Shown here piece after piece: positions 1-49,147 of a stretch of 49,147 nucleotides of DNA. The notes below the pieces were generated by a model. That model made no database searches, was not told where the DNA came from, and saw nothing but the letters and a program-made list of their open reading frames with translations. Each line of letters opens with the position of its first letter. The first letter of the stretch is position 1. The stretch covers positions 1 to 49,147 of the forward strand of contig NZ_JONS01000028.1 in the NCBI RefSeq assembly GCF_000711965.1, written 5' to 3'. The translations under genes were made by a program, and so were the position numbers. This stretch comes from Actinomyces israelii DSM 43320 (GTDB taxonomy: Bacteria > Actinomycetota > Actinomycetes > Actinomycetales > Actinomycetaceae).

Positions 1-782
1 CCGCACACCGGCGCCAGGGCGCCGTCGAGCAGGCCCGCGCCCCGGTCCACCAGCCGGGACGCCACCAGGCGCGACACCCCCGCCCGGCACGCCACCTCGC
101 CGGCGGCGCTCCACCGCCCCGCCGGGGCCACCTCCCCAGACACCACCGCACCCGACCCGTCCGGAGCGTGACAGCGGGACAGACCATCACCCCGACCCTC
201 GTCCCAACCGTCCCGGCCGTCGTCCTGGATGTCGTCCTGGGTGTCGTCGCTGTCGGGCCGGCCGGGCCGGTCGGGCCGGTAGGGCAGGCCGCTCATCTCC
301 GGGCAGCGGGCCATGCAGGCCGCCACCACCGCCTGGGCCCACTGCGCCCAGGCGGCCAGACGACCGCAGGCCGCCACCAGCTCGCCGAGCACCTCCGCAC
401 CCAGGCCCACCAGGGCCCCCACGCCCCGGCCGTCGACCACCACCGACCCCGCGGCCTCAGCCAGAGCCCGCTCACCAGGGCCCACCAGCCCCCCAAGAAG
501 CCCAGCACCCCCACCAGCACCGTCGTCCCCGGCAGCGGTGTCGTCGGCCGGGGCGGCAGGACCACCGGCCGGCCCAGCAGCGCCGTCGTCGGCCGGGGCG
601 GCGGGGGCCAGCAGCGGCGCCACCGCCCGCTCGACCACGCCCGCCAGAACCGCCCCCGGCACCATCCCCGACAGCGCCGCCGTCACGGCCTCGAGCCCAT
701 CAAAGCCCTCGGGCGGGGCGCCGTCACCGGCACCGTCCGCACCACCCGGCACGGACGGCTCGGCGCCCCAGTCTTCGAACAT
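1..782 (-). CDS. DUF222/HNH-endonuclease-type protein, N-terminal part (runs off window)
   Basis: An open reading frame on the minus strand starts at ATG 782 and stays open to the window edge, so the C-terminus is missing. The visible 260 residues are very rich in Ala, Gly, Pro and Asp. Around residues 140-165 there is an Ala/Trp-rich helix (AACGRLAAWAQWAQAVVAAC). Near the edge comes a stretch of the type RWSAAGEVACRAGVSRLVAS. Both match the style of the actinobacterial DUF222 (13E12-like) family, which normally ends in an HNH nuclease domain; that part would lie outside the window. The function of the family is poorly known. The low-complexity linker (repeated GPAAPADD-like units) makes the N-terminus hard to align. 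The start is supported by a leaderless-type promoter just upstream. Family assignment is an inference from two short stretches. Confidence 0.55.
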   Translation of the reverse strand, partial: MFEDWGAEPSVPGGADGAGDGAPPEGFDGLEAVTAALSGMVPGAVLAGVVERAVAPLLAPAAPADDGAAGPAGGPAAPADDTAAGDDGAGGGAGLLGGLVGPGERALAEAAGSVVVDGRGVGALVGLGAEVLGELVAACGRLAAWAQWAQAVVAACMARCPEMSGLPYRPDRPGRPDSDDTQDDIQDDGRDGWDEGRGDGLSRCHAPDGSGAVVSGEVAPAGRWSAAGEVACRAGVSRLVASRLVDRGAGLLDGALAPVC

Positions 783-818
783 GTGTACAGGATAGCATCT
801 GCCACCCCTCCACCACAA
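783..818 (-). promoter_or_regulatory. Probable leaderless promoter of the DUF222-type gene
   Basis: On the minus strand TTGTGG (818-813) and TATCCT (794-789) are separated by 18 bp. The expected transcription start, six to seven bases after the -10 box, falls on or next to the A of the ATG at 782. No Shine-Dalgarno sequence is visible. This fits leaderless translation, which is common in Actinobacteria. Not verified experimentally. Confidence 0.4.
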
Positions 819-890
819 CCCCCACAACCCCGGAATCCCAGCACAAAACCGGATCCCCGACAACCCCCACACGCGCAGAGCCCGACCTTG

Positions 891-920
891 ACGCGGAACC
901 GGACCGATCTCGACGAAAGG
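891..920 (+). repeat. Dispersed intergenic repeat, copy A
   Basis: Core GGACCGATCTCGACG preceded by GCGGAACC. Related copies lie at 26709-26739 (reverse), 35767-35783 and 45470-45505 (reverse). This copy lies just downstream of the lactate permease stop codon. See the finding on dispersed repeats. Confidence 0.6.
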
Positions 921-945
921 GGTGGGCGGGAGGGGGGGCGCCTGC

Positions 946-2637
946 TTAGGCTGGCATGTAGGCCCCGAGCCAGCCCTGCGCGGCGATGAAGACCAGCGCC
1001 CCCAGCAGCACGAGCAGCCCGATCGAGAACGGCGCGGCCTTCTTGAGGATCTCCGCGTCCTTCCCGGGCGCCTGGACCGCCGTGGTGACGACGGCGAGGT
1101 TCTGCGGCGAGACGATCTTGCCCAGGCCGCCTCCGATGGTGTTGGCCGCCAGGAGGATGCGCGGGTCCAGGTTCGCGGTCTGCGCGGCGGTGGCCTGCAG
1201 GTTGGCGAACAGGGCGCCGGCGCTCGTCGCCGAGCCCGCCACGGCCGTGCCGATCCACCCCAGGGCCGGGGACAGGAAGGCGAAGGCCGCTCCCGTGGTG
1301 GCCAGCGCGGCTCCCACGGCGCTGGTCTGGCCCGAGAAGTTCATCACGTAGGCCAGCGCCATGACAGTGGCGATCGTGAGGATCGACATGCGCAGCGTGT
1401 AGATCGTCTCCGGCAGCGCCCGGAGCATGCGCCCCGCGCTCACTCGGAACAGGCCGCCCGAGGAGCGCCGGGAGTAGACGATCGTCACGATCAGGGCCGT
1501 CAGGAAGATCCACGTGCCCGGGTTGGACAGGGTCTGCAGAGTGTAGATCGCCGACGACGAGGCCTCGCCGGACTCGGTGAGCAGCCGGCCGTGGACGCCG
1601 GGCCAGGGGATCTTGATGTCCGTGCCCGACAGGACCTTGGACAGGTCGACCCCGATCTTCCACAGCTTGGTGATGCCGATCATGATGACGACCAGGACGT
1701 AGGGCAGCAGGGCGAGAGCGATGCGCTCGGTGTCGGGCTTGTCGTCGGCGCTGGTCTCCGAGCGGTACTCCTCGGGGGTGGTCGGCGTCCACACCAGGAG
1801 GAAGAGGTAGGAGGCGGCGAACCCCAGGAGGGCCGCCAGGACGCTGGTGAGCTCGTAGGAGATGTACGGGGCGATGAAGTGCCCGCCCCCGGTGGCCAGC
1901 CCGGCGACCAGGGCCAGGGGCCACAGCTGGCGCACCGCGCGGACGCCGTCGAGGATCCCCAGCAGGAGGAAGGGCATGAGTACGCAGATGACCCAGGTGA
2001 AGTGGGTCATAATGATCCCGATGAGCGTGGGGTCCTGGCCGCCGCCGAGGCTCGCGGCGGTGGTCACCGGAATGGCCATGGCGCCGAAGCCCACGTATAT
2101 GGCGTTGCCGACGATCGTCACGAGCGCGGCCTTGATCTTGTCCAGGCCGAGGGTCACGAGCATGGCGGCGGTGATCGCCACCGGCGCCCCGAAGCCGGCC
2201 AGGCCCTCCAGCAGGCCGCAGAAGCAGAAGGCGACGATGAGCGCCTGGGCGCGCATGTCCCCCTTGCCAATGGCGTTGAACACGGCCCGCAGGTCCTTCG
2301 AGCGCCCGGAGACCTCGGTGAGGTTGTAGAGCCACACCGCGGCGAGAATGATGTAGATGATCGGCACGAAGCCCATGGCCAGGCCCTGCGTGCCCGACAG
2401 GAGCGTCATGCCCGCCGGCATGTGGAAGCACACGACCGCCAGCACCGCGGACAGCGCGAGCGCAATGATCGAGCACCAGTGGGTGGCGACCTTGAAGGCG
2501 CCCATGAGGACGAAGAAGGCGATCAGGGGCACGAGACCCACGACCGCCGTGAGGAACACGTTGCCGCCCACCGCCGTCGTTGACGGGGTGAAGGACGCCT
2601 GGGCGGCGCCGAGGAGCGGAAGGACGTCGAGAGGCAT
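946..2637 (-). CDS. lldP: L-lactate permease (LctP/LldP family)
   Basis: A 563-residue polytopic membrane protein that imports L-lactate (and related 2-hydroxy acids) with protons. Almost the whole length is hydrophobic segments in the LctP arrangement. Family-typical blocks include LLEGLAGFGAPVAITAAML in the first third and SALGWIGT-type, SATSAGALFANLQ and NTIGGGLGKIVSPQN stretches in the last third. Length matches the family (about 530-590). The frame is open far upstream, but ATG 2637 is chosen because GGAG lies five bases before it and the family N-terminus begins there; the upstream extension is not lactate-permease-like. It is divergent from the persulfide operon. No lactate dehydrogenase genes (lutABC, lldD) are next to it here. 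A large palindrome lies in its leader. Confidence 0.93.
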   Translation of the reverse strand: MPLDVLPLLGAAQASFTPSTTAVGGNVFLTAVVGLVPLIAFFVLMGAFKVATHWCSIIALALSAVLAVVCFHMPAGMTLLSGTQGLAMGFVPIIYIILAAVWLYNLTEVSGRSKDLRAVFNAIGKGDMRAQALIVAFCFCGLLEGLAGFGAPVAITAAMLVTLGLDKIKAALVTIVGNAIYVGFGAMAIPVTTAASLGGGQDPTLIGIIMTHFTWVICVLMPFLLLGILDGVRAVRQLWPLALVAGLATGGGHFIAPYISYELTSVLAALLGFAASYLFLLVWTPTTPEEYRSETSADDKPDTERIALALLPYVLVVIMIGITKLWKIGVDLSKVLSGTDIKIPWPGVHGRLLTESGEASSSAIYTLQTLSNPGTWIFLTALIVTIVYSRRSSGGLFRVSAGRMLRALPETIYTLRMSILTIATVMALAYVMNFSGQTSAVGAALATTGAAFAFLSPALGWIGTAVAGSATSAGALFANLQATAAQTANLDPRILLAANTIGGGLGKIVSPQNLAVVTTAVQAPGKDAEILKKAAPFSIGLLVLLGALVFIAAQGWLGAYMPA

Positions 2638-2679
2638 GAGGACTCCGAGATCGGTGGCGGAGGACGGACGGTCGCGAGA

Positions 2680-2701
2680 GCCCGGGCACCGGTGCCCGGG
2701 C
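2680..2701. promoter_or_regulatory. 22-bp perfect palindrome in the lldP leader
   Basis: The arms GCCCGGGCACC and GGTGCCCGGGC are exact reverse complements with no spacer, centred about 53 bp upstream of the lldP start codon. As DNA it could be an operator. As lldP leader RNA it would form a 9-bp stem with a CCGG loop. It does not match the TGGT-N3-ACCA site of GntR-type lactate regulators. Confidence 0.5.
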
Positions 2702-2784
2702 GTGCGGAGCGCGACGAGACGAAGACGATCATGCCATGTCATCGCCGTCCGGCGCACGGCCCGCGGCGGGGCGGGCGCGCCGCC

Positions 2785-2813
2785 TTGACCGCCTATGCCC
2801 CCCGGGGTATAGG
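2785..2813 (+). promoter_or_regulatory. Promoter of the persulfide-stress operon
   Basis: TTGACC (2785-2790) and TATAGG (2808-2813) are spaced by 17 bp, close to the housekeeping consensus. Operator 1 overlaps the spacer and -10 box, and operator 2 lies just after the expected transcription start, so a bound repressor would block initiation. Confidence 0.7.
2795..2810. promoter_or_regulatory. CsoR/CstR-like operator 1
   Basis: Imperfect palindrome ATGCCCCCCGGGGTAT. It matches the perfect operator 2 at 13 of 16 positions, with both G/C blocks in place. It overlaps the -10 element. Confidence 0.65.
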
Positions 2814-2827
2814 CTGGGCGTCGCAAG

Positions 2828-2843
2828 ATACCCCTAGGGGTAT
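2828..2843. promoter_or_regulatory. CsoR/CstR-like operator 2
   Basis: Perfect 16-bp palindrome ATACCCCTAGGGGTAT, essentially the textbook site of CsoR/CstR-type repressors. Its centre is 33 bp (about three helical turns) from the centre of operator 1, so two regulator tetramers would bind the same face of the DNA. The gene for the likely ligand protein is the third gene of the operon. Confidence 0.85.
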
Positions 2844-2866
2844 ATTCGACGTGCGAGGAGAGACCC

Positions 2867-3043
2867 ATGTGCCGACCCGTGACCTGCAGGACGTGCGGAA
2901 AGACGACGTGGGCCGGCTGCGGCCGGCACGTCGCACGGGTGAAGGCGGGCGTGCCGGCGGGGCAGTGGTGCACCTGCGAGCGCGACTCCCCCGCCTCCGC
3001 GACCGCCGGCGGCCTGCTGGCGCGCCTGCTCGGAAGGCGCTGA
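2867..3043 (+). CDS. Small cysteine-rich (zinc-ribbon-like) protein of the persulfide operon
   Basis: A 58-residue protein beginning MCRPVTCRTCGKTTWAGCG and carrying a second Cys pair (WCTC) near residues 35-38. Cysteines at 2, 7, 10 and 18 plus the later CxC suggest a zinc or other metal site. The first half resembles a small uncharacterised protein, conserved across Actinobacteria, of the type MCRPVTCxxCGKTTWxGCG. ATG 2867 has a good ribosome site (GAGGAGAG, 2855-2862). It is the first gene of the operon, and its stop is 3 bp before the GTG of the reductase. Its biochemical role is unknown. Placement suggests a part in sulfane-sulfur handling (inference). Confidence 0.75.
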   Translation: MCRPVTCRTCGKTTWAGCGRHVARVKAGVPAGQWCTCERDSPASATAGGLLARLLGRR

Positions 3044-3046
3044 GCC

Positions 3047-4792
3047 GTGAGCCCCGCCGCCCCCGCTGCCCGCTCCGTGCCCGAGGCGCCGCCGCGCCGC
3101 ATTGTCATTGTCGGGGGCGTCGCCGCCGGCATGAGCGCCGCCACCCGCCTGCGCCGCCTCGATGAGAGCGCCGCCATCACCGTCGTCGAGCGCAGCGAGC
3201 ACGTCTCCTTCGCCAACTGCGGCCTGCCCTACTACGTCGGCGGCGTCATCGCCGAGCGCGACGACATCCTCCTGCAGACCCCCGCCTCGCTGGCCGCTCG
3301 CTTCGCCCTCGACGTGCGCGTGCGCGCCGAGGCCACCGCCATCGACCGCGCCGCCCGCACCGTCCGCGTGCGCACCACCGGCCCCGACGGCGGCGCCGCC
3401 GAGGAGGACCTGCCCTACGACGCCCTGGTCCTGGCGCCGGGCGCCCGGCCCGTCCTCCCGCCGATCTCCGGCATGGAGCGGGCCCTGACCCTGCGCGACG
3501 TCGCCGACGCCGATGCCCTGGTCCGCGCCGTCGCCACCGCCGGTGGCGACGGCGGCCCGGCCCGCAGCGCCGTCGTCCTGGGGGCCGGCTTCATCGGGGT
3601 GGAGACCGCCGAGAACCTCCACCGCCGCGGCCTGGCCGTCACCCTCGTCGAGCTCGCCGACCACGTGCTGCCCCCGCTCGACCCCGAGATGGCCGCCCCC
3701 GTGGCCGCCCGCCTGCGCGAGGCCGGCGTCGAGGTGCGCACCGGCGTGACCATCGCCGAGCTGGGGCTGCGCGAGGCGGTCCTCACCGACGGCGCCGCCG
3801 TGGCCGCCGACCTCGTCGTCGCCGCCGTCGGAGTCCGCCCCGACACCGCGCTGGCCCGCGCCGCCGGCCTGGAGGTCGACGAGCGCGGCGGCATTGTCGT
3901 GGGTCCCGACCAGCGCACCAGCGACCCCGCGATCTGGGCGGCCGGCGACGCCGCCGTCAAGACCGGCGCCATTGACGGGGCCCCCGCCCATATCGCCCTG
4001 GCCCAGACCGCCAACCGCCACGGCCGCGTCGTCGCCGACTCGATCATGGGACGGCGGGCCGCCGCCGCGCCCGCCATAGGCACCGCCATCGTCGACGTCC
4101 TCGGCCTCCAGGCCGCCATGACCGGCTGGAGCGAGACTCGCGCCCGCGCCGCCGGCCTCGACGTCGTCTGCGTCCACGTCCACCCCGACGACCACGCCTC
4201 CTACTACCCGGGCGCCCGAGCCATGAGCCTCAAGCTCGTGGCCGAGGCCGGCACCGGGAGGATCCTCGGCGCCCAGGGCGTGGGGCCCTCCGGCGTCGAC
4301 AAGCGCATTGACGTGATCTCCACCGCAATCCGCGGCGGACTGCGGGCCCCCGACCTCGCCGACCTGGAGACCGCCTACGCCCCGCCCTTCGGCGCCGCCA
4401 AGGACCCGGTCGCCATGCTCGGCCTGGTGGCCGACAACGTCCTGAGCGGGCTGACCCCCACCCTCCAGTGGCACGAGCTCGACGCCGCCCGCGCCGCCGG
4501 GGCGGGCCTGGTCGATGTGCGCACCCCCGCCGAGTACGCGCGCGGGCACATCCCCGGGGCCCTCAACATCCCCGTCGACCGGCTGCGCGGACACCTCGAC
4601 ACGCTTCCCGACGGCCCCCTCATCGTCTCCTGCCAGGTCGGCCTGCGCGGCCACGTCGCCGCCCGCCTGCTCCTCCAGCGCGGCCGCGAGGTGCGCAACC
4701 TCGACGGCGGCTACCGCACCTGGTCGGCGGTGCACGGCGCCGGCGCGGTCGGCCCGGAGCCGGGCCCCGCGCCCGCGGCCGAGGAGGCGTGA
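3047..4792 (+). CDS. CoA-disulfide reductase/polysulfide reductase with C-terminal rhodanese domain
   Basis: A 581-residue fusion of an FAD/NAD(P)H-dependent disulfide reductase and a rhodanese (CoADR-Rhd type, related to NADH-dependent persulfide reductase). FAD fold: IVIVGGVAAGMSAA at residues 19-32. The single active-site cysteine of the CoADR family is C58 in SFANCGLPYY. A second dinucleotide fold (VVLGAGFIGVETAENL) sits near residue 175. The rhodanese domain covers about 474-575, with catalytic C529 in SCQVGLRG. The family reduces CoA persulfide or polysulfide to release H2S; the rhodanese delivers sulfane sulfur. GTG 3047 lies 3 bp after the previous stop, implying coupled translation. 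It is followed 2 bp later by the cstR-type gene, and the operon is under the twin operators. Confidence 0.9.
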   Translation: MSPAAPAARSVPEAPPRRIVIVGGVAAGMSAATRLRRLDESAAITVVERSEHVSFANCGLPYYVGGVIAERDDILLQTPASLAARFALDVRVRAEATAIDRAARTVRVRTTGPDGGAAEEDLPYDALVLAPGARPVLPPISGMERALTLRDVADADALVRAVATAGGDGGPARSAVVLGAGFIGVETAENLHRRGLAVTLVELADHVLPPLDPEMAAPVAARLREAGVEVRTGVTIAELGLREAVLTDGAAVAADLVVAAVGVRPDTALARAAGLEVDERGGIVVGPDQRTSDPAIWAAGDAAVKTGAIDGAPAHIALAQTANRHGRVVADSIMGRRAAAAPAIGTAIVDVLGLQAAMTGWSETRARAAGLDVVCVHVHPDDHASYYPGARAMSLKLVAEAGTGRILGAQGVGPSGVDKRIDVISTAIRGGLRAPDLADLETAYAPPFGAAKDPVAMLGLVADNVLSGLTPTLQWHELDAARAAGAGLVDVRTPAEYARGHIPGALNIPVDRLRGHLDTLPDGPLIVSCQVGLRGHVAARLLLQRGREVRNLDGGYRTWSAVHGAGAVGPEPGPAPAAEEA

Positions 4793-4794
4793 GC

Positions 4795-5064
4795 ATGGCG
4801 GTTCGCCTCGACCCCGATGAGCTGCGCCCGGCCATCACCCGCCTCAAGCGGGCGCGCGGCCAGCTCGACGCCGTCATCCGCATGCTCGAGGACGGCCAGG
4901 ACTGCGAGCGGACGGTCACCCAGATCGCCGCCGTCTCCAGGGCCGTCGACCGGGCGGGCTACGCCGTTATCGCCACGGGCATGCGCGCCTGCTTCGCGGC
5001 CGACCCCACCGGTGAGACCGTGGACGCCGCCCGCCTGGAGAAGATGTTCCTGGCCCTGAGCTGA
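4795..5064 (+). CDS. cstR: CstR/CsoR-family persulfide-responsive repressor
   Basis: An 89-residue all-helical DUF156 (CsoR-family) repressor. C37 and C66 are 29 residues apart, as in copper-sensing CsoR and persulfide-sensing CstR. The copper ligand His expected four residues before the second Cys is Gly62 (ATGMRAC), so the copper site is incomplete and the pattern is that of CstR. CstR forms Cys-Cys polysulfide links and releases DNA when sulfane sulfur rises. It very probably represses its own operon through the two palindromes upstream of 2867. ATG 4795 is 2 bp after the reductase stop. It could be a plain CsoR paralogue, but there is no copper exporter in the window and the operon is a sulfur one. 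Confidence 0.88.
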   Translation: MAVRLDPDELRPAITRLKRARGQLDAVIRMLEDGQDCERTVTQIAAVSRAVDRAGYAVIATGMRACFAADPTGETVDAARLEKMFLALS

Positions 5065-5080
5065 GCCGGGTCTGGCTCAG
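5061..5080. terminator. Bidirectional terminator hairpin
   Basis: CTGAGCC (5061-5067) and GGCTCAG (5074-5080) form a perfect 7-bp stem with a 6-nt loop. It includes the stop codons of both converging genes (cstR on plus, the 211-aa gene on minus). There is no U-tract, as is usual in high-GC actinobacteria. Confidence 0.6.
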
Positions 5081-5712
5081 GGCGTCGGCGCGGTCGGCAC
5101 GGGGCCGGGCCGGATCGGGGCGCGCTGGACCGGCTGGATCGGGTCGCGCTGGAGGTCGGCGGGGGCGACCCGGTCGGCCAGGGCGATGACCTCGCCGATC
5201 AGCGGCTGGACCTGGGCCGGGGTCGTGCCCCACACGCGCATGAGGACGTCCACGGGCACCGTGGGCAGGCCGGCCTTGCGCAGCACGACGACGGCGCTGG
5301 GGCGCACGGTGGAGCCCATCGCATTGCCCCTGGCGAGCGCCCAGTAGCCCGCTGTGCCGGGGTTGGGGCGCAGGCGGCGCGGCTCGCCGCCCGGCAGGTT
5401 CTCGTTGAGCAGGGCCAGCTGGGTGGCGTGGCGGCCCTCCTTGGAGCTGTCGTCGTAGGCAATGACCAGGCTCAGGTCGACGGCGAAGACCCTCTGCAGG
5501 CCGTCGCCCACGTGCAGGAGCCGCGCCAGCGGGGCGCGGCGCTCGATCCGCCTCAGGGTGACCAGGAGCTCCTCGAGGTTGGCCCGTCGGCGGGGATCCG
5601 CGCCGGTCATGCCTGACGTGCGCCGACGCGCCTCCGCGCGCTCCCACCCCGGCGGAGGGAATTCGGGCACCACGATCCAGGTCGAGGCGTTCGGGGTGAC
5701 GGCGATCTGCAT
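5077..5712 (-). CDS. Protein of unknown function (211 aa)
   Basis: I do not recognise this protein. It is soluble, without a signal peptide or membrane segment. Residues 20-55 are basic and Arg-rich; residues 60-180 look like a folded alpha/beta domain (VFAVDLSLVIAYDD, LALLNENLPGG, SAVVVLRKAGLPTVPVDV). A Pro/Arg-rich tail follows (about 190-211). ATG 5712 has AAGGAG eight bases upstream, which supports it as a real gene start. It stands alone between the persulfide operon and the RDD-FHA gene, convergent with the first and divergent from the second. The promoter regions of this gene and the RDD-FHA gene share only about 75 bp, so co-regulation with the signalling cluster is possible. Confidence 0.7.
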   Translation of the reverse strand: MQIAVTPNASTWIVVPEFPPPGWERAEARRRTSGMTGADPRRRANLEELLVTLRRIERRAPLARLLHVGDGLQRVFAVDLSLVIAYDDSSKEGRHATQLALLNENLPGGEPRRLRPNPGTAGYWALARGNAMGSTVRPSAVVVLRKAGLPTVPVDVLMRVWGTTPAQVQPLIGEVIALADRVAPADLQRDPIQPVQRAPIRPGPVPTAPTP

Positions 5713-5776
5713 CCTGAAGACTCCTTGTGCGTCGCGTGTGCCGCGGCGGTCGGCGCTCGTAGGACGCTACTCATCT

Positions 5777-5788
5777 TATGCTGTAGTC
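5777..5788 (+). promoter_or_regulatory. Possible -10 box placing a leaderless start on the RDD-FHA gene
   Basis: TATGCT (5777-5782) is followed six bases later by the GTG at 5789. No Shine-Dalgarno sequence is present. No good -35 box is visible, so this rests on spacing alone. Confidence 0.35.
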
Positions 5789-6508
5789 GTGCCAGCAACA
5801 GTTCCCGTGCCCGCCTCGCCCGTGCAGCGTCTTGTCGCCGGTGGGATCGACGTCCTGCTCGTGACCGGGATCTGCGCGTTCCTGCCGATCCACCTGATAT
5901 GGAGGCTGGCGTGCGCGGGGCTCGTGCTCGTGGTGCTCGTGGTGATCCAGGCGCTCACCGGCGTCGGCCCCGGCGGAGCCGTCATGGGGATGCGCCTGCA
6001 CCGGGTCTCGCGCGGCGGCAACAGCCCTGGGCTGGCGGCCGTGGGGCGCGCGGGCCTCATGGCGGTGGCCGCTGTGGCGAGTCTGGGGGCGGTGCCCGTG
6101 GTCATGGTGGTGCGCGCGGACGCGACCGGTCTGCGGCGCACCTGGTATGACCGGATCTCGGGGACCATGCTGGTCTCCAGGCGCTCGCACATGATGTACA
6201 CCCTAGTTCTCGATGGGCGATCCGTGCTGGTGGACGCCCCGGTGCTCCTGGGGCGGGCCCCGGAGCGCAGCCCCGGGCGCGAGGGCGTGCGCCTGGTCTC
6301 CGTGCCCTCCGACGACGCGACGGTCTCCAAGACCCACGCCCTGCTCGAACCCACTCCGGAGGGGATTGCGGTGACCGATCTCGGCTCGACCAATGGCACC
6401 TATCTGGTCGATTCTCAGGGCAGCCACGAGCTGTCTCCCGGTCTCGCCGAGACAGTGCCCAGGGGAGGGGCTATATACTTCGGCGAAGCTGAGTGCCGTG
6501 TTCGGTGA
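5789..6508 (+). CDS. RDD-family membrane protein with C-terminal FHA domain
   Basis: A 239-residue protein. The N-terminal half is an RDD domain with hydrophobic segments (for example FLPIHLIWRLACAGLVLVVL) and the family-type Gly-rich turn GVGPGGAVMGMRL. The C-terminal half, about 135-239, is an FHA domain with GRAPERSPG, SKTHALLE and DLGSTNGTYL. FHA domains bind phosphothreonine peptides, so this is probably a membrane-anchored reader of phosphorylation by the kinase encoded 2.5 kb downstream. The frame is open from 5462, but GTG 5789 is chosen because the RDD domain begins there and a -10-like box lies six bases upstream. A second protein with the same architecture and a much longer linker is encoded at 9824-11689, suggesting old duplication. 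Confidence 0.82.
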   Translation: MPATVPVPASPVQRLVAGGIDVLLVTGICAFLPIHLIWRLACAGLVLVVLVVIQALTGVGPGGAVMGMRLHRVSRGGNSPGLAAVGRAGLMAVAAVASLGAVPVVMVVRADATGLRRTWYDRISGTMLVSRRSHMMYTLVLDGRSVLVDAPVLLGRAPERSPGREGVRLVSVPSDDATVSKTHALLEPTPEGIAVTDLGSTNGTYLVDSQGSHELSPGLAETVPRGGAIYFGEAECRVR

Positions 6509-6610
6509 CGTGTCCGGTCAAAGTCCGGAGGCGCGGCCGGGCGCGCTCGGCAACCGCTACCGCGTCGCCGCTCACCACCTCACCCACTGGGTGGGACAAA
6601 GGAGGAGACA

Positions 6611-8350
6611 GTGTCCGAACACGGCATCGTACGCTGGAGTCGTTGGGCTGAGGGGACTTGGACGGCCGCCGTCGCACCGCACGGCGTCCTTCTGCTCCCC
6701 CCAGAGCTGCCCGAGGAGATGGTCACCGACCTGTGGAAGGAGCTGCGCTCCTCCCGGGGCAGTCTGACGGCGATCCTGGACCATCTGGTCATGGGCGCCG
6801 GCGGGCACCTGTCGAGCATCCCGGACTTCGCGCTGGTGGTCGCCGCCTCCGACGGCGTGCGCATGGCGGTACGGGGCGGGGTCGGCCTGGAGATCGACGG
6901 CGAGTCCGTCGACGCCGGCGGCGTGGCGACATGGCGGGAGATCTTCCTGCCCGGCTCCCCGGAGGTCATCCTGCGGGCGCCGGAGCCGACGGGGCCCGTG
7001 CTGCGCCCGGTCGTGGACGCCATCCTGACCGCCTCGGCCGTGTTCCTGGGGGACATGCCGGGCGCCCCCGACCCCGAGGAGCCCTCCGGCTCCGCCACCG
7101 AGCCGAGCCCGGGCCCCACGCCGCTTTTCACCCGCCCCGACGCCGCATCGGATCCGGCCGCCGGCGCTGGTCGAGCAGGCGGCGCCGACGCGCCCACCTC
7201 GCGAGCCCTCTCGCCCGCCTCGCCGGCGGCCCCCTCAGCGGTCCTCTCGCCCCTCTCGCCGGCGGGCCTCTCGCCGGCCCCGGCCGCCGGCAGCGCCGAC
7301 GACGACGCCGGGCCGGCTGCCCCATCCCTTACCCCCGCCTCGCCGGCGGCGCCGTCGCCCGCCTCGCCGGCGGACGCCCCCGAGCCTCCTTCACCCCTGT
7401 CGCCGGTCTCCTCCCCCGCTTCGCCGGAGACGCTTCCGTACGCCGAGGAGGACGAGGGTGACGTCGCGGTGGACGGCTCGGAGGTCGTCGAGCTCACCGA
7501 GGCGGAGGAGCCGCCCGCCGCCCGGTCCTACGACATCGACGTCGACGACGTTCCGGTGGACGGCTCGCAGGCGGTCGAGCTGGCCGACGCTGAGGGCGAG
7601 GCCGTGTCCGCGGACGAGCCGGACGATGCCGCTGACGGCGGCCCGCTCTCCGTCCCCGGCGCGGCCGCCCACGGCGCCGAGGGCGCCGAGGACCTCGATC
7701 TCGAGGCCGCGCAGGCCGGGGACCATGACGGCTGGACGCTGGCGTCCCTGCCCGACGACCTGGTCGACGAGCTGGGCCCGCTGGTCTCCGGCAGGCCTGG
7801 CGCCTCCCCCTACGCCTCGGAGCCCTCGACCGACACGCCCGTGTCCCTGGCTGTGGCCATCCGGCAGCCCGACCTCCCGGCGGCGGGCCGTCAGGCCCTG
7901 TCGGTGCTCTGCCCGGAGGGACACGCCAACCCGACCAACTACGTGCGCTGCCGCGCCTGCGGTGCGGAGCTGTCCCAGCCGGCGCGCCTGATCACCTGCC
8001 CGCCGCTCGGGCGCCTGCGCCTGCCCTCCGGGCAGGCCGTCACCCTCGACCGCCCGATCCTGGTCGGCCGTCAGCCCTCGACCTTCGACGTGCCCCAGCT
8101 GGAGGGCCAGTCGCCGACACTGGTGACCGTGCCCAGCCCGGGGCAGCACGTCTCCCGCAACCACGTCCTCATCGAGCTCGACGAGTGGTCGGTCCTGGCG
8201 CGCAACCTGTCGGCGGGCAACGGCACCGTGCTCAAGCGCGAGGGCGCCGCCCCGCAGAAGCTGCCCTACACCGAGCCCATGGTCCTGCGCAACGGCGATG
8301 TCCTCGACCTCGGCGACGGTCAGTCGCTCGTGCTCGAGGACCTTCCGTGA
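6611..8350 (+). CDS. FHA-domain protein with zinc ribbon and long disordered linker
   Basis: A 579-residue protein with no membrane segment. Residues 1-150 form a folded domain I do not recognise. Residues 155-270 are a low-complexity Ser/Pro/Ala linker. Residues 280-400 are acidic and contain two copies of a VDGSxxVEL motif. Residues 434-456 are a zinc ribbon (CPEGH then CRAC). Residues 470-579 are an FHA domain (VGRQPS, HVSRNHVLIELD, NLSAGNGT). GTG 6611 is preceded by an excellent ribosome site (AAAGGAGG). The stop overlaps the kinase start (GTGA), so it is translationally coupled to the kinase. It is likely a cytoplasmic adaptor read or phosphorylated by that kinase (inference). Confidence 0.82.
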   Translation: MSEHGIVRWSRWAEGTWTAAVAPHGVLLLPPELPEEMVTDLWKELRSSRGSLTAILDHLVMGAGGHLSSIPDFALVVAASDGVRMAVRGGVGLEIDGESVDAGGVATWREIFLPGSPEVILRAPEPTGPVLRPVVDAILTASAVFLGDMPGAPDPEEPSGSATEPSPGPTPLFTRPDAASDPAAGAGRAGGADAPTSRALSPASPAAPSAVLSPLSPAGLSPAPAAGSADDDAGPAAPSLTPASPAAPSPASPADAPEPPSPLSPVSSPASPETLPYAEEDEGDVAVDGSEVVELTEAEEPPAARSYDIDVDDVPVDGSQAVELADAEGEAVSADEPDDAADGGPLSVPGAAAHGAEGAEDLDLEAAQAGDHDGWTLASLPDDLVDELGPLVSGRPGASPYASEPSTDTPVSLAVAIRQPDLPAAGRQALSVLCPEGHANPTNYVRCRACGAELSQPARLITCPPLGRLRLPSGQAVTLDRPILVGRQPSTFDVPQLEGQSPTLVTVPSPGQHVSRNHVLIELDEWSVLARNLSAGNGTVLKREGAAPQKLPYTEPMVLRNGDVLDLGDGQSLVLEDLP

Positions 8351-9789
8351 CGGGTTCCCCCCACGCCGCCCACCCCGAGATCACCGGGTACACCTACCGG
8401 CGCGAGCTGGGGGCGGGCGGCTACTCGCGCGTCTACCTCTACGAGCAGCACATGCCCCGGCGCGAGGTCGCGGTCAAGGTCATGGACACCGACGTCGCCG
8501 GCAGCTCGGCCTCCCGCTTCGAGTCCGAGGCCAACCTCATGGCCAAGGTCTCCTCCCACCCGGCGATCCTGTCCGTCTTCGGCGCGGGCGTGTCCTCCGA
8601 CGGGCGCCCCTTCATCGTCATGGAGTACTGCCCTCCCCCGCAGCTGGGCATGCGGCTGCGGCAGAAGGTCATGACCATCCCCGAGACCCTGGACACTGCC
8701 ATCCGCATCGCCGGGGCCGTCGAGACCGCGCACCGCGCGGGCATCATCCACCGCGACATCAAGCCCGCGAACATCCTGTTCACCGTCTACCGCCGTCCGG
8801 TCCTGGCCGACTTCGGGATCTCGGCCATGAGCGGGCCGCGGGACACCCCCAACGAGCTGCGCGGCATGAGCGTGCCCTGGGCCCCGCCGGAGCAGCTCGT
8901 CGGGTCGCGCAACGCCGAGCCCGCCACCGACGTCTACTCCCTGGCCGCCACCGTCTACGCGATGCTCACAGGCCACAGCCCCTTCGAGACCCCGGGGTCG
9001 TCCGAGGGGGTCTACGAGCTGGCCCGGCGCATCGTCAAGGACGCGGTCCCGCCCCTGGGGCGCCCCGACGTCCCGCTCTCGCTCGTGCGGGTCCTCACGG
9101 TCGCCCTGGAGAAGGACCCCGCCCGCCGCTACCCCACCATGCTCTCCTTCGCCCGGGCCCTCCAGCAGATCCAGGGCGAGCTCGGGCTGCCCACGACCGC
9201 CGTCGACCTCTACGACGACGGCGAGGACGAGGGCCCCGACCGGGCGCCGCTCGACGTCGACGACCCCGAGGCGACCCGCCTGGGCGTGTTCTCCCGCGTC
9301 GAGGAGCCCGTCGTCGTCCCCGCGGGCCCCGAGCCTCCCGCCGCCGAGCCGGAGGAGGCGCGCCGCCCCGGGGCATCGGCCCGCCTCGTGGCCGGTGCGG
9401 CCATGGTGGTCCTGATCGCCGTGGTCGCGGGCGCCATCTACGCCTCACGGGTCGCGCAGGACAGCCGGCCGTCCCCGACCTTCGCGACGCTGGCCCCGGG
9501 GCGCTCGGACCCCCTGGGCGCCACCGTGCCGGAGCCGCGCAACCTGCAGGGCTCTCTCGGCGCCAACGGGCAGGTCGATTTCACCTGGGAGGCGCCCGAG
9601 GACGGGTGGACCGGCGACTACCTGTATCGCAGCGACGTCGCGGGCAAGGAGAACGAGTCCCGTCAGCGGACCGAGAGCACGAGCGCGTCGCTGCCCGCCC
9701 AGGAGGGGACCACCTGCATCGCGGTCTTCAGCAGACGGCAGGACGGCAGGACGTCCGAGGCGGTCCGCGCCTGCGTACCCACGCCCTGA
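8347..9789 (+). CDS. Transmembrane Ser/Thr protein kinase with extracellular FN3-like domain
   Basis: A 480-residue Hanks-type kinase. Visible: glycine loop GAGGYSRVYL (about 21-30), the AVKVMD lysine (about 43), HRDIKPANI with catalytic D137, DFGIS at 155-159 and APPEQ after the activation segment. An acidic juxtamembrane region (about 285-340) precedes one membrane helix (about 346-366). The extracellular part (395-478) looks like an FN3-type beta-sandwich (VDFTWEAPEDGWTGDYLY) with a C-terminal Cys pair, in place of the PASTA repeats of PknB. The kinase would phosphorylate Thr residues on partners such as the three FHA proteins. Compared with bifidobacterial PFNA clusters it corresponds to the Pkb2 position. 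GTG 8347 overlaps the stop of the preceding gene. Confidence 0.93.
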   Translation: MTGSPHAAHPEITGYTYRRELGAGGYSRVYLYEQHMPRREVAVKVMDTDVAGSSASRFESEANLMAKVSSHPAILSVFGAGVSSDGRPFIVMEYCPPPQLGMRLRQKVMTIPETLDTAIRIAGAVETAHRAGIIHRDIKPANILFTVYRRPVLADFGISAMSGPRDTPNELRGMSVPWAPPEQLVGSRNAEPATDVYSLAATVYAMLTGHSPFETPGSSEGVYELARRIVKDAVPPLGRPDVPLSLVRVLTVALEKDPARRYPTMLSFARALQQIQGELGLPTTAVDLYDDGEDEGPDRAPLDVDDPEATRLGVFSRVEEPVVVPAGPEPPAAEPEEARRPGASARLVAGAAMVVLIAVVAGAIYASRVAQDSRPSPTFATLAPGRSDPLGATVPEPRNLQGSLGANGQVDFTWEAPEDGWTGDYLYRSDVAGKENESRQRTESTSASLPAQEGTTCIAVFSRRQDGRTSEAVRACVPTP

Positions 9790-9823
9790 CCGGGACTACG
9801 GGCTACCGGGGGCCGTCGGGACT

Positions 9824-11689
9824 TCAGTCCTCCACGCGGTAGGCGGCGCTGCCTAGCACGATGGTGGCGCCGGTGGGCACGGGGATCGACTCTCCGGGCT
9901 TGGCCACGGTGACGCGGCCGTCCTCCTCGACGCGGGTGCCGTTGGTCGAGTGCAGGTCGGTGAGCCACAGGCCACCTGGCGCCAGCGCGAGCGCCGCGTG
10001 AGTCTTGGAGATGGAGCGGTTGGCGTCCTTCAGGGACACGCAGGCGGCGCCGGGGTAGTCGGAGATGTTGTCCGGGTCCCGGCCCACGACGGTGGTGCTC
10101 GACAGCTCTACGGGGGCCCCGCCGGTCAGGGGGACCAGCCTGCTCGCGCGCGGGTCCTCGACCTGCCGGTGCCTGCCCCGGGCCGTGGGAGGCGAGGACG
10201 CCGAGACCACCGGCTGCGCCCCGGGGACCGAGTCCGCGCTGATCAGGGGCTCGGCCGAGGCGGCGGATCGGTCCGCCATGCGGGACCGAGCGGGCGGCGT
10301 CGAGGGGGAGGGGGACAGGGGCTCTGACGACGGCGGCACGATAATGGGCTCCTCCGGTGACGGCGAACGGGGCGCTGACGCGGGTGCTGTCACTGATGAG
10401 GGGACCATAACTTCGTACGGTGACGATGACGACACGCCGTGAGGAGTGGAGGACGCCGGTGTGTACGGGGGGGCGGAAGGGGCGCCGGCGGTGAACAGGG
10501 CGGCGGGACGGGGTCCCGCCGTGGGCGGAGCCACAGGGAAGGGGCCGACCGGAACCGGTGGGCTGGCGGGGGGAGGAGTCTGCTCCGGGGACGGCGGCAG
10601 CGGTCCCGGAGCCGGGGTCGGGGCCGAGGCGGCTGGGCCCGACGGGGCCGAGGCGGCTGGGCCCGACGGGGCCGAGGCGGCGAAAGCGGTTCCTGTCGCG
10701 GCCGACGGCATGGAGTGCGGGCGCACCATTGGCGGAGGCGGGGAGAAGGGGTCCCCCACCGGGCCTGCGGATTCGGGTCCCGCCGTCGGGGCCGATGTCA
10801 CGGGAGGGGGATCGTCCGGGGCCGAGGAGGCGGAGAAGGAGTCCGTTGCGCCCGGGCCGGCGGGAGCGAGGTCCTCCGGGGGCGCGGACATGAGCGGCGA
10901 GTGGTCCCCGGTCGGCGTGTCGAGCTGGGTCGGCACGGCAGCCCAGGGAACGGAGTCGATAATGGCACGGTCGGAGATCGGGGGCAGGGCCACGGCGCTC
11001 GTCGTGTCGACCGTGGAGCCGATGTCCGTCGAGGAGCCGTCGGGGTTGAGGAAGAACGCGTTGTCGGGGAAGACGCGGCCGCGCCCGCGCGCCGAGCCCC
11101 TCGCCGCCGAGTGCTGGGCGGGGGCGGCCGCCTGCGTCTGGTGCCTGATGGACTGGCGTCTCGGGGCCTGCCGCTTGGGGACCTGCTGCTTGACGTCCTG
11201 CCGTGGCTCCTGCCGCACGGGGGGAGCGTGCCGGCTGGGCGCCTGCCGCACGGGGGCCGCGGTGGGGCGGGTGGACACGGCCAGGATTCCAGCCATGCGA
11301 TCGTGCCAGCCCTGCCCGTGCGGGTCGGCGGCCGCCGAGCGCATGAACATGAGTGCTCCCAGGCCCACGGTCACGCACAGCAGGTCGGCGTGGATGAACA
11401 GGCGCGTCTTCGGCGCCTCGCCGGTGGCCGCATCGACCAGGCGCACGCCCATGAGCCGGCCGCCCGGGCTCCAGCCGGTCAGGGCCAGGAGCAGCTCGCG
11501 GGGCACCGCAACGGCCGCGGCAGCCCCGAGCCACGCAATGGCGGCCTTGGGGATCACCAGGCCCAGGAGGAGCCCCAGCCCCGCCACCAGTGCGACGCCG
11601 CCGATGAGGTCGATCGCCCCGGCGATGACGCGGTTGCGCACCGCGGCGGGTGGAGCGGCGGCCTGGCTGTACGGCGGCATCGAGGTCAC
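9824..11689 (-). CDS. RDD-family membrane protein with C-terminal FHA domain, long linker
   Basis: A 621-residue protein. RDD membrane domain at about 15-140 (RNRVIAGAIDLIGG, SPGGRLMGVRLVD, GWHDRMAG). A 375-residue disordered Pro/Ser/Ala/Gln linker contains an 8-residue tandem repeat. A C-terminal FHA domain covers about 520-621 (VVGRDPDN, SISKTHAALAL, DLHSTNGTRV). GTG 11689 overlaps the stop of the transglutaminase-like gene (GTGA) and has AGGAGG eight bases upstream. It is the last gene of the minus-strand arm and converges with the kinase gene, with 34 bp between stops. Like its shorter relative at 5789, it is a candidate phosphothreonine reader held at the membrane. Confidence 0.85.
   Translation of the reverse strand: MTSMPPYSQAAAPPAAVRNRVIAGAIDLIGGVALVAGLGLLLGLVIPKAAIAWLGAAAAVAVPRELLLALTGWSPGGRLMGVRLVDAATGEAPKTRLFIHADLLCVTVGLGALMFMRSAAADPHGQGWHDRMAGILAVSTRPTAAPVRQAPSRHAPPVRQEPRQDVKQQVPKRQAPRRQSIRHQTQAAAPAQHSAARGSARGRGRVFPDNAFFLNPDGSSTDIGSTVDTTSAVALPPISDRAIIDSVPWAAVPTQLDTPTGDHSPLMSAPPEDLAPAGPGATDSFSASSAPDDPPPVTSAPTAGPESAGPVGDPFSPPPPMVRPHSMPSAATGTAFAASAPSGPAASAPSGPAASAPTPAPGPLPPSPEQTPPPASPPVPVGPFPVAPPTAGPRPAALFTAGAPSAPPYTPASSTPHGVSSSSPYEVMVPSSVTAPASAPRSPSPEEPIIVPPSSEPLSPSPSTPPARSRMADRSAASAEPLISADSVPGAQPVVSASSPPTARGRHRQVEDPRASRLVPLTGGAPVELSSTTVVGRDPDNISDYPGAACVSLKDANRSISKTHAALALAPGGLWLTDLHSTNGTRVEEDGRVTVAKPGESIPVPTGATIVLGSAAYRVED
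10620..10681. repeat. 24-bp tandem repeat in the RDD-FHA linker
   Basis: Two perfect 24-bp units (10620-10643 and 10644-10667) and a partial third (10668-10681). They encode an 8-residue unit of the type SGPAASAP. The exact identity suggests recent slippage and possible length variation between strains. Confidence 0.8.
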
Positions 11690-14013
11690 GAGCGCTTCCT
11701 CCTAGGTGCTGAGCTGGTGGTGGATCGTCGAGATGTGCGAGGGCGAAGCCTGTGCGGACGCCCCAGAGACCACGGCGACAGGCGTGCAGCGAGGCGCCGC
11801 ATCCGGGAGCGGTCCGAGCCCATGGCGGGCACCATGGCGTCGGCCGACGCCCAGATTGTGCTCACAGCGTACGACGTCGGCACGCCCTTGCCGAAGACCT
11901 GACCATCGACAGCGGCTGCGAAACGTGTCAGCTCGGCGGTCGGAAAGGCCGGTGCGAGCGACGAGGCGGCCTCGCGGCGAGTGGCCCGCGGCGGTGTTCT
12001 GCGCCCGAAGTCACGTGCGCGGTCCACGACCTCGTCCCATGCGCCGAGCACCCCCTCGACCCCGCTGCGCCGTCGCCGCCGTCGTCGCCGCAGGGCCTTG
12101 GCCGCCAGGATCGTCGCAATCGGCAGCAGCACGACCCCCAGCCCGCCGGCGACCATGGCCACGATCCGGCCCAGGCCGCGGTCATCGTCGTCATTGGAGC
12201 TGTCGCGCTCCTCGTCCTCGTAGGACGGCGGCAGGTGGGCCGGGTCCTGAAGGGGCAGAGGGGGCTGAAGCACCTGCGGCTCGGGGTTGGAGACCTTCTC
12301 GGTCGTCTGCTGCTGGGGAACCTGGTCGCGGTCGGGGACCACATCGATAGTGACCCATCCCACGGAGCGGAAGGGGACCTCCACCCAGGCGCTGATGTCC
12401 TGGCCGGTGACATTGGCGGCATTGCCGTCCATGGTGGGTCGGAAGCCCATGACCACCCGCGCCGGGATCCCCAGCGAGCGGCACATGAGCATCATGAGGA
12501 CCGAGTACTGCTCGTCGTCGCCGACCAGCGAGCCGGCGTCCACCATGGAGGCGATGCGGGCGGCGCCGTGCCCGGGCGGGGAGGGGCTCTTGGTGCCGTC
12601 GGAGTAGTAGCCGGCCCGCAGCGCCTGCTGCAGCATGCGGATCTGGGCCAGCGGCTCGGATGTCGTCCCGACCAGCGTCGCGGCCAGGGTCTGCACGGAC
12701 GGGGGCACGTCCTCGACCGGCCCCAGGGCGACGCTGTCAATGCCGGCCTCGGTCAGCTGCGCGTCCGTGGCCGTCGGAGGGGCCTGGACCTGCTCGGTCA
12801 GGACGTCGCCGCTGCTCAGGGACGCGGTGGTGATGCCGGTGGTGGAGAACACGTCGTAGTACAGGCTCTGGGAGACCTGGTCCGCGCGGGAGCCCGAGAC
12901 CTCCAGGCTGAGGGTGTCGGCGACGGTCGGCACCCACGGGAAGTTGTAGTCGGCGATGCTCACGGTCACCTCGCGGGAGTCCTCCGAGCGCGTCAGGCCG
13001 CCGGCGGTCAGCGGGGTGTTGCGGCCGATGCGCTGGAAGCGGGCCGCGCCGGTCGCGGAGGCGCTGATGCGGGCCGACAGCCCGTCGTAGGAGTCCAGCG
13101 CGGCCAGGCGGATGCGGGTGGACTCGTCCGCGCCCGAGGCGGTCATCAGGGGCGTGGAGGCCATGTCCGTCTCCAGGGTCCGCACCAGGGACAGCGGCGT
13201 GGCGTACTCGGTCAGGTCCAGGGGCGGCTCGAACAGGTCGCGCAGCACCGTGCGGCTGTGCGGGGCCGCGGGGATGGCCAGCGCCACCACCGTGGAGGTG
13301 ACCGTCAGCAGCGCCAGGACCCGCGCCAGTCCGAGCCGCGAGCCCCTGCCCACGCCCGCGTCACTGGTCTCCAGGACCTCCGCGACGCGCTCGCGCCGGC
13401 CGCGCTGCGCCGTCATGGCCCACAGCAGGAGCACGCCCGCCATGAGGCCCGCGCCCAGGGCGCTCGGGGCCAGGGAGGTGCGCACGCCCCAGGCGATGGC
13501 CACCCCCGCCTCGGCCAGGACGGCCGTGCCGGCGATGATCACGCGCCCCGACAGGACCGCCCGCGTGGCCAGGACCCCGGTGATCAGCCCCACCAGCCAC
13601 GGCAGCACCGTCATGGTGGGGAAGGCGGTCAACGGCACCGGCAGGGTCAGGGCGTCGCGCCACACGGTGACCGTGGCCGCCAGGACCGCGCGCGCCGCCT
13701 TCCACCCGCTGCCGACGTCCGGCAGGACCCACGGGGCCAGGCCCACGTGGGCCAGCGCGGTCAGGGCCAGCGTGGGGGCGGGCCCCAGCCGGGCGGCCGC
13801 GCACACCAGGGCCACCACCACCCCGGTCCCGATCCCGCCGGCCGCGGCCCGCGCCCCGACGGGCGAGCCGAAGGGCGGCACGAACAGGACGGCGGCGACC
13901 AGGGCCAGGACGACGACGAGCACCAGGTCGATCCACCGCGACGGCGGCAGGCCCCTCAGGCCGGCCCGGGCCCGGCCGCGCCCGCCCGCGGGGACCGGGC
14001 GCGGGGCGCTCAT
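11686..14013 (-). CDS. Transglutaminase-fold membrane protein, catalytic Cys and His missing
   Basis: A 775-residue protein of the DUF3488/transglutaminase-like type. About six membrane helices occupy residues 20-215. A large extracytoplasmic region carries the transglutaminase core (about 480-560). A further helix (about 600-625) and a cytoplasmic tail follow. The landmark CRSLGIPARVVMGF is present. The position of the nucleophilic Cys, 12 residues before the Arg of RSLGIPAR, is D500 (GDDEQYS). The His before AWVEV is S541. Only the third triad residue, D557 in WVTIDVVP, remains. By the known mechanism it should be unable to crosslink or hydrolyse and may act as a binding or assembly protein. 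The start ATG 14013 overlaps the DUF58 stop (ATGA) with GAGGAGGG upstream. Confidence 0.85.
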   Translation of the reverse strand: MSAPRPVPAGGRGRARAGLRGLPPSRWIDLVLVVVLALVAAVLFVPPFGSPVGARAAAGGIGTGVVVALVCAAARLGPAPTLALTALAHVGLAPWVLPDVGSGWKAARAVLAATVTVWRDALTLPVPLTAFPTMTVLPWLVGLITGVLATRAVLSGRVIIAGTAVLAEAGVAIAWGVRTSLAPSALGAGLMAGVLLLWAMTAQRGRRERVAEVLETSDAGVGRGSRLGLARVLALLTVTSTVVALAIPAAPHSRTVLRDLFEPPLDLTEYATPLSLVRTLETDMASTPLMTASGADESTRIRLAALDSYDGLSARISASATGAARFQRIGRNTPLTAGGLTRSEDSREVTVSIADYNFPWVPTVADTLSLEVSGSRADQVSQSLYYDVFSTTGITTASLSSGDVLTEQVQAPPTATDAQLTEAGIDSVALGPVEDVPPSVQTLAATLVGTTSEPLAQIRMLQQALRAGYYSDGTKSPSPPGHGAARIASMVDAGSLVGDDEQYSVLMMLMCRSLGIPARVVMGFRPTMDGNAANVTGQDISAWVEVPFRSVGWVTIDVVPDRDQVPQQQTTEKVSNPEPQVLQPPLPLQDPAHLPPSYEDEERDSSNDDDDRGLGRIVAMVAGGLGVVLLPIATILAAKALRRRRRRRRSGVEGVLGAWDEVVDRARDFGRRTPPRATRREAASSLAPAFPTAELTRFAAAVDGQVFGKGVPTSYAVSTIWASADAMVPAMGSDRSRMRRLAARLSPWSLGRPHRLRPRTSRRSTTSSAPRRKRS

Positions 14014-15317
14014 GAGGCCCTCCTCATAATGCGGGGGAGGGACTGGACCCGGTCCAGGTCGTAGGCGGTCAGCCCGCCCGCGGCGTGGCGCTCCATGGAC
14101 TGCGAGCCGCAGCGCAGCGCCAGGACGACCGCGTCCAGGGGCGTGAGGGTGCGCACGCGCGCCAGGGTCTGCTTCTCGCAGCGCTGCCCGGTGACCAGGA
14201 TGATCACGGAGGCCTCGGGGTGGCGAGCGGCGGCCTGGCGGGCCAGGTCGTCGCAGCCCGCCTCGGCCGTCGAGGTCACCAGGCAGGAGGCGTCGAGCAG
14301 CTGCAGGCCGGTGGTAGTGGGCAGCTCGTCGTCCTGGGTCGCCAGCGTGACCTCGCGGCCGTCGCGGATGGCGTTCAGGCACAGGGAGCAGGCCACCGAC
14401 ACGGCCGTCTCGAAGTCCTCCTCCACCTCGTAGTCGTCAATGAGGCAGTCCAGGAGGATCAGGAGGCTGGAGCGGTGCGTCTCCTCGAACTGGCGGACCA
14501 TGAGGCGCCCGGTGTGGGCGGTGGTGCGCCAGTGGATGTTGCGGCGGTCGTCGCCGGGCACGTAGTCGCGCAGGGCGTGGAAGGAGACGTCGGAGCTGGA
14601 CAGCTCCTGGGTGACGGCCCCCTCGACGTCGCGCATGAGGCCGTGCAGGGAGGAGCCCACGTGAACGGTGCGCGGGTGGATGTGGACGAGCTGGGCCCGG
14701 GTGCGGGTGCGCTCGCGGCGCAGCAGCCCGATCGGGTCGGCCGAGACCGAGACCACGGGCCCGACGGTGACGACGCCGCGCCGCGCGGTCGGCAGCACGA
14801 AGCCGCGCTCGTGGACGGCGGCGGAGCGCAGGGTGGGCACGGCGAAGACGGCGGTGCCCGGGCCCACGGGCATCTCCATGCGCGCGGGCAGCAGCGGGCG
14901 GCCGGTCGGGTTGAGGACCGTCAGGTGGATGATCGCCTCGTCGCCGACCGTCACGCGCGGCTCCAGCAGCTCGTGGGAGACGCGGTGCGCGCCGCGCGGC
15001 AGGAGCCACAGCCAGGAGGTGCCCACGACGACGGCGAGGACCGCGGCCGCGCTCCACGCCTCCTGCCAGCCCAGGCGGACAGCGGCCAGACCGGTGGCGA
15101 CCAGGAGCAGCAGGCACGCCCAGCCGGTGGGGGTCACCACGCTCAGCGTCCAGCCGGGGGCGGACGCGCCGTTGATAATGCGGCGCAGCGGGAGCGACTC
15201 GTGCCATGCGGGCGCCGAGGCCCCCAGGGACCTTGCGGGTCTTGCGGGCGCAGCGCTGCGCGGGCGGGCGCCGTCGCGTCCGGACCGTGGCGGTGGGGTG
15301 GGCTGAGATGTGGGCAT
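14010..15317 (-). CDS. DUF58-family protein
   Basis: A 435-residue protein. Two membrane helices lie near residues 60-105 (GWACLLLLVATGLAAV, AAVLAVVVGTSWLWLL). A beta-rich region follows, then the DUF58 signature DYVPGDDRRNIHW at about 250-262 and a vWA-like fold. The metal-binding DxSxS position of the vWA fold reads DCLID, so no classical MIDAS is visible. DUF58 proteins nearly always pair with a MoxR ATPase and often a transglutaminase, as here; the set is thought to be a membrane-associated chaperone or assembly module. The N-terminal 45 residues are disordered. No strong ribosome site precedes ATG 15317, so the exact start is less certain. Confidence 0.88.
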   Translation of the reverse strand: MPTSQPTPPPRSGRDGARPRSAAPARPARSLGASAPAWHESLPLRRIINGASAPGWTLSVVTPTGWACLLLLVATGLAAVRLGWQEAWSAAAVLAVVVGTSWLWLLPRGAHRVSHELLEPRVTVGDEAIIHLTVLNPTGRPLLPARMEMPVGPGTAVFAVPTLRSAAVHERGFVLPTARRGVVTVGPVVSVSADPIGLLRRERTRTRAQLVHIHPRTVHVGSSLHGLMRDVEGAVTQELSSSDVSFHALRDYVPGDDRRNIHWRTTAHTGRLMVRQFEETHRSSLLILLDCLIDDYEVEEDFETAVSVACSLCLNAIRDGREVTLATQDDELPTTTGLQLLDASCLVTSTAEAGCDDLARQAAARHPEASVIILVTGQRCEKQTLARVRTLTPLDAVVLALRCGSQSMERHAAGGLTAYDLDRVQSLPRIMRRAS

Positions 15318-15381
15318 AGTGCTGCGCCGTCACTTGCTGTCGGGTGTTTGTCGGGTGCTGTGTCGGGACGATGGGGCGGGG

Positions 15382-16347
15382 CTAGAGGCGGGTCGTGGGC
15401 GCGGGCGTCTCCTCCAGGGCGCGGGTGATGACGCCGCGGGCGGTGGCGCCGGAGAACTCGGCGTCGGGGTCCATGACCAGTCGGTGGGCCCAGATGACCT
15501 CGGCGAGCTCCTTGACGTCGTCGGGCAGGACGTAGGCGCGCCCGCGGGAGGCGGCCCACACGCGGGCGGCGCGCGTCATGGCGATGGCGCCGCGGGTGGA
15601 CACGCCCAGGCGCGTGTCGGGAGATCTCCGGGTGGCCTCCACGAGCGCGCCGATGTAGTCCAGGACCGAGTCCTCGACGTGGTTGCCCGCCGCCAGGTCG
15701 GCCATCTGGGCGACCGCCGGAGCGGTGATGACGGTCTTGAGCGACTTGGAGCGGTCCGGCTTGGCGGAGCCGGCGAGGATCTGGGTCAGGGCCCTGCGGT
15801 CGGGGTAGCCGATGGTGGTCTTGACCAGGAAACGGTCCAGCTGGGCCTCGGGCAGGCGGTAGGTGCCGGCCTGCTCGATGGGGTTCTGAGTGGCGATGAC
15901 CATGAAGGGGCGGCCGGTCTCGTGGCGCTCGCCGTCGACGGTGACCGTGGACTCCTCCATGACCTCCAGCAGGGCGGACTGGGTCTTGGGCGAGGCGCGG
16001 TTGATCTCGTCGGCCAGGAGGACGGAGGCGAAGACGGGGCCCGCGTGGAACTCCCACTCGTGGGTCTTCTGGTCGAAGATGGTCACGCCCGTGATGTCGC
16101 TGGGCAGCAGGTCGGGGGTGAACTGGATGCGCGAGTGGGTGCCCTGGACGGTGGCGGCCAGCGCGCGGGCCAGGGCGGTCTTGCCAGTCCCGGGGGCGTC
16201 CTCCAGCAGGAGGTGCCCCTCGGCGAGCATAGTCGTCAGCGCCAGGCGCACCACGTCCTCCTTGCCCAGGAGGGCCTGGCCGACATTGTCGACGATGCGC
16301 GTGAAGGTGTCGGCGAACCATCTGGCGTTTTCCTGCGAAAGGGCCAT
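15382..16347 (-). CDS. MoxR-family AAA+ ATPase
   Basis: A 321-residue AAA+ ATPase of the MoxR group. Walker A is APGTGKTALA (about 50-60), Walker B is VLLADEINRA (about 110-120), and sensor region FMVIATQNPIEQAGTYRLPEAQLDRF is the MoxR hallmark in two halves. A C-terminal lid helical domain is present. MoxR proteins are chaperone-like ATPases that act with DUF58/vWA partners. ATG 16347 has AGGAGG eleven bases upstream. It lies 61 bp after the giant FN3 gene and 64 bp before DUF58, consistent with one operon in the order FN3, MoxR, DUF58, transglutaminase-like, RDD-FHA. Confidence 0.95.
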   Translation of the reverse strand: MALSQENARWFADTFTRIVDNVGQALLGKEDVVRLALTTMLAEGHLLLEDAPGTGKTALARALAATVQGTHSRIQFTPDLLPSDITGVTIFDQKTHEWEFHAGPVFASVLLADEINRASPKTQSALLEVMEESTVTVDGERHETGRPFMVIATQNPIEQAGTYRLPEAQLDRFLVKTTIGYPDRRALTQILAGSAKPDRSKSLKTVITAPAVAQMADLAAGNHVEDSVLDYIGALVEATRRSPDTRLGVSTRGAIAMTRAARVWAASRGRAYVLPDDVKELAEVIWAHRLVMDPDAEFSGATARGVITRALEETPAPTTRL

Positions 16348-16408
16348 GGGCTGACGAGCCTCCTAGAAAGTGGAATGCGTGGAAGTGGTGAGAACGAGCG
16401 TGCGAAGT

Positions 16409-19400
16409 CTACTGCTGGGTGCAGGTGACCTGGAGGTCGGAGGTCGGGCTGCGGTGCGGGAAGACCTTGCGCCCCCCGCCCGAGGAGTCCACGGTGACGC
16501 TGCCCGTGTAGGGCCTGATCTGACCGTCAGTGCGGTCCTGGTAGTCGTAGCTGCACGACACGGAGCTGTTCGGCTTGAATCCCGACACGTCCACGACGAT
16601 CTTCCAGCAGAAGTTGCGGCGGAAGCCGGTCTCGTCCAGGTCCTGCTGGGTGCACTGAGCCTCCGGCGTGTCCGTGGTGATGTAGAAGGACCTCGACGCC
16701 CCGCCCGCGGTCGCCGAGTCGCATGACCAGGCGGTGGTGCCGGCGCCGTTGGAGGCGCGCACGCACCAGGTCGCCGTCCTACCGGCGCCGGGGTCGAGCA
16801 CCTTGACATAGCCCTCCGAGACGGGCCCGGCCCCGGCGCCGTCGGAGGACGTCGCCTGCTCATAGGTGACGGCCTGCCCGCCGGTGTCCCCGGGCGTGAA
16901 GGTGCAGCGAACGGAGGCCCCGGACGGCGCGCAGGACACCGTCGGGGCCCCGGGCGGCCCGTAGGGCCTGGCCGTGTTGCCCGTCGTCGATGAGGAGACC
17001 GAGCCGTCGGAGGCGACGACGCGGGCGGTGATGGTGTAGCCCCGGCCGTTCCACAGGCCGGTGAAGTGCGTGCCCCCGGTCCAGCTGGCGCCGCCGTCGA
17101 TGGAGTACTCCACGCGGAGCTCGCCGGCGGACCAGCCGTTGCCCGCGCTCGCGTAGGCGGGGGTGACGACGTCGAGGGCGCCAGAGGCCCCGCTGGCCGC
17201 GATGACCGGTGAGGACGGCGGGTTCGGGGAGCCCGTGACCTTGAAGTCCGTGGACGGCGACTCCGCGGAGCTGTCGCCGTGGGAGGCGGTGATGCTGATG
17301 GTGTAGTTGCCCGGCGACAGCGGGACGAAGGCGCTGGTGCCGGTGCCCGCGTCGATCGAGGTCGAGGCGTCGCCCCGGACGTTGACGGTGTAGGAGACGC
17401 GCGCGCCCGCGCCGGCCGAGCTCCAGGAGACGCTGACCCCGCCGGCCGCCTGCTGCACCGAGGGCTTGCCCGGAGCGCTCCACGGGCCGGCGGCGTTCGA
17501 CGTCGTCCACTCCGAGGTGCCGCTGCCGGCCACGACGGCGCGGACCTTGGCCACATAGCTGCCGGAGCCCACGTAGAAGGTGACCGAGGTGCCGCTGGTC
17601 GCCTGCCGCTGGCCGTCGTCGAGCTGCACCTCGTAGGTGACGCCCCAGCCCTCGGCGTTGACGGGCGACCAGGAGGCGGTGACCTCGCCCTGGCCCCCGG
17701 TGAGGGTGACGCCCGAGGGCCGCGGAGGAGTGACCGACAGGACCTTGGGCGTCGAGGCGGCCGAGGGCTCCGAGGAGCCGGCGGCGTTGGTGGCCACCAC
17801 CCGGAAGGAGTAGGTGCCGCCCGTCTGCAGGCCGGAGGCCTCGCAGGGCGAGCCCGTGCACTGCCAGGTGCCGGCGCCGCCGACCTCGGTGAGCGTGTAG
17901 GAGGTGATGGTCGAGCCGTGGTCCGACCCGGGCGTCCAGGTCACCGTCATGGCGGAGGAGCCGCGGGGCTCCGCGCTCACCCCGACCGGAGGGGCCGGGA
18001 CGCCCGAGACCGTCACGGTCACCGTCCCGCTGACGCCGCGCGACGCGGCGCCGGTGGCGTCCAGCGCCCGGTAGCCCACCACCAGGCGCCCGGTGAAGCC
18101 GGAGGCGGGGCTGATGGTCAGCGTCGTGCCCGACGCCGACACGCTGCCCTGCCCGGAGGTGACCGCCGGCGCGTCCGCCAGCGTGATCGGCTTGCCGGGG
18201 AAGGGGTTGGTCACCAGGGAGGCCACGTCCACGGTCACCGGCGAGCCGTCCGAGGCCAGCGTCGCCGGCGCCGCCGTCATGAGAGGCTTGGTGGAGTCGA
18301 CCACCTTCAGCGGCAGCTCGGCGCTCACCCCCGGATTCGCCCCGTCGTTCACGGTGACGGTCACGTCCCCGGTGGTGCCGACGGCGGCGCCCTCGGCCGC
18401 GCTGACCGACAGCGTCGAGCCGGACAGGCTCACCTCGAAGCCGCTGGGCGCCGAGCCGGCGGTGAAGGAGAGGCTGTCGCCGTCGGGGTCCTTGGTCATG
18501 GCGGCCAGGTCCGCGTTGGTGGCGCCCTCGCCGGGGGCCACCACGATCTGCGTGGGGGTGAGCACGGGGGCCGTGTTCGTCGTGGACTCCACGAGCACCG
18601 GCAGCGTCAGGGTCGAGCTCAGGGCGTCCTCCCCGGTGCCGTCGGCCACCGTCATGGTCACCGAGGTCTGCCCGAGGAAGCCCGCCGTCGGCGTGAGGGT
18701 CACGGTGCCGCCCCCGCCGGCCGTGGCCGAGTCCAGGCCGTTGCCGGTGCGCAGGGTCGAGGAGTCCGTGATCGTCAGCGAGGTGCCGGCGCGGGACATG
18801 ATGTAGGTGGACAGGCTGACCTCCGTGGTGCGGCCCGCGGGGATGCGCACCGGCACCGTCGTGGAGTTCAGGCGCGGCCGCAGCTCGGAGCGGGCGGGCA
18901 CGACCACCACGGCCCTGCCCGTCAGACCGTCGACGTCGGTGATCGTGTAGAGCACGAAGCGCCGCTCCTCGCCGACGGTCACCTGGATGGCCTGGCTGTC
19001 GGTCACCTGGGCGGTCGGGTCGTCGGTGGTCAGGGTCAGGTCCCAGGGGGAGCCGTCGGCGTCGGAGTCGTTGTCCAGGACCGGCACGACCACCGTGCCG
19101 TCGGCGTCGACCTTGTCCACGGTGACGTAGTCGTCCACGCCCACCGGGTTGGCCGCGGGCGCGTCGGCGTCCACCTGCACCGTCAGGGTGCCCACGTCGG
19201 TGCCGCCGCGGGAGTCGGAGACGGTGTAGTGCACCGTGCGCACGCCCTCGGTGGCGGGCAGGTTGAGCACTACCCGGTTGGAGCGCACGGATACGCCCAG
19301 GGCGTCGTCGTCGGGGGTGGGCGTGCCCTCCAGGACGAGGTTGTCGCCGTCGGCGTCCAGGTCGTTGGTGAGCACGTCCACAGCCACCGTGCGCCCGGGC

Positions 19401-22357
19401 TTGGCCACCACCGTGTCGTCGGTGGCCACCGGCGCCGTGTTGGTCGCCGAGGTCGGCGCCACGCCGACGCGTACTGTGGCGCTCGCCTGGGCGCCGAAGC
19501 GGTCCTGGACGGTGTAGGTGAAGGTGTCCGTGCCCGTCGTGCCGTCGGTGGGCGTGTAGGTCAGCCGGGAGCTGTCGACCTGGACGGTGCCGCCGGTGGG
19601 CGGCTGGTTGAGGCCCACCAGGCTGACCGAGTCGCCGTCGGCGTCGATATTGTCCAGCGGCACGGTGATGTCGACGGGCTCGCCCGCCACCGTGCTCGCC
19701 TCCAGGTTCTGCGGGCTGGGGGCGGTGTTGGAGGCGTCGTCGCGGTCGCGCACCTCGATGTCGAGCTGGCCGGTGGCGGTCTGGCCCAGCGTGTCGGTGG
19801 CCGTGTAGGTCAGGGTGGTGCGTCCCGGGAGGTCGCCGGCCTTCATGCGCACCGAGTCCTCGGAGACCCAGGCGGTGCCCAGCGAGTCCCCCACAGTGCC
19901 GAGCCGGTCGGTCAGCGTCAGTGCCAGCCCCGACGGCGAGGTGTCGTTGTCGAGCACCAGGACGGTGACGACGTCGCCCACCCGCACCACCGCGGTGTCC
20001 GAGGCGGTGACCGGGACCTGCGCCTCGCTGGAGGTGATGGGCACGACCGTCACGTGCCCGGTCGCCGTCGAGGCGCCGTTGGACACCGTGTACTCCAGGT
20101 CCACCTGCTCGGGCACGGCGCCCGCCGCGGTGATCTGCAGCAGCGAGTGGTTGACCACCGTGACCGTCACCCCCGAGTCCGGGGGCGCCGAGGCCGACTG
20201 GAGCACGAGGATCCCCCCGGAGGGGTCGAAGTCGTTGCTCAGTGGGGCGATCGTGACCGCGCCGCCCTCGCGCAGCAGCGCCGTGTCGTTCTCGGGCACG
20301 GGCGGCACCGCGGAGTCGGAGGCGGGCGCCACATCGACGCGCACCACGCCCTTGGCCACCGCCGCCCCGGCCGAGACGTCGTAGGTGAGGTAGTAGGTCC
20401 CCGCCGCCTCCGCCTTGAAGGTGACGGTGCCCGCCTGGCGGTTGATCTCGGCGGTGGTGCCGGTGGGGGGCTCCTCCAGGCCGGCCAGGCTCAGCGGGTC
20501 CCCGGTGGGGGAGGAGTCGTTGTCCAGGGGGGAGAAGACCGCCTGGGAGCCGGCGACGACGTGGACGTGGTCCGCGTTGGCGATCGGCACCGCCGAGTCG
20601 GCGGACTGCACGTCCACGTCCACCGTGCCCGAGGTCGTCTCGCGGCCGTCGGAGACGACGACGGTCAGCGGGCGGGTGCCCGGGGTGCCCGTCAGGTCGC
20701 GCACGGTGACCGTGCCCTCGTTCGTGGTGCGCACGTCCAGGCCCTCGCCCTGGGCGGAGACCAGGTAGAGGGTGTCGCCGTCGGGGTCCCGCCAGGTGCC
20801 CAGCACGCTGGCGGAGGCCGAGGCGGTGCCCGAGACCACGATCTTCGGGGTGGTGGTCTGCTCGGGGGCGCCGTTGACGTCCCAGGGGTGCACCTCGACG
20901 GTGGCCACGGCCGAGTCGGACAGGCCCCGCCCGTCGTCGGCCGTGTAGGGGATGGTGATGGTGCCGGAGGCGTCCTCGGCCGTGTTCAGCCGCAGCGCGA
21001 GGCCGTCCTGCGCCTGGGAGACCGTGCCGCCCGCGGCCCCCTCGCCGGGGACCGCGGTGAGCACGTCGCCGTCCTGGTCGGTGTCGTTGGCCAGCACCGG
21101 CAGGATGGTGGAGCGGCCCGGGCGCACGCCGAAGGAGTCGTCCACGGCCTCGGGCGGGTGGTTCTCCTCGGTGCGCTCGGGCAGGGACTGGGACTCGCTG
21201 GTCTGGGCCGAGTCGTCCTTGTTGGTGGCGTCCTCGTCGGTCTGGGAGGTGATGTCGGTCCAGTTCTCGACCAGGACGAGCTCCTCGTCGGGGAGCCACA
21301 CGGTGCCCTCGACGAGGTCGTTGAGGACGATGGCGTCCCGGTTGACGCGGAAGACGGGCGTGGTGGAGGAGGCGAGCTTCTCGTCGTGGCGGGTCTCGGC
21401 CTGCCCCGAGCACTGGCGCACGAACTGGCCCGACCCGGACCAGGCGGCGTACGCGCACTCGCCCAGGCGCACCGGCGCGGCGGCCACGCCCACGGGCGGC
21501 TCGCCCTCGTCGGAGGCGGGCAGGGTCGTGGACCCCGAGCCGTCCATGCTCACGCTCAGCAGCGCGGTGCGGGAGGCCACCAGGACGGTGTCGGAGTCGG
21601 GCCCCGGCTGCTGGAGGGTCAGGCCCGCCTCGCCCAGGTCGAGGGTCTTGCCGCCGGGCAGGTGGAGCACGCCCGTGCCGCGCTCCAGCACGACGGTCCG
21701 CGTGCCGACAGCGGTCACCGCCACGTCCGTGCCGGCCGTGAGCGAGGCCGCCTCGGTCCTGGGCCTGTCCCACCCGGAGGAGAGCACCGGGACGGTCGTG
21801 ACCGTGCCGGTCTTGGGGGACACCGCGTGGACCGAGCCGTCGGTGCCGGCGACCGCCACGACCTCGGGCTCGCCCTCGATCAGCGCCGGGGCCGCGGACA
21901 GGGAGCCGACGGCGGTGACCGTGGTCGCGCGCACGGTGCCCTCGGCGGAGTTGACGGAGATGACCCGGTTCGCGCCCTGGGAGATGGTGACCCCGCTGGT
22001 CAGCGGCGCCCCCGTGGACAGCGAGACGGTGGTGGGGTCCACCGTGGAGACGGTGGAGGCGGCCGTGTCGGGGACCAGGACGCTGTCGGCGCTCTGGGTG
22101 ACGTCGAAGCTGTCCGAGGCGGTGCGGATGGCGCCGTCAACCTGGCGGGAGGGGTAGTTCAGCCGCGCCACGAGGTGCTGGGTGGTGCTGGTGACCCACA
22201 CCCCGCCGTCGTTGAGCTCGACGTCGGCCTGCGAGGCGCCCTTGTGCAGCCAGGCCGCGGCCGCCAGCGCGGCGAGGGCCAGCGCGGCGAGCACGGCGGA
22301 CATCTGACGGCGCGTCAGGCGGCGGGTGCGGAGGCGTTGCGGGAGGGCGAGGCGCAC
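16409..22357 (-). CDS. Giant membrane-anchored Ig-like/FN3 repeat surface protein (1,982 aa)
   Basis: A type II membrane protein: an Arg-rich cytoplasmic tail (1-18), one membrane helix (about 19-38), and the rest outside the cell. Residues 50-380 look like a beta-propeller-like region. Residues 400-1450 hold roughly ten cadherin/Ig-like repeats (pattern NTAPVATDDTVVAKPG then VLTNDLDADGD), whose acidic turns suggest calcium binding. Residues 1450-1870 hold about five FN3-like domains, and the C-terminus is Cys-rich. There is no sortase motif. This is the counterpart of the FN3 protein of the bifidobacterial PFNA cluster, for which adhesion and host interaction have been proposed. GTG 22357 lies 6 bp after the TagD-like gene, which suggests co-transcription with the polysaccharide genes. 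Domain counts are approximate. Confidence 0.9.
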   Translation of the reverse strand: MRLALPQRLRTRRLTRRQMSAVLAALALAALAAAAWLHKGASQADVELNDGGVWVTSTTQHLVARLNYPSRQVDGAIRTASDSFDVTQSADSVLVPDTAASTVSTVDPTTVSLSTGAPLTSGVTISQGANRVISVNSAEGTVRATTVTAVGSLSAAPALIEGEPEVVAVAGTDGSVHAVSPKTGTVTTVPVLSSGWDRPRTEAASLTAGTDVAVTAVGTRTVVLERGTGVLHLPGGKTLDLGEAGLTLQQPGPDSDTVLVASRTALLSVSMDGSGSTTLPASDEGEPPVGVAAAPVRLGECAYAAWSGSGQFVRQCSGQAETRHDEKLASSTTPVFRVNRDAIVLNDLVEGTVWLPDEELVLVENWTDITSQTDEDATNKDDSAQTSESQSLPERTEENHPPEAVDDSFGVRPGRSTILPVLANDTDQDGDVLTAVPGEGAAGGTVSQAQDGLALRLNTAEDASGTITIPYTADDGRGLSDSAVATVEVHPWDVNGAPEQTTTPKIVVSGTASASASVLGTWRDPDGDTLYLVSAQGEGLDVRTTNEGTVTVRDLTGTPGTRPLTVVVSDGRETTSGTVDVDVQSADSAVPIANADHVHVVAGSQAVFSPLDNDSSPTGDPLSLAGLEEPPTGTTAEINRQAGTVTFKAEAAGTYYLTYDVSAGAAVAKGVVRVDVAPASDSAVPPVPENDTALLREGGAVTIAPLSNDFDPSGGILVLQSASAPPDSGVTVTVVNHSLLQITAAGAVPEQVDLEYTVSNGASTATGHVTVVPITSSEAQVPVTASDTAVVRVGDVVTVLVLDNDTSPSGLALTLTDRLGTVGDSLGTAWVSEDSVRMKAGDLPGRTTLTYTATDTLGQTATGQLDIEVRDRDDASNTAPSPQNLEASTVAGEPVDITVPLDNIDADGDSVSLVGLNQPPTGGTVQVDSSRLTYTPTDGTTGTDTFTYTVQDRFGAQASATVRVGVAPTSATNTAPVATDDTVVAKPGRTVAVDVLTNDLDADGDNLVLEGTPTPDDDALGVSVRSNRVVLNLPATEGVRTVHYTVSDSRGGTDVGTLTVQVDADAPAANPVGVDDYVTVDKVDADGTVVVPVLDNDSDADGSPWDLTLTTDDPTAQVTDSQAIQVTVGEERRFVLYTITDVDGLTGRAVVVVPARSELRPRLNSTTVPVRIPAGRTTEVSLSTYIMSRAGTSLTITDSSTLRTGNGLDSATAGGGGTVTLTPTAGFLGQTSVTMTVADGTGEDALSSTLTLPVLVESTTNTAPVLTPTQIVVAPGEGATNADLAAMTKDPDGDSLSFTAGSAPSGFEVSLSGSTLSVSAAEGAAVGTTGDVTVTVNDGANPGVSAELPLKVVDSTKPLMTAAPATLASDGSPVTVDVASLVTNPFPGKPITLADAPAVTSGQGSVSASGTTLTISPASGFTGRLVVGYRALDATGAASRGVSGTVTVTVSGVPAPPVGVSAEPRGSSAMTVTWTPGSDHGSTITSYTLTEVGGAGTWQCTGSPCEASGLQTGGTYSFRVVATNAAGSSEPSAASTPKVLSVTPPRPSGVTLTGGQGEVTASWSPVNAEGWGVTYEVQLDDGQRQATSGTSVTFYVGSGSYVAKVRAVVAGSGTSEWTTSNAAGPWSAPGKPSVQQAAGGVSVSWSSAGAGARVSYTVNVRGDASTSIDAGTGTSAFVPLSPGNYTISITASHGDSSAESPSTDFKVTGSPNPPSSPVIAASGASGALDVVTPAYASAGNGWSAGELRVEYSIDGGASWTGGTHFTGLWNGRGYTITARVVASDGSVSSSTTGNTARPYGPPGAPTVSCAPSGASVRCTFTPGDTGGQAVTYEQATSSDGAGAGPVSEGYVKVLDPGAGRTATWCVRASNGAGTTAWSCDSATAGGASRSFYITTDTPEAQCTQQDLDETGFRRNFCWKIVVDVSGFKPNSSVSCSYDYQDRTDGQIRPYTGSVTVDSSGGGRKVFPHRSPTSDLQVTCTQQ

Positions 22358-22363
22358 GGGCGC

Positions 22364-22807
22364 TCACCGCCTGTCCGGCACGGGGGTGCGCGCAGCAACC
22401 TCCTGAGCGAGCACGCGGCGCAGCATGGTCGAGGACGTGGTGGGGGTGTAGGGCAGGTAGACCACCCGGGCGCCCACCTCCTCGATCTGCGCCTCAAGGG
22501 CACGGCCCTTCTCGGTTCCCCTCCAGTCGGTGCCCTTGAACAGGACGTCGAAGGGGCAGCGCCGCCAGGCCAGGCGCTTGTCCTGGTCCAGGTCCGGCAC
22601 GACGGCGTCGACCATCCGCAGGGCGCCCACCAGCGCCATGCGCTCGGTGTGGGGCACGATGGGCGGGCGGCCCTTCATGCGCTCCAGGGAGTCGTCGGTG
22701 GCGACGCCCACAATGAGGCGGTCGCACCGGGCGGCTGCGGAGTTGAGGATGTTGAGATGCCCGATGTGGAGCATATCGAAGCCACCGGGTACGTAGCCGG
22801 TGAGCAT
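22364..22807 (-). CDS. tagD: TagD-like glycerol-3-phosphate cytidylyltransferase
   Basis: A 147-residue nucleotidyltransferase. The CTP-binding HxGH motif is in GGFDMLHIGHLNIL (about residues 8-21). The second family motif appears as TTSST near residue 127, and KGTDWRG near residue 98 matches the DDWKG stretch of TagD/GCT. These enzymes make CDP-glycerol from glycerol 3-phosphate and CTP. A related fold makes ADP-heptose or nucleotide derivatives of other phosphoalcohols, so the substrate is not proven. ATG 22807 shares one base with the stop of the initiating transferase gene (TGATG). The FN3 gene follows after 6 bp. A CDP-alcohol phosphotransferase is encoded nearby (25944), which fits use of a CDP-polyol. 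Confidence 0.8.
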   Translation of the reverse strand: MLTGYVPGGFDMLHIGHLNILNSAAARCDRLIVGVATDDSLERMKGRPPIVPHTERMALVGALRMVDAVVPDLDQDKRLAWRRCPFDVLFKGTDWRGTEKGRALEAQIEEVGARVVYLPYTPTTSSTMLRRVLAQEVAARTPVPDRR

Positions 22808-24273
22808 CAGTAGGCTCCCCGTCCCCCGACGACGGCTTTCAGAGTGCTGGCGAGGATCTCCACGTCCAGCTGCGCACCGCGGTTCTCCACGTAGTGCCGG
22901 TCCAGGGCGACAGTGGAGTCCCACGACAGGTCCGAGCGGCCCGAGACCTGCCACAGGCCGGTCAGACCGGGCTTGACCAGGAGGCGACGGCGGGCCTCGG
23001 CGTCGTACTCGGCGACCTCCTGGGGCAGCGCCGGCCGGGGGCCGACCAGGCTCATGTCCCCGCGCACCACGTTGAGGAGCTGGGGGAGCTCGTCCAGGGA
23101 GGTGCGGCGCAGCACACGGCCGACTCGCGTGATACGCGGGTCCTGACGATCCTTGAAGAGCACCTTGTTGCCGGCGTCCCCGCCCGCGGCGACGACGGCC
23201 GCACGGCGCGCGTCCGCGTCGATGTACATCGAGCGGAGCTTGAACATGGTGAAGTGGCGGCCGCGCTCGCCCACGCGGACCTGGGTGTAGAAGGCGGGGC
23301 CGGGGGAGTCCAGGCGGACCGCCGCGGCGGCGGCCAGGAGGATCGGGCCGGCGATGACGAGGAGCAGGCACGCGGCCGCGCGGTCGGCGATGTCCTTGGT
23401 CACCAGCCGCACCCGGCGCAGGCGCACGTCGATGAGCCCGCTCCAGCCGTGGGTGACCGGCAGGCCGCGCATGCGCCCGGGGACGACGTCCTGGAGGCCG
23501 GGGGCGACCACGAGGCGGGCGGAGGTCGCCTCCAGGGCCCGCATGATGGACACCAGCGAGTCCGGGGTCACACCGCCCAGCGTCATGACGACGTCGATGT
23601 GCTCGGAGTGGACCGTGTGCCGGATCGAGTCGGCGTCGCCCAGGGGGGCGGCCGACGGCGAGCGGCTGGTGGTGGCCGACAGGTAGCCGACGACCAGGAA
23701 GCCGTCGCCCGGGTGGCGGTGCAGCTGACGCAGGATCACCTCGGCGCCCGTGCCCATGACGATGAGCGTGCGCCGCAGGCCGTGGCCGTCCATGCGGCAG
23801 CGGCGCAGCCAGGCGCTCTCAATGCTCCGGTTGACAATGGCCAGCATCGCCTGGGCGACGAGCAGGACCAGGACGGTGATGATCGAGGAGGCGGGCATCA
23901 GGGCCTGGGCGGCGAGGACGGCGACCGGCGCGACCACCGCGGTCGCGGTCACCAGACGGCCCCAGCCGGAGCGGGCCTGGTCGACGACGTCGACCCGCAT
24001 CGCCCCGAGGGACCAGGCCAGCACCATCATGACGACGCCGGTGGCGGCCGTCATGAGCGCGCCGACCGGGTTGACCAGGGCGCGCGCCAGGGCGGGCGTG
24101 ATGATGGCGGCGATGTCTCCCAGCAGGAGCCAGGTGAGCAGGTCGCGACGCATGACCGGCCAGGATGTGAAGCCGGGCGAGTCCAGCGGGGGAAGGTACC
24201 CGCGTGTGCCCGCCCGCAGCGAGCGCCTCGAGGCGGAACGCTGTGGGGACTGGAGCGGGATAGTGGGCTGCAA
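22807..24273 (-). CDS. Polyprenyl glycosylphosphotransferase (initiating sugar transferase)
   Basis: A 488-residue membrane enzyme that transfers a sugar-1-phosphate to undecaprenyl phosphate, the first step of Wzx/Wzy-type polysaccharide synthesis. N-terminal membrane helices (about 45-150), a central CoA-binding-like domain (about 165-270), a helix, then the bacterial sugar transferase domain (about 290-488) with MFKLRSMYIDAD, RTSLDELPQLLNVVRGDMS, GPRPALP and KPGLTGLWQVSGRS. The start is TTG 24273 with GGAG five bases upstream. The first in-frame ATG alternative lies about 40 residues further in, at MRRDLLTWLL. It faces the flippase gene across a 210-bp divergent promoter region that contains AT-rich patches (24300-24335 and 24438-24470). 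Confidence 0.92.
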   Translation of the reverse strand: MQPTIPLQSPQRSASRRSLRAGTRGYLPPLDSPGFTSWPVMRRDLLTWLLLGDIAAIITPALARALVNPVGALMTAATGVVMMVLAWSLGAMRVDVVDQARSGWGRLVTATAVVAPVAVLAAQALMPASSIITVLVLLVAQAMLAIVNRSIESAWLRRCRMDGHGLRRTLIVMGTGAEVILRQLHRHPGDGFLVVGYLSATTSRSPSAAPLGDADSIRHTVHSEHIDVVMTLGGVTPDSLVSIMRALEATSARLVVAPGLQDVVPGRMRGLPVTHGWSGLIDVRLRRVRLVTKDIADRAAACLLLVIAGPILLAAAAAVRLDSPGPAFYTQVRVGERGRHFTMFKLRSMYIDADARRAAVVAAGGDAGNKVLFKDRQDPRITRVGRVLRRTSLDELPQLLNVVRGDMSLVGPRPALPQEVAEYDAEARRRLLVKPGLTGLWQVSGRSDLSWDSTVALDRHYVENRGAQLDVEILASTLKAVVGGRGAY

Positions 24274-24483
24274 GGCTTCTCCGTGAGGGCGCTAGATCCG
24301 GGATGGGGTAGATATCTTTGAATGTTGTATGTCTCGTAGGGGCCGTCAGGGGTGATCGGCTGAAGAGTTGTCTGATGATGTTACCGTGACCGCGACCCCT
24401 GGGGGAACGTGCGTGAGGGGAGTCACCCCGCGCACACCCTCCATTATCCACTTTTGACCAGCTTTTGGTGAGGAGATCTTCCC

Positions 24484-25944
24484 ATGACTTCGACCCGTTC
24501 GGCACCCTCGGGGAGCGTCTGGGCGCCGATACGCCGCACGGCCCTGGCAAAGGTCGTCGTCATGGGCGTGGCCGGGGTCTTCGGACTGATCAACACCCGG
24601 CTCATCATCAGCCACTTCGGCACCGACGCCTACGCCCAGTACGGGCTCCTGGCCACCTTCCCCAACCTCATGCCCTTCACCGACCTGGGCATCGGGGCAG
24701 TGATTCTCAACGCAGTGGCCGGATCGAGCGATCTTCCTCACGATGCGGTCGTGCGGCGGACCCTGACGACGGCGCTGCGCGTGCTCCTGTGCTCCGCGCT
24801 GGTCATCGCCACCACCGGCGTCGTGCTCGGTCTGTTGGGCCTGTGGCCGACCCTCCTGGGGGCCAAGCTGATGGAGGGGGGCGGGAGCACCGTCACGCTG
24901 TGCCTGGTGGTGTACGCCGCGGCCCTGCCGCTGAGCCTGGGGCAGCGGGTCGTCGTGGGGATGGGGCGCTCGACCACCCAGGTCCTGAGCCAGGGCGTCG
25001 TCTCCCCGGCCCTGACCTGCATGCTGCTGGTCGCCATCGTCACCCGCTTCGATGCGGGCAATGCGGTCTCGGTCATGTCGTACGTGGCCAACACGCTCGT
25101 GTCGGGCATCTGCGTCGTCGTGGCCTGGCGGGCCACCCGGCCCCTGCTGGCCGACGCGCTGCGGGACGTGCCCCGGCTGCGCCGGGTGCGCGGGGTGAGG
25201 ATCGTGGACACCGCCGGCCCCTCCCTGGTCCAGTCCCTCATCATCCCCATCGCCTTCCAGACCGACCGCCTGCTTCTGTCCCACCTGGGGGGCGACCAGC
25301 CGCTGGCCCAGTACAACCTCGCCGCGCAGCTGTTCAACCTGCTCACGCAGACGGTCGCGGTCACGGGCGTGGCCATGTGGCCGCACTTCGCCAAGGCGCG
25401 CGCCGACGGGCGGGTGGAGTCCCCCTTCGGCGCGGCGGCCACCTTCGCCGCGTTGGGGGGAGGGCTGGGCCTGGCCATGGCCCTGGTGGCGCCGTGGGCC
25501 GCCCACGTCCTGTCCAGCGGGAAGATCGTGCTGCCGCTGCCGCTGCTGGTGGCCAATGTCGCCAACGTCGTCGTCGAGGCCGCCAAGCAGCCGCTGGGCA
25601 TGTACATGACCGACCCGCGAGGGCTGCGCGCCCAGATGGTTCCGGTCATCATCCTGGTGCCCATGAACCTGGCGCTGTCCTGGGTGCTCATCACGCCCCT
25701 GGGGGCGGCCGGCCCGATCGCCGGCTCGGTCATCGCGTTGATCGTGTGCCAGCTCGTGCCCTACGCCCTGTGGGTGTCGGGCGACCTGCGCCGCCGACGC
25801 GCCCGGGACGCCCGCGACGACGCCGGGGCAGCGTCCGACGGGTACGATCCCGGGGCGGCGGCCTCCGAGAGTCGCCTGGCGCCCTCCGACGCCTCGCCCG
25901 CCGAAGACCCCGACCCGTCCGTCCCGACTCGACCGGAGAGATGA
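24484..25944 (+). CDS. Wzx-type lipid-linked oligosaccharide flippase
   Basis: A 486-residue MATE/MOP-superfamily membrane protein with about 12 hydrophobic segments and a short charged C-terminal tail (from about 440). Flippase-type features: LINTRLIISHFGTDAYAQYGLL near the N-terminus and QTDRLLLSHLGGDQPLAQYNLAAQLFN after mid-protein, each split over the membrane. It would move undecaprenyl-linked repeat units to the outer face. ATG 24484 has GAGGAG upstream. The stop overlaps the next start by one base (TGATG), coupling it to the CDP-alcohol phosphotransferase. Confidence 0.88.
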   Translation: MTSTRSAPSGSVWAPIRRTALAKVVVMGVAGVFGLINTRLIISHFGTDAYAQYGLLATFPNLMPFTDLGIGAVILNAVAGSSDLPHDAVVRRTLTTALRVLLCSALVIATTGVVLGLLGLWPTLLGAKLMEGGGSTVTLCLVVYAAALPLSLGQRVVVGMGRSTTQVLSQGVVSPALTCMLLVAIVTRFDAGNAVSVMSYVANTLVSGICVVVAWRATRPLLADALRDVPRLRRVRGVRIVDTAGPSLVQSLIIPIAFQTDRLLLSHLGGDQPLAQYNLAAQLFNLLTQTVAVTGVAMWPHFAKARADGRVESPFGAAATFAALGGGLGLAMALVAPWAAHVLSSGKIVLPLPLLVANVANVVVEAAKQPLGMYMTDPRGLRAQMVPVIILVPMNLALSWVLITPLGAAGPIAGSVIALIVCQLVPYALWVSGDLRRRRARDARDDAGAASDGYDPGAAASESRLAPSDASPAEDPDPSVPTRPER

Positions 25945-26690
25945 TGCCCTCGACCACGCCCACCGCCCGCCCCCGCGTCTCGGAGTCCATCCGCGCCCTG
26001 TCGGCGGCGCAGAAGTCCAACGCGGGCGCCCCGCTCTACTCGCGCGTCATCAACCGCCCGGCGGGGCGCGTGCTCGCCGCCGTCGCCCACCGCGTGGGCC
26101 TGACGCCCGACCAGGTGACGGCGCTGTCGGCCTGCTGCACCTACCTCGGCATCGTGCTGATTGCCGTCTGGAGGCCCTCGGCGGCGGCCACGGTGCTCAC
26201 CTCCCTGCTGCTCATGCTGGGCTACGCCCTCGACTCCGCCGACGGCCAGCTCGCGCGCCTGCGGCACGGCGGCTCCAGGGCGGGGGAGTGGCTCGACCAT
26301 GTGGCCGACGTCATCAAGCTGTCCACGATCCACGCGGCGATCGCGATCAGCCTGTTCCGCTTCAGCCTGGACGGCCTCGCAGGGCCGGCCGTGCTGCTCG
26401 TGCCGCTGGCCTTCGGGGCGGTGCAGAACATCCACTTCTTCAGCTACATCCTCACCTACCAGCTGCGCTACCACGGGGGCACGCCGCTGGCGAAGAACGA
26501 GGGCAGGCCGGGGTTCGCCAAGGCGGTGCTCTCGGCGCCGACCGACTACGGGCTCATGTGCTTCGTGCTCATGCTGCGCTTCGCGCCCGTGGTCTTCGTG
26601 TGGGTGTACGGCCTCATGCTGGTCGGCTACGCGCTCTACGTCGCCCTGGCCCTGCCCAGGTGGTACCTCGAGCTGCGCCGCGGCACCTGA
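25944..26690 (+). CDS. CDP-alcohol phosphotransferase
   Basis: A 248-residue membrane enzyme with the complete signature D-x2-DG-x2-AR-x8-G-x3-D-x3-D, seen as DSADGQLARLRHGG followed by GEWLDHVAD (about residues 95-120). Six or so membrane helices. The family joins a CDP-linked alcohol to an acceptor alcohol with release of CMP. Placement beside a flippase and near a TagD-like enzyme suggests it handles CDP-glycerol or another CDP-polyol in surface polymer synthesis rather than housekeeping phospholipids (inference). Two ATG codons lie in tandem (25941 and 25944); the second has better spacing to GGAG. Confidence 0.88.
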   Translation: MPSTTPTARPRVSESIRALSAAQKSNAGAPLYSRVINRPAGRVLAAVAHRVGLTPDQVTALSACCTYLGIVLIAVWRPSAAATVLTSLLLMLGYALDSADGQLARLRHGGSRAGEWLDHVADVIKLSTIHAAIAISLFRFSLDGLAGPAVLLVPLAFGAVQNIHFFSYILTYQLRYHGGTPLAKNEGRPGFAKAVLSAPTDYGLMCFVLMLRFAPVVFVWVYGLMLVGYALYVALALPRWYLELRRGT

Positions 26691-26708
26691 CCCGCCCGCC
26701 CCTTCGCC

Positions 26709-26739
26709 CGCTTTCGCCGAGATCGGTCCGGCTCCGCGC
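26709..26739 (-). repeat. Dispersed intergenic repeat, copy D
   Basis: Reverse-strand copy with core GGACCGATCTCGGCGAAAG, very like copy A across about 30 bases. It fills most of the 51-bp gap between two converging genes. Confidence 0.6.
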
Positions 26740-26741
26740 CC

Positions 26742-27899
26742 TCAGGCCGGCGCGTCCGCGCCCTGGGCCAGCAGGTCCTCCACGATCCGGGCCATGGTCG
26801 CCCGGTAGCGCTCGACGCCGAAGCGCTCAGCGGCCTCCTGCCTCGCGTTCCGCGCCAGGACGCGGGCGCGCTCGGGGTCGGCCGCCAGGCTGAGCAGGGC
26901 GTCGGCGAGCGCGCGCGGCGAGCCGGGCGCGACCAGCAGCCCGGTGACGCCGTCGGCGACGACCTCGGCCAGCCCCTGCACCCGGGACGCCACCAGGGGC
27001 CGCGCGGCGTGCATGGCCTCGACCGCCGTGTTGCCGAAGGGCTCGACCCGCGAGGGCACGACGACGGCGTCGGCCCCGTAGAGCACCGGCCACGTCGGAT
27101 GCACGTAGCCGAGCAGCTCGACATGGCCCGCCAGGTCAGGGCGCGCCGCCCGCTCGCGCAGCTCCTCCTCGTACCACTCGTAGCCGGGGAACACCGACCC
27201 GCACACCCGCAGGGAGGCGTTGAGCCCGTCGTCGCGCAGGTGCCCCAGGGCGTCCAGGGCGACATCGACGCCCTTGCGCGGGGAGAGCCTGGCGACCATG
27301 GCGATGCGGAAGGTCGCCTGCGGGAGGCGCTCGCGCAACGGGGGCGGGGGCGCCTCCGGCGCGGGGACGCCGTTGTGGACCACCCGGGTGCGCCGCGCCA
27401 GCAGCGGCTGGGCGCGCACGAGCGTGTCGCGCGCCGCCTGCGAGTTGACCACCACCCGGGAGGCGGCCAGCAGCGGGGCGTTGAGCCCGGCGCGCACCAG
27501 CAGGTTCTGGCTGTCCTCGGCCTCGTGGACGTGCGCCAGGACCGGCACCCCGGCGGCGCGGCCGGCCGGGGCCCACCATGGCAGGGTCACGGTGTTGACC
27601 AGGAGCAGGTCGGCACGGTCGGCCCTGATCAGGGCCCGCAGCCGGGCGACCTCGGAGGCGGAGTGCGCCGCCAGCCCGGCCAGCCCCCGCGGGCTCAGCA
27701 GGGACTTGCGCAGCACGGTGAAGGGCACGACCGCCACCCGCGCGCCGAGGGCCGTGAGCTCGGGCAGGAGCGGCCCGTCGTCGGGCAGGGCGACGTTGAC
27801 CCGGTGGCCCGCGTCGGTCAGGGCCCGGATCGTCTCCAGCAGCTGGCGGTCGGAGCCGTAGAGGTCGGGCGAGGGGTGGGCGACCAGGATGGTGCTCAT
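26742..27899 (-). CDS. Glycosyltransferase, GT4 family
   Basis: A 385-residue GT-B enzyme. The N-terminal acceptor domain begins HPSPDLYGSDRQLLE. The C-terminal nucleotide-sugar domain carries VVHNGVP, MVARLSPRKGVDVALDAL and the EX7E-type motif EPFGNTAVEAMHAARPLVAS. It adds a sugar to the lipid-linked repeat unit; donor and linkage cannot be read from sequence. ATG 27899 overlaps the stop of the upstream glycosyltransferase gene by 4 bp (ATGA), so the two are translationally coupled. Confidence 0.9.
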   Translation of the reverse strand: MSTILVAHPSPDLYGSDRQLLETIRALTDAGHRVNVALPDDGPLLPELTALGARVAVVPFTVLRKSLLSPRGLAGLAAHSASEVARLRALIRADRADLLLVNTVTLPWWAPAGRAAGVPVLAHVHEAEDSQNLLVRAGLNAPLLAASRVVVNSQAARDTLVRAQPLLARRTRVVHNGVPAPEAPPPPLRERLPQATFRIAMVARLSPRKGVDVALDALGHLRDDGLNASLRVCGSVFPGYEWYEEELRERAARPDLAGHVELLGYVHPTWPVLYGADAVVVPSRVEPFGNTAVEAMHAARPLVASRVQGLAEVVADGVTGLLVAPGSPRALADALLSLAADPERARVLARNARQEAAERFGVERYRATMARIVEDLLAQGADAPA

Positions 27900-29062
27900 C
27901 CGCTCACCCCCGCGCGCCTGCCGCTGGGACGGTGGTGGGAGGGGCCCTGGACGGCCAGGCGCCGGGCCAGCGCCTCGTAGCGGTCCGCCACCTCGTCCCA
28001 GTCGTAGAGCCGGGCGCGCTCCAGGGACCGGGCGCCGCGCTCAAGCTGGGCGGCGGGGTCGGCCTCGGCGGAGTCGACCAGCCCGGCGACGTCGTCGGCG
28101 TCGGACCAGTAGCGGCCCGCCTCGCCCAGGACCTCCCGGTTGAAGGAGACGTCGAAGGCGTCGACGGCGGTCCCGGCGCCGATGGCCCGCAGCAGGGACG
28201 GGTTGGTGCCGCCCACGGAGTGGCCGTGGTGGTAGATGAGCGCGCCGGTGTAGAGCTGGTCGAGCAGCGCCTGGTCCCACACGCCGCCCAGGAGCCGCAC
28301 GCGCGCATCGGCCAGCGACTCGATCCGGCGGGTGTACTCGTCGGAGTAGGGGGCGGAGCCGACGACGACGAGCGGACGGCGGGCCGAGGAGCGGGTGTAG
28401 CCGTCGACGACGACGTCGACGTGGTTCTCGATCTCGAAACGCGCCACCACCAGGTGGTACCCGCCCGCCTCCAGGCTCAGCTCGGCCAGCCGGTCGGTGC
28501 GGGTGGGCACCTGCGGGGCCCCGTAGGAGATGAGCTCGGTGGGCGCGGAGAACTCCTGGGCGTAGTAGTCGGCGATGCCCTGGGCGTCGGCGATCAGGGC
28601 GTCGGAGAGGCGCACGGCGGCGGCCTCCGCGGCGCGGTAGTAGCGCTGTCCGGCCGGGCCCCACTTGCCGCGCTTCCACTCCAGGCCGTCCACGTGGGTG
28701 GCCACGGGGATCCGGGCGGCGCGCAGCGCCGGCAGGAAGAGCGAGTTGGCGGCGTTGAAGACGAAGGCGACATCGGGGTGGACCCGCCGCAGCAGGTGCG
28801 CGATCGAGACCCCGGTGTGGGAGAGGGTCTCCAGGCTACGGCGCCGCATGGCGGGCAGCTCGACCACGCGCATGCCCCTGTAGAGGGGCGGCAGGGGCGC
28901 GTCGGCGTCGGGGTTGCGGGAGTAGACCAGCACGCGATGGCCCCGGCCGGCCAGGCGCCGGCCGACCTCCTCGATCGCGGTCTCGAAGCCGCCGTAGCGC
29001 GCGGGCACGCCGCGCGTCCCGATCATGGCGATTCTCAGGCTCTGGGGAGTGAAAACGGTCAC
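27896..29062 (-). CDS. Glycosyltransferase with DUF1972 N-terminus (rhamnosyltransferase-like)
   Basis: A 388-residue GT4 enzyme. The N-terminal DUF1972 domain opens with IGTRGVPARYGGFETAIEE and contains HVDGLEWKRGKWG. The C-terminal half has SVGGTNPSLLRAIGAGTAV. Homologues with this N-terminus include rhamnosyl- and galactosyltransferases acting on lipid-linked primers, so it may add an early sugar. GTG 29062 has AAAGG five bases upstream. It is the first gene of a two-gene minus-strand operon and diverges from the lipoprotein gene. Confidence 0.9.
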   Translation of the reverse strand: MTVFTPQSLRIAMIGTRGVPARYGGFETAIEEVGRRLAGRGHRVLVYSRNPDADAPLPPLYRGMRVVELPAMRRRSLETLSHTGVSIAHLLRRVHPDVAFVFNAANSLFLPALRAARIPVATHVDGLEWKRGKWGPAGQRYYRAAEAAAVRLSDALIADAQGIADYYAQEFSAPTELISYGAPQVPTRTDRLAELSLEAGGYHLVVARFEIENHVDVVVDGYTRSSARRPLVVVGSAPYSDEYTRRIESLADARVRLLGGVWDQALLDQLYTGALIYHHGHSVGGTNPSLLRAIGAGTAVDAFDVSFNREVLGEAGRYWSDADDVAGLVDSAEADPAAQLERGARSLERARLYDWDEVADRYEALARRLAVQGPSHHRPSGRRAGVSG

Positions 29063-29157
29063 GGTGACCTTTCATGGGGTGGGGGCGGGGTGGTACGGGA
29101 TGATGCGGAAAGGCTATCGCGCACCGGCGCTACGGTGCGCGCAATGCGGAAAGTGCT

Positions 29158-29169
29158 TATTCTACGCGG
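29158..29169 (+). promoter_or_regulatory. Possible leaderless promoter of the lipoprotein gene
   Basis: TATTCT (29158-29163) lies six bases before the ATG at 29170, and there is no Shine-Dalgarno sequence. No clear -35 box. Confidence 0.35.
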
Positions 29170-29811
29170 ATGATCAGACCCTTACGCATCGCCGCCCTTC
29201 TCCTCGTCCCCATCGTCGTCCCGGCCGCCGCGCTCGCCGGCTGCTCCCACTCCGACCCCTCCTCGACCGGGGCCAGCGCCTCCGCCGAGACCGCCACGGA
29301 CGACCCCGTCGTGGGCACTCCCGAGCCGACCACCGTGCCGACCGTCGACACGACGCCCGTGCCGACGACGGCGGAGTCCGCGGCCGCGGTGGACTCCGGC
29401 GACCTGAGCTCCGACGAGCTCCCGCCCCAGGACCTGAGCCAGGCCGCGGCGCTCGATGACGGCCTGAACGTGCAGATCGCCGGGATCAGGGCGGCCGACA
29501 TCGCGGCCGCTCCCGGTGAGGTCGGTGGCGCGGGCATTGTCGTCTCGGTCACCGTGGGGAACTCCACGGACTCGGAGATATCCCTGAGCGGACTTGTGGT
29601 CAATGTCACATATGGTTCTGAGAGCGTGCCCGCCCTCGCGTCCGAGAGCGCGTCCGACGCGGTCCCGGCCTCCCTGGCGCCCGGGCAGGCCGCGACCATC
29701 GAGTACGGATTCGTCGTTCCCGTTGAGGAGCGCGGCTCCATCAGCATCGTTGTCGACTCGGGCTCCCAGTCGCGCGCGGCCGTCTTCCAGGGGGAGGCTC
29801 CGACGTCCTGA
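29170..29811 (+). CDS. Secreted lipoprotein of unknown function
   Basis: A 213-residue protein. The signal peptide ends in a lipobox, LAGC, with lipidated C25. Residues 26-95 are a Thr/Ser/Ala/Pro-rich disordered spacer. Residues 105-205 form a beta-rich domain of the DUF4352-like or immunoglobulin-like kind (GAGIVVSVTVGNSTDSEISL), common in exported actinobacterial lipoproteins. It sits alone between divergent glycosyltransferases and the secreted propeller protein. A role in polymer assembly or the cell surface is possible but only by location. Confidence 0.82.
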   Translation: MIRPLRIAALLLVPIVVPAAALAGCSHSDPSSTGASASAETATDDPVVGTPEPTTVPTVDTTPVPTTAESAAAVDSGDLSSDELPPQDLSQAAALDDGLNVQIAGIRAADIAAAPGEVGGAGIVVSVTVGNSTDSEISLSGLVVNVTYGSESVPALASESASDAVPASLAPGQAATIEYGFVVPVEERGSISIVVDSGSQSRAAVFQGEAPTS

Positions 29812-29985
29812 CGCCCGTGGGCGCGGCGCGCCGCTTCCCGCGGGTTCCCCACTCGCGTCCCAATGGGGTAACGTTTCCTCATTCCCGTGTCGCTCCTTTC
29901 TGCCTGGCGGGGGCGGCACTTCCCACATCACCGAGACGCCTTCCTGACCCCGGGGGGCGTCGATAGTACGGACGGAGCCCGCCTC

Positions 29986-32511
29986 GTGCGTCGTCACTTG
30001 CGTATCTCGTTACCAGCGTTCATCTTGAGTTCCCTTCTCCTGGCCGCCGGCGTGCTGCCGGCGGCAGGTGCCCGTGCCGACGACTCGATGAGTCCGCCGG
30101 CCGATCAGCAGGGCGCCGTCGACCCGGCCCAGCCCGTCGACAAGCAGGACCCCGCGGATCCGGCCCAGCCCGTCGACGGGGACAAGCAGGACCCGGCCCA
30201 GCCGGGCGACGGGCAGGACCCGGCGGATCCGGCCCAGCCCGTCGACAAGAACGACCAGGACCCCGCGGACCCGGCCGCACCCGGCGATGAGCAGGCGGCG
30301 GCCGATTCGCAGACCGTCTCCGCCGACGCCCTGCCCACCGCCCAGATCGGCAACGGCGTGGTGTGGGACCAGGCGGTGGTCGGCAACACCGTCTACGTCG
30401 CCGGGAGCTTCTCCACCGCGCGTCCCGCGGGCTCGGCCGCCGGTGAGAACGAGCAGTCCCGGACCAACCTCATGGCCTACGACATCACCACCGGCGAGCT
30501 GCTGGGCTGGGCCCCGACGACCAACGCTCCTGTGTACTCCATCACGCCTTCCGCGGACGGCTCCACCCTGTACCTCGGGGGCGCCTTCACCCAGCTCGAC
30601 GGCGTCAACACCTACCGCGTGGGCGCGGTCTCGGCCGCTGACGGCTCCCGCCAGCAGCTGGGCGTGGCGACCAATGCCGCGGTCAGGGCCGTGGAGGTCT
30701 CCTCCGACGGCAAGACCCTTTACTTCGGCGGCGGCTTCAGCCAGGTCAACTCCTCCAGCCGCTACCGCGCCGCCGCCTTCGACCTGGGGTCGCGCACGCT
30801 CAAGGACTTCGCTCCCGGGGTCGCGGACCGCAGCGTCCTGGCGATCGCGGCCGCGCCTGACGGCAACGGCGTGGCGATCGGGGGCAGCTTCACCTCCGTG
30901 AACGGCTCCACCAGCCCCGGCTACGGCATGGCGATCCTGGAGAACGACGGCACCGTGCGCGCCAACTCGCTCACCTCGGTCGTGCGGAACGCCGGCACGT
31001 ACGGGGCCATTATGAGTCTGCGCGCCGACAGTCAGGGCCTGTACGGCTCGGGCTACTCCCAGTCGCGCAGGGAGGGCAATATCGAGGGCTTGTTCCGCGC
31101 CGACTGGAACAGCGGCGAGCTGGCCTACCTGGCGGACTGCCACGGCGACACCTATGACGTCCAGCCCATGGGCGACGTCGTCTACGCCTCCAGCCACACC
31201 CATGACTGCTCCAACATCAGCGGGTTCCCCGACGCCAGGAGCTACCACCACGCCGTCGCCTTCACCAACAAGGCCACCGGCACGGTTCTGCCGAACACGG
31301 CCTGGGGGTACGCCGACCACGCGGGGCAGCCGGCCCCCACGAACCTCAACTTCTACCCGGAATTCACCGTGGGCACCTTCACCGGCCTGAACCAGGCGAC
31401 CTGGACCGTTGAGGGCAACAAGGACTACATCGTCTACGGCGGGGAGTTCACGGCCGTCAACGGCACCGCGCAGCAGGGCCTGGTGCGCTTCGCCCGCCGC
31501 GGGATCGCCCCCAACAAGATGGGGCCGGAGAACAAGGGCGGCGCCTACCCGGTGACTGCGAGCTCGACCGAGTCCGGAGTCGTGTCGCTGTCCTTCCAGG
31601 CCAACTGGGACCGCGACGACACCACCCTGACCTACAAGGTCTACCGCGATAACGCCAACTCCAAGCCGGTGTCCACCCAGAAGGTCACCGCGAGCTTCTG
31701 GGACCTGCCCCAGCTCACCGCCACCGACACCGTCAAGCCCGGCACCGAGCACCGCTACCGCGTCGCCGTGGAGGACCCGTGGGGCGCCTCAACCGTTTCG
31801 GACTGGGTGAGTGTCACGGCCGCCGGGCAGCCCGGCGATGAGCCCGCGCCCGACCCGGGCGGCGGCGACGTCGGCGTGGGCGAGGCCTTCCTCGAGGACT
31901 CCTTCGACCGGACCACCGACAGCGGCTGGGGCACAGCCGACAAGGGCGGCGACTGGACGGCCGACTGGGGCCGGGGCAACTTCTCCACCGCGGACTCCAA
32001 GGGCCTGGTCGCCATGAAGGGCGCGCGCTCCTCCTCCGCGATCCACTCCGCGGTGGTCAACTCGACCTCCACGGAGGCGCAGGTCGACATGTCCCTGGAC
32101 GGCCTGGCGGCCGGTAACGGCGCCTACATCACCTACGTCGGCCGCCAGACGGACGCGGGCCGCTACCAGGCGGAGTTCCGCGTGGCCGCCGACGGCACCG
32201 TGACGATGACCGTGGGCAAGAAGGTGGGCGACACCAGCACGGTGATCGGCACGGCCGCGGTCGGCAAGTACACGGCCGGGCAGCCCCTCCACCTGCGTCT
32301 GGACCTCGACGGCGCCGAGTCCACCGCTGTGCGCGCCCGCGCCTGGATCGGCGACTCCGAGCCCGCCGAGTGGCAGGTGGACAAGACCGACGACGACGCC
32401 GCCCTGGCCGCGCCCGGTTCGGTCGGAGTGTCGACCTACGTGTCGGCATCGGCCGGCTCGGGGCAGATCAACCTCGGCGTTGACTCCCTGAAGGTCACCC
32501 GCCTGCACTGA
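29986..32511 (+). CDS. Secreted protein: repeat spacer, beta-propeller, FN3-like and concanavalin-like domains
   Basis: An 841-residue exported protein. GTG 29986 is chosen because GGAG lies eight bases upstream and a clean signal peptide begins there (RRHLRISLPAFILSSLLLAA, cleavage after GARA, about residue 30). Residues 40-100 are an acidic Asp/Pro/Gln repeat spacer. Residues 110-500 contain propeller-like blades (VYVAGSFSTA, LYLGGAFTQLDG, LYFGGGFSQVN, AIGGSFTSVNG). Residues 519-605 are FN3-like. Residues 634-841 are a concanavalin/LamG-like sandwich beginning DSFDRTTDSGWG. No sortase motif or catalytic site is evident. It probably binds or processes surface glycan made by the surrounding genes (inference). 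Confidence 0.85.
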   Translation: MRRHLRISLPAFILSSLLLAAGVLPAAGARADDSMSPPADQQGAVDPAQPVDKQDPADPAQPVDGDKQDPAQPGDGQDPADPAQPVDKNDQDPADPAAPGDEQAAADSQTVSADALPTAQIGNGVVWDQAVVGNTVYVAGSFSTARPAGSAAGENEQSRTNLMAYDITTGELLGWAPTTNAPVYSITPSADGSTLYLGGAFTQLDGVNTYRVGAVSAADGSRQQLGVATNAAVRAVEVSSDGKTLYFGGGFSQVNSSSRYRAAAFDLGSRTLKDFAPGVADRSVLAIAAAPDGNGVAIGGSFTSVNGSTSPGYGMAILENDGTVRANSLTSVVRNAGTYGAIMSLRADSQGLYGSGYSQSRREGNIEGLFRADWNSGELAYLADCHGDTYDVQPMGDVVYASSHTHDCSNISGFPDARSYHHAVAFTNKATGTVLPNTAWGYADHAGQPAPTNLNFYPEFTVGTFTGLNQATWTVEGNKDYIVYGGEFTAVNGTAQQGLVRFARRGIAPNKMGPENKGGAYPVTASSTESGVVSLSFQANWDRDDTTLTYKVYRDNANSKPVSTQKVTASFWDLPQLTATDTVKPGTEHRYRVAVEDPWGASTVSDWVSVTAAGQPGDEPAPDPGGGDVGVGEAFLEDSFDRTTDSGWGTADKGGDWTADWGRGNFSTADSKGLVAMKGARSSSAIHSAVVNSTSTEAQVDMSLDGLAAGNGAYITYVGRQTDAGRYQAEFRVAADGTVTMTVGKKVGDTSTVIGTAAVGKYTAGQPLHLRLDLDGAESTAVRARAWIGDSEPAEWQVDKTDDDAALAAPGSVGVSTYVSASAGSGQINLGVDSLKVTRLH
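30112..30292 (+). repeat. Degenerate tandem repeat coding an Asp-Pro-Ala-Gln spacer
   Basis: About six imperfect units encode variants of DPADPAQPVDK. Unit length varies between units. Likely a flexible wall-spanning spacer and a candidate site of length variation. Confidence 0.75.
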
Positions 32512-32537
32512 GGCGACGCATCACGATGACGCGAGTC

Positions 32538-32575
32538 GGAGCGCGCCGGAACCCCTCGGGCTCCCGGCGCGCTCC
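32538..32575. terminator. Strong bidirectional terminator
   Basis: Perfect 12-bp stem GGAGCGCGCCGG (32538-32549) and CCGGCGCGCTCC (32564-32575) with a 14-nt loop. It lies between converging genes (propeller protein on plus, glycosyltransferase on minus). Intrinsic hairpins without U-tracts are usual at this GC content. Confidence 0.8.
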
Positions 32576-32591
32576 GGCGTCGTACGGGTCC

Positions 32592-33596
32592 TCAGCGGGT
32601 CAGCGGCACGCCCTCGGCAGGCGGCTCGCCCTTGCGGACCTGACGCAGGAGCCGCAGTCCGTCGCGCGTCCCGGCCCACGCGGCACGCACCGAGGAGCGC
32701 GAGCTGAGCAGCTGGCGCCGCCCTCCGCGCAGCACGATCTCCCGGGCCGCCGCCGCCGATGTGGCCGCCCAGCGGCGCTGCTCGGCGCGGCCGAGCCGAA
32801 GAGCGGCGTAGAGCAGGCGGTTGCGGGTGTTGTAGTAGTAGTAGAGGTCGGACTTGGCGCGGCCCCGGTCGGAGGCCGTCGGGTCGGTCTGCGTGCCGCC
32901 CTCGTCGTGGACCGCCGTCGTGTCCCGGACGAGCATGAGGGCGCCGCCGACGTCGAGCACGCGGGCGCAGAAGTCCACGTCCTCCCAGTACAGGAAGTAG
33001 CGCTCGTCGAAGCCGCCGGCGGCCTCGAACAGGCGCGCGGACAGCGCCAGGCAGGCGCCGCTGAGCCACGGCCGGGTCCCGCCGGGCGGGATGGGCCTGG
33101 TCGAGCGCGGCGAGCGCATGGAGCCGTCGGCCAGGCACACCACCGTGCGGTCCGCCACGACGCTCCCCTCGGAGTTGGTCAGCACGGGGGCCACCAGCGT
33201 CAGCGGCTCGGCCTGCGCCCGGCTGACGAGCCGGATGAGATTCTCCCTGGAGATGACGGCGTCGGGGTTGAGCAGGAGGAGGATCTCGGCGCCGTCGGCG
33301 CGGGCGCGCGCGGCCCCGAGGTTGATGCCGCCGCCGAACCCGGTGTTGGTCTCGGGCGTCTCGACGCTCCAGCCGTGCTCGCGCGCCAGGGCGAGCGTCG
33401 ACTCGCGCGCCTCAGCGGTCGAGAAGTTGTCCACCACCACGTACCGGGCCTCGGGAACGTCCTGGCAGACTCGGGCCAGGTTGGTCCTCAGGAGCTCGGA
33501 CGAGTTGTAGCCGACGACGATGACGGCGGTGCGGGCGAGCAGACGGGAGGTCTCCTCTCCCGCTGTCGGTGTGGTGCTCGTGTGATCGGTGCCCAT
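32592..33596 (-). CDS. Glycosyltransferase, GT2 family (rhamnosyltransferase-like)
   Basis: A 334-residue GT-A enzyme. Visible: AVIVVGYNSSELL at the start of the fold, a VVDNFSTA strand, the NTGFGGGINLGAARA block, a DxD-like LLLNPDAVISREN, and the acceptor-side FDERYFLYWEDVDFCARV, typical of GT2 rhamnosyltransferases. The frame is open upstream, but ATG 33596 is chosen because AGGAAGG precedes it and the upstream residues look random. It converges with the propeller gene and diverges from the paired GT2 genes. Confidence 0.9.
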   Translation of the reverse strand: MGTDHTSTTPTAGEETSRLLARTAVIVVGYNSSELLRTNLARVCQDVPEARYVVVDNFSTAEARESTLALAREHGWSVETPETNTGFGGGINLGAARARADGAEILLLLNPDAVISRENLIRLVSRAQAEPLTLVAPVLTNSEGSVVADRTVVCLADGSMRSPRSTRPIPPGGTRPWLSGACLALSARLFEAAGGFDERYFLYWEDVDFCARVLDVGGALMLVRDTTAVHDEGGTQTDPTASDRGRAKSDLYYYYNTRNRLLYAALRLGRAEQRRWAATSAAAAREIVLRGGRRQLLSSRSSVRAAWAGTRDGLRLLRQVRKGEPPAEGVPLTR

Positions 33597-33691
33597 GGCG
33601 GCCTTCCTGCAGGTGCGGCCCCTGAGGTGGCCGGGGCCGCGGCGCCCTGGAATAGTACCGTCGAGGCCGCTCACGCAGCGGAGAGGAGAGC

Positions 33692-34726
33692 ATGGTGAAC
33701 GCTCGAGAAGAGTCAACAGGCGACGACGCCGCGCGCAATCGAGCGCCTGGCACGCATCCGGTGCGTCAGGCGCCGGAGCGCCCGAGCCTGACTGTGGCAG
33801 TTCTCACGTATCGGCGCAACGCCTACCTCGCCGAGCTCCTGCCGCTGCTGCTGGCTCAGGCCGAGCAGATCGGCCAGGAGGTCGGCGCGCGCGTCCTCGT
33901 CGTCGACAACGACCCGCGGGCCGGTGCGACCGCCGTCGTCGCAGAGGCCGCGAGGGCCGCAGCCGGGGCGGGGCCGGGCCTCGTGTGCGTTCACGAGCCG
34001 GTGCCCGGCATTGTCGCCGGCCGCAACCGGGCGCTGCGCGAGTGCGGCGACCAGGACCTGCTGGTCTTCATCGACGACGACGAGCTGCCGCGCGAGGGCT
34101 GGCTGCGGGCCCTGGTGGCCTCCTGGCGCGAGCACGGCTGCGCGGCGGTGACCGGCCCCACCCCGCCGGTCTACGAGGAGGCGCCGGACGCGTGGGTCGC
34201 GGCCAGCGGCGCCTTCGACTCCTGGCGGGCCGACGACGGCGCCCGCGTGCCCAGCGCGGACACCGGCAACCTGCTGCTGGACCTGGTCGTCGTGCGCGGG
34301 CTGGGTCTGCGCTTCGACCCCCGCTACGGGCTGAGCGGGGGCGAGGACTCCCTGTTCACCCGCAGCCTGACCCTGGCCGGGGAGACCATCCGCTTCGCGA
34401 CCGGCGCCGTCGTCGACAAGCGGGTGCCGCCCGAGCGCGCCACCCGCGCCTGGGTGCTGCGGCGCTCCTTCCGCTCGGGCTCCTCGTGGGCGCGCGTGCG
34501 GATCGACACCGCCCCGGGCCCCCGCCTGCCCATGCGCCTCGGATACGCCGCCAGGGGCCTGGCCCGGGCGGGACTCGACGGCGCGCGCGCCGCGGTCGCC
34601 CGCGGACGCGGGGACACGGCCGCCCGCGCCGTCCGCGAGGTGTCGTGCCGGGGGGGCCTGGGCATGGTCGTGGGCGCCTTCGGAGGGCGGGTGCTGGAGT
34701 ACGGCCGCAAGCGGGAGGCGTCATGA
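33692..34726 (+). CDS. Glycosyltransferase, GT2 family (first of a tandem pair)
   Basis: A 344-residue GT-A enzyme: TVAVLTYRRNAYLAELLP, VLVVDNDP, GIVAGRNRALREC, then LLVFIDDDELPREGWL with the metal-binding DDD, and a later GGEDSLFTR block. A basic C-terminal region follows. Closely similar in layout to the next gene (shared VFIDDDE, APDAWV, NLLLDL, GGED-LFTR), showing tandem duplication. The stop overlaps the next start (ATGA). Confidence 0.9.
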   Translation: MVNAREESTGDDAARNRAPGTHPVRQAPERPSLTVAVLTYRRNAYLAELLPLLLAQAEQIGQEVGARVLVVDNDPRAGATAVVAEAARAAAGAGPGLVCVHEPVPGIVAGRNRALRECGDQDLLVFIDDDELPREGWLRALVASWREHGCAAVTGPTPPVYEEAPDAWVAASGAFDSWRADDGARVPSADTGNLLLDLVVVRGLGLRFDPRYGLSGGEDSLFTRSLTLAGETIRFATGAVVDKRVPPERATRAWVLRRSFRSGSSWARVRIDTAPGPRLPMRLGYAARGLARAGLDGARAAVARGRGDTAARAVREVSCRGGLGMVVGAFGGRVLEYGRKREAS

Positions 34727-35688
34727 GCGCCGCTGCGGGCGGCCTCCCGGCCGGGGGCCTGACGATCGCCATCCCGACCTACCGCAGGCCCGGCGCCGTG
34801 GTGCGCGCCGTGCGCGGCGCGCTGGCCCAGGCCGCTGCCGTGGGCGCGCCGCCCGGGGCCGTCGAGGTGCTCGTCATCGACAACGACTCCGCGTCCTCGG
34901 CGCGCGCGGCCGTGACCGCGCTGCCGGCGCCCGGCGGCGCGGGCCTGCGCTACGTCGTCGAGGAGCGCCCCGGGGTCGCCGCGGTGCGCAACCGTGCCCT
35001 GGACGAGGCCGCGGGCCGCAGGCTGCTGGTCTTCATCGACGACGACGAGGAGCCTGAGCCCGGCTGGCTCGCGGCGCTGCTGGCCACCTTCGCGGATACC
35101 GGGCCCGCCGCCGTCGCCGGACTCGTCGTGCCCGCCTACGAGAGCGCCCCCGACGCCTGGGTGCGCGCGGGCGCCTTCTTCGAGCGGCGCACCTGGCCGA
35201 CGGGCACTGTGCGGCCCGTCGCCGCGACCAACAACCTGCTGCTCGACCTCGACTTCGTGCGGAACCGCGGCCTGCGCTTCGACGAGGCCTTCGGCGCCAC
35301 CGGCGGGGAGGACACGCTGTTCACCCGTCGGCTCGTGGCGGCCGGGGGGCTGATCCGGTGGTGCGACGACGCCCGCGTGCGCGATCACGTACCGGCCGCC
35401 CGCCTGGACCGGGGGTGGATCCTGCGGCGTCAGCGCACCCACGCGGCGACCGCGGTGCGCGTCGAGCTCGCCCTGGCGGGTCCCGGGCCGCACATTGCGG
35501 GGCGTGCCAGGGCCTTGGGCGCCGGCCTGGTGAGGATGCTGGTCGGGTCGGCGCGCATCGGCGTCGGTCTGGTCGGCGGGTCCGTGGCGCACCGGGCTCG
35601 CGGGGCGCGTCTGGTGGCCCGCGGGCGGGGGATGGCGGCCGCGTCCGTGGGGCGCGGGGTGCACCGGGAGTACGGCAGGCCGGAGTAG
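34723..35688 (+). CDS. Glycosyltransferase, GT2 family (second of a tandem pair)
   Basis: A 321-residue paralogue of the preceding enzyme: LTIAIPTYRRPGAVVRAV, EVLVIDNDSAS, GVAAVRNRALDEA, LLVFIDDDEEPEPGWLAALL, NNLLLDLDFV and GATGGEDTLFTRRL. ATG 34723 overlaps the upstream stop by 4 bp, so translation is coupled. The duplicated pair probably adds two different or repeated sugars to the repeat unit. Donor sugars cannot be assigned. Confidence 0.9.
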   Translation: MSAAAGGLPAGGLTIAIPTYRRPGAVVRAVRGALAQAAAVGAPPGAVEVLVIDNDSASSARAAVTALPAPGGAGLRYVVEERPGVAAVRNRALDEAAGRRLLVFIDDDEEPEPGWLAALLATFADTGPAAVAGLVVPAYESAPDAWVRAGAFFERRTWPTGTVRPVAATNNLLLDLDFVRNRGLRFDEAFGATGGEDTLFTRRLVAAGGLIRWCDDARVRDHVPAARLDRGWILRRQRTHAATAVRVELALAGPGPHIAGRARALGAGLVRMLVGSARIGVGLVGGSVAHRARGARLVARGRGMAAASVGRGVHREYGRPE

Positions 35689-35724
35689 GCCCGGGGCACG
35701 TACTGCGCGGGGCCTGCCGGCCGA

Positions 35725-35752
35725 ACCGGTCTCGGGCCGGAACTCGACCGGT
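35725..35752. terminator. Possible terminator between converging genes
   Basis: ACCGGTC (35725-35731) and GACCGGT (35746-35752) form a 7-bp stem around a 14-nt loop that itself contains GGGCCGG. It sits between the stops of the GT2 gene and the polymerase gene. Confidence 0.45.
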
Positions 35753-35763
35753 CCCGGCGCGGG

Positions 35764-37146
35764 CTAGGACCGATCTCGACGCGGCGGGGGCGCACTCGGC
35801 TCAAGGCACAGGGCCGTCCCCGCGGCGAGCACCAGGTAGGGCGGCAGGACGGGCAGGGGGCCGATCGCCGCGTTCATGAGCACCAGGAGCACGGTGAACA
35901 GCAGCCACGCCTGGAGCCGCGCGGTCCCCAGGTTGTCCCACAGGGCGAGCAGCCCCAGCCAGGCGACGAGCGCGATGAGGGCGGCGCCGGGCACCGACAG
36001 GGCGATCCAGGCGTCCACCAGGCCGGAGTGCAGCTCGAAGCCGTGGCCGAACATGTACTTGTGGACGTAGCCGTTGTCGGGGTTGTAGTGCAGGGAGGCC
36101 ATTCCCTGCATGGCGGTGCGGACGTCCTCGTAGCGGGGCAGGACCCCGGCCCCGTAGCCCCACGGCCTGTGGGTCAGCAGCGCCCACGAGGCGCCCAGCT
36201 CGGGGCGCGCGGCGAAGAGCAGGTTGGTGGAGCCGCGCGACTGGGCGGCGGTGCGCTCCTGGACGTCTTCCCCCAGGTATCCCGCCAGAGAGGCCGCCAC
36301 GACGGCGAGCACAGCCGCCGCGGTCAGCCCCGTCAGCAGCAGGATCTGGCGCAGGCGCAGGCTGGCGGGCGTCAATGTCTTGGTGCGCAGCCTGTCCGAG
36401 ATGATCTGCCAGGTCAGGAGGGCGACGATGAGCATGAGCATGCCGGTTGAGCCGCGGGAGTCGCGGAACAGGAAGATGCCGCCCAGCACCGCGGCGGCCA
36501 GGAGCTGCCCGCCGCGTCCGAACCGGTGCGCGAGCGCCAGCACGACCACGCTCACCGCGGCCCCCAGGCCGGTCTTCCACGGGTTGGGCGAGGAGCGCAG
36601 GAGGTGGAGGCTGCTCAGGATCACGCCGGTGCCGAAGGCGATGACGGCGCCCTCGATCCCGAGCCGCTCGCGGCCCCACACGAAAGCCGCCGCGGCGGCG
36701 GGCAGGCCGATGGCGAAGAGCAGCTGGTCGCGCTGGATGGAGGAGGAGACATTGAAGCGGTCGCCCACCGAGAGGGACAGCACGCATCCGGCTGCCGCTG
36801 CGAGCAGGGCGATCGTGAGCAGGAGGGAGAAGCGCCGCGAGCGGTGCACGGCGGACCAGGTCACGGGCAGGGCCGCCAGGGCCGCGCAGTCGCTGATGCG
36901 CAGCCCGCCGGCGATCTGGGTGCGCCAGCCCACCAGCACGAGGAGCACCGCGGCCAGCGGCGGCTCCCAGGCCCAGCGGTCCGCGGCCCGCCCTCCTTCG
37001 GCGCCCGCGGCCGGTGCCGGCCGCAGGCGGCCCCTGCGCTCCCCGGCTGCCTCGGCGGCCCCCGCGGCGGGCGCCGCGCTGATCGCCGAGGCGGCTGCTG
37101 CCGCGCCCCTGAGGGGCGCGGCAGGGAAGGGGACGCCGTCCGTCAC
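35764..37146 (-). CDS. Wzy-type polysaccharide polymerase / O-antigen-ligase-like protein
   Basis: A 460-residue membrane protein with a disordered N-terminus (1-60) and about 10-12 hydrophobic segments. A larger extracytoplasmic loop in the second half carries LLTHRPWGYGAGVLPRYED and NPDNGYVHKYMFGHGFELH, the arrangement seen in Wzy/WaaL proteins. It would polymerise repeat units flipped by the Wzx protein. GTG 37146 overlaps the stop of the Wzz-like gene (GTGA). The C-terminal residues come from a dispersed repeat, a hint that the original end was altered. Confidence 0.82.
   Translation of the reverse strand: MTDGVPFPAAPLRGAAAAASAISAAPAAGAAEAAGERRGRLRPAPAAGAEGGRAADRWAWEPPLAAVLLVLVGWRTQIAGGLRISDCAALAALPVTWSAVHRSRRFSLLLTIALLAAAAGCVLSLSVGDRFNVSSSIQRDQLLFAIGLPAAAAAFVWGRERLGIEGAVIAFGTGVILSSLHLLRSSPNPWKTGLGAAVSVVVLALAHRFGRGGQLLAAAVLGGIFLFRDSRGSTGMLMLIVALLTWQIISDRLRTKTLTPASLRLRQILLLTGLTAAAVLAVVAASLAGYLGEDVQERTAAQSRGSTNLLFAARPELGASWALLTHRPWGYGAGVLPRYEDVRTAMQGMASLHYNPDNGYVHKYMFGHGFELHSGLVDAWIALSVPGAALIALVAWLGLLALWDNLGTARLQAWLLFTVLLVLMNAAIGPLPVLPPYLVLAAGTALCLEPSAPPPRRDRS
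35767..35783 (+). repeat. Dispersed repeat, copy B (inside a gene end)
   Basis: Core GGACCGATCTCGACGCGG. This copy lies inside the 3' end of the polymerase gene and encodes its last residues (RRDRS). Confidence 0.55.
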
Positions 37147-38006
37147 GTCAGTGGTGCCGACGACGAGGTCCCCGAACCGGTTGGGCCGTAGCTCAACGGG
37201 ACCGACGGCGGCATGGCGCGTGTGCGGCGGCCGACTCTGGCGGCGGCCGGCCCGCCTCCCATGTAGCCGTCCGCATAGCTGTCGGCCCCGCTCGCGTAGA
37301 CGCCGGTCTCGTCATCCGGGTAGCCGCTGGCTCCGCCACCCGGGTAGGCGCCCGGCCCGGCGACGTCCGCGCCGTCGCCGCCGGCCGCGGCCCTCGACCT
37401 GCCGGTCGCCGGCGCCGGGTTCAGCTTGCTCATGAGCAGGGCCGTCCCGGCTCCGAGAACCGCCCCGATGACCGCGCCGATCAGGGAGTAGCGGAGGCGG
37501 GAGGGGCCCGACGGCGATGTCGGGAGCGAGGCGGGGTCGATGTCGGTCAGTGTCAGGGTGGTGGAGTTCTCCTTCTGGATGGACATATTGCCGATCTCGC
37601 CGCGCAGGACGGTGATCTCGCCCTGCGCGATGGCCTGGGCCTCCTCCGGCGAGGCGGCCCGCGCGGTGACATCGATAATGAGGCTGTTCGTCGGGTTCGA
37701 CAGCGTCACCGCGCCGGCGACCTTGCTCCGGTCGATGCCGGTGGAGGCGGCGACCTGGTCCACGACGGACTGGGACGTGCCGATCTCCACGAGCGTGGGC
37801 ATGATGGAGGTGATCACCGACGAGGCGGAGGAGACCGCCTGGGTGCCGTCGCCGCCGTCGGCCGCCACGAGCGCCTTCGTGTGGGAGGAGTAGACCGGCG
37901 GGCTGAGGAACGCGATGCCCAGCCCGATCACGGCGCCCAGCACGACGTGCGCCAGTGCCAGCGGCGCGTGGCGGCGCAGCGCGCTCACGATCTGATCCGG
38001 CTCCAT
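37143..38006 (-). CDS. Wzz-like chain-length determinant / polysaccharide co-polymerase
   Basis: A 287-residue protein. Two membrane helices (about 17-35 and 168-192) flank an extracytoplasmic domain, with PPVYSSHTKALVA after the first helix as in YveK/CapA/Wzz proteins. The C-terminal cytoplasmic tail (about 195-287) is Gly-rich and carries several Tyr residues (YPGGG, SGYPDD, GVYASG, SYADGY). No BY-kinase or Tyr phosphatase gene is next to it. It sets polymer length with the Wzy protein it is coupled to. ATG 38006 has AAGGAG upstream. A strong hairpin separates it from the glycerol operon. Confidence 0.85.
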   Translation of the reverse strand: MEPDQIVSALRRHAPLALAHVVLGAVIGLGIAFLSPPVYSSHTKALVAADGGDGTQAVSSASSVITSIMPTLVEIGTSQSVVDQVAASTGIDRSKVAGAVTLSNPTNSLIIDVTARAASPEEAQAIAQGEITVLRGEIGNMSIQKENSTTLTLTDIDPASLPTSPSGPSRLRYSLIGAVIGAVLGAGTALLMSKLNPAPATGRSRAAAGGDGADVAGPGAYPGGGASGYPDDETGVYASGADSYADGYMGGGPAAARVGRRTRAMPPSVPLSYGPTGSGTSSSAPLT

Positions 38007-38028
38007 ATGTGTTCTCCTTAGCCCTTGG

Positions 38029-38067
38029 CGGCCTGCGCCCCGAGAACCATCACGGGAGCGCAGGCCG
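38029..38067. terminator. Terminator of the glpDFK operon
   Basis: CGGCCTGCGC (38029-38038) pairs perfectly with GCGCAGGCCG (38058-38067), extended by CCCG/CGGG with one bulged A. This gives a 14-bp stem with a 10-nt loop between glpK and the Wzz-like gene, which run the same way. Confidence 0.75.
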
Positions 38068-38108
38068 GGCTGCCCGATGGCGATCAGTCGCAGGGGGATG
38101 ATAAAAGG

Positions 38109-39674
38109 CTACTCGACGACATCGTCGTCCACCCAGTCAAGGGTGCGCGTCACAGCCTTGACCCAGTTGCGGAAGAGGCGCTCGCGCTCGGCCTCCTCCA
38201 TCGTGGGCTCCCAGCGGCGGCCCTCCGCCCAGTTGGCGACGACGTCGTGCGTGCCCGCCCAGAAGCCCACCGCGATGCCGGCGGCGTAGGCGGCGCCGAG
38301 CGCCGTGGTCTCGGTCACCTGCGGCCGCACCACCGGCACGCCGATCTGGTCCGCCTGGAACTGCATGAGCAGCTCGTCGCGGGTCATGCCGCCGTCGACC
38401 TTGAGCTCCTGAAGAGTCGTGCCGGAGGCCTCGGCGTCCCGGTTCATGGCCTCCAGCACCTCCCGGGTCTGGAAGGCGGTGGCCTCCTCCACGGCCCGGG
38501 CGATGTGCCCCTTGTTGACGTAGCGGGTCAGCCCTACCAGGGCGCCGCGCGCGTCGGGCCGCCAGTGCGGGGCGAAGAGCCCGGAGAAGGCGGGCACGAA
38601 GTAGGCGCCGCCGTTGTCGTCCACCGAGCGGGCCAGCGCCTCGATGTCCCGGGACTCGGCGATAATGCCGAGGTTGTCGCGCAGCCACTGCACGAGCGAC
38701 CCGGCCACCGCGATCGAGCCCTCCAGGGCGTAGACGGGGGCCTGGCCCTCGACCTGGTAGCACACGGTGGTCAGCAGGCCGTTGCGGCTGCGCACCGGGG
38801 TGGTGCCGGTGTTCATGAGCATGAAGCAGCCGGTGCCGTAGGTGTTCTTGGCCTGGCCCACCTCGAAGCAGGCCTGGCCGAAGGTCGCCGCCTGCTGGTC
38901 GCCCAGGATCCCGGCGATGGGGGTGTCGATGAGCAGGCCGTTCTTGCGGCCGAGCCCGAACACGCTCGAGGAGGGGCGGATCTCGGGGAGCATGGAGGCG
39001 GGGATCCCCATGTCCGCGCAGATCTCGGGGTTCCAGTCCAGGGTGTCGATGTTCATGAGCATGGTGCGAGAGGCGTTGGTGACGTCGGTGGCGTGCACGC
39101 CGCCGTCCGTCCCGCCGGTGAGGTTCCACAGCACCCAGGTGTCCATGGTGCCGGCCAGCAGCTCCCCGGCCTCGGCGCGCTCGCGGGCGCCCTCGACGTT
39201 CTCCAGGATCCAGGCGATCTTGGGGCCGGCGAAGTAGGTGGCCAGCCCCAGGCCCACCCGGTCCTTGTAGCGGTCGTAGTCGGGGGAGCCGTCCGGCGCC
39301 GGGGCCGCGGCCGCCAGGCGGTCGCAGATCCTCTGGGTGCGGGTGTCCTGCCAGACGATGACGTTGTGGACGGGCTCGCCGGTGGCCCGGTCCCACACGA
39401 CGGCGCTCTCGCGCTGGTTGGTGATGCCGACGGCGGCGATCTCGTGGCGGTTGACCTCGGCGGCCGACAGGACCCCGGCCACGACCGAGCGCACATTGCG
39501 CCAGATCTCCGTCGCATCGTGCTCGACCCACCCGGCGCGCGGGAGGATCTGGGCGTGCTCCTTCTGGTCGACGGCGACGATCCTGCCGGCGTGGTCGAAC
39601 AGGATGGCGCGTGACGAGGTCGTGCCCTGGTCGATGGCCAGGACGTATGTCTCGTCGGTCTTCTTACCGGTCAT
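38109..39674 (-). CDS. glpK: Glycerol kinase
   Basis: A 521-residue FGGY kinase that phosphorylates glycerol to sn-glycerol 3-phosphate with [18 protein letters not shown] at residues 13-27 is the phosphate-binding start of glycerol kinases. [11 protein letters not shown], the substrate-site region [10 protein letters not shown] and the C-terminal [16 protein letters not shown] are present. Length is normal (about 500). ATG 39674 has AAAGGA upstream. Third gene of glpD-glpF-glpK. Confidence 0.97.
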
Positions 39675-39706
39675 GGGGTGTCCTTTCGCGTCGTTGCGGT
39701 GAGTGC

Positions 39707-39731
39707 GCGGGCGGCCCCTCGGGGCGCCCGC
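39707..39731. other. Hairpin between glpF and glpK
   Basis: GCGGGCG then CCCC pairs with GGGG then CGCCCGC, with one bulged base, in the 72-bp gap. It could be an attenuator or an mRNA-stabilising element that sets the glpF to glpK ratio. Confidence 0.5.
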
Positions 39732-39746
39732 CGTCGGGAGCCGGGG

Positions 39747-40487
39747 TCAGTAGAGGCCCGCCATGCGGGGGATGAGCAGGCCCGCGGCGAGGGCGCCGAG
39801 CACGGGGCCGAGTACCGGGACCCACGAGTAGGCCCAGTCGGAGCCGCCCTTGCCCTTGATCGGCAGGAGGGCGTGGGCGATCCGCGGCCCCAGGTCGCGC
39901 GCCGGGTTGATGGCGTACCCGGTGGGGCCTCCCAGCGACATGCCGATGGACACGATCACGAAGGCGACGGCGAGCGGGCCCAGCTGGGAGGGGGACTTGC
40001 CGTTGTAGAGGACCCAGGCGACCAGGGCGAAGGTGCCCAGGAGCTCGGTGACGACGTTCCAGCCGTAGGAGCGGATCCCCGGGGCGGTGGCGAAGCAGCC
40101 CAGCTTGGCGGCCGCCGGGGCGTCCTCGTCGAAGTGCTTCTTGTAGGCCAGCCAGGCCCCCACGGCGCCGAGGACGGCGCCCAGCGTCTGGGCGAGGACG
40201 TAGACGACGACGGTGGCCGCGGTGGCGGGGACGCCGGGGGCCAGGTCCCTGCCCGCCGCCGCCAGGCCGATGGTGACGGCCGGGTTGAGGTGGCCGCCGG
40301 TGGCGTAGGCGGCGTAGACGCCCATGAACACCGCCAGCCCCCATCCGAAGGTGATCACGACCCAGCCCGAGGCCTGAGCCTTGGACTTCGGCAGGGTCAC
40401 GGCGGCGCACACGCCGGCGCCGAGGAGGATGAGGATGAATGTGCCGAAGAACTCGGACAGGAAGACCTGCCCCATGGTGAGGGTCAT
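39747..40487 (-). CDS. glpF: Glycerol uptake facilitator (aquaglyceroporin)
   Basis: A 246-residue MIP-family channel for passive glycerol entry. Both pore motifs are intact: HLNPAVT (first half) and INPARDLGPR (second half); the Asp after the second NPAR is the glycerol-facilitator mark. Six membrane helices. ATG 40487 has AAAGGG upstream. It lies between glpD and glpK, so import and phosphorylation are co-expressed. Confidence 0.95.
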   Translation of the reverse strand: MTLTMGQVFLSEFFGTFILILLGAGVCAAVTLPKSKAQASGWVVITFGWGLAVFMGVYAAYATGGHLNPAVTIGLAAAGRDLAPGVPATAATVVVYVLAQTLGAVLGAVGAWLAYKKHFDEDAPAAAKLGCFATAPGIRSYGWNVVTELLGTFALVAWVLYNGKSPSQLGPLAVAFVIVSIGMSLGGPTGYAINPARDLGPRIAHALLPIKGKGGSDWAYSWVPVLGPVLGALAAGLLIPRMAGLY

Positions 40488-40545
40488 CGTTGCGCCCTTT
40501 CTGCACGTCGTTGTGCGGTGGAGAGGATGATTCGGAGGGGGCGGG

Positions 40546-42285
40546 TCAGACGGCGCGGGTCAGGTGGGCGACGGCCGCGGCGTCGGTGGTCTCGGCCTCG
40601 GCCGCCGCGATCTGGGCGACCCGCTCGGCGTAGGCCTCCCGCTCGGCCGTGACGTCGTCGTCGGACCATTCCAGCAGCGGCGCCATCACCTCCAGGACCT
40701 CGTCGGCGGCCCCCAGCCCCCGGTCGCGGCGCTCGATGTCCAGGCGCACGCGCCGCAGCAGGACGTCGTCGAGGTGGGCTGCGCCCTCGTGGGTGACGGC
40801 CCAGGCGACCTCCGCGCGCAGGAAGGCGGGCGCCTCGCCCAGCGGCCGGGCCAGGGAGGGGTCGTCGTCGATGGAGGCCAGCAGCGCGGGGAGCTCGTCC
40901 CCGTAGCGGTCCAGCAGGTGGGTGACCCGGTCCAGGGTCCAGCCGCGCTCGCGGGCGATGGCGCCGGCCTGCGCGGCCAGGGCGCGGTAGCCGGCGGCGC
41001 CCACCAGGGGCAGGTCGGCCGTGACGCAGGGGTGGGCGTGGGCGAGGGCCTCGCCCAGGGCGTGGTCGACGGCGTCGGCGGCCATGACGCGGTAGGTGGT
41101 CAGCTTGCCGCCTGCGATCGCCGTCAGCCCCGGCGCCACGCGCGTGACCGTGTGCTCGCGGGAGACCTTCGTGCTGGCCGCCTCCGCCCCGGGCTTGAGC
41201 TGGGGCTGGAGCAGGGGGCGCAGCCCCGCGTAGACGCCGATAATGTCGCTGCGGCGCAGGGGCCAGGAGAGCACCTCGTTGGCGTGCTCCAGGAGGTAGT
41301 CGACGTCCGCGGCCGTGGCCACCGGCTTGGAGACGTCCTCGGTCCACGGGGTGTCGGTGGTGCCGATGACCCAGTAGCGCGGCCACGGGATGATGAACAG
41401 GACGGACTTCTCGGTGCGCAGGAAGATGCCGGTCTCGGCGTCGATGGCCTCCTTGGGGACCACGATGTGGATGCCCTTGGAGGTGAGCACCTTCAGGCCC
41501 CCTGTGCTGGTGGCCAGGTTCTGGGTGGCCTCGGTCCACACGCCGGTGGCGTTGATGGTGCGCCTGGCGCGGATCTCGTGGGTGGCGCCGGTGGCCAGGT
41601 CGGTGACGGCCGCGCCGGTGACGGCGCCGTGGGCGCTCTTGAGGAATCCGGTCACCTTCGTGCGGCTGGCGGCCAGCGCCCCCAGGCCGACGGCGGTGCG
41701 GATGAGGTCGATGACGAGGCGGGCGTCGTCCACGCGGGCGTCGTAGAAGCGGATGGCGCCGACGAGCCCGGAGGGGTCCAGCGCCGGGGCCAGCGCCCGC
41801 GTGCCCTTGCGCCCCAGGTGCTTCTGGATGGGGACGGTGCGGTGTCCGCGGGCGCCGGCCAGCGCCAGGGCGTCGTACATGCCGACGCCCACCGCGGAGT
41901 AGGAGCGCTCGTAGTGGTGCTTGAGCGGCCACAGGAAGGGCTGGGCCTTGACCAGGTGCGGGGCGGTGGTCTGGAGCAGGCGGCCGCGCTCCGAAAGGGC
42001 CTCGCGGACCAGGGCGAAGTCGAGCTGGTAGAGGTAGCGCAGACCGCCGTGGACGAGCTTGGAGGACCAGGTGGAGGTGCCCGAGGCCCAGTCGCCCATC
42101 TCCACCACGCCGGTGCGCAGGCCGCGGGAGGCCGCGTCCAGGGCGATGCCGGCGCCGGTGATGCCGCCGCCGACGACGAGGACGTCGAGTCCCTCGGGGC
42201 CGCTCATCTCCTCCAGGGCGGCGGTGCGCTGCTCACGCGTCAGGCGCGTCAGGTCATTGGCCTCCGGGGCGGTCCGGGCGTTCAT
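40546..42285 (-). CDS. glpD: Aerobic glycerol-3-phosphate dehydrogenase
   Basis: A 579-residue FAD enzyme that oxidises glycerol 3-phosphate to dihydroxyacetone phosphate and feeds electrons to quinones. FAD fold DVLVVGGGITGAGIALDAA at about 34-52. SSKLVHGGLRYL and IAGGKLTTYRVMA are GlpD/GlpA hallmarks. A C-terminal helical domain is present. ATG 42285 has AAGGAG upstream; the long open frame further upstream is a shadow of the divergent regulator gene. First gene of the operon and divergent from the SorC-type regulator. Confidence 0.96.
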   Translation of the reverse strand: MNARTAPEANDLTRLTREQRTAALEEMSGPEGLDVLVVGGGITGAGIALDAASRGLRTGVVEMGDWASGTSTWSSKLVHGGLRYLYQLDFALVREALSERGRLLQTTAPHLVKAQPFLWPLKHHYERSYSAVGVGMYDALALAGARGHRTVPIQKHLGRKGTRALAPALDPSGLVGAIRFYDARVDDARLVIDLIRTAVGLGALAASRTKVTGFLKSAHGAVTGAAVTDLATGATHEIRARRTINATGVWTEATQNLATSTGGLKVLTSKGIHIVVPKEAIDAETGIFLRTEKSVLFIIPWPRYWVIGTTDTPWTEDVSKPVATAADVDYLLEHANEVLSWPLRRSDIIGVYAGLRPLLQPQLKPGAEAASTKVSREHTVTRVAPGLTAIAGGKLTTYRVMAADAVDHALGEALAHAHPCVTADLPLVGAAGYRALAAQAGAIARERGWTLDRVTHLLDRYGDELPALLASIDDDPSLARPLGEAPAFLRAEVAWAVTHEGAAHLDDVLLRRVRLDIERRDRGLGAADEVLEVMAPLLEWSDDDVTAEREAYAERVAQIAAAEAETTDAAAVAHLTRAV

Positions 42286-42362
42286 GAGGGGCTCCTTCGT
42301 CTCTTTCGTCTCTGTAGCGTCCTGCATCCAGGATCGCCGCCCTATGAGACGATGGGCAAGCC

Positions 42363-42382
42363 ATGTGCACGAATGTGCACAT
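42363..42382. promoter_or_regulatory. 20-bp palindromic operator between glpD and the SorC-type regulator
   Basis: ATGTGCAC (42363-42370) and GTGCACAT (42375-42382) are exact inverted repeats around GAAT. The site lies 15-34 bp before the regulator start. On the minus strand it overlaps a possible glpD -35 box (TGCACA, 17 bp from CATAGG), so it could control both directions. Confidence 0.65.
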
Positions 42383-42396
42383 CCGGGCAGAGGGGG

Positions 42397-43593
42397 ATGA
42401 GGACGATGGGCGCAGCGCGGCCGGACCAGGCCCCGACGTCGGGCGGCGCCGGGGCCGACGGGGCTTCCGGAGCTTCCGGGGCTTCCGGGACTGCCGAGCC
42501 CCGCGAGTCTCAGCGAGCGCGCGCCGGCACCGAGGAGCAGCGGGTCTTCGAGGCCGCCTCCATGTACTACGTCCAGGCCGAGACCATGGAGGTCATCGCC
42601 CGCCACCTGCACTGCTCTCGCTCGACGGTCTCGCGCCTGCTCGCCCGGGCGCGCCGGGAGGGCGTCGTGCGCATCGAGCTGGTCCGGCCCGGCGGGGCCG
42701 GCGGCCTGGAGGCGCGCTTCGAGGCCGAGCTCGGCGTGCGCGCGCGCATCGTCCCCGTGCGCGAGGGCACCACCGAGATCCACCGCCTTCAGCAGGTCGC
42801 CGCCGTCGCCGCCTCCCGCTTCGTCGATATCGTCGGCGAGCTCGCGCAGGCCCCCGGCGCCCATGGCGGCGACGCAGGGCCCGCGCGGGCCGCCGGCGGG
42901 CAGGACGACGGCGGCCCGGGCGGGAGCGGGGACGGCGCCGGGCTCGTCGTCGGCTCCGCCTGGGGCAGAACCATGAGCGAGGTGGCGGCGGCGCTGCCGG
43001 CCAGGCGGATCCCCGGGCTGACCATCGTCCAGCTCAACGGGGCCTCGGACCCCATGCAGGAGGGGCCGTCGGCCGGCCAGATGCTGTCGCGGATGGGCGC
43101 CGCCCTGGGGGCGCGCACGATCGGGTTCCCGGTGCCCGCCTTCTTCGACCAGGCCGCGACCCGTCGCGCCATGTGGTCGGAGCGCTCGATCAAGCGCATC
43201 CTGGCCGTGGTCGCCGCCGCGCGCCTGGCCGTCTTCGGCGTGGGCACCCTGGAGTCCGGCTCCGGCGCCCTGCCCAGCCAGGTCTACGCGGGCGGCCACC
43301 TCACCCGCGCCGACCTGGCCGTCGCCCGGCGCGAGGGCGTCGTCGGGGACGTGTGCACCGTCCTGCTGCGGGGCGACGGCACCTGGGGTGACATCGAACT
43401 CAATGCCCGTGCCACCGGTCCCACCCCTGTCCGACTGGCGCGCATCCCGCGCAGACTGTGCGTCGTGGCCGGCACCGGCAAGGCCCGCGCCTGCGTCGCG
43501 GCCCTGCGCGCACGCGTGGCCACCGACCTCGTCGTCGACGATGCCACTGCCCGTGCGGTGCTGGCACTGCATCAGCGGAAGGAGACCTCATGA
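42397..43593 (+). CDS. SorC-family transcriptional regulator
   Basis: A 398-residue regulator. After a disordered Gly/Ala/Ser leader (1-45), a helix-turn-helix lies at about 50-95 (METMEVIARHLHCSRSTVSRLL). The sugar-phosphate-binding SorC effector domain occupies the rest, with SAWGRTMSEVAAAL, FGVGTLESGSGAL and DVCTVLL. A Gly/Asp-rich insert sits near 155-185. SorC proteins bind phosphorylated sugars or polyols; glycerol 3-phosphate or dihydroxyacetone phosphate is a natural guess given divergent glpDFK. ATG 42397 or 42406 may be the start; ribosome sites are weak for both. The stop overlaps the argA start (ATGA). Confidence 0.87.
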   Translation: MRTMGAARPDQAPTSGGAGADGASGASGASGTAEPRESQRARAGTEEQRVFEAASMYYVQAETMEVIARHLHCSRSTVSRLLARARREGVVRIELVRPGGAGGLEARFEAELGVRARIVPVREGTTEIHRLQQVAAVAASRFVDIVGELAQAPGAHGGDAGPARAAGGQDDGGPGGSGDGAGLVVGSAWGRTMSEVAAALPARRIPGLTIVQLNGASDPMQEGPSAGQMLSRMGAALGARTIGFPVPAFFDQAATRRAMWSERSIKRILAVVAAARLAVFGVGTLESGSGALPSQVYAGGHLTRADLAVARREGVVGDVCTVLLRGDGTWGDIELNARATGPTPVRLARIPRRLCVVAGTGKARACVAALRARVATDLVVDDATARAVLALHQRKETS

Positions 43594-44285
43594 GCGCGAG
43601 CCCGAGCCCCCTCAACGGCGCCGTGCGCGGTCGTGCGGCGGAGCACCCCGCCCCCGGGAGCGTGTATCCCATGCGCTCCGAGCCCCTCGGCCCGCTCGGG
43701 CGCTCCGGGGCGGCCGGGCGCACCGCGCCGGCCGGGCCCGCGGCGTCCGCGCTGCCCTGGCGCATGGTCCTGCGCCCCGCCCGCCCCGCGGACGCCCGCG
43801 CCATCGCCGAGCTCGTCCGGCCCTACTCCGATCGCCGCATCCTCATCCCCAAGGACCTCATCACCTACTTCGAGGACATCCAGGAGTTCACCGTCGCCGA
43901 GGGCACGGGGTCGCTCGACGGCTCCCCGGAGAGGAGCGGCGGCATTATCGGCTGCGGGGCCCTGCACGTCATGTGGGACGACATCGCCGAGGTGCGCACG
44001 CTCGCCGTGCGCAAGGACCGCATGCACCGAGGGGTCGGCGGCGCCATCCTGAACGAGCTGCTCGATCGCGCCCGCGGTCTGGGGCTGCGGCGCGTCTTCT
44101 GCCTGACCTTCGAGGTCGATTTCTTCACGGCGCACGGCTTCCACCCCATCTGGGGCACCCCGGTGGGCATGGACACCTTCGCCGAGATGGTGCGCAGCCA
44201 CGACGACGGGGTCGCCGAGTTCCTCGACCTGGCGCGGGTCAAGCCCAACACGCTGGGCAACACGCGCATGATCATCGAGTTGTGA
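43590..44285 (+). CDS. argA: Amino-acid N-acetyltransferase, short actinobacterial type
   Basis: A 231-residue GNAT enzyme, the first step of arginine synthesis (glutamate or glutamine N-acetylation). Beyond a disordered 55-residue leader it matches the mycobacterial single-domain ArgA: YFEDIQEFTVAE, GCGALHVMWDDIAEVRTLAV, acetyl-CoA loop HRGVGGAIL, VFCLTFEVDFFTAHGF and GVAEFLDLARVKPNTLGNTRM. There is no kinase-like domain, unlike E. coli ArgA. ATG 43590 has AAGGAG and overlaps the regulator stop, so expression is coupled to a glycerol-linked regulator, which is unusual. Confidence 0.9.
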   Translation: MSASPSPLNGAVRGRAAEHPAPGSVYPMRSEPLGPLGRSGAAGRTAPAGPAASALPWRMVLRPARPADARAIAELVRPYSDRRILIPKDLITYFEDIQEFTVAEGTGSLDGSPERSGGIIGCGALHVMWDDIAEVRTLAVRKDRMHRGVGGAILNELLDRARGLGLRRVFCLTFEVDFFTAHGFHPIWGTPVGMDTFAEMVRSHDDGVAEFLDLARVKPNTLGNTRMIIEL

Positions 44286-44308
44286 GGGCTGGGAGGGCTG
44301 GGAGGGCT

Positions 44309-45265
44309 GTGAGTGCTGCAGGCGCTGCCGGCGGCCCGGCCGGGGCGACGGCGGCACTGCCCGCACGGGCGGTCGTCGACTGGTACCGCGAGCACGCCCG
44401 GCGCCTGCCGTGGCGCGAGCCGGGGACCACCCCCTACGGCGTGCTGGTCTCGGAGGTCATGAGCCAGCAGACGCCGGTGGCCCGGGTCGTGCCCGCGTGG
44501 CGGCAGTGGATGAGCCGCTGGCCGGACCCGGCCGCCCTGGCGACGGCCGAGACCGGGGACGTCCTGCGGGTGTGGGGCCGCCTGGGCTACCCCCGGCGGG
44601 CGCTGCGACTCATGGAGTGCGCCCGCGCCGTCGTCGATCGCCACGGCGGCCGCCTGCCCTGCGACCTTGAGGCGCTGCGGGCGCTGCCGGGGATCGGCGA
44701 CTACACGGCCGGGGCAGTCATGGCCTTCGCCTACGGGCGCCGGGCGCTGACGCTGGACACCAATGTGCGGCGCGTACTCGCCCGCGCGGCCGGCGGCCGG
44801 GCCCTGCCGCCTCCCGCGCCGGTGCGCTCCGAGCGTGAGCGGGCCGAGGCGCTTCTGCCCGAGGACGACGCCGAGGCGGCCGCCTGGTCGGTGGCGGTCA
44901 TGGAGCTGGGGGCGCTGGTGTGCACCGCCCGCGAGCCGAGCTGCGGGCGCTGCCCGTGGCGCGAGAGGTGCGCGTGGCTGGCGGCGGGCAGGCCGGCGGA
45001 CGAGCACGCCGGCCGGCGCCGCAGGCAGGCCTGGCACGGGACGGACCGCCAGGCGCGGGGCCTGATCATGGCCCGGCTGCGCGAGGCCGACGCGGGCACG
45101 GCCCTGGGGGCCGGGGCGCTGCTGCGGGCCGCGAGTGGGGCCGGGGCCGGGGCCCGCGCGGGCCGGGCGGCGGATGGCGGGCAGCCGGCCCGAGCGCTGG
45201 CCTCCCTGCTGGCCGACGGTCTCATCGCCACCGACGACGACGGGGCGACCTTCCGCCTGCCCTGA
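44309..45265 (+). CDS. mutY: A/G-specific adenine glycosylase
   Basis: A 318-residue base-excision repair enzyme that removes adenine opposite 8-oxoguanine. SEVMSQQTPVARVVPAW carries the catalytic Glu (about 49). The helix-hairpin-helix is LPGIGDYTAGAVMAFAYG, and catalytic D150 is in LDTNVRRV. The 4Fe-4S cysteines have spacing C-x6-C-x2-C-x5-C (about 205-222). The C-terminus is a short winged-helix-like segment (ALASLLADGLI) instead of a NUDIX-like domain, as in mycobacterial MutY. GTG 44309 follows G-rich repeats (GGGAGGGCT). It is 23 bp after argA and probably in the same transcript. Confidence 0.93.
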   Translation: MSAAGAAGGPAGATAALPARAVVDWYREHARRLPWREPGTTPYGVLVSEVMSQQTPVARVVPAWRQWMSRWPDPAALATAETGDVLRVWGRLGYPRRALRLMECARAVVDRHGGRLPCDLEALRALPGIGDYTAGAVMAFAYGRRALTLDTNVRRVLARAAGGRALPPPAPVRSERERAEALLPEDDAEAAAWSVAVMELGALVCTAREPSCGRCPWRERCAWLAAGRPADEHAGRRRRQAWHGTDRQARGLIMARLREADAGTALGAGALLRAASGAGAGARAGRAADGGQPARALASLLADGLIATDDDGATFRLP

Positions 45266-45788
45266 GGCCGGTCGCGCGGAAGGGACTGAGGACCCATCGG
45301 GGCTGCGGGCGGGCTGGGCGCCCAATGCCAGCGGAAAGTACGCTCACGCTGGAAGGGTGCGTTCACGTTCGCCGGAGCGCCCTGGGCGGAGGCCCGAACG
45401 ACCAGATACCCGGATGCCCGGCCCCGCACTGCCCCCGCGGTCCCTCTTCGTCAAGGGTCGTATTCCGGCTCGAAACCGGTTCGGTTCCGCGTCGAGATCA
45501 GTCCGAGGAGTCCGGCGGGCGTCGGCCGAGTGGCGCTGCCCTGTGGGGCCGACTGCCGGACTGTCCGGGAAGAGAACCCCTCGCGAGGTAACCTGCCTGT
45601 GCGGCTGGTACTGGTGGACGTATCCCTCCGCGGTGGTGACGGCTTCGTGGGTAGCTTGCCGACGCCGGCGCGCGAGAAGTACTTCTGATAGCTGGCACGG
45701 CTGACGCGGATCCGCGCCTGCTCGGCCACGCGTCTGTTTCCAAGCCTTCGCCGTGGACAGGTGGCTGCTGCCCGCATAGCCTGTGGCC
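45266..45788. other. Gene-poor region with repeats, no recognised gene
   Basis: About 520 bp without a supported gene. It holds two imperfect direct repeats (45338-45352 and 45357-45375, sharing CG-TCACG), the dispersed repeat copy C, and a stretch (45590-45770) that can be read as a 108-residue minus-strand frame with a basic end I could not identify. It may be gene debris. No ribosome site supports that frame. Confidence 0.5.
45470..45505 (-). repeat. Dispersed intergenic repeat, copy C
   Basis: On the minus strand GGACTGATCTCGACGCGG followed by AACCGAACCGGTTTCG. It combines the core shared by copies A, B and D with the GCGGAACCG module that precedes the core in copy A. Confidence 0.55.
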
Positions 45789-48485
45789 ATGTCCCCTTCC
45801 GCTGACATCGGGCGTTCGCGTGCCGGGGGCGGTGCGGGCGGCAGCTGGCGCCAGGCGCCGACAGAGAAAGTGTATTCCTGCGACCGCGCCGACCGCGATC
45901 GGGGAATCGAGGCGTGGGCGGGTTCGACGCTCGGGACTCTGGATGTCCTTTTTACTCTCAACGCCGTGTTCCGCTCGGTCAGGCCGTACACCGTCATACT
46001 TCTTTTTTGCGGATGCGCCCTTATTCTGTACGGTGCGGGAAGGTTCGTGCTGCGCGGCCAGGTCCGTGAGTCGCCCGGCCGCTGGCGTCTGGGCACCGAT
46101 TCCGTTGAGTTCGGGCCGTGCTGGGGATTTCTTCTGTGGGAGCAGATGCCTCCCGCGATGGTAGTTGCTGGTGCCGTGGTCGTGCTACGGATGCCAGTAC
46201 CTTCAGGTGTTACTCATTCTGGCACATCCAGGGTGCTGCCACTTGTTTTAGCCGTGCTCTGCGGCGCTGCTATCACCTGGGCGACCATGCCTGTGAATCC
46301 GCCTCAGAAGCCCGAGGTCATTCTTGAACCTCTGGGAATGTGGCTGTGGCCCGATGGCCGCTATCGTGCGTTCATTCCCTGGGAGCTGGAGCCTGTTGTT
46401 GCGGGACGTGCACGTCATGGTACGCAGGTCTGTGCGGTCATCACCCTGGACGCAGGACCTCCAGCGTATTTCCCCATATTTCCCATTCCGCTGGGCTACG
46501 TCCAGCTCCAGCGCGTGGTCGAGTTCTACTCCACCCACCCCGAGCTGCGTGACGAGCTGGCCGCTGAGGCGGGCCTTGAGCGCGTCCGCACCCTCATGTA
46601 CACGCCCGTCTGGCGGGTCGAGGAGGACCTTCCTCCCGCACCGGCCGTGCCGAGCCAGGAGCCCGCCGCGCTGTACGAGGCGTTCACGCCGATCGACGAC
46701 ACCAACGATGTCGATGACGCTGCGGCCGCAGTGAGCGATGCGGTTGCCGACACCGGCGGCGCCGCTCCGACTTCCTCACCCGTGCCGAGGAGCCGGCCCG
46801 CTCGCAAGAACCGCGTGCTCGCCCCAACCAGGCCTCAGCCGCCGTCCGGTGCCATCGACTGCGAGAAGGCGGATGGCAGACGGAACGGCGCCCCGCTGCG
46901 CTCCCTGTTCTACGCCGTCATCGTCTTCGTGGTCCTTGTGCACTACGCGGCCGGGGACAACATCTCTGTACTCGCATTCCTGGGGTCCGGAGTTATTCTC
47001 ATTCTCCTGCTCCATGCGCTACTTCTTCTGGGGATGCGGATTTCCATAGCGCTAGCATCCCGGCGATGGGGCAGGTGCTCTGAGGGGATTGCGCTGCCGC
47101 GATTCTGGATCTTCCCGGCAGCCAAGCACCTGGGTGCCCTGCTCCTTGCCGCCCTCGGGCTCTTCTCTGCCTGGTCGGTTCTTTTCGACAGAGACGTTCC
47201 CGAGGATCTCCCCATTCCTTCTCTCTGCGCCGCGACGGCCTGCATCGTTGTCGCCGTCGTGACATGGCGGAGAACCCCGCGACCGCGACTCGGGGCCGAG
47301 ATCATCCTCGACCCTACAGGTCTCCGCGTCGCTCCGGGTACCCGCCACGAGGCCTCCTTCCTGTGGACGGACGGCCCCCGCGTCGTCGGCGCCGTTAGAT
47401 TCGGCTCCGCGCTCGTCATCACCCCCGATTCCAGCACTGCGCCGGTCTCCGTGCGCATGGGCACCGTCCCCCTGACCTACGTCCAGCTCCAGCGTGTGGT
47501 CGAGTTCTACTCCACCCACCCCGAGCTGCGCGACGAGCTCGCCGCCGAGGCGGGCCTTGAGCGCGTCCGCACCCTCATGAGCGTTCCCGTCTGGCAGATC
47601 GAGGAAGAGGAGTCGCTACCACTTCCGAGCGCGTGCGCCCACAGACCCGCCGCGTCGAACAAGGCATGTGCGCCGGGCGATGATGGCGGGAGCGCGGAAG
47701 TCTCGCCCGCCGTTGTCATGGAGCCTCCGATCCCGCCCGGCGCTCTTGATTGCGCGAGGGCGGATCGCCGAAGGATGGCCGCGCCGCGTCGCACCCTTGT
47801 CGGGGCGCTCGGGATTCTGGCGGCTCTCATTGCCGTTCTCGCCGCCGAGTTGAGGACGACAATGATCTTCCTGCTCGCCGTCACCTTCATCCTCATGCTG
47901 CTGCGGGCCGCCGCGCTGTATGTCTTCCGGTCCCCTTTGGAGCACGCGGATGAGCAGTGGGTCCTCAGCGACAGCGGCGTCGCACTGCCATCGCTGTGGG
48001 CCTCTCCGCTCGCCACGCGCATGGGTGCGGCGGCGCTTCTCTTGACCGGGCTTTTCAGCTTCTCGGTCGCTGCGGCCGCCATCCCTCACGAGGAGCGGTT
48101 GCGCGTTCCGTCCATGGCCGCAGCGGTCGTGTGCGTCGTCGTCGCCTGTATGGTCTGGTCGGGCACCCGGCGACCCCACGGGGGGCCGGAGATCCTCCTG
48201 GACCCGCGGGGCGCTCGCTTCGCGCCGGGCACTGGCCGCGAGGTGGTGCTCCCGTGGGATGGTCACCCCCGTGTGGTTGGCGCTTCCAGGGGCCAGATGC
48301 TCGTCGGTCTTCTCTGCGACCCCGGTGCGGGCCTGGTGCGCCTGCCCATGGACTCCCTCACCGCTGGCTGCACCCAGCTCCGGCAGGTGATGGAGCTGTA
48401 CTCCACCCGCCCCGAGCTGCGCCGCGAGCTCGCCGCCGAGGCGGGCCTTGAGCGCGTCCGCACCCTCATGCGCGCCCCCGTCTGA
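45789..48485 (+). CDS. Three-module integral membrane protein, unknown family
   Basis: An 898-residue protein made of three tandem copies of one module. Each copy has about three or four membrane helices, then a soluble domain with the pattern PEIxLDPxG, a PG-turn, PW and VVGA (possibly PH-like), then a 34-residue helical motif (YVQLQRVVEFYSTHPELRDE and on) ending RVRTLM-x2-PV. The motif lies at residues 237-270, 564-597 and 861-894. Acidic linkers of about 60-80 residues separate modules. Module 1 has lower GC and rarer codons, including TTA at 46249. I do not recognise the family. The start is ATG 45789 (GTG 45783 is also possible); no ribosome site is visible. It has no obvious operon partner. 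Confidence 0.82.
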   Translation: MSPSADIGRSRAGGGAGGSWRQAPTEKVYSCDRADRDRGIEAWAGSTLGTLDVLFTLNAVFRSVRPYTVILLFCGCALILYGAGRFVLRGQVRESPGRWRLGTDSVEFGPCWGFLLWEQMPPAMVVAGAVVVLRMPVPSGVTHSGTSRVLPLVLAVLCGAAITWATMPVNPPQKPEVILEPLGMWLWPDGRYRAFIPWELEPVVAGRARHGTQVCAVITLDAGPPAYFPIFPIPLGYVQLQRVVEFYSTHPELRDELAAEAGLERVRTLMYTPVWRVEEDLPPAPAVPSQEPAALYEAFTPIDDTNDVDDAAAAVSDAVADTGGAAPTSSPVPRSRPARKNRVLAPTRPQPPSGAIDCEKADGRRNGAPLRSLFYAVIVFVVLVHYAAGDNISVLAFLGSGVILILLLHALLLLGMRISIALASRRWGRCSEGIALPRFWIFPAAKHLGALLLAALGLFSAWSVLFDRDVPEDLPIPSLCAATACIVVAVVTWRRTPRPRLGAEIILDPTGLRVAPGTRHEASFLWTDGPRVVGAVRFGSALVITPDSSTAPVSVRMGTVPLTYVQLQRVVEFYSTHPELRDELAAEAGLERVRTLMSVPVWQIEEEESLPLPSACAHRPAASNKACAPGDDGGSAEVSPAVVMEPPIPPGALDCARADRRRMAAPRRTLVGALGILAALIAVLAAELRTTMIFLLAVTFILMLLRAAALYVFRSPLEHADEQWVLSDSGVALPSLWASPLATRMGAAALLLTGLFSFSVAAAAIPHEERLRVPSMAAAVVCVVVACMVWSGTRRPHGGPEILLDPRGARFAPGTGREVVLPWDGHPRVVGASRGQMLVGLLCDPGAGLVRLPMDSLTAGCTQLRQVMELYSTRPELRRELAAEAGLERVRTLMRAPV
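46497..46598 (+). repeat. 102-bp internal repeat R1 of the three-module gene
   Basis: Encodes the 34-residue motif. It differs from R2 at four bases of 102, all synonymous. Confidence 0.92.
47478..47579 (+). repeat. 102-bp internal repeat R2 of the three-module gene
   Basis: 981 bp after R1. Its last 45 bases are identical to those of R3. Confidence 0.92.
48369..48470 (+). repeat. 102-bp internal repeat R3 of the three-module gene
   Basis: 891 bp after R2. The first half has diverged (Tyr to Cys and others); the second half is identical to R2. Confidence 0.9.
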
Positions 48486-48968
48486 GCCGGGGAAGGGGTC
48501 CCCTGCCTCCTGCTGGCGGGCCTTGAGCGCGTCCCCATGGTTGTGGCCGCCAGTGCCGACAGTGCTGCCCCGGGCCTGCGTGGTTCCGCCGCCGTCCCAC
48601 CCGCGCCCAGACCACCTCGACGGCGCCTTGGACGCGCTCGCAGGCGCACGTGCCAGATGGCGGTGAGATCAGGCGCGCCATGGTCGGCGCGGGCCAGGAG
48701 ACCGTGGCCCGGGTGCCGCGCGGGGCGGGTGGGGGGTCATGCCACCGGAGGGCTGCGCCCCGCGGGGCGGCCCGTCCCACCGGCTCACGGGCTACCGGCC
48801 GTCATGTTCGTGCCGGTTCGTTGTGGGTGGGGTGGGGTCTGGCGGGTGGGTGTGTTCGGTTCTGTGGTGTTTCGGGGCGGTGTGGGCTGGGCTACATTGT
48901 GTTCTTTCTGTTGTCTCTGCGATAGGCCCCGTGGCCGACTGGGTGCGGCCGACTGGGTGCGGGGGTGT
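48486..48968. other. Intergenic region with repeat remnant and GC-rich palindrome
   Basis: About 480 bp without a supported gene. It contains a 20-bp remnant of the internal repeat (48515-48534), a hairpin-forming palindrome (CGCCCCGCGGGGCG, 48756-48769) that may terminate the three-module gene, a G/T-rich tract (48800-48890), a possible -10 box TACATT (48893-48898) and a perfect 14-bp tandem duplication (48933-48946 and 48947-48960). Confidence 0.55.
48515..48534 (+). repeat. 20-bp remnant of the R motif after the stop codon
   Basis: Exactly matches bases 48440-48459 of R3 (GGCGGGCCTTGAGCGCGTCC). The flanks do not match, so it is a leftover of a fourth copy or a recombination trace. Confidence 0.75.
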
Positions 48969-49147
48969 GTGCCTGTGGATCTGGATGTGGTCTTCGATGA
49001 GCTGGCTCGTGCCGCGCGCCTGGCCGATGGGTGCGGGCAGGAGGTCGCCGGGGTGGTTGTGGAGGCCGGCGACGGCGGCGCCCTGGGTGAGGCGGCCCTG
49101 GTCGGCGCCGCGGCCTCGTTCGCCTCGGTGCGCACCGGCGCGGCCCG
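48969..49147 (+). CDS. Start of an unidentified gene (runs off window)
   Basis: An open frame begins near GTG 48969 (or GTG 48975) and runs to the edge. The 59 visible residues start VPVDLDVVFDELARAARLAD and look like amphipathic helices, ending VGAAASFASVRTGAA. Codon use (strong third-position G/C) looks coding. It could be the N-terminus of a DUF222-type protein like the one at the other window edge, or another helical protein. Too short to decide. Confidence 0.45.
   Translation, partial: MPVDLDVVFDELARAARLADGCGQEVAGVVVEAGDGGALGEAALVGAAASFASVRTGAA

Follow-up and report, generated by a model that had tools for sequence, protein, structure and literature searches.

The gene at positions 45789–48485 (+) of the stretch of Actinomyces israelii DSM 43320 DNA analysed here (49,147 nucleotides, hereafter called the window) encodes a fused three-module membrane protein of 898 amino acids, which we judge, with a probability of roughly 60%, to be an orphan polyimmunity protein directed against membrane-active type VII toxins. 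As is expected of a polyimmunity protein, the chain carries several homologous units, three modules in this case, and the same module occurs elsewhere as single genes. A predicted effector gene adjoins the modules of relatives, the window copy itself being without such a neighbour.

The coding region is a single, uninterrupted open frame of 898 codons, and an in-frame GTG at 45783 is an alternative start that would yield 900 amino acids. Given that close full-length relatives (P0002 to P0004) share 88% identity with the window protein over 100% coverage, this frame is not an accident of assembly. Close relatives are carried by A. gerencseriae DSM 6844 (G009), A. massiliensis 4401292 (G016) and Actinomyces sp. 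oral taxon 448 (G031). A sequence-only reading of this DNA had described three ordered modules in the 898-codon frame, which is borne out by the open frame and by the in-order alignment of the modules. The alternative it had named, a broken frame that is really three genes, does not agree with a frame that is intact both here and in P0002 to P0004.

Within each module, a hydrophobic part is combined with a soluble part and a repeat end. Module 1 (45870–46646, +) and module 3 (47742–48482, +) were recognized by their matches to a module profile and placed by tree in the m1 and m3 clades, respectively, and module 2 (46851–47627, +), a member of the m2 group, by its profile match and an AlphaFold2 model. 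Against this profile, modules 1, 2 and 3 score 323, 295 and 256 bits, all three being among the 41 rows used to build it. A soluble-domain motif pointed out earlier does recur in each module, with a wording that varies between them (PEVILEPLG, AEIILDPTG and PEILLDPRG, together with VVAG, VVGA and VVGA, in modules 1 to 3). By hydropathy scan, modules 1, 2 and 3 have 3, 4 and 4 membrane helices, and 12 helices are likely in the full chain. Ahead of their repeat ends, the modules are 17–37% identical in protein, a level low enough to indicate an old duplication.

The AlphaFold2 model of module 2 alone (pLDDT 92.4, pTM 0.86) has four membrane helices on the + strand, corresponding to model residues 19–38 (46890–46949), 44–72 (46965–47051), 92–117 (47109–47186) and 126–146 (47211–47273). 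A beta hairpin (47070–47099, +) links helix 2 to helix 3 on the side that is positively charged and predicted to be cytoplasmic, and a PH-like soluble domain of strands and C-terminal helices (47295–47582, +) follows helix 4. According to this model, the module would combine a PH-like domain with about four membrane helices.

The earlier remark that the protein could not be linked to a named family still stands. Neither Pfam nor NCBIfam gives a match over its cut-off for the window protein, and the same is true of four module proteins of relatives searched against Pfam and of three relatives searched against NCBIfam. When 41 modules were scanned singly against Pfam, scattered weak matches were obtained (best E 0.0011 among the best 25 of 34 families). 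Glyco_trans_1_2 (PF13524) reaches 22.5 bits against a cut-off of 25 and is confined to 41 residues of the repeat end. DUF443 and bPH_2 (PF03703) are both absent from the complete Pfam list of the window protein at E ≤ 10, which holds three other families, and neither is among the best 25 of the 34 weakly matching families for the 41 modules. A search of the same genome for bPH_2 yielded four matches, none within the fused gene.

Given the predicted PH-like fold, the modules might be general membrane- or lipid-binding proteins, similar to bPH_2 proteins, that were recruited without a toxin-specific role. In YdbT-type bPH_2 proteins, membrane helices alternate with PH-like domains in several copies per chain, and this layout resembles that of the window protein, but the latter lacks a bPH_2 match. 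A general role of this kind would also suit L133, a distant relative with one module from outside the family (E 2e-11); it is located beside a frame that we take to be purQ-like, and none of the frames listed over its 3.7 kb was noticed to be toxin-like. However, in the genomes searched, good module matches are concentrated in the family, where 37 of 213 genomes have one at E ≤ 1e-3, compared with 12 of 396 in a draw from the phylum, one of these being the window genome and the others having E values of 2e-11 or weaker. In addition, every spanning toxin-like gene of the genus is linked to a module, as described below, and we therefore regard a purely general role as improbable.

A protein search that scored the 7994 candidates sharing most words returned 13 proteins, including the window's own, none of which carries a name or a Pfam domain. 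Relatives of the whole protein are present in 18 of the 49 genus genomes, and module profile matches in 20. Frames with one module measure 254–315 amino acids, those with two 565–651 and those with three 844–916, such that the search for single-module homologues in the family recommended by the sequence-only reading does find them. The number of modules per locus varies as well, with up to six module matches at one locus (G033). Because one-, two- and three-module chains exist, three is not a fixed number, and the idea that the modules assemble as an internal pseudo-trimer is not supported.

When module bodies are placed in a tree, m1 forms a single group, and so do m3 and either half of the two-module proteins (bootstrap 99–100); m2 is grouped weakly (57/94; 61% of bootstrap trees), and a wider cluster, at 100/100, unites m2 and m3 with the second half of the two-module proteins. 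This grouping indicates that the duplication predates these species. At one locus of oral taxon 448 (L042, 6441–9173), module 1 is in a different reading frame from modules 2–3 in the genome searched, whereas P0010, a single chain of 906 amino acids, carries, as judged by eye, the modules of that locus.

The repeat ends have a history distinct from that of the module bodies. What had been described as a 34-residue motif is indeed repeated three times, but DNA comparison shows a longer block of 145 nucleotides. Copy 1 (46483–46627, +) is 88% identical to copy 2 (47464–47608, +) and 75% identical to copy 3 (48355–48499, +), whose match extends beyond the stop codon. A stray fourth partial copy of 23 nucleotides with 96% identity (48515–48537, +) is located about 30 bp behind the stop and is possibly debris from crossing-over. 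DNA identity is 83–91% for repeat ends versus 37–52% for module bodies. Among the four species with triples, the bodies share 51% protein identity when the same position is compared across species and 27% when the positions within one protein are compared, whereas this order is reversed for the repeat ends, with 73% across species and 76% within one protein.

Four-fold degenerate sites, for which the pairs compared are not independent, behave similarly. In the repeat ends, 192 of 230 such sites match within a gene, 236 of 330 at the same position across species and 448 of 621 otherwise, where chance predicts 0.57; in the bodies, the corresponding counts are 175 of 460, 686 of 1319 and 513 of 1325, with a chance value of 0.33. 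For modules 2 and 3 of the window, 20 of 20 four-fold sites agree in the repeat end, compared with 24 of 55 body sites. Of the four species, that of the window and A. gerencseriae give the clearest signal, and the remaining two a weaker one. Judged from these sequence patterns, the homogenisation fits recombination inside the gene.

In other Actinomyces species, modules are found behind a cassette with the order SAV_915-like gene, gene for a WXG100-sized protein, toxin-like gene, modules. The SAV_915 match reaches 75.8 bits against a cut-off of 40 in the one member scanned, and similar genes are present at other cassettes. The WXG100-sized partner has about 97 amino acids and no match among solved ESX proteins. 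Its resemblance to DUF6317 is weak: of 12 members, 6 match at E ≤ 0.1, and one member scores 20.3 bits where the cut-off is 27.4. Toxin-like proteins are 390–425 amino acids in length and have a hydrophobic C-terminal region with a maximum mean hydropathy of 1.35–2.19. Eight of them were aligned. A Pfam scan of eight members gives weak matches (best E 0.006), and the toxin-like proteins have no PDB sequence match at E ≤ 1. Glycine zippers are not enriched in their tails, with two seen against 5.7 expected from shuffles. At three loci (L032, L034 and L035), a fused pair of modules also precedes the cassette.

The toxin-like profile matches 14 of the 49 genus genomes at E ≤ 1e-3, including N-terminal-only matches in the window genome (G000) and in G003. 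All 16 genus matches that span the profile (from position 130 or less to position 300 or more) have a module 45–1377 bp downstream on the same strand, and three of the 16 contain an in-frame stop. We also scored 60 matches from the genus and from 17 further genomes, a biased set picked for having modules. Within this collection, a module lies within 2 kb of 24 of 28 spanning matches, 13 of 14 C-terminal tails and 5 of 18 N-terminal-only matches. Each of those five is a fragment of a gene, the rest of which is counted as another match, and the other 13, some of which are near contig ends, have no module within 2 kb. The module link therefore goes with the C-terminal tail. Four spanning matches outside the genus had no module within 2 kb by the first scoring, and two of them (L114 and L115) have, by another scoring, weak modules 101 bp away (19 and 25 bits).

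Seven tails without an adjoining N-terminus each have a module 66–501 bp behind them. Partial toxin copies beside immunity genes are known at polymorphic toxin loci (PMC9484751, in excerpt). In a mirror-tree test with 23 pairs, module distances track the N-terminal part of the toxin-like partner with a rho of 0.63 and its tail with a rho of 0.42. For the tail, a partial correlation of 0.13, reached by 107 of 2000 permutations, lends no support to specific pairing.

The modules also co-occur with the type VII secretion gene eccB, whose product (PF05108) is detected in 13 of the 49 genus genomes. Module and EccB are found together in 12 genomes, module only in eight, EccB only in one (G027) and neither in 28 (p = 1.4e-5). 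For module and toxin-like gene, the counts are 12, eight, zero and 29 (p = 1.4e-6), with the two N-terminal-only genomes counted as lacking the toxin-like gene; both p values come from Fisher tests that ignore kinship. Thus, 8 of the 20 module-bearing genomes are without a toxin-like gene and 8 of 20 are without detected EccB, the window genome belonging to both sets. G003 and G031 have EccB and modules with no toxin-like gene, except for the N-terminal piece in G003.

At the A. massiliensis locus, the cassette adjoins a gene for EccC, whose two domains score 844.5 and 813.3 bits, over the cut-off. Two WXG100 proteins over the cut-off and EccB are encoded there as well, along with mycosin and EccD matches below their cut-offs. 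In G048 and G014, the cassette is 6–8 kb from EccB. Long EccC-like ATPases that fall below the EccC_a cut-off were seen at G000:C53:14117–15244 and neighbouring positions of the window genome and in G013, G018, G022 and G028; EccB was not detected in these genomes, and the ATPases perhaps represent another type VII variant.

These linkages bring forward the main rival explanation, that the modules are export partners needed to pass the hydrophobic effector on to the type VII apparatus or to maintain its solubility. Such a role would be compatible with the regular gene order behind the effector, with the co-occurrence with EccB and with the tracking of the N-terminal part of the effector in the mirror-tree test, and there is a precedent in DdE and DdF, PH-domain membrane proteins required for export of the membrane-active bacteriocin EntDD14 (PMC8657885, in excerpt). 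However, an export partner is difficult to reconcile with a module number that varies, up to the six matches seen at one locus, with the genomes that hold modules and lack the toxin-like gene or detected EccB, and with modules that persist behind tails devoid of an N-terminus. We consider this explanation possible but doubtful.

The state of the window locus is best appreciated by comparison with that of A. massiliensis. Upstream of the fused gene is an HhH-GPD glycosylase gene (44327–45265, +; 57.2 bits), which we take to be mutY and which has an 87% identical copy in A. massiliensis. The DNA ending with this gene (42530–45267) aligns at 82% to A. massiliensis (L140, 5–2745); similarity ends at 45267 and restarts at 45846, inside the fused gene. 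The spacer between mutY and the triple is about 520 bp in the window (45268–45788), and its A. massiliensis counterpart is about 17 kb. The order in that species is mutY, type VII core, SAV_915-like gene, WXG-like gene, toxin-like gene, fused triple, disA and radA. In the window genome, disA is located 2 kb from the end of another contig (C2), whose DNA beyond disA corresponds to flanking sequence found some 100 bp past the fused triple of A. massiliensis. The window contig extends 0.66 kb past its own triple and then stops at an assembly gap.

A search of the window with the cassette proteins gave no match, and neither did searches of the window genome with one toxin-like sequence as the query or for EccB. 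The toxin-like profile finds one N-terminal-only match in this genome, a 418-amino-acid protein (L059, 1498–2754; G000:C62) that has a different C-terminus and no module nearby and matches WXG100 weakly (16.9 bits against a cut-off of 27.3). Given that EccB lies 7.6 kb behind mutY in oral taxon 448, loss of the type VII locus from the window genome is probably to be favoured over its gain in A. massiliensis.

Loci with and without the cassette are also found at two further sites. At the site flanked by genes for a Cys/Met enzyme and IMPDH, the cassette is present in L036, L037 and L041, and modules stand alone in L040 and L042; some species have the modules of this site as separate genes in tandem, and another has them as one fused triple. 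Behind purA, the cassette is present in L032 and L034, and modules stand alone in L043, L044 and L045 (L035 ends before purA). Near the purA locus, arrays of similar proteins of about 250–360 amino acids were observed (L034, 983–4027 and neighbouring positions), two scanned members of which match LppM with 54.3 and 30.9 bits (cut-off 27).

The orphan state raises the prospect that the fused gene is a functionless relic, disappearing after loss of the type VII locus. The window genome, with no EccB match and an N-terminal-only toxin-like match, could be read in this manner, and the triple of oral taxon 448 that has no linked cassette (L042) is split over two frames, which rather fits decay. We nevertheless consider a relic very improbable, since the frame is intact in the window and its close relatives and a cassette-free triple also occurs in oral taxon 448.

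Our preferred reading, that the gene encodes an orphan polyimmunity protein, leads to the following scheme. The toxin-like protein would be exported by the type VII machine, and its hydrophobic tail would insert into and damage the membranes of competing cells. Each module would bind or block one tail variant within the membrane, and its PH-like domain would anchor the helices, or present them, from what is predicted to be the cytoplasmic side. Three different modules per chain could then cover several tail variants, and the orphan triple of the window would shield its host against the toxins of other Actinomyces.

We give about even odds to a broader proposal, in which Actinomyces species engage in interbacterial warfare by type VII systems of the EccB/EccC type, with a new immunity class of four helices plus a PH-like domain that some species carry as tandem genes and others as chains of two or three fused units, with units reshuffled inside a single gene by recombination at the repeat ends and with orphan triples retained where there is no secretion locus. 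If true, this would provide a testable toxin–immunity pair in Actinomyces and a new immunity fold, a natural case of one gene gaining, losing or reshuffling immunity units through recombination, and a likely function for an unnamed protein family present in 37 of 213 family genomes.

Among the papers listed in full-text searches on type VII toxins and immunity, most deal with Firmicutes, and no title addresses such a system in Actinomyces. The comparisons below draw on excerpts of the cited papers. A close parallel is provided by polyimmunity proteins and loci, which likewise have several immunity-type domains per chain, or tandem paralogues in the same orientation elsewhere (PMC3482391). Nearly all known immunity proteins described there are cytoplasmic and globular, whereas the unit considered here is a predicted four-helix membrane protein with a PH-like domain, for which immunity is inferred. 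Also, those polyimmunity loci are described without interrupting toxin cassettes, whereas some loci in the present study have toxin-like tails between modules.

The TspA/TsaI system of Staphylococcus aureus similarly links a toxin to a run of polytopic membrane proteins (PMC7456083). TspA has one or two C-terminal membrane segments, and the adjacent membrane protein is its immunity protein. However, TsaI has five predicted helices and DUF443 as opposed to the four helices and PH-like domain of the modelled module, and the units in Actinomyces can be fused and accompany secretion genes of the EccB/EccC type. The esaG and tipC arrays recombine at blocks of high similarity, much as each module here has one homogenised block, but these are separate genes, whereas in the present case the blocks also reside inside one gene; little evidence of recombination is described for the membrane family TsaI (PMC9484751). 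The glycine-zipper toxins EsxX and TelE are likewise type VII effectors with a hydrophobic, membrane-active C-terminus, but the tails described above have no excess of glycine zippers (PMC12744356, PMC10434224). ExiA/ExiB and TipE are cytoplasmic immunity proteins of DUF5085 (PMC12744356, PMC10434224).
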